From Neopestalotiopsis rosae (lineage: Eukaryota > Ascomycota > Sordariomycetes > Amphisphaeriales > Sporocadaceae), in the NCBI GenBank assembly GCA_023078685.1, contig JALGAS010000001.1, forward strand, positions 4,898,001 to 4,962,000: a DNA stretch of 64,000 bases, read 5' to 3'. Made by a program: the position numbers and the translations under genes. Under the pieces are notes generated by a model. The model was not told where the DNA came from. It worked only from the letters and a program-made list of their open reading frames with translations, and ran no database searches. Positions within the stretch are counted from its first letter, which is position 1. Each line of letters opens with the position of its first letter. Of the stretch, positions 1 to 64,000 are shown in pieces.

Positions 1-617
1 GTATGCCACCTACACTGAGATGAAACCCTCTGGATACGCCTGGTGGATTGCCCGCCTCGAAAGATACAACTTCTGGGGTCTCCTTGGTAACTGGCAATCT
101 GGTACAACATGTGAGTCCACACTGAATTGCTTACCGCCCTGGACTTTGCTGACCCGCCCAAGTGCACGATCTCTTTGCCAATTTAATCACAAAGTCGAGC
201 AATCCTTACACTTATAGCGCGACTGATTACGTGGCTGCGCCTGGCTTCTGGGTCTACAAGTACTATGCTCAAAACATGACGGGTGTGCGTCTCACCACGA
301 CTGGCAGTACCGATAGACTATTGGACGTGTACGCGACAAAGGACTCGAGCACAGTGCGCTTGCTCGTTGGCTCGCGCATCACCACAGGTACCTGGGCGGT
401 CCAGGTCAACGGCTTGAGCTCGCTGGGCTACGGGACCTCGGGCACCGTCACCATCAGCACTTGGGGCTTTGACGGATCCGATCCTCTGGCAGCACAAGCC
501 GCGCCCAGCTTCCGCAACACTGTTGACCACACATTCTCTGGCGATACCTTGAGCTTTCCGATCTATCAGGATAACAACTACAATGCTTGGGCCTTTGAGT
601 TTGCAGTCTTGAATTAG
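1..617 (+). CDS. Putative secreted glycoside hydrolase, C-terminal part (5' truncated by window edge)
   Basis: The reading frame is open from base 2 and continues over a probable 52-nt intron (111-162, GTGAGT donor, AAG acceptor) to a TAG at 615-617. About 185 residues are visible. The upstream part is aromatic-rich (YAWWIARLERYNFWGLLGNW); the downstream part is a beta-rich stretch (VRLTTTGSTDRLLDVYA, then GTWAVQVNGLSSLG) ending in WAFEFAVLN. This layout, a catalytic barrel end followed by a beta-sandwich, resembles C-termini of fungal GH39-like or beta-xylosidase-like secreted glycosidases. The catalytic residues lie outside the window, so the family is an inference. It is followed on the same strand by a GH127-type gene, so both may be polysaccharide-degrading enzymes. 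The AAG acceptor is weaker than CAG, and the splice site could be off by a few codons. Confidence 0.5.
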
Positions 618-1481
618 GGGGTTGATGGACATGTATGGGCTTCACTTTTGTGTTGTAAGGAGAATTTATAACGACTGTATCCTACCCAAATCTGAAAACT
701 TTGAAGATCCCCAGTCCTGAAAGACGCCTTGCAACAATGCGTGTGAATTTAAGAAAGTGGTTAGACTGAAAGGGTGCCCATTCTTCCAGTTGCACTTTTG
801 GTGATGATTGATGTGATATACTGTAGTTGAACCCTGCCCAAGATTCCCAGCTCCAAATGCAGTACAGTTACGAAGTACTATAGGTACCTATTCGAGCAGA
901 CAACCATACTAGATCACATATGTACAGACCCAAACGCCACTTTCGCTTAACTGTATCGATGCAGATCATGTGGCTTGGATTGAATTGGTGTAGTTGAGAC
1001 GCACGCAACGCCCATGATTCAATTGAGGTGAGTAATCGTCTAAGTGTAGCACTACGCATCCAAATGTACCCCAAATCGGTCATGTCACATTAGTTGGGTG
1101 TCATGCCATCAGGCCACTGGCGTCTGCCCACTGCCGGGCGCTGCCAGGGTACCGCGCGGGGGTTTGTTCCAGTGGGGTGCATATCTTAGCGACCCGGAGT
1201 GCACCAGATCCCGGTGGGAGGCAGTACCTCACTCGCAAGCATTAGTGGAATATCTCTACGCAGACGCAGTGGACATTGACTGTGATGAATCACAATTCCG
1301 CAGATCTTGTGAATTCTCCGGCCGGCAAGAATTCGGCATAGGATGCACCGTGACCGGGGGGCTTATCTCTGATCACCTCATTGTATATAGTTTATCACGA
1401 TTGAATGCAAAGAGCATCAAGTACTCCAGGCAGCGCTTTGGGATCTAGTGAATGCGAGTACTCCAAAAATCACAACTCATC
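618..1481. other. Intergenic, glycoside hydrolase 3' end to GH127 promoter
   Basis: This 0.86-kb stretch should hold the 3' UTR of the upstream gene and the promoter of the GH127-like gene. Short open frames here have no recognisable protein features. No RNA gene or repeat was seen. Confidence 0.5.
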
Positions 1482-3595
1482 ATGTCTCACCCTCAGACCA
1501 CCTTTGCGAAGACGACATTTCATGGTCCTTCGATCCTGAAAAGTCGCCAGAGTGTCGTCGGTCGTGTCACGGCAAAAGCGCAACTGAAGCAGCTCCGCGA
1601 GACTGGCAGATACGACTGCTTCAAACTCCAATGGCATCCCATTTACGACGAGCGGGACGCATGGCCGGTGCCAAAAAGCCTGTTCTGGGACAGCGATGTG
1701 GGCAAGTGGATAGAAGGCGTCTGCTATCTGCTCGCTGCGGAATACGATGCCGAACTTGATGCGGCAGTGAGGGAGCTGGTCGAGATGATCCGAGGTGCGC
1801 AGCAGGACGATGGCTACCTCAACGTCTACTTTACTGTCGTGGAGCCAGACCAGCGCTGGTCCAATATCAGAGACCAACATGAGCTGTGAGTTGTGACGCT
1901 TTTCCAATCGCCCGATTAGGCCATGGTCTGACTCCGAACTCAGGTACAACGCCGGCCATCTCATAGAGGCCGCACTCGCTCATAGGCATTACTACAAGAA
2001 TGATCTACTCATGGAGCCAATTGAAAAATACGTCGGCTTGATCCGTTCCGTCTTTGGACCAGGCGAGAAGCAGAGACACGCATACCCCGGACATCCAGAG
2101 ATTGAGCTCGCCCTGCTTCGTCTCTACACTGCCACTGGAAACCAGGATGCATATGATCTGGCACAGTACTTCATTGAAGAGCGAGGAAACCCCAAGGGAC
2201 AAGACGGAATGCTCTATTATGACTGGGAGGAGAAGCAGCGCGGCGACAGCAAGTACAAACGTCCAAACGCGTACCCTATGACCGAGAGCCACTGGTACAA
2301 TCAGGCGCATGCGCCTATTCTGGAACAAAAGTCCGTAGAGGGCCATTCCGTGCGAGCCATGTACCTCCTGACGGCGGTGGCCGACCTGGTCTATCAAGAC
2401 GTCGGAGGCAAGCCATACGCCCAAAGTAAGCAATACTTGGCAGCTCTCGACCAACTCTGGAACAACATGGTGGACAAGAAAATGTATGTGACTGGGGGCA
2501 TCGGCGCCATGCATCAGTGGGAGGGCTTTGGGATTGACTACTTCCTCCCACAAAGCACCGACGAAGGCGGCTGCTACTCGGAAACGTGCGCTTCCATTGG
2601 CGTCATGATGCTCGCCGAGCGTCTGCTACACCTGGACCTCCACTCGCGGTACGGCGACATTATGGAGTTGCAACTCTACAACGCCGTCATGACGGCCATG
2701 AACTTGGAGGGCACGGCCTTTACATATGTCAACCAGCTTGGGAGTTCGGAAAAGGACAAGAGCGCCCGCGAAACATGGTTTGAATGCTCTTGCTGCCCGC
2801 CCAACCTGATGAGGCTCTACGGGAGTCTGGGTGGCTATCTGTGGGATCATGGGGCTACGGCCGACGGCGCTTTCATCAATGTGCATCTCTACACTACAGC
2901 TCAAGTCAGTTTCGAAGCCGGCGACCAAAAGATCCAGTTTACGCAGAAGTCAAACTGGCCATGGCAAGGGAAGATCGGTTTCGAGCTGGAATCGGACGCC
3001 AAGGTGGACATCCGGCTCAGGCTGCCAGCATGGTCCGGCGGGAAGTATATAGTAAGTGTCACCGCGATGTTGATTATTATGTGTGTTTTGCTGACGGTAA
3101 ATCTTTCAATAGTTGGAACCCCCAATCACCGATCCCAAAGTCGACAATGGATACTTGCTTTTACCGTCATCGTATACCTCACACAACAAGCAGTTCTCAT
3201 TGGAGATACATGGATTCGAACCCCGGTACATTTCGCCGCACCCGTATACGAATCAAAACACGTTGACGCTGGCCCGAGGCCCAATTATATACTGCTTGGA
3301 AGACGCCGACAACGAATGGGAAGATGACCACTTCAGGAACATTGTTATGTCAGAGGACGCGCCCGTCACTGAGTTTGAACGCGAGATTGCGGGAGAGAAG
3401 TACATTGAGCTGCGCACCTCGGGCTCGGTTCGAAGTTTGGACTCTTGGAACGGCCAGCAACCCGGATCTGAGCCGGGAGCCAAGAGCAGTCCAAGGGCCT
3501 TGAGCGGAGAGAAGGAGCTCGTGTTGATACCATACTATCTGCGGGCAAACCGTGGTGGAAAAGGTCATATGAGGGTCGGACTGCTCAAGCAGTAG
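1482..3595 (+). CDS. GH127-type beta-L-arabinofuranosidase-like enzyme (former DUF1680)
   Basis: Three exons (1482-1885, 1944-3051, 3113-3595; introns 1886-1943 and 3052-3112 with GTGAGT and GTAAGT donors) give 664 residues, normal for GH127. The family removes terminal beta-L-arabinofuranose and uses a zinc-bound cysteine nucleophile. The four residues of that site are visible: Glu348 and Cys350 in YSETCASIG, and Cys418-Cys419 in ECSCCPPNLMR. The N-terminal half is the alpha/alpha barrel (YNAGHLIEAALAH, HSVRAMYLLTAVADL); the C-terminal part is beta-rich. I chose ATG 1482 over in-frame ATG 1452 because it has A at -3. There is no clear signal peptide, which suggests an intracellular enzyme acting on imported oligosaccharides. 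Fungal members have been little characterised, so substrate specificity is inferred from the family. Confidence 0.9.
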
Positions 3596-4213
3596 AACAA
3601 TTGTAGGGCGCAAACATCGCTTATGTAGAGACGCTATCAATTATAGAAACACACGACGCTATGTGACCGTAGAAGGAGTCATGGTAGATAGATATGAAAG
3701 GCTCAATGCATTTTTCCAACAGCAATATTTTACTTGATTCTAAAAGAAGACTTGGTTGCAAGTATCAATGCCGAACCACCACTAGATTTGTGACGGCAAG
3801 TGGACAGCCAGCGCTGAATTAGGCACATAAGCCACGGAAGTTGGAGAGGGTCTCAGTGCTGTCCCCGCACTCCAGCACCCCGCGACCTCCCCAAATTCCC
3901 CAAATGCGACCCCCTTTGGCTCCCTTTGCCCCCCTTTGCCCCCCGTACTTGGACGAGGGTATGTACATTGGTGGACTAAAGATCGCTCGGAACCAACCTA
4001 CCGGGTTCCCCTCGCTTGATCTGACGCTTGGAGTCGCCTCGCGCATCCGTCAAAGACCAAGACGGGCCTTTCGCGATCTGTTCAGAACGTGGCTCGTGTT
4101 ACGTGCCCATACATCTTTGACAATGATGTACAGGATCGCCAGTTCACCGTCTTAGTTTGTCGCGACTTCGCCATCTCTTTAATCAACATCATTGCGGCCA
4201 TGCGTCTTCCGCC
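3596..4213. other. Intergenic, GH127 3' end and promoter of zinc-finger regulator
   Basis: Contains a pyrimidine-rich tract near 3880-3950 with repeated CCCTTTG-like units, typical of a fungal promoter or 5' leader before the regulator gene. No coding feature was recognised. Confidence 0.4.
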
Positions 4214-7200
4214 ATGTCATCGCCAAGTCACGACGGCCCTGGGGAGGAGGGACAGCTGGGACAGTCTCAAAGTAACGCGGTCAAACACCAGTGCCCTCAA
4301 TGCCCATGCACTTTCAAACGGATCGAGCATCTCAACAGGCATGTGAAAAGCCATACATCGCAAAAGCCATTCGTTTGCGATGTGTGTTGTAAGGAATTTG
4401 CCAGGAGGTAAGCCGATGGCTGCTGCAGTATCTGACTTGGTGAATATGTGCTAATATATCTCAAAGTGACATCCTCCACCGTCATAGTTTCACCCATAGG
4501 ACATCCATGGGAGACACTGGCAGACCCAAACGAAGAAGGGCTTGTACAGAATGCGCAAAGGCACGGGAGAGATGCAGCAAAGATGAGCCCTGCAGGAGGT
4601 GTTCCAGCAGGGGACTGTCTTGCGCATACCCCCCAGAGCCGCGGGGAAGACAACCTCGGCGTTCCCCTCGACACGACATGTTGACAATGGATGCCCGCCC
4701 GAGCCCGCAGCAGGCTCACGGCTATCAGCAGTCGCCAGAACCCCAGCTACAACCATCTTTATCGGCATCACAATCATTGCCGGTCGCCACTCCTCAATCT
4801 GTTCAATCTACGATTGAGATCATGGGGGCAGGTGCTCAGCGTCAGCCGCAGCAGCACGGTCATTTGCAGATTGGGGGAGACAATGGCACTAGCAGTATAA
4901 GAGGTGCACATATAACGAACTCATATCTCAGCACCATGTACGACCCTGCCGGCCAAATGGATGTGGATACACTGTTCCCACTTGTACAAGACCAAGGAGG
5001 CTTCAGCCAAAGCATGGATTATCCCATGAACTGGCTCCCAGCGAATGACACCATCAACATAGACTACAGCTCTATACTCGATTTCGGCATCGGACCATTT
5101 GCAGACACAAGCCCACTTGGCCTGGGTGCGACTCAGGACTTTTCCCTTCTGCCAGCTGATACGAGTGTCGCTCAACACGGGCGACTAAACATTCCGGCGG
5201 CTCAGATGAATGCGACCACTCCAGGCAATCGACAACTCGGTCTAAACGAGTCTGCCGCGCTTCTTCACACGGCCGTATCTATTTCATCCCCGACAAATAC
5301 TACATCTTCACAATCTCAAAGCTCCGGATCTGGGTCGAGACTTTCTACCCAAGGAGGGCTTTATGCTACCAGCAATGATGGTGCTAGAGTCCCATGCACA
5401 ATTCGCTCAAGACAGCACCGGCACTTCTTCTCGGGGGCAACAGCAGTAAAAGCTCCTTTCGATGGCGAGTCTTCAGCCGACGATATGGGCCTTGGATTCC
5501 CCCCTCTTGGTGGTATCATGTCAGAGGATATTGACGAGGCGATCGAGGGAATATCACGATCAACACATGACACGATCTTGGCCAATTTCCAAAAGTTATG
5601 CCTCACACCTGGCAACTTCTTTCCTGCTTTCGTCAACGACAGCTTCCCGAGCCTGAACCAGATAAATATGCTGATTCAGCTCTACTTTGAATTCTTTGAC
5701 CCTATTTTTCCCATTGTGCACCGAGAGCAAGTTGAGATGAATGATTTTTGGCCTTTGCCTCTAGCCATGTGTGTTATTGGCTGTCGCTTCACCGACACAC
5801 GAGAATTTAATGGGAGTGTCGCACCGTTCCAAGAGTTTCTTCGCAGAGTTTTGGCATTAGAGTCTGAGCTGAATCCAGCGCAGAAGAAGCTACTACCACT
5901 GACCCAAGCCTTGATTTTGAGTCAGGTTGGTCTACTCTACTCTGGACAGCGCAAGACATTCCTGCAGGCCAGAGCTAGGCGCAGTGGCCTGATGGAGCTC
6001 ATTAACATACTCCGGTCATCAACGGTCCAAGATAGTCCCTTCAGCGGGTCAAACGAAGCCGAGGTCACACACACGCAAAGAGACTGGGAGTTATGGATCA
6101 TTTCCGAGACAAAACGGCGACTTGGGTACTCGGTCTGGGTAAGGCGTCATTTTCTTGCCCCTCCAACTAATTGTGTTCAATGGCTGAGAGTCGTAGCTAC
6201 TCGACTGTATGTCACGATATCATTTTGGTGAAACACCCACCGCATCGACAGATATCACCCAATACGAGCTTCCTAGTGAAGAACTTTGGAACTGCAAAAC
6301 AGCTTGGCAATGGTCGCGGTTAATTCGAAAGACTGAGAGTAAGACCACTAGGTGCAGTACCAGACACACGAGCTTGAAGCTGACCTAGTCGCAGGAAACC
6401 CGTCGCTTGCCTCGGCAGTGACTGTGCTGTTCCTTGAGAAGAAAGTAAAAAAGGATATTGGACAGTTTTCAAGCCTTCTACTGCTGCATGGTATATACGA
6501 GGAGATCAAAAGGGTTCAGTCTTATCTCGACAGACCTCTTTCATCCTGGGTACCTTCACTGTGTTTACACCCAGGATTGTCGCCTGCAGAGAGTGGTCAT
6601 GGGTCTAGCCCACCATCTGATACAAAGGCCAGCCTTGCAGTCTGGCGCAACGCGGCTCTGGACTGTGTCGACGTCCTTCACTGGGCAGCCAACGGTACCA
6701 TTGCAAGCGCGGCAGGCGTGGAGCACCCCACTGTCTTGCATCTTCACCTGTCGAGGGTGGTCTTGCTGGTGCCATACAAGAGCATACAGACTTTGGCAAA
6801 GTCGATATCGACATTGACAGCGGGCCGCTCCACTGCCTGGTCGAGGGCAGAGAGGGAAGAGGCTTTGCGTGCCGAACAAGAGGTCGTACGGTGGGCGCAG
6901 CAGGATGAGGTATGTCTTTTTAGTTCTAAATCCTTTTTCAGCGTCAGCGCCCAGAACTAATGCGTTTGCAATTCAGCATAAAGCCAGACTCGCTGTGCTT
7001 CACTGTGGGTGCTTCTACTGGCACATTCGTCGTTACAGCCGTCGTGCCTTCTACGAGCCAATTTCTGTATTTCTTGCTACTCTGACGCTATGGGCGTACA
7101 GCATGTATGCTTCACGATCATCACCAGTGGGAGCAGAGGTACATAGCGACATGGAAGGCAATCGGAGCGGAAGCGTTACCCGACATGCCTCTCCAGGAGC

Positions 7201-7567
7201 ACGTTCAGATCAAGTATTTACTAGTCAAGAGCCTGGGTACCACGTGCAAGGTGCTACAACCCAGCCGGACTTCGAAGACGACCCAGAGCCAACATTCATC
7301 AGACTGGACCGTCCCAACGACGATGAGATGGTACAGCAATTCGTCAAGTCTGGACGACCATCAGTGATGCGGGCCTACATAACAGGAGTAGGAAACATAT
7401 CCTCGCCACAAGGACCAGCCAAGATTCTGAGAGAAGGACGAAAGATTTTGAGTTCGGTGTCAACTAGCTGGAGCAGAACTCGGGATTATATTTCAACACT
7501 GGAATCTGTCGAAGCGGTGACAGTCAACAATCATACTTGGAGTTCTCGTGAGAGGTTGTTTAGATGA
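4214..7567 (+). CDS. Transcription factor with tandem C2H2 fingers plus Zn2Cys6 cluster and fungal_trans domain (frame break near 6340)
   Basis: Exon 1 (4214-4407) encodes one C2H2 finger (HQCPQCPCTFKRIEHLNRH); the second (FVCDVCCKEFARSDILHRH) is completed across the intron 4408-4466. Exon 2 (4467-6138) continues with a canonical Zn2Cys6 motif, C-x2-C-x6-C-x5-C-x2-C-x6-C, beginning RACTECAKARERC, then a long low-complexity linker and the fungal-specific transcription factor domain. Exon 3 starts at 6197 after intron 6139-6196 and reads LLDCMSRYHFGETPTAS and ELPSEELWNCKTAWQW. The conserved sequence then resumes in another frame from about 6352 (SLASAVTVLFLEKK) to 6909, followed by intron 6910-6976 and a last exon 6977-7567 (HCGCFYWHIRRYS). 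No normal-sized intron reconciles the two frames at 6339-6352, so the gene has either an assembly indel or a real lesion. The product would be about 1,050 residues, nuclear and DNA-binding; target genes are unknown. Confidence 0.8.
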
Positions 7568-7619
7568 CAGGCCTACTCGTCGCTGGTAAAACGGGGTCTA
7601 TCAGATATGCCAAGCACGA

Positions 7620-9015
7620 CTATTTGGCAATCACCTTTTCATCTTTGAGCGTATCAAATATGCTCTCCAGATTCTCCCAGCTATCATAATAACCGGTCCA
7701 GCCCAGCTTTCGAGCCTTGCTCATGCTCAACACAACGTTGTAGTCACGACCCCAGGCAAAGTCGGCAAATCCCCATGAGGCCTTCTCCAGCGCGGAAGGG
7801 TCAAGGCCTTCTCGCTCGCTCAGCTTCTTCCAGGCCGCTTGGACGTCCTTCTGCTGAGCCCACTTGACCAGATTGATCCGCTGGCGGACGTAGCTCTGTG
7901 GTGCGCGATCCTTCAAGCCAACAGCATCAGCTTGAACCGAAAGCGGCGGGCTGGGCACCAACGCCTTCTCCGCGGCCAGTGGTGCGGGTCGCGAGAACTG
8001 GTCCGCTGGCACTGTGAGGCCAAAGTACCTTGCTACGCGCGGCCACAAATTCATCCACGACTCGACGTCGCCGTTGGCCACATTGAACGCCTCGTTGGCT
8101 GCGCGGGGCTCGAGCGCGGCCCAGCGGCAGAAGCGCGCGTGCAGGCCAGCGTCGGTGAAGACGGTGACGTTGTTGGTGTAGAAGCCCTCGAAACCGGGGA
8201 ACACGAGCTCACCGGTGCCCAACTCCTTGGACACGGCCGCGTACAGGGCAATGGCGCTGCCAAAGTTCATAAAGTTGCCCTTGGCGAAGCCGAGGACTTC
8301 ATTGGAGTAGGTCACGTTCCATTCGATGCCGTGCTTCTTAGCAAAGTCGTGCAAAATATGTTGTTGGCGGTAGTAAAAGTTGGGAGGAAAGGGGGGCTCC
8401 GGCATCCTGATGTCTGACGTTAGTAGGCTCCTTTACAAATAGAGTTGAGAAAAGCGACGCTACTCACCAAGGGTCTTCCTCAATCATGGGAACCTTGGTC
8501 CGACCGAGAGCGACACCATATTGCTTGGCGCCGCAGACCAGAACAAATCGCTTGACACTGGAAGCATGACCATTGATTTCGAGAGCCTTGCAGAATGCGG
8601 CCAGCATATCACCTGAATCTAGATATCAGAAAATCGCTCTTGATTACTCCGGTAAACCAAGTGAAAACTCGCCGTTGACACGGGTATTCTCCTCATCGGA
8701 ATCCATCTGCAGGTATGCAGCAAAGAAGACATAGTTGGCCTTGAGGTCTTTCAGGTCCCGCGCCATGTCTTCGGCGGCAGCGTTGAGATCAATGTGGACG
8801 TGTTGTACCCGGGGCCCAAAGTCCTCCTTCTTGGACCGGGACAGGCTGTAGATCTTTGACCATTCCTCTGGGTGACTGCAAAGTTCCTTGACGATTTCTC
8901 GTCCAAGGATACCTAGAGGTTTGTAATTTTAGCCATGTACCGTTGTTTTGAATGGAATGAGAATGCTCGGCATCATGTCCTTACCTGTCGCACCCGTTAC
9001 AATCGCGGTCGGCAT
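7620..9015 (-). CDS. PRISE-type short-chain dehydrogenase/reductase (progesterone 5-beta-reductase/iridoid synthase-like)
   Basis: Four exons on the minus strand (9015-8985, 8912-8673, 8612-8468, 8406-7620) give 400 residues, the normal size for this family. The N-terminus is a Rossmann dinucleotide site (MPTAIVTGATGILGREIVKE). The conserved NFYYRQQ stretch carries the PRISE-type tyrosine pair that replaces the classical SDR YxxxK. The C-terminal part (WGFADFAWGRDYNVVLSMSKARKLGW) is typical of fungal members. Known members reduce activated C=C bonds in enones using NAD(P)H; the fungal substrate is unknown. The second intron (8613-8672) has a GC donor (GCGAGT), the only choice that keeps the frame. 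The gene converges on the upstream zinc-finger regulator with about 50 bp between stop codons, and an EthD gene lies beyond its promoter, so a small metabolic cluster is possible. Confidence 0.85.
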
Positions 9016-10112
9016 ATTTGTGGCGTTGATTGTGTTGTGTGTTGTCGGAGATTTTGTTATTCGTGTAGGGTTACTTGTATTGATGCTATTTAGAAGACCA
9101 TTGAATTGCAGAAACCAATCTAAATTAATATATGCATCGTGAATATCATCGCCAATAGGCAATGTGGATTAAGCTCCTTTGGGCCAAACTTTCCTCCATG
9201 TTTCCTCCAATCTTGTAATCAAGGGATTTGCTGGTGACGACATATGTTTTTGCAATTCCCAGTACGCTACCGACTTTGCATTAGTCCTGCCTCTTTGAAA
9301 AGCTTAACGCAGGAAGGGAGTGTCCGTAGCATTGATACGTCACGGGAGAATTTTTGGCCTGTGAATGGCACTCTCTGAATAATGACTGCAGTGGGGCATC
9401 AACGCAATTTGCACTTCTGTTTGATCTCAACTATGGGGTCGTTTGTTCTGCCGCCCTTCAATTCATCATGCAGTGCCAAGATTAGGAGTATCGGGTTCAC
9501 TTTTTCACATTCTTAGTCATGATCCCCCAGACTGGATTCCTCATTCAAAATTTCGGCAGAATGGCGGGTTGATTTTGAATCATCCGGAGGCGCCAAGCCT
9601 TGCGACTATGCCCAAATTCGGCACGACTCATGGGGTCAAATACCGAGTATAGCAAAGCCCGAGTGATATATCATGGTTCTCCTGATGATGGCGCACTCAA
9701 ACACAACCATCGATTTTCGGGACAAATGTGACAATGCAACCTGCTTCAGCAATGTGTTGACGATAGTCCATATTGCAAAGCATATCCCGAAATAGCAGAA
9801 AACACTTTTCAGGGCTACCTATGTCATACACGTAACTGTTCAACAAAGATCCTATCACTAGTAAACGGTGACGCCGATCATGGGACTGGGAAATCGATGT
9901 TGGTGACATGAAGGATTTATTGCAGTGGCAAATGTGGTGAAATCTGCCCCTGACTACCCACAAGATGAGTCTTGATACACACGTTTGCATCGAATCGTGT
10001 ATGGACGCATACAGCATAAATATGGCCTATCGTGCTTCTTATGAATAGCGGTCAATTGAAATCGTACCGCAGAGAGGAAAAACACATACCTGGTTTTCAT
10101 AGGATAAATACT
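9016..10112. other. Intergenic, shared promoter region of PRISE and EthD genes
   Basis: About 1.1 kb between two divergently transcribed genes. No convincing coding frame, RNA gene or repeat was seen, so it probably holds both promoters. Confidence 0.45.
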
Positions 10113-10600
10113 ATGAACAACGGCAATTTGAGGTTCACAATGCTGATCAAGCGCAAGCCTGACATCAGCGAAGAGGAGTTTCACAAGTACTGGACAGAGG
10201 TGCATCCTTCTGTTGTCAACGAGTGGCTGGCAAAGCACTGTGTTGTGCAATACATTCAGGCAAGTCAAGATACAGCAAAGTAGTACAACACATCACGGAC
10301 GGCAACTGACTGACATATTTCCAGTATCACATTCCCTCGTCACTCCGCGCGCAGAGCGAAGAAGTCTGGACCGAGCTCGGCTCTGACCACGTCAGCGATT
10401 TCGAGGGCCACGTAGTACTCACTGTGCCCAGCCTCGACGCCCTGAAGAACGCCCTGGCCGATCCCTACTACAAATCCCACGTCCAGCCAGACGAGGCCAA
10501 ATTCATCGACGCCAAGAGCTGCTACCGGACGTTTGGCTATGATCAAGTGTATATCAAGGACAAGCAGATAGTCTCAAATGGTATTGCAGCATCGAGCTAG
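10113..10600 (+). CDS. EthD-domain (dimeric alpha/beta barrel) small protein
   Basis: Two exons (10113-10259 and 10325-10600) give 140 residues. The intron 10260-10324 has a GC donor in the strong context CAG|GCAAGT and a CCAG acceptor; joining across it gives a continuous frame (VVQYIQ then YHIPSSLRAQ). The start of the domain is diagnostic: FTMLIKRKPDISEEEFHKYW followed by TEVHPSV, the EthD signature. Fungal EthD proteins often accompany polyketide or other secondary-metabolite genes, where some act as small dehydratases, decarboxylases or cyclases. No polyketide synthase is in this window, so the role is open. ATG 10113 is preferred because the domain begins immediately after it. It is divergent from the PRISE reductase gene. 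Confidence 0.8.
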
Positions 10601-10631
10601 GGAAATAATTTAGATTTTTCTATAAGACGAA

Positions 10632-10664
10632 ATTCTTATATGCTTACTAATAGCCTATAAGAAT
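10632..10664. repeat. 9-bp perfect inverted repeat (hairpin)
   Basis: ATTCTTATA and TATAAGAAT separated by 15 nt, 32 bp after the EthD stop codon. It may be a 3' UTR structure. The AT-rich arms make it a weak hairpin, and chance is possible. Confidence 0.6.
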
Positions 10665-10878
10665 AATAGACTGCTTAGTCTGGGCCGTCTGCACAGGAAC
10701 GTCGGCCAAAAAGTACAAGTCACCATACCTCTCGCCTACACCTGCTTCAGAACCTGCATCAACAGCACCCACCAATCCCCCGTCCAGGCTGCATCAGCGT
10801 GCAGAGATCGAGCGCAAAGTGTGTCGCTGCTGCCATGAACCCGCTGTGAGATGAGCTCATGGCTTAAGATATTCATCT

Positions 10879-11208
10879 TTAGGGAAAACAAACTAGAAAA
10901 GAAATCTCCAAATACCTTTTTTTAATATAGCTTTCTTTTTGGAAAAAAGAAATAATATTAAAAGAATAAAAAAATAATATTTTTTCTCCTTTTTCGCTTT
11001 TCTTTTTCTCTACAGATATCTTATTAGTGCTAGGAATAGCGACTGGAATCCCAATCGCGCGCAGGTCAGCGATAAGGACCTGTTCTGCGGTCGAGCAGGC
11101 GTTTTCGTCCTTCAGCTCGTGCCATACGATCATCTCCGTGATGTTGGTCTCTGGTCGAGGCGGTGCCTCTTTGGCCTTGGAGGCCTGGGGCTTTGAAGAG
11201 TCGGCCAT
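10879..11208 (-). CDS. Weak candidate small hypothetical protein
   Basis: A 109-residue frame opens with a genuine ATG (MADSSKPQASKAKEAPPRP) and has a plausible soluble N-terminal half (NITEMIVWHELKDENACST, then ADLRAIGIPVAIPS). After about residue 65 it runs into AT-rich DNA and becomes a Lys/Phe/Ile-rich tail that looks like translated non-coding sequence. I do not recognise it. It could be the first exon of a gene whose remainder is lost, a remnant, or chance. No intron can be assigned with confidence. Confidence 0.2.
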   Translation of the reverse strand: MADSSKPQASKAKEAPPRPETNITEMIVWHELKDENACSTAEQVLIADLRAIGIPVAIPSTNKISVEKKKSEKGEKILFFYSFNIISFFQKESYIKKRYLEISFLVCFP

Positions 11209-12495
11209 GGTGATGGTGATGATTGAGAGAATAAGAGTCTGTCAGAAGGGCTGGAATGGGAAGAATAGAAGAGAAGATGAGCGGGAAGGTGTGAGAGTTG
11301 GGTTCACAAAGGACGTGTGGGAACAAGATGAAATAGTATGGGAATGTAGTACCGGGATGTAATTACTTCATCTCTGCGATGGTTCTTATCGTTGCAGGCT
11401 GTTGATCTGCAGTCCTTGCCCCTGACGACCGAGAATGTGGATGATGTTACCTGTATCAAGAAACGAAAGAGCCGTAAGTGTGCTGTTACGGTGGAAATTC
11501 TGTGCAGCTCACATGACGGTAACCTCAAAATTAGCCTCCTTGCTCTCTCCAAATCTGGGCGGACGCCCACGGCAAGGACAACTCGGCCTTCACAGCTATA
11601 TCAGAGGTGAATGTCCCTGTTGCCAGCCCTATCTAGTGCCTACGTGAGAATCGTCGAAGTGTGTTACAACTTACTAAGATGGTCATGAACAAGTCAATGG
11701 TGAGCCAGACCTCGACAAAACCATGGAAGTGCGACTGGGTTTCAGCCAAGGAAGAGTGTCAACTCAAGGTTTATCAGATCCTGAGGATGGACTCCATACG
11801 AAATACCCTACGAACATCTCACAAGAGGGAAAATGCAGGAACTATTTCCTCCACGCAGCCATCTCGCGACAAAGCTGGCAACGCTGAATAGTTCTTTTCG
11901 TGAGAAACAGAATCTGGCTGACGCTAGGCTGTTCTGTTTGGCTCGTATACAAACCCCCAGAGAGAACCTCTCCCGGTTTTTATTCTTTTTCCATATTTCG
12001 ATATACTATTTCTACTAAACATATCTTTGGCATAAATGGAAAATATATACGTTTAATAATATGCAAGTGCCAAGACTTTTGCTACCTTGGTGCATGTCAA
12101 GTGGCATTCTTCCCGTGACACTTATGGGGGAATCTACATAACGAACTCGTGATCATTTTTAGATATTTTTAGATGCAGATCACCACATGAGCACGTGCTA
12201 TTGCTTCTGTCAAGAATAAAGCCAGATAATACAGGTATTTTCTCGCGCCAACAAATAGTTATTTTGACTAGTCGGGCTTTTTGTGCACTGGGGGTATCCA
12301 TATATCCACATGCTAAATATGCAAGGTGGAGCACCATATTTCCCCCTTATTAGTCACGTGCGGGTCCAAGAGCTCAAGTGCTGTAAAAGCGAGTCAGCGA
12401 CCCAGCGGTGAGCTCTAGCTATCATCTATACCGTCATTTACGATATATACCCAAATGTATTACATCTTATCACATCTTGTCAAGTTTCGCCCATC

Positions 12496-15315
12496 ATGAC
12501 ACACGCCCAAGGGGGTGGTGCGTTCCTTTGGGCCCTCACAGTCATCACCTCCAAGGCCCTCTTCATCTGCACCATCTACATTTTTCTTGGCCTGCAAGTT
12601 GGATCAGTTGTAGGTGTGCTTTACCTGTCCATCGGCGTGCTCAACTGTGACCAGGTCGTTCGCGGATTCATTCACAGGACGCTTCGCAGGGCTGGTCGGA
12701 AGCTTCGGCGCATGCGAAGACTGCCTCTCCTCAGAGCTGTCACATCGAGGACTGCGTTTGGTGAAGCGGCTTACAGCGGAGCACGCGGAGGACTGGTCAT
12801 TTGCCAGCTGTTTATAAATCTCCTGTTGGCATTGTTTACCTTGGTAGTAACATTTGTTGCATCCAGCTTGCTGCAAATACTACCGTGGGAGGCAATCGTT
12901 TCCAACAGTGTCAAGGAATGGAATATCTTGGGTCTGGATACTAAAAAGGCGGTCAGGGCTCTGGGATACTCTGCCCACACAATCGGGTCATCTTACCAAC
13001 CCATTCCGGTTTATACAGCATTGCAAGTGCAACTGTCACAATGCCTTTGGAATATCATCAATTCCACCGCCGCAGATGTACTTGCTGACTGGCTGCTGGC
13101 TTACTTTTCGATTCTGAGCTATGGATTCAACTATCTTTCCCGCTGGTTCGGTGCCGGAGCGTCCGAGACCCCGGTTGAGTTGGATCTTGCAGATTATGCA
13201 CCATACAAGAGTAAGATAAAGGAGGCACTGGCCATGTTTCAACAATTTGCTATCCGCGTCGTCGAGCCTGTCACCCGGAATTCCTACGACAAGAATCACG
13301 AGATCACGGAAGAAGAAATTCGCCGAGTCTCCTCGGCCAATGCATTTGCGTACGGCTCTAGCAAATCATTGGTGGGAGCACATGAAGAGGAAATCGGAAC
13401 CAGAATACGGCTCATTAAGCTACATCCCGGAAAAGATCACTTGGCAATAAGATGCTCTCTGATGACGGTCGATATCTGCGACCCGCAGTGTCCAGAGTTT
13501 GAGGCTCTCTCCTATGTGTGGGGGGCTTTTGATGATGGAAAATATGTTCGAATGGATGGAAAGCCCTTCGAGGTTTCGGATTCCTTGCACGAAGCATTGC
13601 GACATCTGCGGCGCGAAAAGGGAGCCCGGATTCTGTGGATCGATGCTCTCTCTATCAATCAAAATGACAGCGAGGAAAGACGCTCCCAGGTTCTGCTAAT
13701 GGGCCACATCTACTCCAAGGCATCCAAAGTTGTTGTCTGGCTGGGCGAGGACGAGCCACTGGGAATGCGCCACGCTCTTTTAGATACAAAAGCCCACGAT
13801 ATCCCTGGCGAACAGCGACAGATCCCATCTGGAATGGTTCATGTCGCATTAATTCATGTGGTAGCTTCACTCCTCCGAAGGTCGTGGTGGCGGAGAGTCT
13901 GGGTCGTGCAAGAGCTGGTCCGAGGTGGCGTGATCGAAATCCAGTGCGGCCGCAGCGCTTTGAGCTGGGAACTTTTTTGCGCTCTGGTTGATGCCATTGG
14001 TCACAAAACTCACGACAAAACGCTGCTCAATTCAATCTCCCTGTCACGCCTTGTATGCAGTCCGAGCAGTATGTCTCCATTTGCGCTCACGGAAGCTCAT
14101 GTGGCTGCGTTTCAGTCGCTGCGAGTGGCTCGAAATGCCTGGCAATATGGCATCAATCCTGACCCTGCACCGACTTCAGGCCTCTCTGACCGGATCGATC
14201 AAGAATCCGGGATGGCCGAGATAGATTGGTTGAGTGATAGCACTCGCTGGAGTGAGACTGCAGACCTTCTCAGTCTGGTCTACCTGTTTCGTGGTCGACG
14301 TGCGACGGATCCTCGAGACAAAGTTTTTGCTTTCTTGGGCCTGGCCGACGATAATGATGCTCTCATTAGCCCCGACTACAATCGAGAGCCATCCAATTTG
14401 AGCATTGAGTTTGCCCGCGAGCATATCCGACAGCACCGGTCACTAGCTGTCGTGGCTTTGGCAGAATTTGCCCGCGATATCGACCGTGAGACCCCAGACC
14501 GGACAGGCGCCAGTCAGAACTATCGCATACCGAGCTGGTGTCCGGCACTGATGAGCACGCAGACTCTTAGTCACGGGCTTGGCTGTTTCCCGTTCTGGAC
14601 CGCACTGACGGGCTCCCACCAAGAAAGCAACTTTGCAGCAGCGAGTGGCCTCCCGATCATGATTCCGGCCAACGAGTTTGGTGCGCCAAAGAGCTATTTC
14701 GACCCGGTACCGAAAGGCAACAGTACTTCCATCTTACCTGTCCAAGCTGTGGCAAATTTGTACAGCACAATCATTGAGGATGGACGATTCTCTGACGCAA
14801 GCGAGCTCAGCGCCGTGCTGGCCGATTTGGATAGCAACCTGGTCATCTCCAAGTGGCAAGAAATGGCTGATCATGCAATAACACGGCGCTCGCAGAGACG
14901 TGATTCAACTCCCTTGGGACCTCTCCCATCCTGGGACAAGCTTTTGCACCTCACCATAACAGCTGGCAAATTCTCCGCCATGCCACCTTCGACAGACTCT
15001 TCTCAGCGAGAGCTCTATACGCGAGCCCGTAACGAGACCTGCCGAAGGAGGCGGCTTTTTGTCACCGGAAATGGTCTTTTGGGTCTCGGGCCTGAAGAGT
15101 TGCGGATAGGTGATGAGGTGGCCGTGCTGCTGGGCATGCAGGCTCCTGTCGTGCTGCGACGTGCTAGGACCGGTAACAGTGTAAGCAGGGGAGCACCCGG
15201 CAAACATCAATACCTTGGACAGGCGTATATACATGAGCTCATGGTGTACAAAGGCAATCTGGGGGACGATGTCAAGTCAGGGAAAGTTTGGTTGAGAGAC
15301 ATGTTCTTGATTTGA
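12496..15315 (+). CDS. HET (heterokaryon incompatibility) domain protein with N-terminal membrane segments
   Basis: A single uninterrupted frame of 939 residues. The HET domain starts near residue 335 and shows the classical order of motifs: FEALSYVWG, then ILWIDALSINQNDSEER, then QVLLMGHIYSKASKVVVWLG, followed by RSWWRRVWVVQELV. The C-terminal region ends with the usual GNGLLGLGPEELRIGDEV and GQAYIHELM elements. HET proteins mediate cell death after fusion of genetically different hyphae or act in related self/non-self responses. The first 140 residues are unusual: two hydrophobic stretches (about 10-50 and 95-125) separated by an Arg-rich loop suggest a membrane-anchored form. No NACHT, patatin or other partner domain is visible. 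The absence of introns is common for HET genes, which usually sit in variable, accessory regions. Confidence 0.9.
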   Translation: MTHAQGGGAFLWALTVITSKALFICTIYIFLGLQVGSVVGVLYLSIGVLNCDQVVRGFIHRTLRRAGRKLRRMRRLPLLRAVTSRTAFGEAAYSGARGGLVICQLFINLLLALFTLVVTFVASSLLQILPWEAIVSNSVKEWNILGLDTKKAVRALGYSAHTIGSSYQPIPVYTALQVQLSQCLWNIINSTAADVLADWLLAYFSILSYGFNYLSRWFGAGASETPVELDLADYAPYKSKIKEALAMFQQFAIRVVEPVTRNSYDKNHEITEEEIRRVSSANAFAYGSSKSLVGAHEEEIGTRIRLIKLHPGKDHLAIRCSLMTVDICDPQCPEFEALSYVWGAFDDGKYVRMDGKPFEVSDSLHEALRHLRREKGARILWIDALSINQNDSEERRSQVLLMGHIYSKASKVVVWLGEDEPLGMRHALLDTKAHDIPGEQRQIPSGMVHVALIHVVASLLRRSWWRRVWVVQELVRGGVIEIQCGRSALSWELFCALVDAIGHKTHDKTLLNSISLSRLVCSPSSMSPFALTEAHVAAFQSLRVARNAWQYGINPDPAPTSGLSDRIDQESGMAEIDWLSDSTRWSETADLLSLVYLFRGRRATDPRDKVFAFLGLADDNDALISPDYNREPSNLSIEFAREHIRQHRSLAVVALAEFARDIDRETPDRTGASQNYRIPSWCPALMSTQTLSHGLGCFPFWTALTGSHQESNFAAASGLPIMIPANEFGAPKSYFDPVPKGNSTSILPVQAVANLYSTIIEDGRFSDASELSAVLADLDSNLVISKWQEMADHAITRRSQRRDSTPLGPLPSWDKLLHLTITAGKFSAMPPSTDSSQRELYTRARNETCRRRRLFVTGNGLLGLGPEELRIGDEVAVLLGMQAPVVLRRARTGNSVSRGAPGKHQYLGQAYIHELMVYKGNLGDDVKSGKVWLRDMFLI

Positions 15316-15862
15316 GAAGCACATGGTTATCGATTTTAAATAGGATGATTACTACAAATTGACTCAATCTTTAGCGGATTCTGCATCAGCAGCAAGGGCG
15401 AGTCAAAGTGATGCGGCCAATGGAACATGAAATCAGCAATAGTCGCAAAAGCCTAAAGGGGGTCACAATAACTGAGGACGCTATAGTCTCTGTGTCGCTG
15501 TGCTGTCATAGCGACGAATTACCGGTTTCGGTAATCCACCCACATTAGTATACTCTGTTACACAAAATAGGCAATTCCAGAGGGCTCTAACAGCGCGCCC
15601 TTGTGGGCCCTGGCAGTCGATGTGCTGGAGGATGCCTGGCTGTCCTACAAGTCCATTGTCTGATCCCATCAACGCCAAGACCTGTTACAGCTGCTACATT
15701 GTCAGAATTGAGAATGTCCAGAAGCAGTGAATAGTCTAGGCATTGAATACAAAGATCTTTTGTATTGAAAAAGTAGCCATTTTGACTAGTCGGAGATTAC
15801 AAGGGTATAAATCTAATCTTTCTTTCTATGCAACCAATTTATGAGCATCACCCAGTCTGTAG
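15316..15862. other. Intergenic between convergent HET and dehydrogenase genes
   Basis: About 0.55 kb of 3' flanking sequence of two convergent genes. Nothing recognisable beyond presumed 3' UTRs. Confidence 0.4.
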
Positions 15863-16731
15863 TCACTTTTTCTTCGCATTCAACGCTCCAATGACCTTCA
15901 TTACACTTATCATATCCTCCTCGCCGAGCCCCGACTCTATCGCCTGCCCGTATAATTGGCCGCAAAGCTGGATCAGCGGCGAATCGACGCCCGAGTCCGC
16001 CGCCGCCGTTTGTATTAGTTGGGTGCTATTGTAGCAGTCCTTGATGGCGGCCTGCGCCGACCAGTCCTGGTCGAGCATCTTTTGCATCTTGAGCCCCGAG
16101 TAGGCCGACGCCATGGGCCCGGCCTGCAGGACGCGCGCAAACGCATCGAGGTCGAGCCCCTGCGCCCGCGCCAGGTTCATGGCCTCGGCCAGGCCCGCCG
16201 TCAGCGTGATGAGGAAGAGGTTGACGGCGTACTTGGTCTTGAGCCCCATGCCCACGGCGCCGCAGTAGACGGCCGCGCTCGTGATGGGCTCGACGACGGG
16301 CCGCATCCTCTGCGCGGCGGCCTCGTCGCCGCAGGCCATCATGCCCACCAGCGCGCCCCGTTCCGCGGGCACCCGGCTGCCGCTGACGGGCATCTCGACG
16401 AACTCTCCGCCCGCGCCGGCGACCGCGGCCGCGAGGCGCCGGCTAAAGTCCACCGAGACGGAGCTGGTGTTGATCAGGGTCTTACCGGCCAGCGCCTGGT
16501 AAAACGGCTTGTCCATGATGGTGTCAAAGGCGTGCTCGTTGAACAGCATGGTGAAGATGACGTCGGACTGCTGTACTACCTCCATCGGGGACTCGGCAAT
16601 GGTGGCGCCTGCTTGTCGGAGGGCTGCGTATTTTGCTGGGCTTCGGTTCCATACTGTCAGAGGGAAGCGGCGGGATAGATTGAGGGCCATGGGCGTTCCC
16701 ATGACCCCCAAGCCCAAAATCCGACGCGCAT
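15863..16731 (-). CDS. 3-hydroxyisobutyrate dehydrogenase-like (beta-hydroxyacid dehydrogenase family), frame break at codon 5-6
   Basis: From about 16717 down to the TGA at 15863 the frame encodes a nearly complete beta-hydroxyacid dehydrogenase. It has the dinucleotide loop GLGVMGTPMA, the substrate-binding stretch MPVSGSRVPAERGALVGM, and the catalytic-lysine segment GMGLKTKYAVN. The family oxidises short beta-hydroxyacids with NAD(P)+; the substrate is not predictable. No ATG starts this frame. The natural start, ATG at 16731-16729, reads MRVGF and then leaves frame. It would join the LGLGVMG segment exactly if the run of four T (16716-16719 as A on the plus strand) had one more base. This is either a sequencing or assembly error or a recent null mutation. 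The total of about 289 residues is normal. The GC-rich coding region between AT-richer flanks supports a real gene. Confidence 0.75.
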
Positions 16732-17369
16732 TTTGTTGAGATACTGATTTTGGATATGCGGGATTCGTCAGAATGATATGGGTATATTATTGACTGCAAT
16801 GCTATTGCCGCACTTGCTTGTCAGAAATAGTCAGGATTCTGGCTCTGGTTCTGATTCTGGTTCTGGACAATTCCAACTTTTATCATTCCCCTAGTGTAGA
16901 CAGGCCAAATGCCGATTGAAGGCGGAAGCTAAGAGATGGGTGACCAAACTGACTATCTCCAACTCCACCAATCTGACTCGAAGGGCGTAGGGCGCAGGGC
17001 GTGCAATTGTGCTGCCCGACAGTTTTTACCAACACCTGGTGTGCGAAGTCTTATCTACTTGAAATATGGGCCAACCGAAAGATAATCTACTTCAAATATA
17101 CCAACTCAACTTTGAGAATATTCTGTGAGACTTCTGTGGCGCCATTGGAACTGGATTTGATCTTCGTAAGATAGAGTCATCACCTGCTGTAAGGGCTGTT
17201 ATGTAAGATTCAAGATTTTAAGACCTCCCGGGCTGCTGTTTGTCCTGGTACTTTGAATGGCGGTTGCTGTAACAGAATAAGGCAGGTCGGTTTTTATTGG
17301 TGAGATGAGAGGTTATATAATAATGACATGGCCGAGGAAATTCTCCCTTTGGAACTCGACGAAGCCGCC
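16732..17369. other. Intergenic with short GATTCTGGTTCTG-like tandem repeat
   Basis: Upstream region of the dehydrogenase-like gene and 3' flank of the next minus-strand gene. Around 16833-16866 there are imperfect tandem copies of a TCTGGT/GATTCTGG unit. Nothing else was recognised. Confidence 0.45.
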
Positions 17370-18376
17370 CTATTCGTGAAGTACTTGTCTCATACCGTCC
17401 GAGAACAAATACTTTGAGTACAGGATGTGGAGAGCTGTAATTCGACCGCCCCATATCTCGTCACCCGTCTTGGGACTACAGCTGACATGAGAGAAAGTGA
17501 TCTTGACAAAGTCTTCCGATTCTGCGGCCCCGTCCAACGACCTTTCCCTAGTAACTTCGAAACGGTGAGATGAAGCGACCGCCACACCGTCTCCCCGGAA
17601 TACCCATTCAATGAATGGAAAAGACGGCGGCTCATACTCGGGCGATTCGGCAAAGACGTTCCGCCGTTGTGCCAGACTCAGGGAGCTCGAGTCCAAGACC
17701 AAGAAATTACCAAAGAACAATGAACCGACGGAGGGTATCGACGTGGCCGATAGCGTAGATAGATCCCGGCTCCAAGATATTGGATGCACGGCAAATCCAG
17801 TCGCCGGAGGCTTCAAGGACCTGTTCAGGGCTTCCAATACCTCTGCGAAACGAGTTAGTAATGTATATGTCTGGCTGGAGGGATTGTATTGCAATCCCAT
17901 TGCGCCTTGAACTCACCTGGAATACTGTGCAGAGACAAGTGGAAACCACACAGGAGCCACCTCTCCAGCGTGAAAGCAGGGCCACTAAAAAATCCTCGAT
18001 TGAATCTGGCGAGAATTTCCTCGTCACTTATGCCCTTCTTCAGACTGTGCACAGGTATCCTCGCGCTGTAGCTTTCCTGAAGCGCGCCATTCAGCTCGAT
18101 TCTGGGAAGTATGCGAGCAAAGGACTCTTTATGACCAGGACTTGAACTGTACCAGGTACTTATCAGCAAGCTTCTTGGTGCGAATCATCGCCAGCTTGTT
18201 CGAAATCAAGACGAACACGAAAGTTCAAAGGGACTGTATGGTTCTGTTGCTGTTATGACTCACTGGCGTTCATATATGGCCGGATGGAACGCAGGCGCTG
18301 TGTGGTACGCCACCAATACCACTGCACCAAATGCTGCAACGGCTGCCGCGGCCAATTGTGAGGTTGCTGGTGACAT
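17370..18376 (-). CDS. Unidentified membrane-anchored protein, 271 residues
   Basis: Three exons on the minus strand are proposed: 18376-18264, 18146-17917 and 17842-17370. The second intron (17843-17916) is well supported by a GTGAGT donor, a TACTAAC branch site and a GCAG acceptor. The acceptor of the first intron (18147-18263) is less certain. The protein begins MSPATSQLAAAAVAAFGAVVLVAYH, a signal anchor or N-terminal membrane segment. A soluble region follows (ESFARILPRIELNG, then GFFSGPAFTLERWLLCGF) and then a beta-rich part (FFGNFLVLDSSSLSLAQRR, later WGGRITALHILYSKYLFSDG). I do not recognise the family. The clean exon structure and branch site argue for a real conserved gene. Localisation to a membrane, perhaps the endoplasmic reticulum or mitochondrion, is an inference from the N-terminus. 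Confidence 0.65.
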
Positions 18377-20525
18377 GATTGATGGGACGAGATGATTTTC
18401 TTTGTTATTTCATTGAACAGAAGCAAGTAAAAAAGTAAATATAAACAGCAGTCATTCGCAAAATATTTATACTTTTTGCTGACAATAAGCTATTCCATCC
18501 TATCTAGCTGCTATGATCCGCTGAATCCCGATGGCGCCGAAAAGGCCCGGTTGCTTGGGCTTGCTTACGCTTGTGACTCCTTGCGATGCATGTTACAAAA
18601 CGATATGACGATCGAGAACTTGAACATACTCTTGTAATATTCGATTTTCATCAATCCACATATTTGAAGGATTTGGTAGGCATTGATCCTTGGAAGTATG
18701 CTAATTGAGTACGTACATATTGTGCTGGACCATGCATTATAGGTCTGAGATAGGTGAGATGCCACTATCCCGTGTGGTGGACCTGTTGCATTATTAGTAG
18801 CTTAATTTGAGCTGATTAATTGTGATCTTGGACCAAGACTATAACTTTTCTCTCTGATTTGGCAGCTAAATGCAACGCTATTTTGCACCAGGCCGTGTGG
18901 TTTTGCGGGCCATCAATTACTCACCTGGTGTGACGACCGCCCATCATGTGCTGGAGCATTCCGTGTCTGATCAGAGACTTCTCATGGCCGTGGCCTAGTA
19001 GTATCTATTTTAGGCAATGCAAGCAGCAGTCCATTATAGGGATATTCTCTAACCGTAAGGTATAACACTAGTGACAGGCCTAGTTTGGCAGACGAGTCAC
19101 AACCCGCATCATATCCAGTTGACTCGATTCGATCAAAGTTCTGCAAGTCCTCTCAGTCAGGCCAGATTGAGGTGCATTGTAACGTTAGGCAAAGTCTATT
19201 GGCAGTGGGTCAAGGGCTGCGATCAAAGGATGACTGGACTTGACACCAAGAGCAGGTTCGTCGCTTAGTATAAAATTCGAAAGTGCCATCATAGTTTTGT
19301 GTGTGATTTCATGTCACGGAGTTTCGCAGTTGTCGCTCGCAATGTTCTTGCAAAGATTCCGTCCAGGCCAGATAGCATGATAGCCAGAGTGCATAGTACG
19401 TAGCTTGTACTGTGTACCGCGCATTGCCAACTGTGGGTCGATCGGCCCCAAAAGGATAAAGTGTCCCTGCAGCTGATAGGGGATCAAGGATGAGAATGCA
19501 ATTGTGAGACGAATAGTAGGCATGCGACAGAGAATGCCACCTTGAAGATGTTGACACAGTGGATTGGATATCTCAGTGATTGCTCTTGCGATATTGTATG
19601 CATTACTACGTAGAAGCAGAGGTGCAAGAATGTATTGCATGTGTGCGAGCGTGCATAGTGTCTATGCATTCCCGTAGAAGGCTTCTAGATTCTCAAGCAG
19701 CTTCCATTGCTTCCATGTCAGACAAGCTTCTAAATTTGGCTCGATACAGAAAAGCGCCCAAAGGGTTTACGTTAGCACAGGGGCTCGGCGAAAGTTGATC
19801 CGATCTTTTGTGGAGCGCCGAGCTCTAGGCTGTGCTGGGCTTGCTAGGGAGGCTCTCCTTTTTCTCGAATCCCCCAGCTGCTGATTAGGAGCATTGGTCA
19901 CTGAATGGACCAATTGACCGGCAAGCTGGGGGAGCCTATGGGGTAAGTCTCACGCACTGCGAACGAACCAACGTTACCCATCCGTCGCCCTGGTCGCTCA
20001 GGCCAAGTCTTGTCCTCCCAGGTCTGGACCAGACTCCTGTCTCGTATTTTTTTTTTCCTCTTCTACCATCTACTTTTCTCGAGCTCTGCTGGCTGCTCAC
20101 CAGCATTTCTCTTCACATTGCATTGCCTCGTTGCTGGCTCAAAGCGACGACTGTCGACGACTGCCCTCGCCAGCGTCATCGTCTTTCTTGGCCATCGCAT
20201 CCGCTGATCGGTTGCAATTGGCCAGGCTTTCGTTGAGACAGACGCCAAGCTTCGGACGCGTGTCTGCCGCCATCGTCAGCCCCCAACTGCAACATTCGCA
20301 GCGACGACCGAAAAGGAGGTCATCACTGCGAGTGCATCCTCATCTCGACCTCGAGCGTCCTGCGCCTTATCGAGGTTTCCGCGGTGACATTGCTCTTATC
20401 TTGCGCCCGTTCCAACCAGAATAATCAGGTTGGAGGGAACAACGGTATCACACACCCGACAATTCCCTTCATCCATATCAACATCTCCACGCTGGATTAA
20501 TTACAGTGGTTATTATCGGAGAACC
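18377..20525. other. Intergenic, 2.1 kb, promoter and CT-rich leader of the KTR gene
   Basis: No recognisable gene. Short frames are not supported by codon pattern or motifs. The last 0.5 kb before the KTR start is pyrimidine-rich (for example 20040-20110, with a T run near 20046), typical of a strong fungal promoter and 5' leader. Confidence 0.45.
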
Positions 20526-22188
20526 ATGGCCATGGATCTCTTCCGGCGTGCGTATAAGCGCGTGCCAACAGCTGCACCGCAACTGCCCACCAATGACGAG
20601 AAAGGCAAGCCCAAGTCCAAGGGCCTGGCTTCTCGTCTCGCCTTTCTCAATAGGCCCCTCAGATTAAAGGGCAACTCGAGCATATCTGTTCCCCTGGGAG
20701 TAGTTGTGCTCTTCCCATGTATTGTCCTCATCCTTATCCTGGTGTTGTTTGTTCGACACCCGAGCTCGCCAGGCAGGATTTTGATGCCCGCTGGTGCTCC
20801 TCCAGCCATCAGGTACGCATGCGACTTCATCCCTCTTATCTAACCCGATGCTTGACAGTCAGCTAACATATTCGCTCTACAGAAAAATCAGCGAAAAGCA
20901 CGACAAGGTGTTTGTCACTGGCTGTCTTGAGCCCGATACGAGCCAGCCCCGCGCGAACGCTGCCTTCGTCGTTCTCGCCCGAAACAAGGAATTGGACGGT
21001 GTCATCCAGTCGGTCAAGTCCATTGAGCGACACTTCAACCGCTGGTACCACTACCCGTACGTTTTCCTCAACGACGGCGAGTTCAACCAGACCTTCAAGG
21101 ATGTCATCAAGAACTACACCTCGGGTGAGGTTGAGTTTGGCCGTGTTGGTCCCGAGATGTGGGGATACCCTGAGTGGATAGACCCCAAGATCGCCAAGGA
21201 GGGTATCGCAAAGCAGGGAGACGCCGCTGTCATGTACGGTGGTCTCGAGTCCTACCACGCCATGTGTCGCTTCTACTCTGGGTTCTTCTACAAGCACCCT
21301 CTCCTCGCAAAATACGAGTGGTACTGGCGGTTGGAGCCAGAGATCAAGTACTTCTGTGACATCACTTATGATCCCTTCCTCAAGATGATTGAGAACAACA
21401 AGACTTATGGTTTCACAATTGCTGTTAAGGAGCTCAAGGAAACTGTCCCCAACATCTTCCGCTATGCTTCTGCCTACAAGCGTCTCAACAACATTACTTC
21501 TCAAGGTCTTTGGGAAATGTTTGTTGAGCCACTGGAGAAGCCCAAGGTTTCCAGGCCAGAGGATGACCCCAACTACAAGCCACCTCTGCCCGAAGAGATC
21601 TTGCGCAGCGACCCCGGTGCCAACACCATGCCCGAGATCGATCCCGAGACCATGGAGGGAGAGAAATACAACATGTGCCATTTCTGGTCCAACTTTGAAA
21701 TTGCCAAGTTGAGTTGGTTCCGCAGCAAGGAGTACGAGGACTTCTTCCAGATGATGGATCGAAGTGGAGGTTTCTGGATGGAGCGAGTAAGTCAAAACAT
21801 CTTGTGTTTCCCGATCTTTGCGACAGCATACTAATTTCTAAACTAGTGGGGAGATGCCCCGATTCACTCTCTGGCTGCTGGTGCTCTGCTTGGAGTCAAG
21901 GACATCCACTACTTCCGAGACTTTGGATACCGACACACCACCATTCAGCACTGTCCCGCCAATGCCCCGTCTCGCCAGCTCCCCCGTGAGCCTTACCTCG
22001 AGAAGACCACTCTCGATCCCAAGAAGCGCCAAGAGGAAGACGAATACTTTGAGCAGTGGGATCCTGAGAAGGAGAACGGTGTGGGCTGCCGCTGCCGCTG
22101 TGACACTGACATTGTCGATGTCGAAGGCAAGGAGGGATCCTGCTTGGCCGAGTGGGTTGATGTTGCTGGCGGTTGGGCCAGCCCATAA
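20526..22188 (+). CDS. Alpha-1,2-mannosyltransferase of the KRE2/MNT1/KTR family (GT15)
   Basis: Three exons (20526-20812, 20883-21786, 21847-22188) with standard GTACGC and GTAAGT donors give 510 residues. The protein is a type II Golgi membrane protein: a short cytoplasmic tail, a hydrophobic anchor (VPLGVVVLFPCIVLILILVL, about residues 58-77), a stem, then the GT15 catalytic domain. Diagnostic motifs are AAFVVLARNKELDGV, RWYHYPYVFLNDGEF, YEWYWRLEPEIKYFCDITYD and NMCHFWSNFEIAKL, with IHSLAAGALL and GYRHTTIQHCP near the end. Family members add alpha-1,2-mannose from GDP-mannose to N- and O-linked glycans of cell-wall and secreted proteins. This is normally a conserved housekeeping gene. Which KTR paralogue it is cannot be told from this sequence alone. 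Confidence 0.95.
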
Positions 22189-22853
22189 GCATTGCCATCA
22201 ATCTGCTTTGCAAAGTTTGATATTCACGAGGAACGTCTAGCACTCATCATGATATGTTTTCAGCCGGTCCAAATGCTGGGCTGGGTCGCCCGATCAGGGC
22301 AAGATCCAATACAAGCCCATGGTTGGATCTTTGACATCCGGGGATGTTTGTCGTTCCCCACTGGCGTCTTGTGTTGATATTTCCTGGTACGGGGGGTTCG
22401 GGGTCATTATAGAAAATCCTGATTTGTCAAACCTCTGATCTAATGTCCAATAGAATGGCTCCTCACAGAGGAGTACAATGTATTGTAAAGCATTGGGTAG
22501 TGACAATCAGTCGGAGGTAACAGGATTGCCAGAGGCTTACTGAGTATTGATGAGTTTAGGACATACATACAGCTGTGTTACAACAGTATATAATTCTACC
22601 ACTGCCCATGTTGCCTCTGCTGCTTTGTTTGCTAAAACCCCAATTGCTCGGAAATCGGGTGTCCTGTGTACAAGAGGCATGCGAGTATTCAAACATGGCT
22701 GAAAAGCGTTTCTTTTGAGGTACACATCCTTTTTACAACGCACGACATTTTCTCAACTGAACACATGACAGCATACCAAGAATGCTGGAGCTAGCCATTA
22801 TGTATTGTTTCCTCGAATCTACACACTAATGAGTTGGTATAGTTGAACCTTTA
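22189..22853. other. Intergenic between convergent KTR and dehydratase genes
   Basis: About 0.66 kb of 3' flanks. No coding feature or RNA gene was recognised. Confidence 0.4.
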
Positions 22854-25033
22854 TCATTTAGGCACGGCAACATCATCCTCCCACTGATCTGTCACGGCGC
22901 CGTGGCTCGCATCACCGACGAGACGAGCATACTTGGCCAGCACGCCTCTTCTCACGCGCGGGACCGGCGGCTTCCACGCCCGTCTCCGCTCGGCCAGCTC
23001 CTCGTCGGTGACGTTGGTGATGTCGATGCGGTTCTCGACGGCGTCAATGGTGACGGTGTCGCCGTCGCGGACGAGGGCGATGGGGCCGCCGCGGGCCGCC
23101 TCGGGCGTGACGTGGCCGACGATGAAGCCGTGGCTGGCGCCGCTGTACCGGCCGTCGGTGACGAGGGCGATGTTGTTCAGGCCGGCGCCCATGATGGCCG
23201 CCGAGGCCTTGAGCTGCTCGGGCATGCCCGGCCCTCCCCGGGGCCCCTCGTAGCGGACGACGACGACGAGGTTCTCCCCCCGGGGGATCTCGCCGCGGGT
23301 CAGGGCGCCGTTGAGCTCGCTCTCGGCGTCGAAGACGCGGGCCTTGCCCGTGAAGCTCAGCCCTTCCTTGCCCGTGATCTTGGCCACGGCGCCCTCGGGG
23401 GCAAAGTTGCCGCGCAGGATGCGGATGTGGCCCGACTCCTTGATGGGGTCTGAGAGGGGACGGATCAGCTTCTGGTCCGGGGGCAGGCTGGGCCAGTCGG
23501 CCACGTTCTCGGCGAGGGTGCGGCCCGTGACGGTGGGGATGTCGCCGTTGACGAGGCCGGCGTGGATGAGCATCTTGAGGACCGACGGCGTGCCGCCAAT
23601 CTTGTACAGGTCCTCCATGTAGTACTTGCCGCTGGGGGCCAGGTCGGCCAGGAAGGGCGTCTTGTCGCTCACGCGCTGCACGTCGTCGAGCGTGAGGGGG
23701 ACCTCGGCCGTGTTGGCAATGGCCAAGAAGTGCAGCACGCCGTTGGTCGAGCCGCCCAGGATCATGGTCACGACCAGGGCGTTCTCAAACGAGGCCTTGG
23801 TGATGAGGTCGCGGGGCCGAATGTCCTTGGCCATGGTGGTCTTGATGACCTCGGCGGCGCGCTCGCACTCGCGCGCCTTCTCGGGCGAGAGGGCCGGGTA
23901 CGACGACGATCCGGGGAGCGTCAGGCCCATGGCCTCAATGGCCGTCGCCATGGTGTTGGCCGTGTACATGCCGCCGCAGGCTCCGGCCCCGGGGCAGGCG
24001 TGGTGCTCAATGTCCGACATGACGTCGCTGGGCGTGCGGCCCTCGCTGCCCGGGTTGGTCTTTGCGTTGAGCCGGTTGTAGGCGTAGGCGCCCGACGCCT
24101 CGTAGCAGGTGCTAATGTTGATCTCCTTTTCCAGCAGGTTCGAGTGGCCCTTGCGGATGGTGCCGCCGTAGATCATGATAAACGGGCGGTTGTGCCGGGC
24201 CGCGGCCATGACGACGCCCGGCATGTTCTTGTCGCAGCCCGGGATGGAAATGTTGGCGTCGTGATGCTGCGCACAGGTGACCGTCTCAATGCTGTCGGCA
24301 ATGAGGTCACGAGATTGAAGCGAATACCGCATTCCTATATGACCAATTAAGTCAGTATGCGACCATATTCATACTCCCTCGCATCTTTTTCAGCAAATGG
24401 GAATTGTTTATTTCCCGTGCCAAGACATTGGAGTATAGATACTATACACGGCTCACCTTCACCACCCATAGTAATGGCATCTGACACTCCAACAGCATTA
24501 TACTGCCACGCCAGCATATTCTGCTTTTCCAGAGATTTCTTCACAATTTTGCCAAAATCGAGCACTATCCAACAACCTCAATTAGTATTGTAACATGGAT
24601 GTACGGCCTACATGAAGGAAACGGGAAAACTCACAGTGCGTGTTGCAAGGGTTTCCTTCCCACCAGATTGTCGCAACGCCGACCTGGGGTGCATTCTTCA
24701 TCATTTGCTCGTTCGGCACCCCTGCACCGTAGAGCATGGCCTATAATTATCCCCCAAGTCCAAAATTAGCGAGGCCATATAAGCAGTCTGGAATCCATTT
24801 TCATCTGTTCTTGGCAAAATCAAAGGAATTGGGGAGAGATTTTGTGTATAGAATCAGTTGTAGAAAAGACAACCTACCTGCGCGCCCGGAAAATCATGTT
24901 CTCGGGTGATGATATGCGACCATCTGTTGAGTGCACCGCCCGGCGGCAGACATTTGAATTGAATGTACTGGGGATCTGCCTTTGGATCAACGGACCCGGA
25001 TCCAATATTGTCTTTGCTGGGGTCGCTGCTCAT
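22854..25033 (-). CDS. Dihydroxy-acid dehydratase (IlvD/Ilv3 family) paralogue
   Basis: Four exons on the minus strand (25033-24878, 24740-24635, 24564-24457, 24334-22854) give 616 residues. The family dehydrates 2,3-dihydroxy acids in valine and isoleucine synthesis with an Fe-S cluster. The three cluster cysteines are at about Cys84 (NPCNTH), Cys157 ([10 protein letters not shown]) and Cys237 ([17 protein letters not shown]). Other family blocks include [41 protein letters not shown]-like [17 protein letters not shown] and [18 protein letters not shown]. The N-terminus ([20 protein letters not shown]) is acidic and lacks a mitochondrial presequence, unlike the main fungal Ilv3, so this may be a cytosolic paralogue. 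Fungi carry several such paralogues, some inactive in branched-chain synthesis. The third position is very GC-rich in the last exon. Confidence 0.92.
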
Positions 25034-26695
25034 GGTTGTAGATGTCGACTATATTTGTAAAACGACGAAGGAGAATGTATGATATGATTGGTATGTGTAT
25101 ATAGTCTTGCAAAAAAAAAAAATTAAAAAAAAAAACAAATTTGCTGGTAAAATTTCACCTTACTACTCTCCGCCGGAATTGTTGCGTAGTAGGAGAATGC
25201 GGGGGAGAAGTGCAAGATGGGTTGTGTCTCCTGCGGGGGTGAGCTCAAAGTCAACTGACAGTGTAGCTTGAATAATAGCACAAGAGGTTTTGTTTGTTGA
25301 ATAAGGATTATCCAATTGCTCTCTGTTTATGATCTTGTTTTGCAGAGACAAACAAGTATTAGAAAGATTGGTACTATTGAGAATCACACTATTCGAATTA
25401 AATAAAAGAAGGAGAAACTGGTCCTATTTGTATGCCCATGAGCATATCTCGAGAATAATCGGCAATGTTTTCCAGGATGGCCCAATCCGCCCAAACCTAA
25501 TTGTGCTGACCCCGTGTGTGTGCACTTTGCTGGCGCACTAGAGCAGAAAATATCGTGGGGTAAAAGAAGGGGCAAGCAATGAATGGGCTTGTGGATCCCC
25601 AAGAAAAATGTGGTGATTTTCCCGTCTTTGCATCAATCGAATCATTTGAGAGGGCGAGGGGCTCGGGGGGGCATTTCACGGCGAGCATCACCCACTTTCT
25701 GTGAAGCGCGCAGCAGGCAGGTGGAGGGGTGGAGTCCCTTTCTGTTGAGACGTCATGCAACAAGCTCGAAAATACGCGTACCGTAGTCGGGTGATTAGCT
25801 GCTTAGGTCGCAGGAAGTTGTGGTAACACTGAGGTGCAGCCGGGAATTTGGTAAATATTTTCCGATCTTTGTCCATAGGTCACTACATGAAGGTAGACTT
25901 CACATTTTGATGCTTCCATCTTGTCATTCGATAATGGAAATGTCCATGGCACTCGGCACTTGTTCGAGTCCATCGTGTCCGTCACACATGCAACTCGTCA
26001 TTGAAGCAAAAGAAGAGGGCACAAAATCAATGCATTGATCAATCATCACTCGAGAAGTAATAGAATCTGCCAGCGCGGCTCTTGCTTTTCAACATGGATC
26101 TTTTTGTTATGCTCTACCCTTTCGAGCTCATCTAATAAACAGCAACACTCTGCACGCCCCTAAGACGTAGGCTCAAGCCTTGGTCGTCAATCGTGGTGAC
26201 AGACAATGCAATCATCTCATCTCGTCTTGCCACGTCTCATTCCATCGTGCTATCCAATCACCCACCAACCAAATCTTTGGGAGAACTCATTTGCCGCCCT
26301 ACAATCCATGCCCATACCTCATGGGTGATGGGAAACTCCACGATGGGCACCTTCTGCCGTGATTCCTCGTGTGCTGATATACCCTCCCCACGCCTTCCCG
26401 CCGACCCAAACTCCGAGCATGAACAGAATGGCTGGTGCTTAGAAACGACAACGCAAAGAAATACACAATTGGGAAACAATCGGAATCCCGAAAACGAAGA
26501 AGAATGAGAAGCGAAGCCAAAAACCTTTCTATTCCTGTCAAGACTCGACGAACTCATCACAGCTAGGGCCATGATAGTTCTCGTTCCGCTTGGGACAAGA
26601 TACGTCGAGCAACTCATAGCAGAAACATAACCGTTCAAATGCAGCATCAAGTTTGATGTTGATATATGTGGTCACCACCCTGCAAAGAGAAGTCT
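25034..26695. other. Intergenic, dehydratase promoter and 3' flank of Myb gene
   Basis: Contains an A-run of about 28 bases interrupted by TT near 25110-25137, just upstream of the dehydratase start. The rest shows no convincing gene, RNA or repeat over about 1.6 kb. Confidence 0.45.
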
Positions 26696-27729
26696 CTAAG
26701 CAATGGCCATGACGGCACTATTCCTGCCCTCTTCGAGCAACCTGACCATCTCGCGCTCCTTGGGACTGCGCGGGTTGGCATCAATGCCGAGGATAGCGCT
26801 GATGCGAGTCTTGTCCTGCTTCTCATAGATCAGATCGCGCTCGTTGGGGCTGGCCATGGGCGTGATGGGGGTCTGGCTACCGGCGGTGAGAATGTTCGCC
26901 TTCCAGGCCTGCTCCAAGACAATAGGACTCGCTCCCGTGCCGTAATCGTTGGCAATGGTATGCCAGAACGACGACCGGTGAGCCGAGTAGATCGACTGCA
27001 AACGCGGCATATCGACATGAGCCGTGGGTGGCGGGAGGGTGCAGTCAAGACGCAATGGCGCGGTCGCTTGGGTCATGGGAGACGGTTGCGGGAACGCCGA
27101 AGGTCCGAGGCAACGGGCAGTGTCAGCAAGAGTAGGCGTAGGGTAGCCAAGATTTGGTGACATGGCAGTGTTTGTCAAGTTCATCGCAGCCGGCTTGGGC
27201 AGAATTGCAGGCAGACGAGGCGAGGTGTTGGTATTGGCCATGATGCTAGGCAGATGGACGGGGCCCGGGGAACCAGGGCCATAGGCACTTTGAGGAGGGG
27301 TGCTGTCTCGGGAAGAGCATTCGTTGATTGGAGACGGTACAATGGCTGGCAGGATGGGAGAGTGACCCGACGATGAGGCAGACGACACTGAAGTGGTCCG
27401 CTTGCGACGGTTGCTTCCATGGCTCAGTTGATGGTAGTGTAAGCGACAAGCAAGCTCGGTCTTCTTCAAGTGAGCTGCAATGTGCTTGTAAGGCATTTTT
27501 TGAAGACGGGTCTGAAGAAGATATACTTCCTGCTCATGGTTAGTCATGGTCCTCATCCTTATCATGCATATTCTGTAAGGCTCACCTCATCCTCGCTCCA
27601 GGCTCTGCCGCCACCAGTGGAGACTAGCTTTCGGTTCTTGGAGATACCATAGTCATGGCGGTCGAGAGCATCACTGGTGGGTGTGTATGGGGTGTTGAGA
27701 TGAGACGTCAACTGCATTGGAGGAGACAT
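26696..27729 (-). CDS. Myb/SANT-like DNA-binding protein
   Basis: Two exons (27729-27586 and 27529-26696) joined over a 56-nt intron (donor GTGAGC, branch GACTAAC, acceptor GCAG) give 325 residues. The junction restores a single Myb/SANT repeat: RAWSEDE followed by EVYLLQTRLQKMPYKHIAAH and LKKTELACRLHYHQLSHG. Next come a basic patch (SNRRKRT) and a Ser/Pro-rich linker, probably disordered. The C-terminal part, YSAHRSSFWHTIANDYGTGA and RISAILGIDANPRSPKERE, looks conserved. It is likely a nuclear regulator; the pattern is common in Pezizomycotina, but I cannot assign a characterised homologue. ATG 27729 has A at -3 and starts just before the conserved exon. The upstream side faces a very long non-coding interval. 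Confidence 0.85.
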
Positions 27730-29350
27730 ATTGCTTGGCAGGATCTCAAGTCGGTATATGAACTGGGGTGTTCTTTGTTTTTTTGTTTGACGGTGCGGCC
27801 GAAGAATCGAAAGTTTGGAAAGTTTGATTGGAAAAAGTGAAGCAGGACTCGCCGCTGAAGAATTGAATGTGTTTCGAAAGTGAATAAAATCGTGTAGTTG
27901 CTGTGTAAACGGCGCCAACTGATATTGTAATGTCTTATAGTTCCACGACGGGTAATCTTTCCTATAGGCCCCAGGCAAGAATATGATGCTTGATCTGTCG
28001 TCGTACAACAAAAGATATCAATTACAAGAAGAGATGGTAAACCGAATCGAATGTTATCGTCGTTCTTTGCGAGACCAGATGACACCGATGACGAATGTAG
28101 CTGTTACTTGTTGTTGTCGTTGTCTCGTTGTAAAAAGAGTGTAAGCAGCCAAGCCAGTTGGGCAAAGAAAAAAGAGCGTGGTCGCTAGCTGCGAAAGAAG
28201 AAAAGAAGAAAATAGGCGGCGCGCAACAACGTCGTGATCGATACAGAGGTATAACCTGTGGTGCAGAAGAAAGAGTAGGATAAAAGAGAATCATGAGGGG
28301 GATGCGGCGGGTAATAATGCACCTTCGTGCTTCATCATGTTCGGACAGGAAGCAGCATAAGATAGCAGCCCCAGGTACGAGACGTACCAGGCCAAACCAG
28401 GGCCGGGGTCTAGTCCAGCCGGGGTGGGCTGGCTGGACTTGGGTGGGTTGGCAAGAGAGGGCAAGGCCATGCACACACCGCAAGATGGATGTGGCCTCTT
28501 GTTACAAGCCATACTCGCAACCCTTGGAGGGGAGAAAAGATGAGGTGACTGTGACAAGATGAGAACAGTTGGGGCTTGGCATGATCCGCTTGGCAGCCAC
28601 CCATAGTGGAACTCAAAACAGTATACCTAGCCAGATCGAGCGTCTTTGAGAGAACGTGCGCTCGCCAGGAATTCGGCTATACCGTGCCTTGCCCAGTCCG
28701 GGACCCTTGGACCCTCCAGTTTGCTGAGGCTCTTTCGAATGGGGCCAGGGCCGAGGACGGCAACCAGATGGATCCGAAATGAGCAAGAGTAGTCGCTTCA
28801 ATTGTGTATAATGCTTTGGCGCTTGTAATGAAATCTACTTTGCATACAGGCGAGCCCAGTCACACCACCATCGCCTGCTATTGCAATGAGCAAGTATGTG
28901 GGAGAAGCCATAATAGAGCGGGAGGGAAGGGAAAGCACTATAGTTGCGACCTATGACGCGCTACCTTGACATCAGAGTCAGTTTCGTCGAGTCGTCGAAA
29001 ACGCGGCGAAGCGCTTCATGAACGTAGGCTTGTTAGTCACGGGTCTATAGATGGCATCAGAAACGCCTAGCCCCTCAATGTTTGTTATTCTTGTCCTGGG
29101 TCGCCGTCGTCGTCGTCTTCGTCTGTTCTTTTTTACACACAGGCCAAACAAGGTTCCACGGGTAACAATTGGTTTCGTTCGGCAACCTGGCTCAAGGAGC
29201 GGTCACTGTACGTTACATTGGTTATTCGGAAGTGTTGATATCCCAGGCAGAGCGTTTGCATCCACTGCGGATACCAACTCGTATTGACTGCAGGTGGATT
29301 TTCGCAACACCAGGGTGCAGGACAAGGCAGGGTCAGGATGTCGGCCGACT

Positions 29351-29374
29351 TGTGTGTGTGTGTGTGTGTGTGTG
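29351..29374. repeat. (TG)12 dinucleotide microsatellite
   Basis: Twelve uninterrupted TG units within the long non-coding interval. A simple-sequence repeat, probably length-variable between strains. Confidence 0.95.
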
Positions 29375-30065
29375 TTGTCTCGGCTGACAGGCGCTTGAGT
29401 CTAACATGGAGCTTATTGACGAGCGACAGTCGAATCGGGAACAAGTAGGTGACCGTCGGAACACATGCCAGCTTGGTGGGAGATGGTAGGTAAGGCAGAG
29501 AAAGGAAGAGTATGGCATGGGTGCTGCAATCGGTCTCGCATCACAAGGTAGGAGGTGTAGAGTAGAGGTCGCTCGCTGGCAAGAAGGTCCGTGTTCGACG
29601 TTTTACAATGGGGGATTCTTGTTAGGGACGTTGCTTCCAACGTGTTACAGAGCCGCGCTTAAACGATTGGCAGGGTTCATTATTGGTACATCAAACAAGG
29701 TTGACTCCACTGACCCCAGTTGTCCGGCTCAGCGGTACAGCGGCTCTGCGAAGAAGGTTGGAAGGCCCTGAAGCAGTCCATACCGACACCCTTGTTCCCT
29801 GTATTTCTGCTTGCCGTAGTGCACGTTGAGCTAGAACTTTAGCTGTAGCTTAATCGCACACGTCCACTAAATTTCGGTACAGCACATATACTTCGTACCT
29901 ATCCTGTAATCTGCATTCACATTCAAAGGACGAGCCCTACATAAGGTTGACATGAGTAAAATAGCCATCCAACAGTATTATACCTCAGCATGCATACCCG
30001 AGTAGCAGTGATTTCTATGCGCCAGGAATATCGAAACTTGATTCATCGACCCCGTGAAATCCAAC

Positions 30066-30083
30066 GTTGTTGTTGTTGTTGTT
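30066..30083. repeat. (GTT)6 trinucleotide repeat
   Basis: Six uninterrupted GTT units in non-coding sequence. Confidence 0.9.
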
Positions 30084-33000
30084 ATTGTGGGCTTTTTAGT
30101 AGGCCCAGTTTGCCAAGCTGATCATAGAGGGGAAGGCTTTCACCCTTGCAGTTTGATGTGTCTACGGTCGAAACAAGCTCAACATGCTTGTTTCAACGTT
30201 TGAGCCTCATTGTCCGCGGCAATGGCCTCTAAAAGGCCCCTCAACTCTGGATCTCGTTTACATTTTCTACTTCTTGGATAGGCAGATGATCTCTGCTGGT
30301 TTCGCTCATGTACCCCAGTTTCCAAGACCTCCAGACGAACCCAACCCGCGGCAAAACACCGAGGATGGTCGCCACTTTGTGAACCATGCAACATGTCTCG
30401 CGAAACAGTCCATGCTATCTTTCCCATCAATCAACGTTATTGAACCCTAGCTAGGCCAGCGCCAACTCATACATTGCCGAAAGTCTGCAGTTAGCGAATC
30501 TATCAATGTCGATAGGTAAGACAGGTTATCGCAACGGTTTTCTTCATTCATGCGGCGGCGCCAATCACAACTCCATTGAATAGTGGCCCCTGCCACGCCT
30601 GACAAGCACGAAACTCGCTTGTGCCGGGGTTTAACTTCAGCTCGGTATCACGCCTTACCCTAATTGAGACTGCATATACACATCAGTCGATGTCTTTTTG
30701 TTGACTCTGATGACTAAAACCAAGATTCACCGCTGGATGGGGTCGTGGAACTCTTTCTAAGCTTCTGACCATGGCTACCTCACAGACGACAACTCGGACA
30801 ATTGGATCGTTGGGTTTTCCTTGTCTCTGTGGTATAAGAATAGCTTCATCGCACCGGCCATGCCGTAGAGTCTACGACGAGCACGTTTTCGTAGCTTGCA
30901 AAAGGTGCTCGCAAGTAAATGACGGTGAATTAAAGCTGATCTCTTGAAACCACCAACTACATCAACGACGATCTCTGACAGCTTACGACACTATATTTAT
31001 GACCAACTGAGCAAGAATTGGTGACGCGGCAACCACGTTGACCAATGTTCACAGAACTATGGATAGACCAACTCTAATCATAGATCCTGCTTATAGAACC
31101 TTTCAAGCCTGACTAGTCACCAGCTTGACATAGTGTCAGTTCTTGTGCTTTATGCCTCAAGTGTTATCTGATGAACTCATGATATTCCGATACCAAGTGC
31201 TTGCGCGGCACGTCCTGGGCGCGTTTGAATGACCAACACGTTCACTCGCTGCATGATTGTTTCTCCCCACAAGATCCATTGGGATGACCAGACTGTTCTT
31301 ATGCGTTGTGGCAACATCGGCTCCAGATCCTCTTCTGCTGTTCCGTCGCTCCTGTGAACTGGGGGCATGGGCTGACTCTTGCAGCCCATTCGGCGTATAA
31401 CCAGGTTGACTGGTGAGTGACAGCAGATCATGGCTACTGATCACCGGATATTCCATCGGCCGGGGCATCCTGACAACCAACCTCCAGGCATTCGATGCAG
31501 CTTTTTCGCCTCTTTTGAGATGGATGTCACCCAGTTTCCCAACTGACCAAGAAGTAGCATGAATTTTGAGCGATCTAGAAGTCAAGAGAGGGAACTGACC
31601 GGTCGTGTAGAACAGTTGTCAAGAACGACTCGGGAATGATTTACATCCAGCATTTCCCGTTCATCTCATCCCGAGGGCACGATATCTGGAGATCCTTTGG
31701 TCCTGTAATCAACAAGAATTATGATCGATTGACGCGCAGTTCCCTCAATAACCTTGATGGATTAAGACAATGAATGCCGTTGCCGGCATGCTTCTATTCA
31801 GCATATCGGAATTTTGTCGGCAATTGCATGTACTCATGATTTGCCGAGGGTAGTTTCGGTGTGATTATATACACGGTCAATTTCAAGTCTCGTGCGGCAT
31901 CTCGTTCAAAGTCTGGAAGTATGGGATGGACAAGGCAACAGACTAATCCAACCCCTTCTGTCCTATTACTACATGCTCTCGACACTAACTACATTATGAG
32001 ATGACGCGAAAATCGCCGTTATATATTGATCTACTTCCTCAGTCTCTCGCTCACTAACAGATGCAATTCCTTCACCTTTGACGATATTCAGCTGACATGG
32101 TATTGTCAAAGTCGTTTTCGAGTGATCTTAGCTCATGACAGCGTCTTGTCACCTCAGCGAATAGAACTTTGAAAAGATGTCGTGCAGCGTCAACATACGG
32201 CGGCTCGGTAACTACAGGCAATACGGGGTCAAGGATCATGGTAACCGAAAAATATCAACCCCGCCATACAAAAGAGAAATGTTCCTAGTATTGATGCTCA
32301 CTCGTGACCCCACACAACCCTCCTTATAGAAAAGATCCCTGCCCAGCCGCAGAGCCGCCATTCTCAAACCCCCTTCCGACAGTCTCAGACTTGCAGGGTT
32401 TCACTGGCAATGCAAAAACATCAGCTTTTTGACCTTTTCCCTCCAAACGACCTTTTAGACTTTGCCCTGGGGCATAAACCGAATTCTCCCCGAGTTGAGA
32501 CGATGACGATCATTGATGCTAGGTCCAGTGGATTTCGACCAATACATACCTTGCAAGAAACACCATATTCTTTTTCTTCCTCTTTTGAGAATCATGGGCT
32601 TCTCCCAAGCCGGGCGCTAGCACTTCCCAACGCGGGCATAGATCAGACGACAGCAACTCCACCTCTCCTCTTCTGGTTGGCACACAGAGATGCTTGCCGT
32701 CGACTGCCAAAGCCGCCAATACTGTCCATTCGTGAATGCGGTTAATCCGCCAGCACGTATTCGTATCTTTTCCTTGCCAGCAAAGATGATCATGTCGAGT
32801 TTCCGCAACCTCAAGTGGAGGTTGGTCAGGTTTCCGTGGATCAGAGTGAAACGAAAGCATCAGGTGCAGGAAGGAGAAGCCTATTTGGCAATTCCGCAAA
32901 TGCTGATATGCCCCGATATGAGCGATCATATGCCTACTGCATCAATTCAATCAAGTCGTTGCAGCCTTCCTTCTAAACACGTGCACGCTCGTTGTACGTC

Positions 33001-36000
33001 TTTCACGTGAACGGTGCGCCGTGCAGACTAGCCAGAGGAACTCCCGCACATCCTTGGTATGTATGCAGCGGCGCCTGAGATGCAGGAAATACTTTATTTA
33101 CCAAAGAAGAAGTTGGGATGTACAATTTGCTGCCGCGTGCCGGCAAAACAATCAAGGGAAATTTTCAAAGGGACTTCGAACCATGAATCCCACCCAAGGT
33201 GACAGCCAACCCCCAAAAATGTAGGCGCTTGTTGTTTTCAACCCGCTACTGCAGGGGAAAGCGGGCTCGGCTTGCTTCCGAACTAAATTGTTTCAACGGG
33301 CTGTTGTGCGTCATTCAACCGACCACGGGGACATTGGACACACAATTGACTCGAGTTGCATCCCACCGCGTCGGTTCTTTGTTCCGAGATTACTAGATTG
33401 CACCTTTTTGAATGCTGCTCGCGACTTTTATAATACTCACTATTCCTGCATGTGCTGACATGCGGAAAAGGTTTGCCTGTCGCCTGTTCTTGTCCTCAAC
33501 CCTTCTTAATTTTTCATCCGGTTTTTCGGCGGCGGCTTCAATAAGACGGGTCCCTTCTTATTAGAGATCATGAGAGTTCTGATGGACTCAAATTAAGAGT
33601 CATTGACTTGTCTTCATGTTGAAATGTACGTAATACTGTGACCATTTCGACTCTTGATATCTGATTTGTTTGCACAGAACGACTCAGGTTCTGATTGAAG
33701 CACTTGCAATTTGCAGCTTCTTACTCCAAAAGAAGAAGAAAAAGGGAAGAGGAGAAATAACAATAGCAAACTGCTCTATCCTTTTCTTTTCTCCAGTCGA
33801 ATTGCGATACTCAGACGGAGCTTCGAGTATCAAGACAGGCAGACAATGGCCAAAAAAGTTTACAAGGGCAATCATAAATGCAGTGACAACTCTCGATTTC
33901 ACAAGGAGAAGCTATACTCTATTCATTGACATGATGCAGCGTGCATACACGTTCGTTATATCGATCAAGCAGCAAGTGACTACGTAAATATCGAGCATTG
34001 GGAAAAAAGAATCAGAAAAAGAAAATATTACAGCTCTATGGAAATGATCCACTCATCAAGCAATTCTGACAAGTTGATCAACTTAATATCAGTAACGTCA
34101 TAAAATGTTGCATCATCCGAGAGGGTATGCGCAGATAATAATCGTCAAGTATTGTCAGATGAAATCAGCCAGTATATAACCAAACCGAACGTTGTGATTC
34201 TTACTTGAATATAAGGATTCCTTGTAGAGATTCAATCACCCAAGGTTTATGGCTCAGAGCGCACTGAAGTATATCAAACAAATTTCACTGAATATTTATG
34301 GCTGAACCTGATCAAATATTTAACTGGAAGGACACAGATAACAGAGGGTTGGAAAATTCATGGCCCGATTACCTCATCAACGTCTTGGTGGCTCCATTGA
34401 TATATTGCGACAAACTTGTTCATTATGCTTTGGTTATATACATATGTGTTGACGTTGTTGCCCACAGCACAATATTTTGTGCGGGCGCCTTACAGTGTAC
34501 ACGGTAGCGTACGCACGCAGAGGTAGCTGAGGTCATCGCCATGGCTTGCAAATACAACATGTTTCTTCAGGCCATTACTTGCCGGGTTCAGCAACAATTG
34601 CATGCTAGCAGCCTAACCTAGCTCGTGTGGTCGCATTTTGCACGACCAGCAAAGGCCGTGAGACGAGCAGTACAGCTTGCTGTACTGCGTACTGCAGTGA
34701 TAAGTAGCGAGTACCTGACAGGGGTGAATGTCCGCTTGGCAACAAGACCCATGCCGGCTGGACAACCGATGAACTATTGCGTATAGTTATTTGTGTACCT
34801 CACCATCGTCTTATTCCAAGAAGATGTATATTGATCATCACTGATACTAGAATCAAGGCCAAACAAATTTACTCGATCAGCATCTTTATTGTTCGCGAGC
34901 GTCTTTTTTGGTAACAACCATATGCGGCCCTGACGGTCCGGCCATTGCCGGAGACACCTGAGTCGAGCCCGCGGGCGTTCCAAGACAGGAGGAAGACTGC
35001 CCCAGTTTTTATTCTGACAGATTTCGAATTTTTGTGATAGACTTTCCTTGGCGGGCCTGTCGACGAGATTATGTCGCATGTGGAAACCAGGCTGACAATG
35101 GTGACTCAGATTTCAAATGCCGAATTCGTCACGTCAAGAAATGATTCAACCTAGATTAGAGAATAAATTTGATCAAAGTGCAGTCGGTAGATATCTGCCC
35201 TTTAATGGCTGGCTTATGGGATACTTGGCGTCCTTAATTTGTGGGACGCTCTGCAGGTATCGAGGCGCGCATGTATGTAACGCACAGGATCGAGGTACCT
35301 CTTCCCTATTGTAGGGCTTCTACTATTCAGTGCTGGGGCCCAAACATCAAGCTACTGGGACCTGCTTTTACCTAACGCAGTACATTATATAGTAGTCCAC
35401 CTAGGCATCGTACGGGCTACGTCGAGCGGCGTCTTATCGTGCTGAATCGGATTTCGCGTACCTGGCCACTACGGCATTTCGCGCACACGAGCACAAGTAT
35501 GAATTCTTGACGACAAACTGGCAAACTGGACCATGAAGGGCATGAAGAAGGTGGCAGCAATTGAATAGACGTCGAATTCCAGAGTACTCTAAAGTTTAAA
35601 TAGCAGAAAGTCCAATTCTCTCTTGTCATTTACTGACAATTCGTAGGTCTCCCCAAGTTGGTTTGGTGGGAGTTCATGGAATGTCGTACCAAAATTGAAT
35701 GGACCAAAGTCTTTTCCAGAATACAAACCACGAATTCCCTGTGCTGGTCCTTCGTGTGTCCCATGCTGGCGCTGAACCAACGCAGTCCATTTCGGGCCAC
35801 GGCGCCGACTGATGGCTTAGGTGGTCTCAAATCGAGTTTATGCGTGGCTCGTGGCACCTGCGCAGCTCCCGAAGACACTTGCCATTGCGGCCTGGTGTCA
35901 GTCCGTCAGGTGCTAGATCCAAGTTTGAGTTGGGAAGCTGAGGCCATGACCCGTCGGTCTGCCACTGCTAGTTAATGCGGAATGGAGAGCTGGGAACCAA

Positions 36001-38413
36001 TCAGGTGACGCGTTGGCCGAGGCAGGGACTGGAGTCGCTCCTACCTTACCTAGCTCTTTACCTTAGCCTGGAGCGGAGAGGGCCGGGCGCACAGGCAGAG
36101 ACCGGGGAGAAAAAGGACAGGTACCTCTTCAAGCCCTCGACATTTTCTCCCTCCTCCCACACCAAAACCTGACCACCTCCACTCCCGATGAGGGTCTCCC
36201 TGAATTGAACCGAGCCAGTGCCAAAACACTCGACCACGATATACTTTCATCGCAAGGTACACGCCAGGGCCATCGATAGCATCTCAAATGCTAGTTCGTT
36301 CGACTCGTCCATCAAAGAGGTATTGATATCCACCATATAAACCATCGCAGGTGTGCTGCGAAATATACATTACACGAAATCGCGCGACGCCCACAGTATT
36401 TGGTCGAAATTCCTTTGGTACAGATAACGAGTACTTTTACCTTTTCTCATTTCCTCCTGTGAAAATAAGGTCAGCTTGACACACGGAAGCCTACCCAAAA
36501 GCTTCCCCAATTACCAAGGTAGGTCTTTGCTCTGTTGGAACCTTTCTTTTTTTGCAGCCCATCACCGCGCCACTAGGTTCCACTTCGAGTTCCTGGTTTT
36601 TTTTTTCTTACTCCCGCAGCTCCCAGCGTCGCACGGTGACGGGGGCTGTTGGTAGTAGTAGCAGTCATTGCCCACGCACCAACTTTTATGTCTCCCCCCA
36701 AAACTGACTTTTTGGCAGATACATCAATTCCTGCCCACCTTTTTCTCGAATACCTCGACATACATTAGGCAAGGTAGTCTCAAAAACTTCTGCAGTACAC
36801 ACTTCGATACATCTCTACCTGCACGGCAGAAGATCATTGTCGCCCTGGACTGCTTCTTCTTAATAAACACTTTTAAAACATTCTGCCATCCCTCCGAGTA
36901 TTGACAGGCAGGTACAGGTATGTGAGATTTTGACAGCATCCACCCCCAATTCATTCATCCACATTCGCGACACCCACACAAAGCACATCAACGCATCGCG
37001 CATGGCATCACGTCGCAGTCCTGGTTCCGCAACATTCTTCTACATGCTACCTCACTCATTCCATCATGGATCTTGACGTCGCTGCGTGTTACTTCGTAAA
37101 GCACATTGAATCCATCATCCTCTGTCAATCAACACAATTTATCATTCCCTCTTCTCATTACCTCTCGTCTTGTGCCATCATCCGCGAGGATCCGCGAGCG
37201 CGGGTTTACTTACAATGAGCCGCCCGTTAGTATCCGCGCGGGCGATTCTCTAGAAGCACAAGCTACCCGTTGGCTACCAACTCATTTTGGTCCGGGGTCC
37301 ATCCACGGGTGGTCTTGCGAAACACAGTTTTGACCCCCCTCCCCTCTCCACCTGACAAGGAATACATCAGCACCAATTCCCTCACGGTGTACCTCTGTTG
37401 CGTTCATTCCCTGCGAACCTGAGGGATACATGCTCGAGTTCTTGTCGACCTCCTCTGGCGCTCACCTTACCCTAGACCCCGTCTAGTACTCTCTACTTCG
37501 CGCATCACCTTGATTTCCCTCGACTCGGGTCTCGCACACGCTCTGGCCCCAGTCTGTCCTTTCAATCAGAGAGCGCAGATCCAGTTTCCTAACAGGTTTT
37601 TCCTTTCAGCCTCGTCGCATCAGAGCGCGTCAAAATCTCGACAGCCATTATCGAGCCTTCGGTATCCGGTCGCGCACGCGTCCAAAATCATCGAGCTTCT
37701 AATCATCGCCATCAAAAGGCTTCCATTGCATTTCGAATTGAATTCTTAGAATCATTCGTCCACCAAAGACGCAATCGTGAGTAACCATTATTTCTTCCCT
37801 CGGTCGCTGAGACTCGCCCTAGGCTCTGATGAGCACCAACGCCTCTCTCCTACCCTTCCCTACCCTCCCAATTGCACAGTGGCCATTTGCGCACAAAATC
37901 TACCTTCGAGCCGCATGACAAACCCAATGGTTTTGCCGACACGTGTGCGCCTATTTGTTACATCAAATTTGTCCGCACAGGGCTACGGGAGACAGATTGC
38001 CAGGAATCAATCCCCAAGAGTTCGCGATACCAGCAATTTAGCTGTGGCACATTGCGCCTCTTCGAACGTGCTGTATCTGGGGCTCAGGGTCGTCAGCACT
38101 GCGTCTACTCGTTGGGCGCCTTGTGTCGCGTTTCTCCCAAACACCCCAACCAGGGTCCCAAATGTCGCCCCCATTTGCCAGCCATCTTATCACCTCGCCA
38201 CTCCATTTATTCAGCAGACAAACACGAGACAAGCCTCTCTACCTTTTTGCGCTGCATATGGGATACCGGAAATTCCTTCTTGATCAAAGTCTACTTTATC
38301 ATATTTTTCTTTCTGCCCACTGATGCTAAATCGCCGGGAAATTCATTCCCTCGTGTTCCTGTTCATATCTGGATGATTTGATAAATGGTCGCATACTGAT
38401 ACTAGTTCAGACA

Positions 38414-40225
38414 ATGCAGCAGTGGCAGGTCGGCCCAGTGCCGGAGTACATGTACCAGGCCAATACGAATCCCCCCCAACATGCAAATGACTTGCAGTAA
38501 GTACCAATCTCCCTTATGTTTGTCACTTCTTGCCCACCCATCTTGCCCTCTACCCGATCTCCCCAACTCCACTTGGATCGGTGCCACGATTGTTTCCGAG
38601 CACATTCCCTAGACTATGTACTCAGAGCATCTCGGTACATGCATCATATGGTTGCAGTAGTCCTGTACCTACTTTGGTCTTCACTTTGCGTCGCCAAGAA
38701 TCACTACTACTTTGAATGCATATCTCCGTTGAGGTCTCTTTATTCTTGAGGACATTCACATCGTACAAAGCTACCCTAATGTGACAAGCTCTACATTCAC
38801 CTGGCAACATCAGGTAGATGGATGTCTCTGGGTTTTTGAGATCATGACTGCCACCGAGTGCATGTTTGCTATCAGTAGCATCTATGCAGCCATGGCACAC
38901 CCAATGTCCAAGGCGGGGGTCATACTCAACGACGATAATCGCGTTCAATGTTGCATACGCTCTCGAAGAAGCGCGTCTTCGGAAAGCGACTAACAATGCT
39001 ACTTCACAGTGCCGCCCACCCGTATCAGCAGAACGATATGCAGCGTCGTCCTGACTTTACCAGTTATGCTCAGCCCAACCCTGCTGCACAGCATCAAGCA
39101 CACCCATCTCATCAACAGCACCAGCAGCATCCTCAGCACCAGCAGCAGCACCAGCAGCATCAACAGACTCATCAGCAGCACTCGCAGCATGCTCCTATTC
39201 ATCACCCATCTCACTCTCAACATGGCCAGCATGCGCAGCACCACCCATCTCAGCCTCAGCAACATACTCCAGTGCAGGCGCCTATGACCATTCCCCAGTC
39301 TAGCGCCGCTCCAGCACAGCAGCAGCCCACGCCAACACCGGCACCTGCTCAGGCACCTAGAGGAGGTCGTAAGAGAACCCATCAGCAGGCTCAGGCACAA
39401 CATCAGCAAGCCCAACAACAGCATCAGCAGGTGCCACAACAGCACCAGCCGCAGTCGCATCAAGCACACCAGCAGCCCACGCCGCAACACCACCACCAAC
39501 AGTTGCATCAACAGCAGCAGGCCCACCCAGTTCAGGTCCAACAGGGACATGGGCAATCGACACCTCAGCAGCCCCAGCACACTCATGTGCCTGCACCTGC
39601 TCCAGCATCCCAAGCCCAGCAGACGCCGGTTCCTGCAGCTGCTCCCGCCCCAAGTGCGCCAGTGGCGACTACCCCCGTACCGCCACCGGTGCCGGCTGCT
39701 GCTCCTCCGGCACAGCAACCATCCGCGGTTCCTGCTGCCCCTACACCGACACAGGAAGCTAACGCCACTCCTGCGCCGCCGCCAGCCAAGAAGAGCCGCA
39801 CGAATACTCCGTGGACGCCTGCGGAAGAGTTGCGTTTGAAGCAGATGCGTGATGCCGGTAACAGCTGGGCAGAAATCGCAAAGACGTTCCCGTCAAGAAC
39901 AGAAGGAAGTGTGAAGAAGCACTGGTACAAGGTCAGTATTCCACATCCTGTGATTACCCAATGATTCCGCCCGTACTAACAGTTTCATAGGACATGCATT
40001 ATGCCGAGTTCGCTGAGGATGAGGTAAGTTAGGCAGGATGTGGTCTGCTGCGCAATACGGACGCTAATAAAATGACAGAGCCAAGCACTCCTCACTGCCA
40101 TCAAGGATTACGAGAACAACAAGTGGAAGACTATCGGGCAGAAGGTCGGCAAGCCTGCCAAGGCCTGTGAGCAGTATGCCAAAGAACACTTCCCCGATCT
40201 CTTCAGCAGCACGAAGACCCGTTAG
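38414..40225 (+). CDS. Myb/SANT protein with long Gln/His-rich region
   Basis: Four exons are proposed: 38414-38496, 39010-39931, 39991-40023 and 40079-40225, giving 394 residues. The first intron is 513 nt, long for this genome, but both sites are good (GTAAGT donor, TTCACAG acceptor) and the frame is kept. Residues about 35-280 are low-complexity, rich in Gln, His, Pro and Ala, encoded by imperfect CAG/CAC/CAA runs. The C-terminus carries a SANT/Myb repeat (TPWTPAEELRLKQMRDAG, SWAEIAKTFPSRTEGSVKKH). A second, weaker one spans the small third exon (ALLTAIKDYENNKWKTIGQK, PAKACEQYAKEHF). It is likely a nuclear transcriptional regulator with a glutamine-rich activation or condensate-forming region. 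The upstream 2.4 kb is leader-like, as is common for fungal developmental regulators. The identity of the regulator is not known to me. Confidence 0.85.
39110..39560 (+). repeat. CAG/CAC/CAA-rich low-complexity coding repeat
   Basis: Imperfect codon repeats for Gln and His inside the Myb-type gene (for example HQQHQQHPQHQQQHQQHQQ). Mixed codons suggest an old repeat under protein-level selection, still prone to length change. Confidence 0.85.
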
Positions 40226-40885
40226 AGGGCGAAAGAAAAGGCGGAACGAAAAAGGGCGGAAAGATTTGTCGGTAGAGTTATGGCTGGGAATTGGGTTTTC
40301 TTTGAACGGTACCAGCTATGCTTCGCGCGGTTGCATATCTCACTCGAGCTCCTTACTGAAATTCTTTTCGATGGCGCTTCCACTCGCCTCCGCGCCGAGC
40401 ATTCATACCCCTAATTGCGTTCATTTCTAGCTCTGTGTAGCAATATCTGGTGCCGTTATCTTCTCCGGGAATAGCAAGGGGAAATGGGAAGGTTATGTAT
40501 TTCGGTGTTACCGCCCTGAGACTAGGTAGTGATAGACGGCCGATGATCACTCCTTGTCGCAATACCATCGAAATACTTGTCCAATGCAAAATATTGGCTA
40601 CAAATTCTTCAAAATGAATGACGTGACAGCATATATTCTTGATTTAGGTCCAATGTTTACTATTATTACATGAGAGATCCCACGAACAATCTAGAGTTTC
40701 TGACGGAGCGATTTATACCTAAATACACACCAAGAACGGGGAAATAAGTGCTTAGCCGACAACAAAACAATCTTGCCTGCTCTCACTGTTGAATGAAACC
40801 AGGATTCGTGGACTCCCACCTACATGACATGATCGCATAATGATACTTTGCCAGACACTTAAAGCAATACTAGGACAAGTCAGAA
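40226..40885. other. Intergenic between convergent Myb gene and small membrane-protein gene
   Basis: About 0.66 kb of presumed 3' UTRs. Nothing recognisable. Confidence 0.4.
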
Positions 40886-41383
40886 TCATTTCTTTTCAAA
40901 TAAAGTTGCACCTTGAATTGATCTTCCCACATTCTTACCCTCGTTGTGAACACGCATGAGATCGGGTCGAACCCAAATAGCAAAGGAATGCCACGCCAGT
41001 GCTGGTAAAAGGAACATGGAGCTTGTGAAAAGCGCGGCATGGCTGAAGCCGGTCCTGTCCTCGGGTTTCATGGTGCTCGCCAAAAGAATGGCGATCAGAG
41101 CGACCTCGCCCGTGGCGAGAGTCTTGAAGACGATGTCACGCCTCTCAAAGACGGCTCGGCTCTGGCCGGGCGACTCATGAACGACGAGTAGAATCGGTAG
41201 TGTCAGGGCCAGGACGAGGCCGCCATACACTTGCCATAGCACCGACGCGCTGGTCGGTACGGGCTCATCCGGCGAGGCCAGCGCAAAGGATAGGCACCAT
41301 GAAGGGCGCAGGACGAAGAGCAGAGCTCCTGCGATATTGAGGAAGGCTTCAGTCAATAGACCGATCTGAAAGATACGCGTCAT
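40886..41383 (-). CDS. Small four-helix integral membrane protein
   Basis: A single-exon frame of 165 residues with a real ATG (MTRIFQIGLLTEAFLNIAGALL). Four hydrophobic segments are visible: about 8-28, 48-72 (VLWQVYGGLVLALTLPILLVV), 88-104 (TLATGEVALIAILLAST) and 115-138 (ALFTSSMFLLPALAWHSFAI). Charged loops lie between them, and the C-terminal tail is soluble and basic. I do not recognise a named family; small proteins of this layout are common in Pezizomycotina. The hydropathy pattern, GC-rich third positions and clean start support a real gene. Its function is unknown. Confidence 0.75.
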   Translation of the reverse strand: MTRIFQIGLLTEAFLNIAGALLFVLRPSWCLSFALASPDEPVPTSASVLWQVYGGLVLALTLPILLVVHESPGQSRAVFERRDIVFKTLATGEVALIAILLASTMKPEDRTGFSHAALFTSSMFLLPALAWHSFAIWVRPDLMRVHNEGKNVGRSIQGATLFEKK

Positions 41384-42733
41384 GTCTTTTTTGCGAAGTT
41401 TGGAGAGAGAAGTTCGTCTATGTGATGACGTCTGTTGCTTGTACCGGTTTTTTATTATGTTAATTCAGATATCTTGGAATTTCTTATAGAATGCGGAGCC
41501 AGGAATAATGATATAGGTAGCAAGTTTTGACCCTGTATGAAGACTCCAGTTTCGAATTTCAAATATTGATGATCATCGAGTCTGGTGAGCTCTCTAGTTG
41601 GAGGGTGGCATGTTTGTCTTTCAACCTGTCAGCATTGAGGTCACAGTGGCTCTGCATATAGGGTTTTTGCGTCACACGCGATGTCATATGGGGCGCCATT
41701 CTTTTGTGCTACGGAGACCGTTCGAACCAAGATGGGCTGCATACGTACAACATCCCTCTCCATTTGGGCTAGGCTAGCACTTGATGCTGGACATGTCGGT
41801 GTCATTGTATCGGATGCATTCGAATACACACCTACATGCGCTTTCTCAGGTTCGCTGTCTCGGTCTGGCCCGTTGTCATGATGCTGGGCCATAGAAATCA
41901 CTTTGACCCAGTACTCAAGAAAATGGAAGATCACCATGCATGTATAGGATATGAATGTGAATAATATCATCAGAAGACTTCTCTTTTTCTTTTCTTTCAC
42001 AAGCTGTGAACGCCAGCAATAATTTTTTCAATGCAATGTCCCAGTTGTGGAATATGAGGCTCAGGATTCAATGTTTAGCCTTTTGGATATCATACACTTT
42101 TGTCACCCATCACCATTACTGGGGATGGAGATGCGCGTTCGGGGTTGGGGGGAGACTGAAGGACTTATTTTGTACTTACTGGGCTTCCAATAATGTTGTC
42201 AACAATGCAGCTTGCTCCACACACCCTATACTACCTAATGCTACACTTTTAGAGAATAGTGAACCGTCCTTGGTCGCATGATGCCGTGACGATGTAGTAC
42301 CGTAGAAGAGGTACTTTGAGAACTTGTGTATAAGCGCTGGGTAGAGGTACCAATGACCTAGATGCAGTATGAACAAGGGTCAGAATGCTTGTACCTATGC
42401 TAAAAGTCGCCAGCTAAAGAGGGAGAAACGTCAGGTAAAATGCCCCAGCACCACCAGGCCGTCAGGGCAAGTGGGTTGCGATTTTGGATGTCGTACTATG
42501 ACGAGCTAAAAAGAGGGACATGGAGCATTGAAAGAGCTGTTTACCGCCTGCCGAGCTTGGGCAGAGGGCGGATCCGCATCCACTAAACGACGGACCGCGG
42601 GGTTCGATCCGGCAGAAAAATAATTTTGAGAAAGTGCCCCTCGACCCTGGTTCATTGGTACAGGCCCAATTGCGATCTTGTTTTGCGACAGGAAGAAAAT
42701 TCATCTTTTTCTACCACAGCATCAACCACGACC
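41384..42733. other. Intergenic, promoter regions of membrane-protein and RRB1-like genes
   Basis: Shared upstream region of two divergent genes, 1.35 kb. It includes a nested hairpin with a tRNA B-box-like GGTTCGATCC at 42601-42610, described among the findings. Open frames here lack ATG starts or recognisable content. Confidence 0.45.
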
Positions 42734-44298
42734 ATGTCGAAACGATTTGCGGAAAACGACGACGGCGACGTCCCTATGAAGGGCGGCGATCGCCCCGAAC
42801 CCATGGACGTCGACCAGGACAAGGAAATGGGCGAGTTCGAGGATGAGTTCGAGGACGAGTTCGAGAGCGAGGATGAAATCCTTGAGGCTGGTGTGGACGG
42901 TAGACCAGATGCCGAGAGAGAGGCAGAAGAGCGCGCAGGTTAGTCCCCCATGAAGTGGCGACATCTATACCTTGTACTGCCTAGATACTAACATTGCGAT
43001 GGATGGCAGCTGGCGCAATGGAGGTGGACAATGGCACATTCATTGTCGGTCGTAACAAGCTGGAAGAGGGCCAGCACCTGGCACCCGATATGGGAACATA
43101 TGAGATGCTGCACAGTTTGAGCACGCCATGGCCATGCCTGTCCTTTGACATTATCCGCGACGGCCTTGGCGACAAGCGCGAAAAGGTCTATCCTGTCACC
43201 ATGTACAGCGTTGCAGGCACCCAGGCCGAGACTGGCAAGGAGAAGGAAAACCAGCTCATGGTCATGAAGTTTAGCGGCCTGAGCCGGACGCAGAACACGG
43301 ACGACGACGAAGACTCGGATTCCGACGACGACGCCGAGGACGCAGACCCCATTCTGGAATCCAAGACGATACCTCTGACTTCTACGACCAACCGCATTCG
43401 CTCACACCAGATACCATCGCAAGATGGATCGGCCCCCAAGACATTTACTGCCACCATGACTGAGTCGGCAGGAGTCTTGATCCACGACATTACACCCCAT
43501 CTCGAGTCTTTCGACAGTCCTGGAACCGTCATCACCCCACAACAAAACAAGCCCCTCTCGACAATCCGCGCCCACAAGACAGAAGGTTATGCGGTTGACT
43601 GGTCCCCATTGGTGCCTGGGGGTAAACTGCTAACGGGAGACAATGACGGTCTCATTTATGTCACGACCCGCACCGACGGTGGTGGCTGGGTCACGGATAC
43701 CCGCGCTTTCCAGGGCCACACCAGCAGTGTCGAAGAGATCCAATGGAGTCCACAAGAGGCGTCTGTTTTTGCATCGGCCTCTAGTGACGGTACTGTCAGA
43801 GTTTGGGATGTACGAAGCAAGAGCAGGAAACCTGCCATCTCCATTACTGCCAGCAGAACCGACGTAAATGTCATGTCGTGGTCTCACCTGACCACCCACC
43901 TCCTCGCCACTGGAGATGACGACGGTGTTTGGGGAGTCTGGGACTTGCGTTCATGGAAGGCAGGCGGCGATAAGCCTTCGCCCATTGCCAGTTTCAACTA
44001 CCACAAGGAGCAAATTACCAGCGTGGAGTGGCACCCGACTGACGACAGCATGGTGGCAGTGGCTGCCGGCGACAACAAGGTTACCCTGTGGGATCTGTCG
44101 GTCGAGTTGGACGACGAGGAGAGCAAAGATACTGCTGGAGTTCAGGACATGCCGCCTCAGCTTCTGTTTGAGCACATTGTGGAGCATGCCAAGGAGGTAC
44201 ACTGGCACCCTCAGATCCCAGGTACTCTGGTCACTACAGGATCCGAGTTCAGTGTTTTCAGGCCTATCCCGGTTGTTTATGGTGTTCAAGTCAAATAG
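42734..44298 (+). CDS. RRB1: Rrb1/GRWD1-type WD40 ribosome-assembly protein
   Basis: Two exons (42734-42938 and 43010-44298; donor GTTAGT, acceptor GCAG) give 497 residues. The N-terminus is highly acidic (EFEDEFEDEFESEDE), as in glutamate-rich WD-repeat proteins. The CAF1C/H4-binding-like segment follows (YEMLHSLSTPWPCLSFDIIRD), then an acidic insert (DDDEDSDSDDDAEDAD). WD40 repeats start near AHKTEGYAVDWSPL and include VFASASSDGTVRVWDVRS, LLATGDDDGVWGVWDLRS and MVAVAAGDNKVTLWDLSV. The end, TTGSEFSVFRPIPV, matches the family C-terminus. Yeast Rrb1 is a nucleolar/nuclear chaperone for ribosomal protein Rpl3 and is essential. The length and domain order are normal. No oddities were seen in the coding sequence. 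Confidence 0.95.
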
Positions 44299-44750
44299 AG
44301 ACCAGCTGTCAGATAATAGAATGAAAACAAGCCACGACGATTTACAAGTATATATCTACTAAGGGAGGCCATAATGGCTACCGACCTTTGACTGCTTGCA
44401 GATGGGACTTTAACAAAAGCAACATTTCCCTTTCCCTTCTGAGCCCTGCAATCTTGTGTTTTCACTTTCTATTCATGTTGCGCCTTTGGCAGTTCTCTAG
44501 ATGTTGTGAAGCACAAAAATCGTAAAGCATCTGCCCATTTTGATCCCAGATATCTGAATTGTTTATTACTGCAGCGTTACACAATCTAGAAATACAATTT
44601 CCACCCATCCTTGCTATGATATCAAGATGCTTGAATATAACTCCTGGGTTTCGCCATGCGTACAAATACCCACAAAAGTCTTGTCCAACTGAAGAGTTCC
44701 CACCAAAATCATCATAGACCACGCAGACGCTCAGCTGCTCAGCGAGGACA
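44299..44750. other. Intergenic between convergent RRB1-like and proline-rich protein genes
   Basis: About 0.45 kb of presumed 3' UTRs; nothing else was seen. Confidence 0.4.
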
Positions 44751-45266
44751 CTAATTCGGAGGGGGGCCAGGTCGGCCACCTTGAGGAGCAGGGTTTCCAC
44801 CCTGAGGTGGTGGCGGCGGCGCGGCATTATTATTATTGTTCGGCGGTGGTGGACCTTGAGGACGCTGAGGAGCTCGGGCGACCAGATCGACAACCTCGCC
44901 GGACTCCTCTCGCTTGTTGGGCGGCGGACGGCGTCCTCCTCCACCTTGCTGCTGCTGCTGCTGTTGAGGTGGCGGCGGCTGGTTGTTGTTGCCCCCGTTG
45001 GGGGCCGGCGGAGGTGGTGGTGGTGGAGGAGGACCTTGAGGTTCGCGCGCGGCGATCTCGACCACATTCTGCCCTCTTTTCTTCTGGGGAGGAGGAGGAG
45101 GAGGAGGCGGAGGAGCTGCATTATTGGGCGGCGGCGGTTGCGCCTGTGGCGCTTGCTGCTGGGCGGCCGGCGCCCGGTTGCCTCCTCGACCGCCGGGACG
45201 CTGGGCCACGGGGGAGGCGTAGGCGGAGCCGATCATGAGAGCGGCAAAGAGGATGGAGAGCTTCAT
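44751..45266 (-). CDS. Small secreted proline/glutamine-rich protein with two Kex2-type repeat units
   Basis: A single exon of 171 residues with a good signal peptide (MKLSILFAALMIGSAYAS) and context CAAAATG. The mature part is dominated by Pro, Gln, Asn and Gly homopolymer tracts. Inside these, two related segments each follow a dibasic Kex2-like site: KKR at 62-64 then VVEIAAREPQG, and KR at 118-119 then VVDLVARAPQ. The spacing and the shared V-V-acidic-hydrophobic-x-A-R core suggest a duplicated unit, possibly released by Kex2 in the Golgi. It could be a cell-wall or adhesion-like protein, a Kex2-processed repeat peptide precursor, or a ribosomal peptide precursor. No cysteines are present in the mature part, and no UstYa-like tailoring gene is in the window. 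The function is unknown. Confidence 0.8.
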   Translation of the reverse strand: MKLSILFAALMIGSAYASPVAQRPGGRGGNRAPAAQQQAPQAQPPPPNNAAPPPPPPPPPQKKRGQNVVEIAAREPQGPPPPPPPPPAPNGGNNNQPPPPQQQQQQQGGGGRRPPPNKREESGEVVDLVARAPQRPQGPPPPNNNNNAAPPPPPQGGNPAPQGGRPGPPPN

Positions 45267-47729
45267 TTTGGTGGGTATATATTTGTATGTACACGACTAG
45301 CGCGGTATGGAGATTTGGTGTTATTAGGTCGGATCAAGTAAAACAAGGCAGACCAGCCGCTAGAATGGAATAAGATTAAGATGAAAGAAAAGAATCTACT
45401 TTTACAGACTTCCTGAGCTGTTGTAAGGCTGTTGGTGAACGAGGACACTTTTCCGAGTAGACGTAAGTCTTCATATAGTCCTTCTGTAAGACATTACACT
45501 CACCACCGCATCGGTCACGTCATCTGACACTTTCCTCAGATCTTCGTATTAGAACAAATGTTTTTGATTGTACTCGTCATCAGGGATGGTCACTAGATCG
45601 ATTATAGAAGCTGCAAGCATGCCAGAACACTATTTGGGGGTTACTGAAACCTCATCGGCGAAGATCTTGAGCGATTTGTAAGTGCCAGGTCTTCTATAGG
45701 GTGTGTAAATACTCCCGCTATCAGTTTCTTGATCTAGTCTTGGCATGAACGGAGAACTCCCAAGACAGAGAAGCTTATGTTTTAGCATCGTGAGATCCAC
45801 CAAGCTCCTGGTTTCCTGTCAGAAAGTTGGCACGCGGAGTATGACAGGTCTGTATACCCCAAGAAATCAGAACATGCTTAAATCAAAGCCAAGCCTTGTG
45901 GAATTGGAAAAGACTCGGAGTGGGGGATCGCTTTCGATCGCACGCATGCGGTCCAGAAAGCTGGAATAGTTGATTCCAAACCGGAAATCCCGTATACCGG
46001 AATGCAATATCCCGCCGCTTCGGGTCTGCAGGTCGTTGGCACCCCCCGGTCGGGCGGCTTACGTGGCCTGGGGTCAACATGATCTACCCTTTGGGCCCTT
46101 TTGTGGTTTCATACAGCCGAAAATGAGTACCTGGAACTCTTCTTGTTGCGCTTCCAAAATAAAACCTCCTCAACTACCGGAAAAGAAGTTATCGTTCTTT
46201 CAATGGCCTGTTGTGGCCCTAGTTTGGCATCGGCCTTGGCGGGCATCTGGACCTAAAGGTTGGCCTGTTGCCCGTTAATCTGCCCGGATGCGGCGCTTAT
46301 TACTACTATGTGAACTAACCACACGACTACGCAGATGAGTTGTCATCTGATGACTCTGAATATAACTATAGATGAACGTATTTCTTTGGTATTTTTCTTC
46401 GAGATTCCAGAATCGCAACTTTCATGTGCCTGGTATAGTGACATTAAATTGTTCAATCTTCGCACTTTGCGGAAACATGGATACAATAATGTGAATTCTG
46501 CTCAAGCATTTCCCAAGTCTACCCAATAACACATAGCAAATGGGCAATATGGCATGTCAATAGAGTTGTGCGTGGATCACTCGAAATCAACTGATTGTGC
46601 AGTCATGTCACACTTCCAATGACGAAAGTCACCTGAATAGCAGGCCTCAAAGCCGCATAACAACAATATCTCTTCCGCCCAAAAAGAAAAAAAAAATACT
46701 TGTATTGACTGCACATTCCAGTGAATGTTCCCGTGACAGTGGACTGGAAGGGGAGTTGACTGTTTAAAAGATTGGCCATCTGGTGCCAAGCCAGGCGATG
46801 GTTCTACTATACAGTAGTACATCATATGTAGGCCAAATGGCACTGAAATAATGTAACCAGCGATCCCATCTTCTGATTCTCCGAGACTTAAAGGTAAGGA
46901 TAATATACGTCGCAAAGGCGTTTTATAGCATACGTCGGCACATGGTGATTCAACTTCAACTGTGAACCAAAGAGTAAAGTAGAGCTACTCAAGAAAAAGG
47001 CGGTGTTGTTCATGATGATTGATATTCATGCAGCCAAAAAAGACACGAGATCTATGAATAAATGCGCCGGAACAGTGACAGCGCGACTGAACTAGTCTCA
47101 AACAGTGATGGCGGGATTGTGGACCGATCCGCGAGTTTAATTGGTAGATCTGGAGGTCACGCTAAGACGGTTCAAGACAGGCGCTCTGCATAACACGAGC
47201 TCCGAGCTTTTTTTGTACTATGCGTCTGTATGGGGGGACTCGAAAGCACGGGCCAGAGTGGAACAAACAAATGGAGCCGTGGTCCGGGCCAGGTCCAATG
47301 ACAGTTGACAACTTGGAAACCCCCCAGCCAAGCGTCACCCTTTCCCATGGCAACGGGTCCTGATCTTGATCTTCAGCCTTGACAGAGAGAGAGTGAGAGG
47401 GAATCCTGCTGAGCCCACCACAACTTGACGCCTGGGGCGCATCGCAGCAAAGACTCATTCGCTCAAACTCCACCGAGTCGGTCGTCGCATTGTTCTCGAT
47501 CCTCTCTCTAGTCACTCGCTGCTGAAACAGAAAGAGAGAGAGAGAAGAGAGACGCTCAACAAACCATTTTTATCCAACCATAACTATCACGACATTCGTT
47601 CTTTGCAAACATCAACAACACGTCACCCGTTCCAGACGTCGACCCGAGAACGACTACCCTTTTTTCGCTGCCGAACCTCTATACCGAACACAGTTGTCGC
47701 GCGAGCCTGCCGGTCGCAACGCCGAAACC
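45267..47729. other. Intergenic, 2.46 kb, including CHS7 promoter and leader
   Basis: No gene recognised. A short GA-rich run lies at about 47528-47550 in the CHS7 leader. Frames in 45.7-46.3 kb and 47.1-47.5 kb have no recognisable features. Confidence 0.4.
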
Positions 47730-48802
47730 ATGGGGGGCTTTGGAGACTTCACCACCATTTGCGAGACGGCCCCTTTACCGCTCTGCGCAAATGTCGGGCC
47801 CATCACGTCCATTGCTAGCGGCGTAGGCATCGAACCCGACTGCTATGCACGAAACATTGAGGTCGCCAACACCATCATTTTCCAGGGCGCCTCTAGTTTC
47901 ATGCACATCCTCGCCCTCATCATGACCGTTGTCATGATTCTTCACATCCGCGGCAAGTTCACAGCCGTTGGTCGCAAGGAGATTCTCGCCTTCTTCTACT
48001 TTTACATGCTCCTTAGCTTCTTCTCGCTCTGTGTTGATGCCGGTGTCGTGCCCCCCGGATCCGGCCCCTACCCGTACTTTGTCGCCGTGCAGTCGGGTCT
48101 CATTTCGTCGCTCATCACCTGTCTTTTGATCAATGGATTTGTGGGCTTTCAGCTGTACGAAGACGGTACGCCGCTCTCTGTATGGCTGCTCCGACTGACT
48201 TCTTTTGTCGCATTCATCATATCCTTCCTGGTCTCCCTGGCTACCTTCAAATCGTGGGCCGGCCTTGGCCCAACCAACACGGTCGGCCTCTTTGTTGTCC
48301 TATACCTCTTGAACGCCATTCAGCTCGTCATTTACTTTGCTATGCAAGTCGTCCTCGTTGTGCGCACACTGCAAGACCGATGGCCGCTGGGCGATATCGC
48401 CTTTGCCGTCATCTTCTTCGTTATTGGCCAAGTTGTTTTGTACGCGCTGAGCTCGACTATTTGCGAGGCCACAAGCCACTATGTTGACGGACTGTTTATT
48501 GCGACAACCTGCAATCTCCTGGCTGTCATGATGGTCTACAAGGTCAGTTTCCCTAATTCCCAACGAAATCGCCATTCGTTGATAACTAACCTTGAGATGC
48601 TCAGTACTGGGATTCGATTACGAAAGAAGATCTCGAGTTCTCTGTTGGTACACGGCTCAACAACTGGGAAGTCAAGGAGTTGTTGCCCGAGGACGAGCGA
48701 CGCACTACCATTTATGCTGATGAGCCCAGCCCGTATGGCCAATCCAGTGCTTATGACCGTGGATACTCGCCAAACAGCAACAACCGAATGTCTAGATATT
48801 AG
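47730..48802 (+). CDS. CHS7: Chitin synthase export chaperone Chs7
   Basis: Two exons (47730-48542 and 48605-48802; donor GTCAGT, acceptor CTCAG) give 336 residues. The protein is strongly recognisable as Chs7: [20 protein letters not shown] at the N-terminus, [55 protein letters not shown] and [15 protein letters not shown] in the C-terminal tail, with six to seven membrane helices. It is an endoplasmic-reticulum membrane protein needed for export of a class of chitin synthase to the cell surface. Reading past the donor at 48543 would give an incorrect C-terminus; splicing restores the conserved tail ending NNRMSRY. It is an ordinary core gene with a long leader upstream. Confidence 0.96.
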
Positions 48803-49389
48803 GCTGTGGCGAGGTTTTGCCTCTTTCTTGAAATATGAAGGAGCAGAAAATTACGGTAGGACATCACCATCAGTGAGGTGGAAATATTGCATTGGCATGG
48901 GGTTCAGGGCGTTTACTCCTATCATCTTGTGCTTGAATAAGTTTTAAAAATAGCTTTGTTATAATCATAGAATAGTCCTCTTATATCCAACTCGGAGCCG
49001 TATTCCCAGGAAGATGTAGTATTCAGATGTGCAAATTTGGACCGAGAACAAATTTTGACTTGAGCAAAGTATCCATGACCACTTGCATGATTTTCAAAAT
49101 CCACCAACATAGGTAAGCAGTGGCATTTGAAAGTGCCTGTGACGTGACTGTCGGATATGAATCGCAGGTTCGGCCCCACCTTACCCCAGATTGACGATCG
49201 CAGCTACCAGCTACCTAGTACTCCACTACTGCAAACGATCCTAGTTGTGAAAATCGTCCACAGATTTCTCGAACACCGACTTCTTCCAAAGTTCTCCACT
49301 TACCTTTGGCATAGGGAGAAGTTTGCAGCCAGTTCTCTTCCTCCCCGACCACTTAAAGTGCCGTCAACGGCAGAGGAAAAAGACCAATC
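48803..49389. other. Intergenic between CHS7 and DUF4604 genes
   Basis: 3' UTR of CHS7 followed by the promoter of the next gene, about 0.59 kb. No other feature was seen. Confidence 0.4.
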
Positions 49390-49962
49390 ATGCCACCCGA
49401 CAAGATCACCTCAAAGAACCTCTCCTACGACCAGTCCCTGCCGCCGTTCCTCGCGCGGCTCCGTGGACAGCAGGTTCTGGACGCGCAGTCCCCCGATCCC
49501 AACCTGGCCGCGCGCCGAAGAGCCGCCAAAGTACGCAGCGCCAGCGAAGAGGCCGAAGATGCTCCCGTGGTGGTGGACGAGGACGGCAACGTCGTGCAGC
49601 TGAAAGCAGGGGAGCTAGGCGACGAGGACGAGGACAACGGGGAGAACGGCAAGAACGCAGACGGGACCACGACGGTCGACAAGAAGAAAGACGACCCCGC
49701 CGCTGCCCCGGAAAAGGAGAAGGCGGCTGGCATAGGCGCGGCCAAGAAGCGCAAGGTCGGCCGGGTTATCGGCGGAGACGACGATGAGGAAGAGGGTGTC
49801 GATGCCGCCATTGCCAAGGCTGTCAAGATGACCAAGAAACTTGCCGACGAACCTGCCAAGGAGCCGGCCAAGACAATTGATGCCAACAAATCGAGCGGAA
49901 AGGGCGACAAGAAGAAGAAGGCCAAGAAGATCAAGCTTAGTTTTGGCGACGACGACGGCTGA
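49390..49962 (+). CDS. DUF4604-domain protein, acidic and lysine-rich
   Basis: A single exon of 190 residues. The N-terminus ITSKNLSYDQSLPPFLARLR is the signature of DUF4604, a family of small eukaryotic proteins of unknown function. The middle is acidic (GDEDEDNGENG, GDDDEEEG) and the C-terminus is a polybasic stretch ending KKKKAKKIKLSFGDDDG. This composition suggests a nuclear, largely disordered protein, perhaps linked to RNA or chromatin. Localisation and role are inferences from composition only. The stop lies about 250 bp from that of the convergent GT8 gene. Confidence 0.85.
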   Translation: MPPDKITSKNLSYDQSLPPFLARLRGQQVLDAQSPDPNLAARRRAAKVRSASEEAEDAPVVVDEDGNVVQLKAGELGDEDEDNGENGKNADGTTTVDKKKDDPAAAPEKEKAAGIGAAKKRKVGRVIGGDDDEEEGVDAAIAKAVKMTKKLADEPAKEPAKTIDANKSSGKGDKKKKAKKIKLSFGDDDG

Positions 49963-50214
49963 AGCTCTGGTCTTTGCTAATCGTTCAGGACTACACACCC
50001 ATCCATGTATCGGCTCTTGAGGCTCTGCTCTGCTAGAACGTGCAGAGAAACGCTATGCGAGACAATTGCAAACGAGCTCTACACCCCATTCCCTGATTCG
50101 CTACAGCGCTCATACAAGGTGAGTTGAACAGTCTCGTAGCTTGCGTATGATTAAATTCTCATGTAACATAGGTCAAATCAACGGATATCTGTGCATGAAA
50201 TTCCAAAATCCGAC

Positions 50215-51285
50215 CTATTTGTTGTTGGCAAATCCTTGCACATTGCTGCCAATAGCTTTCATATCAGGATCTTCCTCACCACCAGTCCAATCAGCATGCC
50301 TCGTCCCGGTAGGCGGCGCGACTCCTCTCCTCACCAGAGTTATCACGCCAGACTGCTCGCCTGCAGTCGATGCTTTCTCTTCTTCCCATTGCTTATACGC
50401 GTCCCACCACCACTGATGCGTCACACCGTCACGCCCCTTGTATCCAGCTGTGCCGTCTACATCATTGCGTTTTGCCCACGGCTTGTCAACGATATAGTGC
50501 AGGCAGACCACTTCTTCGTCGCGCCAAATATTCTCGTGCCAGTACCTCATTGTCTTTAAGGCATTATACTGCCACCCAAGCGCGCACCATCTGCCCCGAA
50601 AGTAGTGTGCCAGGAAATCCTGATCTGGAAACTTGAAGGAAGACAACAATGGCGTCGTTTGAAACTCGGTCAACATGTCAGCCCACAGTTCTTGCGTAGG
50701 GCGAAATAGGAACATTCCACCATTTAGGAGAGTATGCGTCCTGGGCCCATCGGCCGTAGGCTGTGTAGGCTGGGTGAGCGCCATGGGATGGCTGACTGGC
50801 GTATAAGCGCAGTTCTCGCGGCGCCAGTCTGCCGGGGCCCAGGGATCGCCATCTCTGTTGCATACACAAGAGTGATTTGTCCCAATCCAGCCTTCTGGTA
50901 GTTCCGCTGCCTTGTCGAATATCGAGTCGGCATTGCGGAAAACTGCCATGTCGGCGTCTAGGTAGCAGACGACGTCATACTCGGCAAGCTCAAAAACGCG
51001 CAACTTTGTCCATGTATCTGCAAAGCGTTCTGCTATAAGAGCGACTTGTATGTTCTTGGGCGGAAGTAGAACATCACACGGGCGCAGTATAATATTGCTG
51101 TCAGCAGTCTCGAGTCTCAAGGCCTCGAGAGCTTGGTCGGAAAGCGTGGGTGTATACAGCACAACTAGAGGATATTGGCTTCCGTGCTTCCTCAATGTGT
51201 GTGCCAAAATCACGACGCCGGCAAGATAGCTCGCACGTGTAATCAATGTTGCGTAGGCAAAACCTTTAGCTACACCCTTTGCCAT
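50215..51285 (-). CDS. GT8 family glycosyltransferase (glycogenin/galactinol synthase-like)
   Basis: A single exon of 356 residues. The fold starts with AYATLITRASYLAGVVILAHTLRKHGS as in glycogenin-like GT8 proteins. The metal- and nucleotide-binding DxD motif is at residues 110-112 (YLDADMAVFRNAD), followed by LLNGGMFLFRP at about 186-196 and LHYIVDKPW near residue 282. GT8 enzymes transfer glucose, galactose or related sugars from a UDP-sugar to polyols, proteins or small molecules. No signal peptide or membrane segment is evident, so it is probably cytosolic. It is immediately downstream of the cyclase of the mycosporine-type cluster and on the same strand. A role in glycosylating the product is attractive but unproven, as GT8 genes are also common elsewhere. 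Confidence 0.88.
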   Translation of the reverse strand: MAKGVAKGFAYATLITRASYLAGVVILAHTLRKHGSQYPLVVLYTPTLSDQALEALRLETADSNIILRPCDVLLPPKNIQVALIAERFADTWTKLRVFELAEYDVVCYLDADMAVFRNADSIFDKAAELPEGWIGTNHSCVCNRDGDPWAPADWRRENCAYTPVSHPMALTQPTQPTADGPRTHTLLNGGMFLFRPTQELWADMLTEFQTTPLLSSFKFPDQDFLAHYFRGRWCALGWQYNALKTMRYWHENIWRDEEVVCLHYIVDKPWAKRNDVDGTAGYKGRDGVTHQWWWDAYKQWEEEKASTAGEQSGVITLVRRGVAPPTGTRHADWTGGEEDPDMKAIGSNVQGFANNK

Positions 51286-52188
51286 GACTTCTGTTCGACC
51301 GGAGGACCCTGCGTGCGTGGTTCCAGTATGGATCTTCCCAGTTTGCCCGCATTACTTTGTAACAAGTTGATATTCTAGTGACAGTGCGGCCAAGTAGAAG
51401 GAGGTTGTGTGCAAGATCACTTTCTCGACTACAAGTCAACTACGTCATGCATACCAGAGAACCACAACCGGCATTTCGTCGCACGCCTGGGGCAATCGTT
51501 GCCGGGTCACACCATGATTTCATGACTTTCTCGCGGAGTGCGGACCGCACCATGAAACCAAAGTTCCGCCATTTCGTGTTAAGTTGTGTATGCATGTTAT
51601 ATATGGTGTCGTTTAAATACACTTTTTCTATCAAAGTAAAATCATCCAATACTCTCGTAGTCTCACGAGCTGATGGTGTCAAGACCCTAGTAACAAGACC
51701 TCTCCCACGTGCCATTGGGCCAAAGTTTATACGTTCTCTCGGGTCTAGGAAGCAAAGCAAGTGCGGGCTTCAACACCCTCACGCAATCTAGTTTGTTTGG
51801 CCCCTACAGCTGATCCAGGAACGTGAGTAAAGTCAATTGGCCACTAACGCAAAGAGGGAAGCAGTGAAATGTTTATCACATGTTACAAAGAGAGCTCGCA
51901 TACTGCTTTGCATTATCGTAAGATCATGACGAAGTTCAAAGACATGGGTCAAAATCTTGTGCATCGAATTTATTGATATTGCTTTTCTGCAGAATCAGGT
52001 GTCCATCCAGTGTGTTGTGTTTGGATCACAAAGATTCAATCACAGTTTTTCTGCTTTTCTCTTTGTATAAAATCATAATAGTACGCCAGTGCCGAATTAT
52101 GCAGAACCCAAATTATTCAAACTCCATTCCCCATCAAGAGAAAGTTTTGGAAAGTATATGGGGAACCACCTGATCATGACGCTTGTTT
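51286..52188. other. Intergenic between GT8 and sugar-phosphate cyclase genes
   Basis: GT8 promoter plus 3' flank of the cyclase gene, 0.9 kb. No coding feature was recognised. The length leaves open whether GT8 belongs to the neighbouring cluster. Confidence 0.4.
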
Positions 52189-53920
52189 TTATGCTTGAAC
52201 CTTAACTCCATTTGTGTACGGCTTCTTGGCGTGGCCATTGCCGTTGGACAGCAAAGCCGCCTTGGCCTTTTCGAGCAGGGAGACGTCGCCATTATTACCA
52301 TTGACGTGTCCGTTGGTTCCATTGGTGGCGCCGTTGCCATTGATAACCTTGCTGCCCGGCGGGATGTCGGCCTCCTCCGCGGCGTCGTCGACGCTCTGGC
52401 CGTTCTCGGTGTAGCCCGTGTCGCTGCTGTCGACGTAGGCCTCGAGCCCGGCGCCCTCGCGCGGGTACGTCTGGCAGATCTCCTTGTGGCGCCGCAGGGC
52501 CGCCCGGAGCTCGTCCTCGGACACGTCGTTGATGAACCGGCAGCTGCCGAGCGGGTTGGGCACGGCCAGGCGCAGTAGGCCGTCGCGCGTCTTCAGGATG
52601 GCGGCGGTGCCCTTGTCCAGGACCTCGTCGTCGAACTGCGGATGGTCAATGCTGAGGCCCGCTCGAGAGAAGAGGTTCAGCAGCCGGCGGTGCTCGTCGG
52701 CCGAGAGGAGGCCACGCTGCATGGCCAGGGTGGCCGAGTACGCCATGTCAATCGAGATGGCGTGGCCGTGTCGCAGAGGCGTCTCGGGCACCAGCTCGTG
52801 CAGTGGTGACCAGCTGTTTCACTCGAGTCAGTATGTGGACATGATTTAGAGTTTTGCGAGATGTAAACTCACGTGTGACCATAGGCAATAACTCTATCCA
52901 GTCCGATCTCGTGCAGGTTGGGCGACTCCAAGCGCAGCATCTCAAAGATACCCTCGCGGTTAATCTGCATGGCTTGTCAGTGATCTAGCAGCCAACAAAG
53001 TTTCTTTCTTCTTCACGGGTTAAACAAGACACTTACAACATCGGCCGCCTTGCGGACCTCATCGAGAGCACCATCTGCTCTACCGAACCGAGACTCGATC
53101 AATTGCTCGCAGTACTTGTCCAGCAGGTTGAACACTTCCAGGTGGGAGCACGACGAGATCTTGATGAGCTCGGCGAATCCGTTTCGCACCTGAGCAATCG
53201 GCAGCGTGCGCAAAAAGGTAAAGTCCAAAAAGGTGTGCATGGGGGCGTGGTATGCGCCCAGGCGGTTCTTGTATCGGCCATAGTTGACGGCCACCTTGAT
53301 GCTGACGCTGGCGTCAATGAGACCAATGACGGTGGTGGGAATGCGGATAAAGTTGGTGTTGCGTCTGTAGGCGGCGCAAGCAAAACTTTAAGGAAAAAAG
53401 GAGCTTTGGGTTAGCAGGTTTGTCATTGTGTAATGCTATGGGGAAAACATGTCGTGAGAGAGATTCTCCTTACCCAGCGACGTCCGTGACCAGACCTCCT
53501 CCAACGACGAGAACGGGCTCCTGGAAGTCACAAAAGTGTTAGTCAAGGACTGTAATGTCATGTGGATTCGGAAGGTCAAGATGGCCATACCTTTCGAATG
53601 ATACCAAAGTCCGTCATGGAATCGCAAATCTCCAGGAACGTGTCAATGGTCTTTGCCTTCTCGCCAATCGACGTCTTGTGAATCTTCAGCTCGAGCCCAT
53701 AATGTCTAAAGTACTTTTCCATCTTGTTGCCATAGACGTTGTAGACATTCTTATCCGTGACGGCCAAGACTCTGCCCCAGCGCTTGTAGCAGTCTGCCAG
53801 GTTGGGATTGGCGACATCGAATACTCCGTCGATAAAGGTAAAGTCATACTCAATCTTTTCGTAACCTTCGACATGGAAGCCGTTCTTCGTCTCCGAAACG
53901 CTTGCCTTAAGGTCAGACAT
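52189..53920 (-). CDS. Desmethyl-4-deoxygadusol synthase-type sugar-phosphate cyclase (MysA-like)
   Basis: Five exons on the minus strand (53920-53591, 53520-53474, 53385-53037, 52964-52873, 52813-52189), all phases matching, give 480 residues. It belongs to the 3-dehydroquinate synthase superfamily: NAD site [18 protein letters not shown], then [21 protein letters not shown], metal ligand region [10 protein letters not shown], and histidine motifs IAYGHTWSPLHE and [11 protein letters not shown]. The segment [13 protein letters not shown] and the overall pattern are those of cyanobacterial and fungal desmethyl-4-deoxygadusol synthases. These convert sedoheptulose 7-phosphate to the core of mycosporines. 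Unlike bacterial forms, it has an extra Asn/Gly-rich C-terminal tail of roughly 75 residues ([18 protein letters not shown]). It is divergent from the methyltransferase gene across about 1 kb. A valiolone-synthase function is the main alternative, less likely given the neighbours. Confidence 0.92.
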
Positions 53921-54952
53921 CTTGAAAAAAGAATATTTGAGACTGTAGCAAGTAGTAGGACCTATGACTTTGAATGTGGTTCGAGGAGTAGAAGGAGATG
54001 AAGAACACGATGAGAATGAGAAAATGCTCTCTTCTCATTCGGACCTTTGGGGGATATGGGAAACTTTAAGGCCGCTTCTATTCCCCATGAGCCAGCACAG
54101 GAATTCCATACATTTCCCATGTCTAGGACGTTTTCTTGGATCCGAATCCACGCGTCATCACTATTGGGGAGATCCGCCCCGTACAGTCCAAATCGCCCTT
54201 GTCCAAAATACCGTATTTCCCCTCCTGAAAACGGATGTACATGTTTGACTGAGAGAGAGCATCATGAGTGAAAGCTTGACCTAAGGCAGCTTTACCCTTT
54301 TGTGTGAGACGCGACGATCCACGAAGATCAACAGTGCTACGAATCATATAGTAGCGCCCGCCTAGTGTGGTCCCTGATCGGCAATGGCTCTTCTACATAG
54401 TGGTATGCAGGGAGTCTTTCTACCTGGATCATCCTTGACTCAGCTTCCCGGAGATGGTGGACTAGAAAGCAGCTAGTGGTCGTCTAGAAGAATTAGTTGC
54501 AGTATAGAGTTGGCGTCAAATCGGGAACAACCCCCCAATCCACGGTTTGCTGCACGTAACATAGCACAGAGCATAGCTAGAGATGCGAGGCGAGCTGATT
54601 GGCGGAAATATGCTCCGGGTCACATAGAGGTACCTCTGCATCTTCGTGTCGTCACTATAAGTCAATGACTTCAAGACACGGGAGTAGTGACACATCACAT
54701 TTCCCATGAGCCGCATGCAGCAACTACAGAGCTTTGAGAACCCAGACCACATTTCCAGCAGTCAAGGACCGAGGCCCTTTCTTAGTTTTTTGACAGGCAG
54801 AATTCAAAATCCCATGTTGCTTGGGGAGCAGAGCACACCTTTACCAAAAAGGAAAATCAATAGAAACGCGTAAAGCTCGACCAAAATTCTCGACAAGATC
54901 GCGTCTTATACAGAAAAAACTTTGTCTACTCACCAATAAGTTCTCAGCAGCC
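53921..54952. promoter_or_regulatory. Bidirectional promoter region of cyclase and O-methyltransferase genes
   Basis: About 1.03 kb between two divergent start codons of genes predicted to catalyse consecutive steps. It is a natural site for shared regulation, for example light or stress induction. No specific operator could be named from the sequence. Short frames inside it are not supported. Confidence 0.5.
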
Positions 54953-55958
54953 ATGGCAGGGGCAGTACACAAGGACTTCAAAGGCACTGCCTATCAACCG
55001 CAAGAAGAGGTTTATGTACGTTATTGCCGTGATCTGATTATTCCTTGATTTTACTCTTTAATTACTGGCCACCAATTGTTCTAACTCTGTTATGCAGTTT
55101 AATGATGGACGAGAGATAGCGCTCTTACACTTTATCTACAGCCACCCGAATTTGGAACAATTGCGCGGCAACCCGCAAAAGGTCCTCGACGCCATTGACG
55201 AGTATGGCAGGACCAAAAAGTACCTCATGAACATTGGCGAGTACAAGTCCAAGACGGTCGTGGACCTGATCGCCGAGGTCAAGCCCCAGGTCATGGTCGA
55301 GATTGGCGCCTACGTCGGCTACTCGGCCATTGCCTTTGCGGCCGCCGTGAAAAAGGCCGGCGGCAGGCGGTACTACAGCCTCGAGCACAACCCCGAGTTT
55401 GGCGCCGTGACCTCGTCGCTGGTCGACCTCGCGGGCCTCGGCGACATCGTGACCGTGGTCATTGGCTCCAGCTCGGATGCCCTGCGGCGTCTGCACCGGG
55501 ACGGCGTGGTCAAGCACATTGACGTGCTCTTCCTGGACCACCAGAAGCCGTTTTACACCCCGGATCTCAAATTGTGCGAAGAGCTCGGTATCGTGGGACC
55601 CGGGTCGGTGTACGCAGCGGACAATGGTAAAAACCCAATTTCCCCGTCTTTGATACCGATATACCGTTGCTTTTCCGTCATTTGTTGCTAACGTGTTTCT
55701 TTTTCAAAGTGGTTAAACCCGGCAATCCTCCGTATCTCGAGTATGTGAGAAGTACCGTCGAACAGAAACGCCAGCGATTCGAATCTGCCAGCAACAATGA
55801 GCCCAAGGGAAACCCTGATCTTGTGTACAAGAGCGAATTCGTGGAAGGCTGGGAGCCAAGCGGGGTGCCGGTAAGATGCGACCACTATTTTCCGAGAATC
55901 ACTTGATGCTAATATTTGACAGGATGCCTTGGAAATTACTAGATGTGTGAAGGCTTAG
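54953..55958 (+). CDS. Catechol-O-methyltransferase-family methyltransferase (MysB-like)
   Basis: Four exons (54953-55015, 55098-55626, 55710-55870, 55923-55958) give 262 residues. The first exon is 21 codons and the last 12, both in phase. The S-adenosylmethionine site is VEIGAYVGYSAIAF (residues 88-101). The metal ligands of catechol O-methyltransferases are present with the family's spacing: Asp168 in LFLDHQK, and Asp196-Asn197 in YAADN. In the mycosporine pathway a methyltransferase converts desmethyl-4-deoxygadusol to 4-deoxygadusol, and the neighbouring cyclase and ATP-grasp ligase make this the likely role. Catechol or flavonoid methylation is the alternative in isolation. A branch site (GCTAACG) precedes the third exon. 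No signal peptide; cytosolic. Confidence 0.9.
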
Positions 55959-56828
55959 ATGATTGGACTTTGAATGCAATGATTTACTTTGGGCGCGTCG
56001 TCAAGAGTGACTTGGTCGAAACGACAGCATCATATTAGACGTTCGAATGACAGGAATTCACAGAATACTTCCTGAGATCGTATCACAAAATCTGCTCATC
56101 ATGATCATCATCATTTATTCAAGCGAGCGAGTTACGCAAATAGTGTACGCATTGTACTTTATCTAAATGAACAGACTCAATTGAAAGTATTTAATTATGC
56201 AACGACTGACTGTAGTGAAACCCGTATACTCATCGCAATTCACTGACCCACCCCTGGCGACTTTTGTGATATCGTCTTCGGTCTCGACTCGTACTAGCCA
56301 CAGAGCCTCATCCACTCTCCTTGTCTCGCTTAAAATCAGCTGGCCCCAGGAATGTAGATCGTACATTCGTCCAAGTAATTAGTGTACATATTTTACGGTT
56401 CGGCAGTATCATACTGATGCGTTGTTCTTTTGCTTGTGGGGCTGAGAATTTCGCTGATGATTCATGAGTGAGTGAAGACAATTGACTAGGTCCATGATGG
56501 CTTTTGTGGGAGGAGGTGCTTTTTTTCTTTTCAGCTCGAACAATGTTTAATGCACGTAGAAACATAATTCCTTGTGAAGGAAAACCATCATTCAAACCAG
56601 GAGTTTATTCATCTATCAAACTTTGCACTAATTCTCGCGTGTACTTGATTCGTCGCGCCACAGGAAAACTCAATTGCTTGCCAGCCCAGCCAGCCACCTT
56701 GATGATCTAGCTCCCGTCATATCCATCAAACTACACAGTACTTGCATCAGCACAACGCCAAACCGTTGTAGAACAGCTTCCTTCTGTGTGCGACGCACTT
56801 ACGTTGTCTGACAGTATTGTAGCCAATC
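55959..56828. other. Intergenic between methyltransferase and ATP-grasp genes
   Basis: About 0.87 kb: 3' UTR and the ATP-grasp promoter. An ATCATGATCATCATC run is at about 56098-56112. No gene was recognised. Confidence 0.4.
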
Positions 56829-58430
56829 ATGAATCGTCTAGGTTTGTCCAATGCCGTTCGCTCCTTTGCGCTGGCTACAGTCAGTGTGATATTGGCCCCG
56901 TGGTCGTTGGCATTGGCATTGCTGGCTATTCTCCTGCGACCGTTGCCATCAATACTTGGATCATCGAGATATCCGCAGGCGAAATGTCTCAACCCAGTCA
57001 GCAGCCGGACTATCCTGGTCACGGGGGTCGGCATGGCCAAGGGATTGACCATTGCGCGCGCCTTTTACCTCGAGGGTCATCGCGTTGTGGGCGCCGATTT
57101 TGAACATCAAGGCATTCCTTGCTCTGGGAGGTACTCGAGGAGCCTGGCAAAATTCAGGTCAATGAGACCACCATCAGGTTCATCACACGCCTCGCGGAGC
57201 AGCTACGTCCATCAGATGCTGCGGATTGTCAAGGAAGAAGATATCGACCTCTGGGTATCTTGCTCTGGCGTCGCCAGTGCCCTCGAGGATGCCAAGGCCA
57301 AGGAACTCATTGAGAGGGAAACGAGGTGCAAGTGTATCCAGCTCGGGGTCCAGCAAACGGCGACGTTGCATGAAAAGGACTTGTTCATGCGCGAGGCACA
57401 CAGACTCGGCCTGCCGGTTCCAGAAACCCACAACCTGACATCTCCAGACGATACCCTCAGCATCCTGTCGAAGAGCCAGGCCTTGCACCCGGAGCGAAGG
57501 TTCATATTAAAAACCGTCGGGGTGGACGATGCCAACCGCGGAAACATGACGCTTCTGCCGCTCGATACCAAGGACGCGACAAGCCGGTACATTTCCCGCC
57601 TCTCTATAAGCCCGGAGCAGCCCTGGATCCTGCAAGAGTTCATCCCTGGAGGCGAGGAATACTGCACCCACGCCCTGATCGTCCGGGGCGAGGTCAAATG
57701 CTTCGTGGCCTGCCCCAGCGCCGAGCTGCTCATGCACTACCGGGCCCTGGACCCGCGGTCGGCGCTCTCGCGGGCCATGCTGGCCTTCACGCGCGAGTAC
57801 GTCTTTCGCTCGCCCGACTCGGAGCAGTTCACGGGCCACCTGAGCTTTGACTTCATGGTCCGCGACAGCGCCGTCGACGAGCGCTGCGTCGAGCGGTCCC
57901 TGTACGCCATCGAGTGCAACCCGCGCGCCCACACGGCCGTGGCCCTCTTTGCTGCTGCTGCAACTCACGAGGACGGCCGCGGCAACAACAAGGGCCGTGG
58001 TGGCGCCTCGGGAGAGACAACGACAACCTCGGCGGCCATGGTCAAGGCGCATCTCTCGGTCCTCGAGGACACGCCCGAGAGCTACGCACGCGTTCTGAAG
58101 CAGAATGGCCTGCGGGAGGAAATGATCGTATTTGCACCCGCGACCACGCTGCCGAGATTCTGGATTGGGCACGACCTCTTTAGCCTGCTCCTCCGGCCCG
58201 CGTTGGACTTTGTTGCGGGCCAAAGGACGGTCCGCCAGCTCCTGTCTTGTTGGTTGCAGTTCGTTGTGCACTTGTTGACTTGGAAAGAAGGCACGTTTGA
58301 GCTCTGGGACCCGTGGCCGGCGGTGGTCCTGTATCACGTCTACTGGCCCCTTACGATACTGTCGGCGTGGTGGCGAGGATTCCATTGGAGTAGGGTCAAT
58401 GTGAGCACGACAAAAATGTTTGCGTGTTGA
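56829..58430 (+). CDS. ATP-grasp ligase (MysC-like, 4-deoxygadusol-amino acid ligase) with membrane segments
   Basis: A single exon of 533 residues. Residues about 13-36 form a hydrophobic anchor (ATVSVILAPWSLALALLAIL). The nucleotide-binding pre-ATP-grasp part follows (TILVTGVGMAKGLTIARAFY), then the ATP-grasp domain: Lys228 in RFILKTVGVDDANRG, PWILQEFIPGGEEYCT at 265-280, GHLSFDFMV and the metal-binding IECNPRAH with Glu362 and Asn364. The C-terminal region has further hydrophobic stretches (WPAVVLYHVYWPLTILSAWW), so the protein may be held at a membrane. In cyanobacteria MysC joins glycine to 4-deoxygadusol with ATP. A MysC-like role is inferred from the fold and from flanking cyclase and methyltransferase genes; the amino acid used here is unknown. 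A His/Arg/Asn-rich insert of about 25 residues follows ECNPR. Confidence 0.88.
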   Translation: MNRLGLSNAVRSFALATVSVILAPWSLALALLAILLRPLPSILGSSRYPQAKCLNPVSSRTILVTGVGMAKGLTIARAFYLEGHRVVGADFEHQGIPCSGRYSRSLAKFRSMRPPSGSSHASRSSYVHQMLRIVKEEDIDLWVSCSGVASALEDAKAKELIERETRCKCIQLGVQQTATLHEKDLFMREAHRLGLPVPETHNLTSPDDTLSILSKSQALHPERRFILKTVGVDDANRGNMTLLPLDTKDATSRYISRLSISPEQPWILQEFIPGGEEYCTHALIVRGEVKCFVACPSAELLMHYRALDPRSALSRAMLAFTREYVFRSPDSEQFTGHLSFDFMVRDSAVDERCVERSLYAIECNPRAHTAVALFAAAATHEDGRGNNKGRGGASGETTTTSAAMVKAHLSVLEDTPESYARVLKQNGLREEMIVFAPATTLPRFWIGHDLFSLLLRPALDFVAGQRTVRQLLSCWLQFVVHLLTWKEGTFELWDPWPAVVLYHVYWPLTILSAWWRGFHWSRVNVSTTKMFAC

Positions 58431-58634
58431 GGGATTCGGGGTGCAGTATTCGCGGGGGTGACCTGCGTGGCCTACGAAATAGCAATTTATTTTCTCTTTG
58501 TGATCAGTATGAAATGTATCATCATGTTCGGATCGTTGGTGTATGTTCTTTTCCGTAGAGATAAAACCACATCACATTTAATTTTGAGAGTAGCAGCTAG
58601 GTAGCCACTTTAATCATTATTTCTATACTGTTAT

Positions 58635-59550
58635 CTAATCGTCGACTGGCTTCACTATAGCACCATCCCGACCTTGGTCAAGTTTGTTCAAGCTAGCCAT
58701 GTCATCTTGATCTAATTCAAATCCGTAAACATCCGCATTTTCCTTGATGCGAGAAGGCGTGTCACTTTTGGGAAGCGGAATGTATCCTCTTTGTAGTGAC
58801 CATCGAATGAGTATTTGAGAAGCAGTGACTTGATGCTTCTGGGCTATTTTCAGGAGAGTCGGGTCGTCGGATTTCTTGTTCCGCACAATGGGACAGTACG
58901 CCTCTACTGCAATGTTGTGCTGCTCACAGTATTTCACCGTTTTTGCTTGTTGACACCACGGGTGCAGCTGTCGTCGGGTTGTCAGCATTTCCTGCCCATT
59001 GAAATTACCGTTGTCTGGAATTGTCACTTACTTCGATCTGATTTACATGGGGCGGCCAGATCTCAGCATACTCCTTCATCTCCTCAATGTGCTGAACGCC
59101 GTAGTTGCTGACTCCAATACTCTTGGCCCGTCCCTCCTTGTGCAGCCTTTCCAGAGCCTGCCACAACTCCTTTCGCTTCTCCTCGCCACAATTGGAGCTG
59201 TGGATCAAGAACAAATCAACGTGGCCGTCGGCACCGCGCGGGTCGAGTTCCTCGACGCTCTCCAGACACTGCGCGTAGCTCTGGTCTACGGAGCCTGCCG
59301 GGTCCAGGATCTTGGTCGTCAGGTACACGTCGTCGCGCGTCACCCCTTCCGCCTTTTGCCATGCCTCTCCGACCTGGCTCTCGTTGCCGTAGAATTGCGC
59401 CGTGTCAATGTGCCGGTAGCCGCACCCCAGCGCCGTCAGACACGACTGCACACAGACGTCTGGCGGTGACTTGTACACGCCAAAGCCGAGCCGCGGAATC
59501 GTGTGAGAGTCCGACAGCTGAAGTGTATCTGTGATTCCTTTGGGTTTCAT
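58635..59550 (-). CDS. Aldo-keto reductase
   Basis: Two exons (59550-59032 and 58967-58635; donor GTAAGT, acceptor GACAG) give 283 residues. The catalytic tetrad is visible: Asp49 and Tyr54 in YRHIDTAQFYGNE, Lys80 in VYLTTKI and His117 in VDLFLIHSSN. Other family blocks are AKSIGVSNYGVQHIEEM, the spliced QIELHPWCQQ and IPLPKSDTPSRIKENADVYGF. I start at ATG 59550, since upstream in-frame codons lack an ATG. These enzymes reduce aldehydes or ketones with NADPH. The gene is divergent from the NRPS-like gene and tail-to-tail with the ATP-grasp gene (about 200 bp). Reduction of an aldehyde released by the NRPS-like reductase domain is a sensible but unproven job. Confidence 0.92.
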
Positions 59551-60300
59551 GTTGGGCGTTGCCGTCAATGTGGAGTATATTCAGGCTTTCACTTTGTCAG
59601 GTCTGAAGATCTCGTGAAACTTCTGCCCGCTAATTACAGATGCGCATATATGACTATCTGAGTCGCAATATTCAATTATGCAAATAAACTCATCTGATTC
59701 GGCACAAGAAATGCTTGGTACTGTTTGAAGGAGACATATGTGCATGAGGAACCCTAAACCTACGTGGCTAATAATGCAAATCAATGACCTCATGATGACC
59801 CATACTAACTTTGCAAATGGATTGAGACGCACTCGAATGGATTGATGTGGAAACTTGTGTCATTCCATGACATGAGTGCATAATGTAATAGAAAGAAATA
59901 AGCAATACTAGAATCCTAGAATGAATCCCTTGCCGAGAATTGTGACCCCTCGTCTGGTACATTTGTAGCGCAACAACTTGCAGGCTTTCATCCCACAACA
60001 CTGCATTAGACCACAATGGTACACTCGTGAGGAGGGAAGTATGAGACCGACTTGACCAATCAATCCACTGGGAAGGTTAATGCCTTTTACAGGTTTTGAA
60101 CGTTCATTGGGCTATTTGACCGTCTATGTTGGTGCTGTCCATACTGTTCTCGGTCTTCGGGTGAAAAGCTCCAAGGAACCCGAAATAACTATAATCTGAG
60201 TGCACACGTTCCAAGTATCTTGCTTGGGGCCATATACATACATGTAAAGCAGACACATTACACTTGACGGTGATTTGCACTTTGCTCTCGTGATATGAAC
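59551..60300. promoter_or_regulatory. Bidirectional promoter region of aldo-keto reductase and NRPS-like genes
   Basis: About 0.75 kb between divergent starts. An ACCAATCA (CCAAT-box-like) element lies near 60055. No other regulatory site could be assigned. Confidence 0.4.
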
Positions 60301-63300
60301 ATGGCTGATACGGATTCGGGCCCATTGAACTACTTCACCTGCACACTGGGCCAATCTGCAGTATGGAAACGCCAACAACCAGAGGGGGCCAGCACAGGCT
60401 ATCATACTGTCCTCGAGCTGATCGACGACAAGGCACAAGAATCACCCGACGATGCGGCTATCGGGTTTGCAGATTTCACGTTCGATAAGCAGGGACATGA
60501 TGGCAAGTCACTCCCATATAGAAATGGTGAATTTCCTCTCTTCTAACAGTGAAATCAGACTTGCCCTTTCTCACGTTCGGGGCACTAAGCACACGATCCA
60601 AGCATGCTGCCAAAATCCTGTCCACAGAATTGCAAGCATCTGGGATAGATGCGTCACCCGTGACCGTCGGTTTGCTTTGCAGCAGTAGCCTTGACTTTGT
60701 TCTGACATGGCTGGGCCTGATGCGTTTAGGCCACACAGCCTTGCTTCTTGCGTGAGCGGCCATACATTTCCATCAATACTGATAGCATGGCTAATCATCT
60801 TGTCTATAGACCGCAGCTTGAGGGTCCTGCAATAAAACATTTGTGCGGGGTCGAAGGGGCAATGATCATACTCGTAGACAAGGCGCATGAGAAACGGGCA
60901 TCGCAGCCCATCGAGGGCGTAACCTTTCAGCTCCTTCCCGACTATCTTTGCGCAGATGCCCTGGCAAGCCCTGACCCGGAGCTGCTGCTACATGTCCCGA
61001 ACGGCTCAGACGTTGCGTATCTGCGACATACCTCTGGTACGTCGTCCGGTCTGCCCAAGACCATAGTCCAGAGCCACTGGGGAGCCGTGGGCGTGCTGCC
61101 GCGGTTGACGGGCCATGAGCACAGCGCCACCTTTACCACGACACCGCTGTACCACGGCGGTCTGGCCGATTGCTTTCGGGCGTGGACGGGCGGTGCCATG
61201 ATCTGGTTCTTTCCCGAGGGCGTGGTGCCCGTCACCGAGACAAGTGTCGGAAAGGCCGTCGACTACGCGCGGCGCAACAGTCCGAGCGGTGTCAACGTGG
61301 AGTACTTTACCAGCGTGCCCTATGTTCTCCAGAGCCTCGCCGGCGACTCCGAGGGCCTGCGACTGCTCCGAGGCATGAGCCTGGTGGGCGTGGGGGGAGC
61401 TGCGCTCGCAAGTGCCGTGGGTGACGAGCTCGTGCGCCAAGGCGTGAGGCTCGTCTCGCGGATGGGCAGCGCCGAGTGCGGGTTCCTCATGTCCTCGCAT
61501 CGAGACTACGACAGCGATCAGGAGTGGCAGTATCTGCGACCTGTTGCGAACGAGGATTTCCTTGCCTTTGAGGCCCGCGACAACGGTCTGTTTGAGCTTG
61601 TTGCCAAACCAGGCTGGCCGTTGAGAGCAAAGCAGAATCGCGATGACGGTTCGTATGCGACTTCGGATTTATTTCAGCCGCATGATACGATACCACATGC
61701 GTGGCGATATCACAGCAGGTCTGATGCGCAAATCACCCTCGCCAATGGCAAAAAGTTTGATCCAGCTCCGCTAGAAAGCGACATTCTTAGCAGATCTGAT
61801 CAGCTCAAAGATGTCTTCGTGTTTGGCACGGGACGAGACTTTCCAGGCGCACTATTATTTCCTAAATCGGAGAAGCTGTCAGCAGCCCAAGTCATAGAGG
61901 GCGTCTGGCCAACGATAGAGCGCGTCAACAGCTCTTCGCAAAATCATTCCCGCCTCACCAAAACTGCCCTGGTCGTGGTGCCCAGAAAGGGCAACGAAGC
62001 AGGTCTTGAGAAGAGCAGTAAAGGGACCGTGATGAGACGCCAAGCAGAAGAGAAGTATGCAGAGCTGATCGAGGCTGTGTATGGAGCGGGAAATGATCAG
62101 CACTTTCACCATGAGCCTCTAGACACACCACAGCTGCAGGACAGGATCAGCGAAAAGTTCTCCCAGGTTCTTGGCCGACGTATTGATCCTAATGATGACA
62201 TATTCAGGCAAGGGGTTGACTCGATCGCTTGTACCCAAATACGCAAACTGGTCGAAACTCATCTCGTGCCGGTCGAATCACGCCCACTGCCACTCAACAT
62301 CATCTATGAGCAGCAGAATATCCGCGCATTAGCCTTACATATTCAAAACGTGCGGCAAGGCAATGGATGCGTGACTGGCCTAGGGAATGGAGCCGTCGAG
62401 GATTCCGAGATACAACAAATGGCCACATTCAGCCGATTATACGGAGACTTTGGTTCGGCAATATTGTCTCCGACTGGACCAAAGCAGGGTACACATCACG
62501 GGGTCATTCTGACTGGTGCTACAGGGGCACTTGGTGCTCATCTCCTACACTATTTGCGAGACTCCCCTGAGGTGCGCAAGATATATTGTCTCGTTCGTGC
62601 GCAAACAGCAGAGGCAGCTCATGAGCGAGTGTCTGAAGGTCTACGAGCGCGTGGACTTCGCGAGCTGGAACGACCTTTGTCGTCCCCGTTACACGAGCAT
62701 CAAATAGTCTGTCTACCATGTGACATGTTCAATGAAGATTTAGGACTTTCAGAAGAGGTGAGAGACCTCATCGGCCAGGATTGCTCCATCTTTGTCCATG
62801 CAGCGTGGGCGGTGAATTTCCGCCTACGGCTCGGCTCATTCGAGGACCACATACGAGGACTGCATTATATGATGCGTTTCGCAATGTCCATTGGATCGAA
62901 TTTCGTCTTTGTAAGTTCCACAGCCTCGGTCAGTAGGTCGTCGGAGCAGCGAATATTGGAAACAATCACATCAAGCGCGTCCGATGCCGTTCCGTTGGGT
63001 TATGCCAGATCAAAGTGGGCAGCAGAGCAGATTTGTTCGGCGGCGAACCGACACTGCACCAATATGGCCAGAGAACGAGGTCTGGTCCATGGAGGACAAT
63101 ACTCTCAAATCTCTGTTGTCCGCGTCGGTCAGCTGTGCGGAAATGCAGCCGGCGTCTGGAATGCCAGCGAAGCATATCCGCTAATGCTGTCGACGGCAAA
63201 GATCACCGACTGCCTGCCTGATTTGCAGGACGAGAGTTTAAACTGGCTGCCTGTTGACATGGCGGCGCAGTCTATTTTGGAAATCATAATACACGATAAC

Positions 63301-63735
63301 AACAGTGACGATGGTGGACGTGTTGCTGGTGGTGGTGCGGACCTCGGTGGCGCATGTCCGGTCTACCATGTCTTGAATCCGCACAGGCGACCTGCATGGC
63401 GCGACATGCTGGAATGGATTCGGAAAAGTGACATGCAAGGAAATCGGTCCACTGCTTTTGAAATAGTGTCACCCCGCGAGTGGATCAGCCGCCTGGAGAA
63501 GGCCCTGAATGCTGGCTCTGGCCTGCACCCCGCGCAGAAATTAGTGGGCTTCTGGCAGCAGAAGTATCATCGCGACGAATCGATGGTGAATGGTGCTGAT
63601 ACTACACCTCACAAGGTCGCCGTTTTTGATACAAAGAATAGCTCTCACGTGTCAAAGACCATGGCGCAAGTCCCACCGCTGTCACCAACGCAGGTACTGA
63701 GAATGTGGGCATGGATCTGTAGTCATGTTGCATGA
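60301..63735 (+). CDS. NRPS-like protein, adenylation-thiolation-reductase (A-T-R)
   Basis: Exons 60301-60526, 60559-60751 and 60810-63735 give about 1,114 residues. Adenylation motifs: YLRHTSGTSSGLPKTIVQSH (residues 214-223 within it), RMGSAECGFLMSS, YATSDLFQPH and RSDAQITLANGKKFDP. The carrier domain has FRQGVDSIACTQIRK, with the phosphopantetheine-accepting serine near residue 611. The C-terminal thioester reductase has VILTGATGALGAHLLHYL at about 703-720 and the catalytic YARSKWAAEQI (Tyr871, Lys875). There is no condensation domain. Such enzymes activate an acid as adenylate, load it on the carrier and release it reductively as aldehyde or alcohol. ATG 60301 is preferred over ATG 60295 for its A at -3 and G at +4. 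The first intron would be only 32 nt (60527-60558), unusually short; the second (60752-60809) is normal. Its place beside mycosporine-type genes suggests an amino-acid or mycosporine carboxylate as substrate. Confidence 0.9.
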
Positions 63736-64000
63736 GCGAGAAGTGCGAGAAAAGCGATCAGAGGACATGAATTGGATGGATCTTGTCAACGATGCAATCT
63801 ACCATCCATTTCATGACAGTTGCCGATTTCCAAGGGGTTCAATGGGGTATGTAACATCTAGCACAGATTAGTGTGTCCATCAATTGCGGATAGAGCCGTC
63901 GACCTTCTAGGTTTATTCTTGCTTTGGTCTTCAGGGACCATCTAGCCCTCGGATGGTGACTGGATTAGTGAGTGGTGCACCACTACGGGCTGGCTTGGGC
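63736..64000. other. 3' flank of the NRPS-like gene to the window end
   Basis: About 0.27 kb with no recognisable gene. Whether the cluster continues beyond the window cannot be seen. Confidence 0.4.

What the first reader, a model, noticed from the sequence alone, without database searches (positions are those of the whole stretch)
52189..63735. Candidate fungal mycosporine biosynthesis cluster: cyclase, O-methyltransferase, ATP-grasp ligase, aldo-keto reductase and A-T-R NRPS-like gene
Seen: five adjacent genes whose products carry the motifs of a desmethyl-4-deoxygadusol-type cyclase, a metal-dependent O-methyltransferase, an ATP-grasp ligase, an aldo-keto reductase and an adenylation-thiolation-reductase protein. 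Known: in cyanobacteria MysA, MysB and MysC (cyclase, methyltransferase, ATP-grasp) make mycosporine-glycine from sedoheptulose 7-phosphate, and an NRPS-like or ligase enzyme adds a second amino acid. Inference: this fungus makes a UV-absorbing mycosporine, with a tailoring set (A-T-R plus aldo-keto reductase) different from the bacterial one.
Basis: partly seen in the sequence, partly recalled or inferred. Interest (0 to 1): 0.88.

Follow-up and report, generated by a model that had tools for sequence, protein, structure and literature searches.

The report
Fungal sunscreen cluster with reduction genes
In a fungus whose closest match is Neopestalotiopsis, the three genes whose relatives build UV-absorbing mycosporines sit beside an aldo-keto reductase gene and a carboxylate-reductase-like gene that likely turn the sunscreen's amino-acid tail into an alcohol, which would explain how fungi make their alcohol-type mycosporines.

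Summary
In detail: five intact, neighbouring genes at 52189-63735. The core is a mycosporine cluster. The cyclase is DDGS-type: 512 bits to 5tpr, 242 to the valiolone synthase ValA, at most 116 to dehydroquinate synthases, with DDGS-type residues Ala269/Thr348. The 533-aa protein is a full-length homologue of the MysC-type protein beside a cyanobacterial DDGS and has an ATP-grasp fold. The methyltransferase is catechol-OMT-like, only distantly related to MysB. The other two genes are probably not chance neighbours: ATP-grasp and A-T-R genes share at least 32 contigs, their sequential locus tags lie exactly two apart (6 of 6 readable pairs), and in Pestalotiopsis fici the gene between is this AKR. 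The A-T-R protein is unlikely to add a second amino acid: it ends in a reductase domain resembling the Neurospora carboxylate reductase, and its A domain has His where four NRPS A domains of the same genome have Asp. I propose that A-T-R plus AKR reduce the side-chain carboxylate to an alcohol, as in mycosporine-serinol or -glutaminol. No activity or product was tested. The AKR/A-T-R pair also occurs in Fusarium, where no mycosporine link was seen, and in Hypoxylon the AKR lies elsewhere. A new variant of a known cluster type.

The parts
52189..53920 (-). DDGS-type sedoheptulose 7-phosphate cyclase (MysA homologue), 480 aa; exons 53920-53591, 53520-53474, 53385-53037, 52964-52873, 52813-52189
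   Evidence: Gene model; Pfam; 5tpr 512 bits, ValA 242 bits; A269/T348; tree
54953..55958 (+). Metal-dependent O-methyltransferase, catechol-OMT-like, 262 aa; exons 54953-55015, 55098-55626, 55710-55870, 55923-55958
   Evidence: Gene model; Pfam; best solved relative 5zy5 (probable catechol O-methyltransferase 1), 159 bits; weak tblastn match in 68 of 80 bacterial DDGS loci
56829..58430 (+). ATP-grasp ligase (MysC homologue) with N-terminal hydrophobic helix, 533 aa, single exon; the only match in the genome
   Evidence: 27% over the full length to a cyanobacterial MysC-type protein, 6e-53; ATP-grasp fold; one match
58635..59550 (-). Aldo-keto reductase, 283 aa; exons 59550-59032 and 58967-58635; D49, Y54, K80, H117 present
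59551..60300 (+). 750-bp region between the divergent AKR and A-T-R start codons (shared upstream region, presumed promoters)
   Evidence: Follows from the gene models; no shared motif found
60301..63735 (+). A-T-R (NRPS-like, carboxylate-reductase-like) protein, 1114 aa; exons 60301-60526, 60559-60751, 60810-63735
   Evidence: Gene model; Pfam; homologues; H255 at the NRPS Asp position; structural match of the P. fici orthologue to the N. crassa carboxylate reductase R domain
50218..51291 (-). Flanking GT8 glycosyltransferase, 358 aa; possible but untested glucosyltransferase of the cluster
   Evidence: Pfam Glyco_transf_8, 4.2e-10; one of 5 GT8 matches in the genome; no conservation test was made

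Best explanation
This is a fungal mycosporine cluster whose cyclase, methyltransferase and ATP-grasp ligase would make a mycosporine-amino acid, and whose adjoining A-T-R protein and aldo-keto reductase likely reduce its amino-acid carboxyl group to an aldehyde and then to an alcohol. Predicted steps: DDGS turns sedoheptulose 7-phosphate into desmethyl-4-deoxygadusol; the OMT gives 4-deoxygadusol; the ATP-grasp enzyme couples an amino acid (serine, glutamine or a relative) to give a 310-nm mycosporine; the A domain of A-T-R activates the side-chain carboxylate, the T domain holds it as a thioester, the R domain releases the aldehyde with NADPH, and the AKR reduces it to the alcohol, as in mycosporine-serinol or mycosporine-glutaminol. 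Shown here: gene structures, families, domain order, conserved catalytic residues, and recurring linkage of the ATP-grasp, AKR and A-T-R genes. Inferred: every catalytic step, the identity of the amino acid, and the order of ligation and reduction; ligation first is favoured because the A domain lacks the Asp that in NRPS A domains binds a free alpha-amine. The confidence covers side-chain reduction in either order.
Against: Three Phaffia genes alone gave a compound co-migrating with mycosporine-glutaminol in S. cerevisiae, so an A-T-R gene is not needed everywhere. Orthologous AKR/A-T-R pairs occur in Fusarium and other Hypocreales, where none of the best 120 ATP-grasp rows is named Fusarium; the pair may serve another pathway there. 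In 5 of 5 Hypoxylon genomes with both rows, and in Exophiala spinifera and one Caloplaca assembly, the best AKR row lies on another contig than the ATP-grasp row. 49 of the 81 ATP-grasp rows that I entered have no matching A-T-R row in the capped list. Many shared contigs are megabases long, so sharing one is weak evidence of adjacency by itself. No shared promoter motif. No expression or chemical data.
Confidence: 0.6

Rival explanations
1. The A-T-R/AKR pair reduces the free amino acid to an amino alcohol (serinol or glutaminol), which the ATP-grasp enzyme then couples to 4-deoxygadusol. Same product, opposite order; its share is included in the confidence of the best explanation.
For: The Phaffia authors write that the ligase incorporates glutaminol. 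Other A-T-R enzymes reduce free acids (recalled).
Against: The A domain has His, not the Asp that binds a free alpha-amine (role recalled), in 7 of 7 family rows.
Confidence: 0.22
2. A-T-R and AKR form an independent small pathway, in Fusarium called NRPS11, that merely lies next to the mycosporine core in Xylariales.
For: AKR and A-T-R rows share a contig in Fusarium, Neonectria, Stylonectria, Paramyrothecium, Stachybotrys and Plectosphaerella, with adjacent tags wherever both can be read; in the A-T-R tree all Fusarium rows lie in a 65-row clade without any ATP-grasp-linked row. A second A-T-R with a neighbouring AKR exists elsewhere in this genome.
Against: ATP-grasp and A-T-R tags are two apart in 6 of 6 readable pairs from Pestalotiopsis and Apiospora, and the two share small contigs in Annulohypoxylon, Daldinia, Jackrogersella and Hypoxylon. 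Absence from the best 120 rows does not show absence from Fusarium.
Confidence: 0.27
3. The A-T-R protein adds a second amino acid, giving an imino-mycosporine as the bacterial NRPS-like enzyme does.
For: Both are single-module NRPS-like proteins beside MysABC-type genes.
Against: No thioesterase domain was found and a reductase is in its place; the A domain has His at the NRPS Asp position; fungal mycosporines are described as oxo compounds (PMC10057719 and PMC10384724 passages).
Confidence: 0.04
4. The cyclase is a valiolone or dehydroquinate synthase and the cluster makes a cyclitol or gadusol.
For: Same superfamily; Pfam names it DHQ_synthase. Valiolone synthases were represented by ValA alone in the tree, whose DDGS branch is drawn open.
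Against: Score ranking, fingerprint residues and tree all favour DDGS; the MysC homologue would have no role.
Confidence: 0.03

Closest known systems
Phaffia rhodozyma MYC cluster (DDGS-OMT-ATPG; PMC10057719)
   Same: Same three core enzyme types, clustered, in a fungus
   Different: The cluster is described as three genes, without A-T-R or AKR; its sequences were not compared here
Cyanobacterial MysA-MysB-MysC clusters (80 bacterial DDGS loci fetched)
   Same: DDGS 54-59% identical; the MysC-type protein of L012 homologous over its full length
   Different: The MysB-position protein of L012 is a strong Methyltransf_3 protein (189.5 bits), the fungal OMT scores 43.1 bits to the same model and is COMT-like; no AKR match in 80 of 80 loci
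Aspergillus clavatus acla_55850/55840/55830 and A. nidulans an6403.2/an6402.2 (listed in PMC10384724)
   Same: Listed as fungal mycosporine genes with neighbouring numbers
   Different: No A-T-R or AKR gene is listed; sequences not compared here
Hypoxylaceae 'mycosporine-like' NRPS-like gene clusters (PMC8403587)
   Same: NRPS-like gene clusters assigned to mycosporine-like compounds in Xylariales
   Different: The passages seen give no domain order for them, no AKR and no reductive mechanism
Fungal carboxylic acid reductases, e.g. Neurospora crassa (8aep)
   Different: Substrate unknown here; embedded in a mycosporine cluster
Fusarium NRPS11 (ChNPS12 subfamily; PMC6480918 passages)
   Same: Homologous A-T-R (P0160 is named nrps11), also on one contig with an AKR
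   Different: No ATP-grasp neighbour seen; product unknown (n/k in the table of PMC3694855)

Membership tests
Mycosporine (MysABC-type) cluster | DDGS-type cyclase rather than EEVS or DHQS | tested here: met
   (tree support 92/95, branch drawn as open, one EEVS row)
Mycosporine (MysABC-type) cluster | Adjacent O-methyltransferase | tested here: met
   COMT-type; only weakly similar to the bacterial OMT
Mycosporine (MysABC-type) cluster | MysC-type ATP-grasp ligase | tested here: met
   below the curated cut-off of PRK06849 (168.8 of 406 bits), whereas the cyanobacterial protein passes (519.3)
Mycosporine (MysABC-type) cluster | Production of a UV-absorbing mycosporine | not testable with these tools
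   Needs LC-MS of the organism or of an expression host
A-T-R carboxylic acid reductase | A, T and R domains in this order, no C or TE domain | tested here: met
A-T-R carboxylic acid reductase | Carrier serine (GxDS) and reductase Tyr-x3-Lys | tested here: met
   GVDSI at 608-612, YARSK at 871-875; D610, S611, Y871 and K875 invariant in 32 aligned rows; motifs recalled
A-T-R carboxylic acid reductase | Reduction of a carboxylate to an aldehyde | not testable with these tools
   Enzyme assay needed
Alpha-amino-acid-activating NRPS A domain | Asp at the position equivalent to GrsA Asp235 | tested here: not met
   His255; Asp in 4 of 4 NRPS A domains of the same genome; numbering and role recalled
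Cyanobacterial MAA NRPS-like enzyme (A-T-TE) | C-terminal thioesterase | tested here: not met
   Reductase in its place; the A-T-TE order of the bacterial enzyme is recalled
[quoted passage not shown]
   Ala269/Thr348; residue identities of the fingerprint recalled, existence of two such sites from PMC4426668 passages
Aldo-keto reductase | Asp-Tyr-Lys-His tetrad | tested here: met
   D49, Y54, K80, H117; tetrad recalled

The most novel reading that the evidence does not exclude
The A-T-R enzyme is a carboxylate reductase that takes a finished chromophore-bearing mycosporine-amino acid onto its carrier domain and releases it as an aldehyde for the AKR: a carrier-bound reductive tailoring step that would be the long-missing origin of the alcohol side chains of ascomycete mycosporines.
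Probability: 0.37. Interest if true: 0.75.

Novelty: new variant of a known kind. Interest (0 to 1): 0.6.

Why it matters
Fungal mycosporines with alcohol side chains (serinol, glutaminol, glutamicol) are listed in a review table, but the three-gene fungal cluster of Phaffia contains no enzyme that would make the alcohol, and the section read lets the ligase use glutaminol without a source for it. An A-T-R/AKR pair inside the cluster gives a concrete, testable candidate; the A-T-R gene shares a contig with the ATP-grasp gene in at least 32 assemblies, mostly Xylariales and relatives. It would also give a first substrate idea for the NRPS11-type A-T-R enzymes of Fusarium, whose product is listed as unknown, and enzymes for making alcohol-type natural sunscreens.

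Tried and rejected

Limits: the protein lists show only the best 120 rows (of 1259, 815 and 7975). One contig was judged by equal contig length plus equal organism name; one pair (49112 bases) has no name. Tags of the DRAFT style (JGI protein numbers, which do not follow gene order; recalled) were set aside; where both exist, as in Xylaria, they are far apart. Apiospora arundinis has the three rows on contigs of three different lengths, perhaps from different strains. The A-T-R tree left out 6 of 120 rows by length. Literature: ten searches in open-licence PMC papers; in the listings (titles, starts of abstracts) and the passages read in 15 papers I saw no A-T-R/AKR pair described in a mycosporine cluster. 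Subscription papers are not covered.

Full report
Source organism. The window is C1:4898001-4962000 of a 53.77-Mb, 17-contig genome. The ATP-grasp protein is 98% identical to one of Neopestalotiopsis clavispora and 78% to one of Pestalotiopsis fici, so the fungus is most likely a Neopestalotiopsis; the genome itself is unnamed.

Observation. Five gene models with GT-AG introns give complete proteins: cyclase 480 aa, OMT 262 aa, ATP-grasp 533 aa, AKR 283 aa, A-T-R 1114 aa. Cyclase and OMT are divergent, as are AKR and A-T-R (750 bp between the start codons). The left flank holds a GT8 gene (50218-51291) and then an unidentified lysine-rich ORF at 49357-49962; to the right a WD40-repeat-like gene begins near window position 65,550 (read from its sequence). 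I saw no transporter or regulator ORF between the five (ORFs of 100 aa or more).

Cyclase. Of 16 PDB sequences matched, 5tpr scores 512 bits, ValA (4p53) 242, dehydroquinate synthases at most 116. 5tpr is named a 3-dehydroquinate synthase in the listing; that it is the Anabaena DDGS is recalled, but it groups with 14 bacterial proteins chosen from 80 fetched loci, and 65 of the 80 loci match both our OMT and our ATP-grasp protein. Two active-site fingerprint sites separate EEVS from DDGS (PMC4426668 passages; residue identities recalled). Anchoring ValA His360 puts an Asp at ValA 281, as recalled; 5tpr has Ala and Thr there and our protein Ala269 and Thr348. In a 19-row tree our protein falls with the DDGS rows apart from ValA, the only EEVS row (92/95); the branch is drawn open, the bootstrap had not settled, and our row is long. 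The genome has two further DHQ_synthase matches, one in a frame that looks like AROM and one on C12.

Linkage of the extra genes. The protein tool gives no neighbourhoods, but its tables give locus tags and contig lengths. In the 6 pairs with sequential tags on both sides the numbers differ by exactly 2. AKR/A-T-R: at least 21 pairs, 10 of 10 tagged pairs differ by 1. ATP-grasp/AKR: at least 8 pairs, 3 of 3 tagged pairs differ by 1. All three rows share a contig in 5 assemblies; P. fici has 12761/12762/12763 and A. saccharicola PG996_003024/003025/003026. These are minimum counts from partly hand-chosen rows. Against a strict mycosporine role: AKR/A-T-R pairs also occur in Fusarium and other Hypocreales, none of which is named among the best 120 of 1259 ATP-grasp rows; in 5 of 5 Hypoxylon genomes with both rows (FL1150, FL1857, FL0890, NC1633, H. 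cercidicola), in Exophiala spinifera and in one Caloplaca assembly the best AKR row is on another contig than the ATP-grasp row. In a FastTree of 117 A-T-R rows the 33 ATP-grasp-linked rows (ours included) all lie outside a 65-row clade (support 0.995) that holds all rows labelled Fusarium and the other named Hypocreales rows.

Known and new. Fungal DDGS-OMT-ATP-grasp clusters are known (PMC10057719; PMC5103461 passages; table in PMC10384724). Hypoxylaceae clusters with NRPS-like genes were already labelled mycosporine-like (PMC8403587 passages), so the association with an NRPS-like gene is not first seen here. The domain order, the AKR, the recurring gene trio and the reductive role were not seen in the listings and passages of ten searches (listed under Tried and rejected).

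Scores. Mycosporine core: about 0.93. Side-chain reduction by A-T-R and AKR in either order: 0.60. Reduction on the finished mycosporine-amino acid: 0.37.

Noticed in passing
L006:4701-5846 (+), genome C12:767300-768445: A second, single-exon DHQS-like sugar phosphate cyclase (aroB model 254.6 bits, below its cut-off of 305) beside transcription-factor-like and P450-like ORFs (read from sequence); may head an unrelated cyclitol-type cluster.
   Followed up: partly
L096:3163-8826, genome C1:5683163-5688826: The best-scoring A-T-R paralogue in the genome (35% identity) runs on in frame into a kinase-like (P-loop) C-terminal part and lies beside a divergent AKR; a second A-T-R/AKR neighbour pair.
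   Followed up: partly
L005:4987-5796 (+), genome C1:4974987-4975796: Another AKR gene, 45% identical to the cluster AKR, about 17 kb downstream of it, beside a sugar-transporter-like ORF.
   Followed up: no
window 50218-51291 (-): GT8 glycosyltransferase directly beside the cyclase; fungal mycosporine glucosides exist, so it could be a glucosyltransferase of this pathway.
   Followed up: no
L008:6001-7239: Calothrix sp. NIES-4105 DDGS copy with no OMT or ATP-grasp match in its flanks, although the same genome has a second DDGS locus (L047).
   Followed up: no
window 44751-45296 (-): Short ORF with a signal-peptide-like start followed by long proline/glutamine/asparagine-rich repeats.
   Followed up: no
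P0187 and P0203 (Fusarium mundagurra, F. coffeatum): A-T-R rows annotated with a PF07992 oxidoreductase domain (P0203 also PF00172), perhaps fused gene calls that hint at other neighbours of NRPS11 in Fusarium.
   Followed up: no
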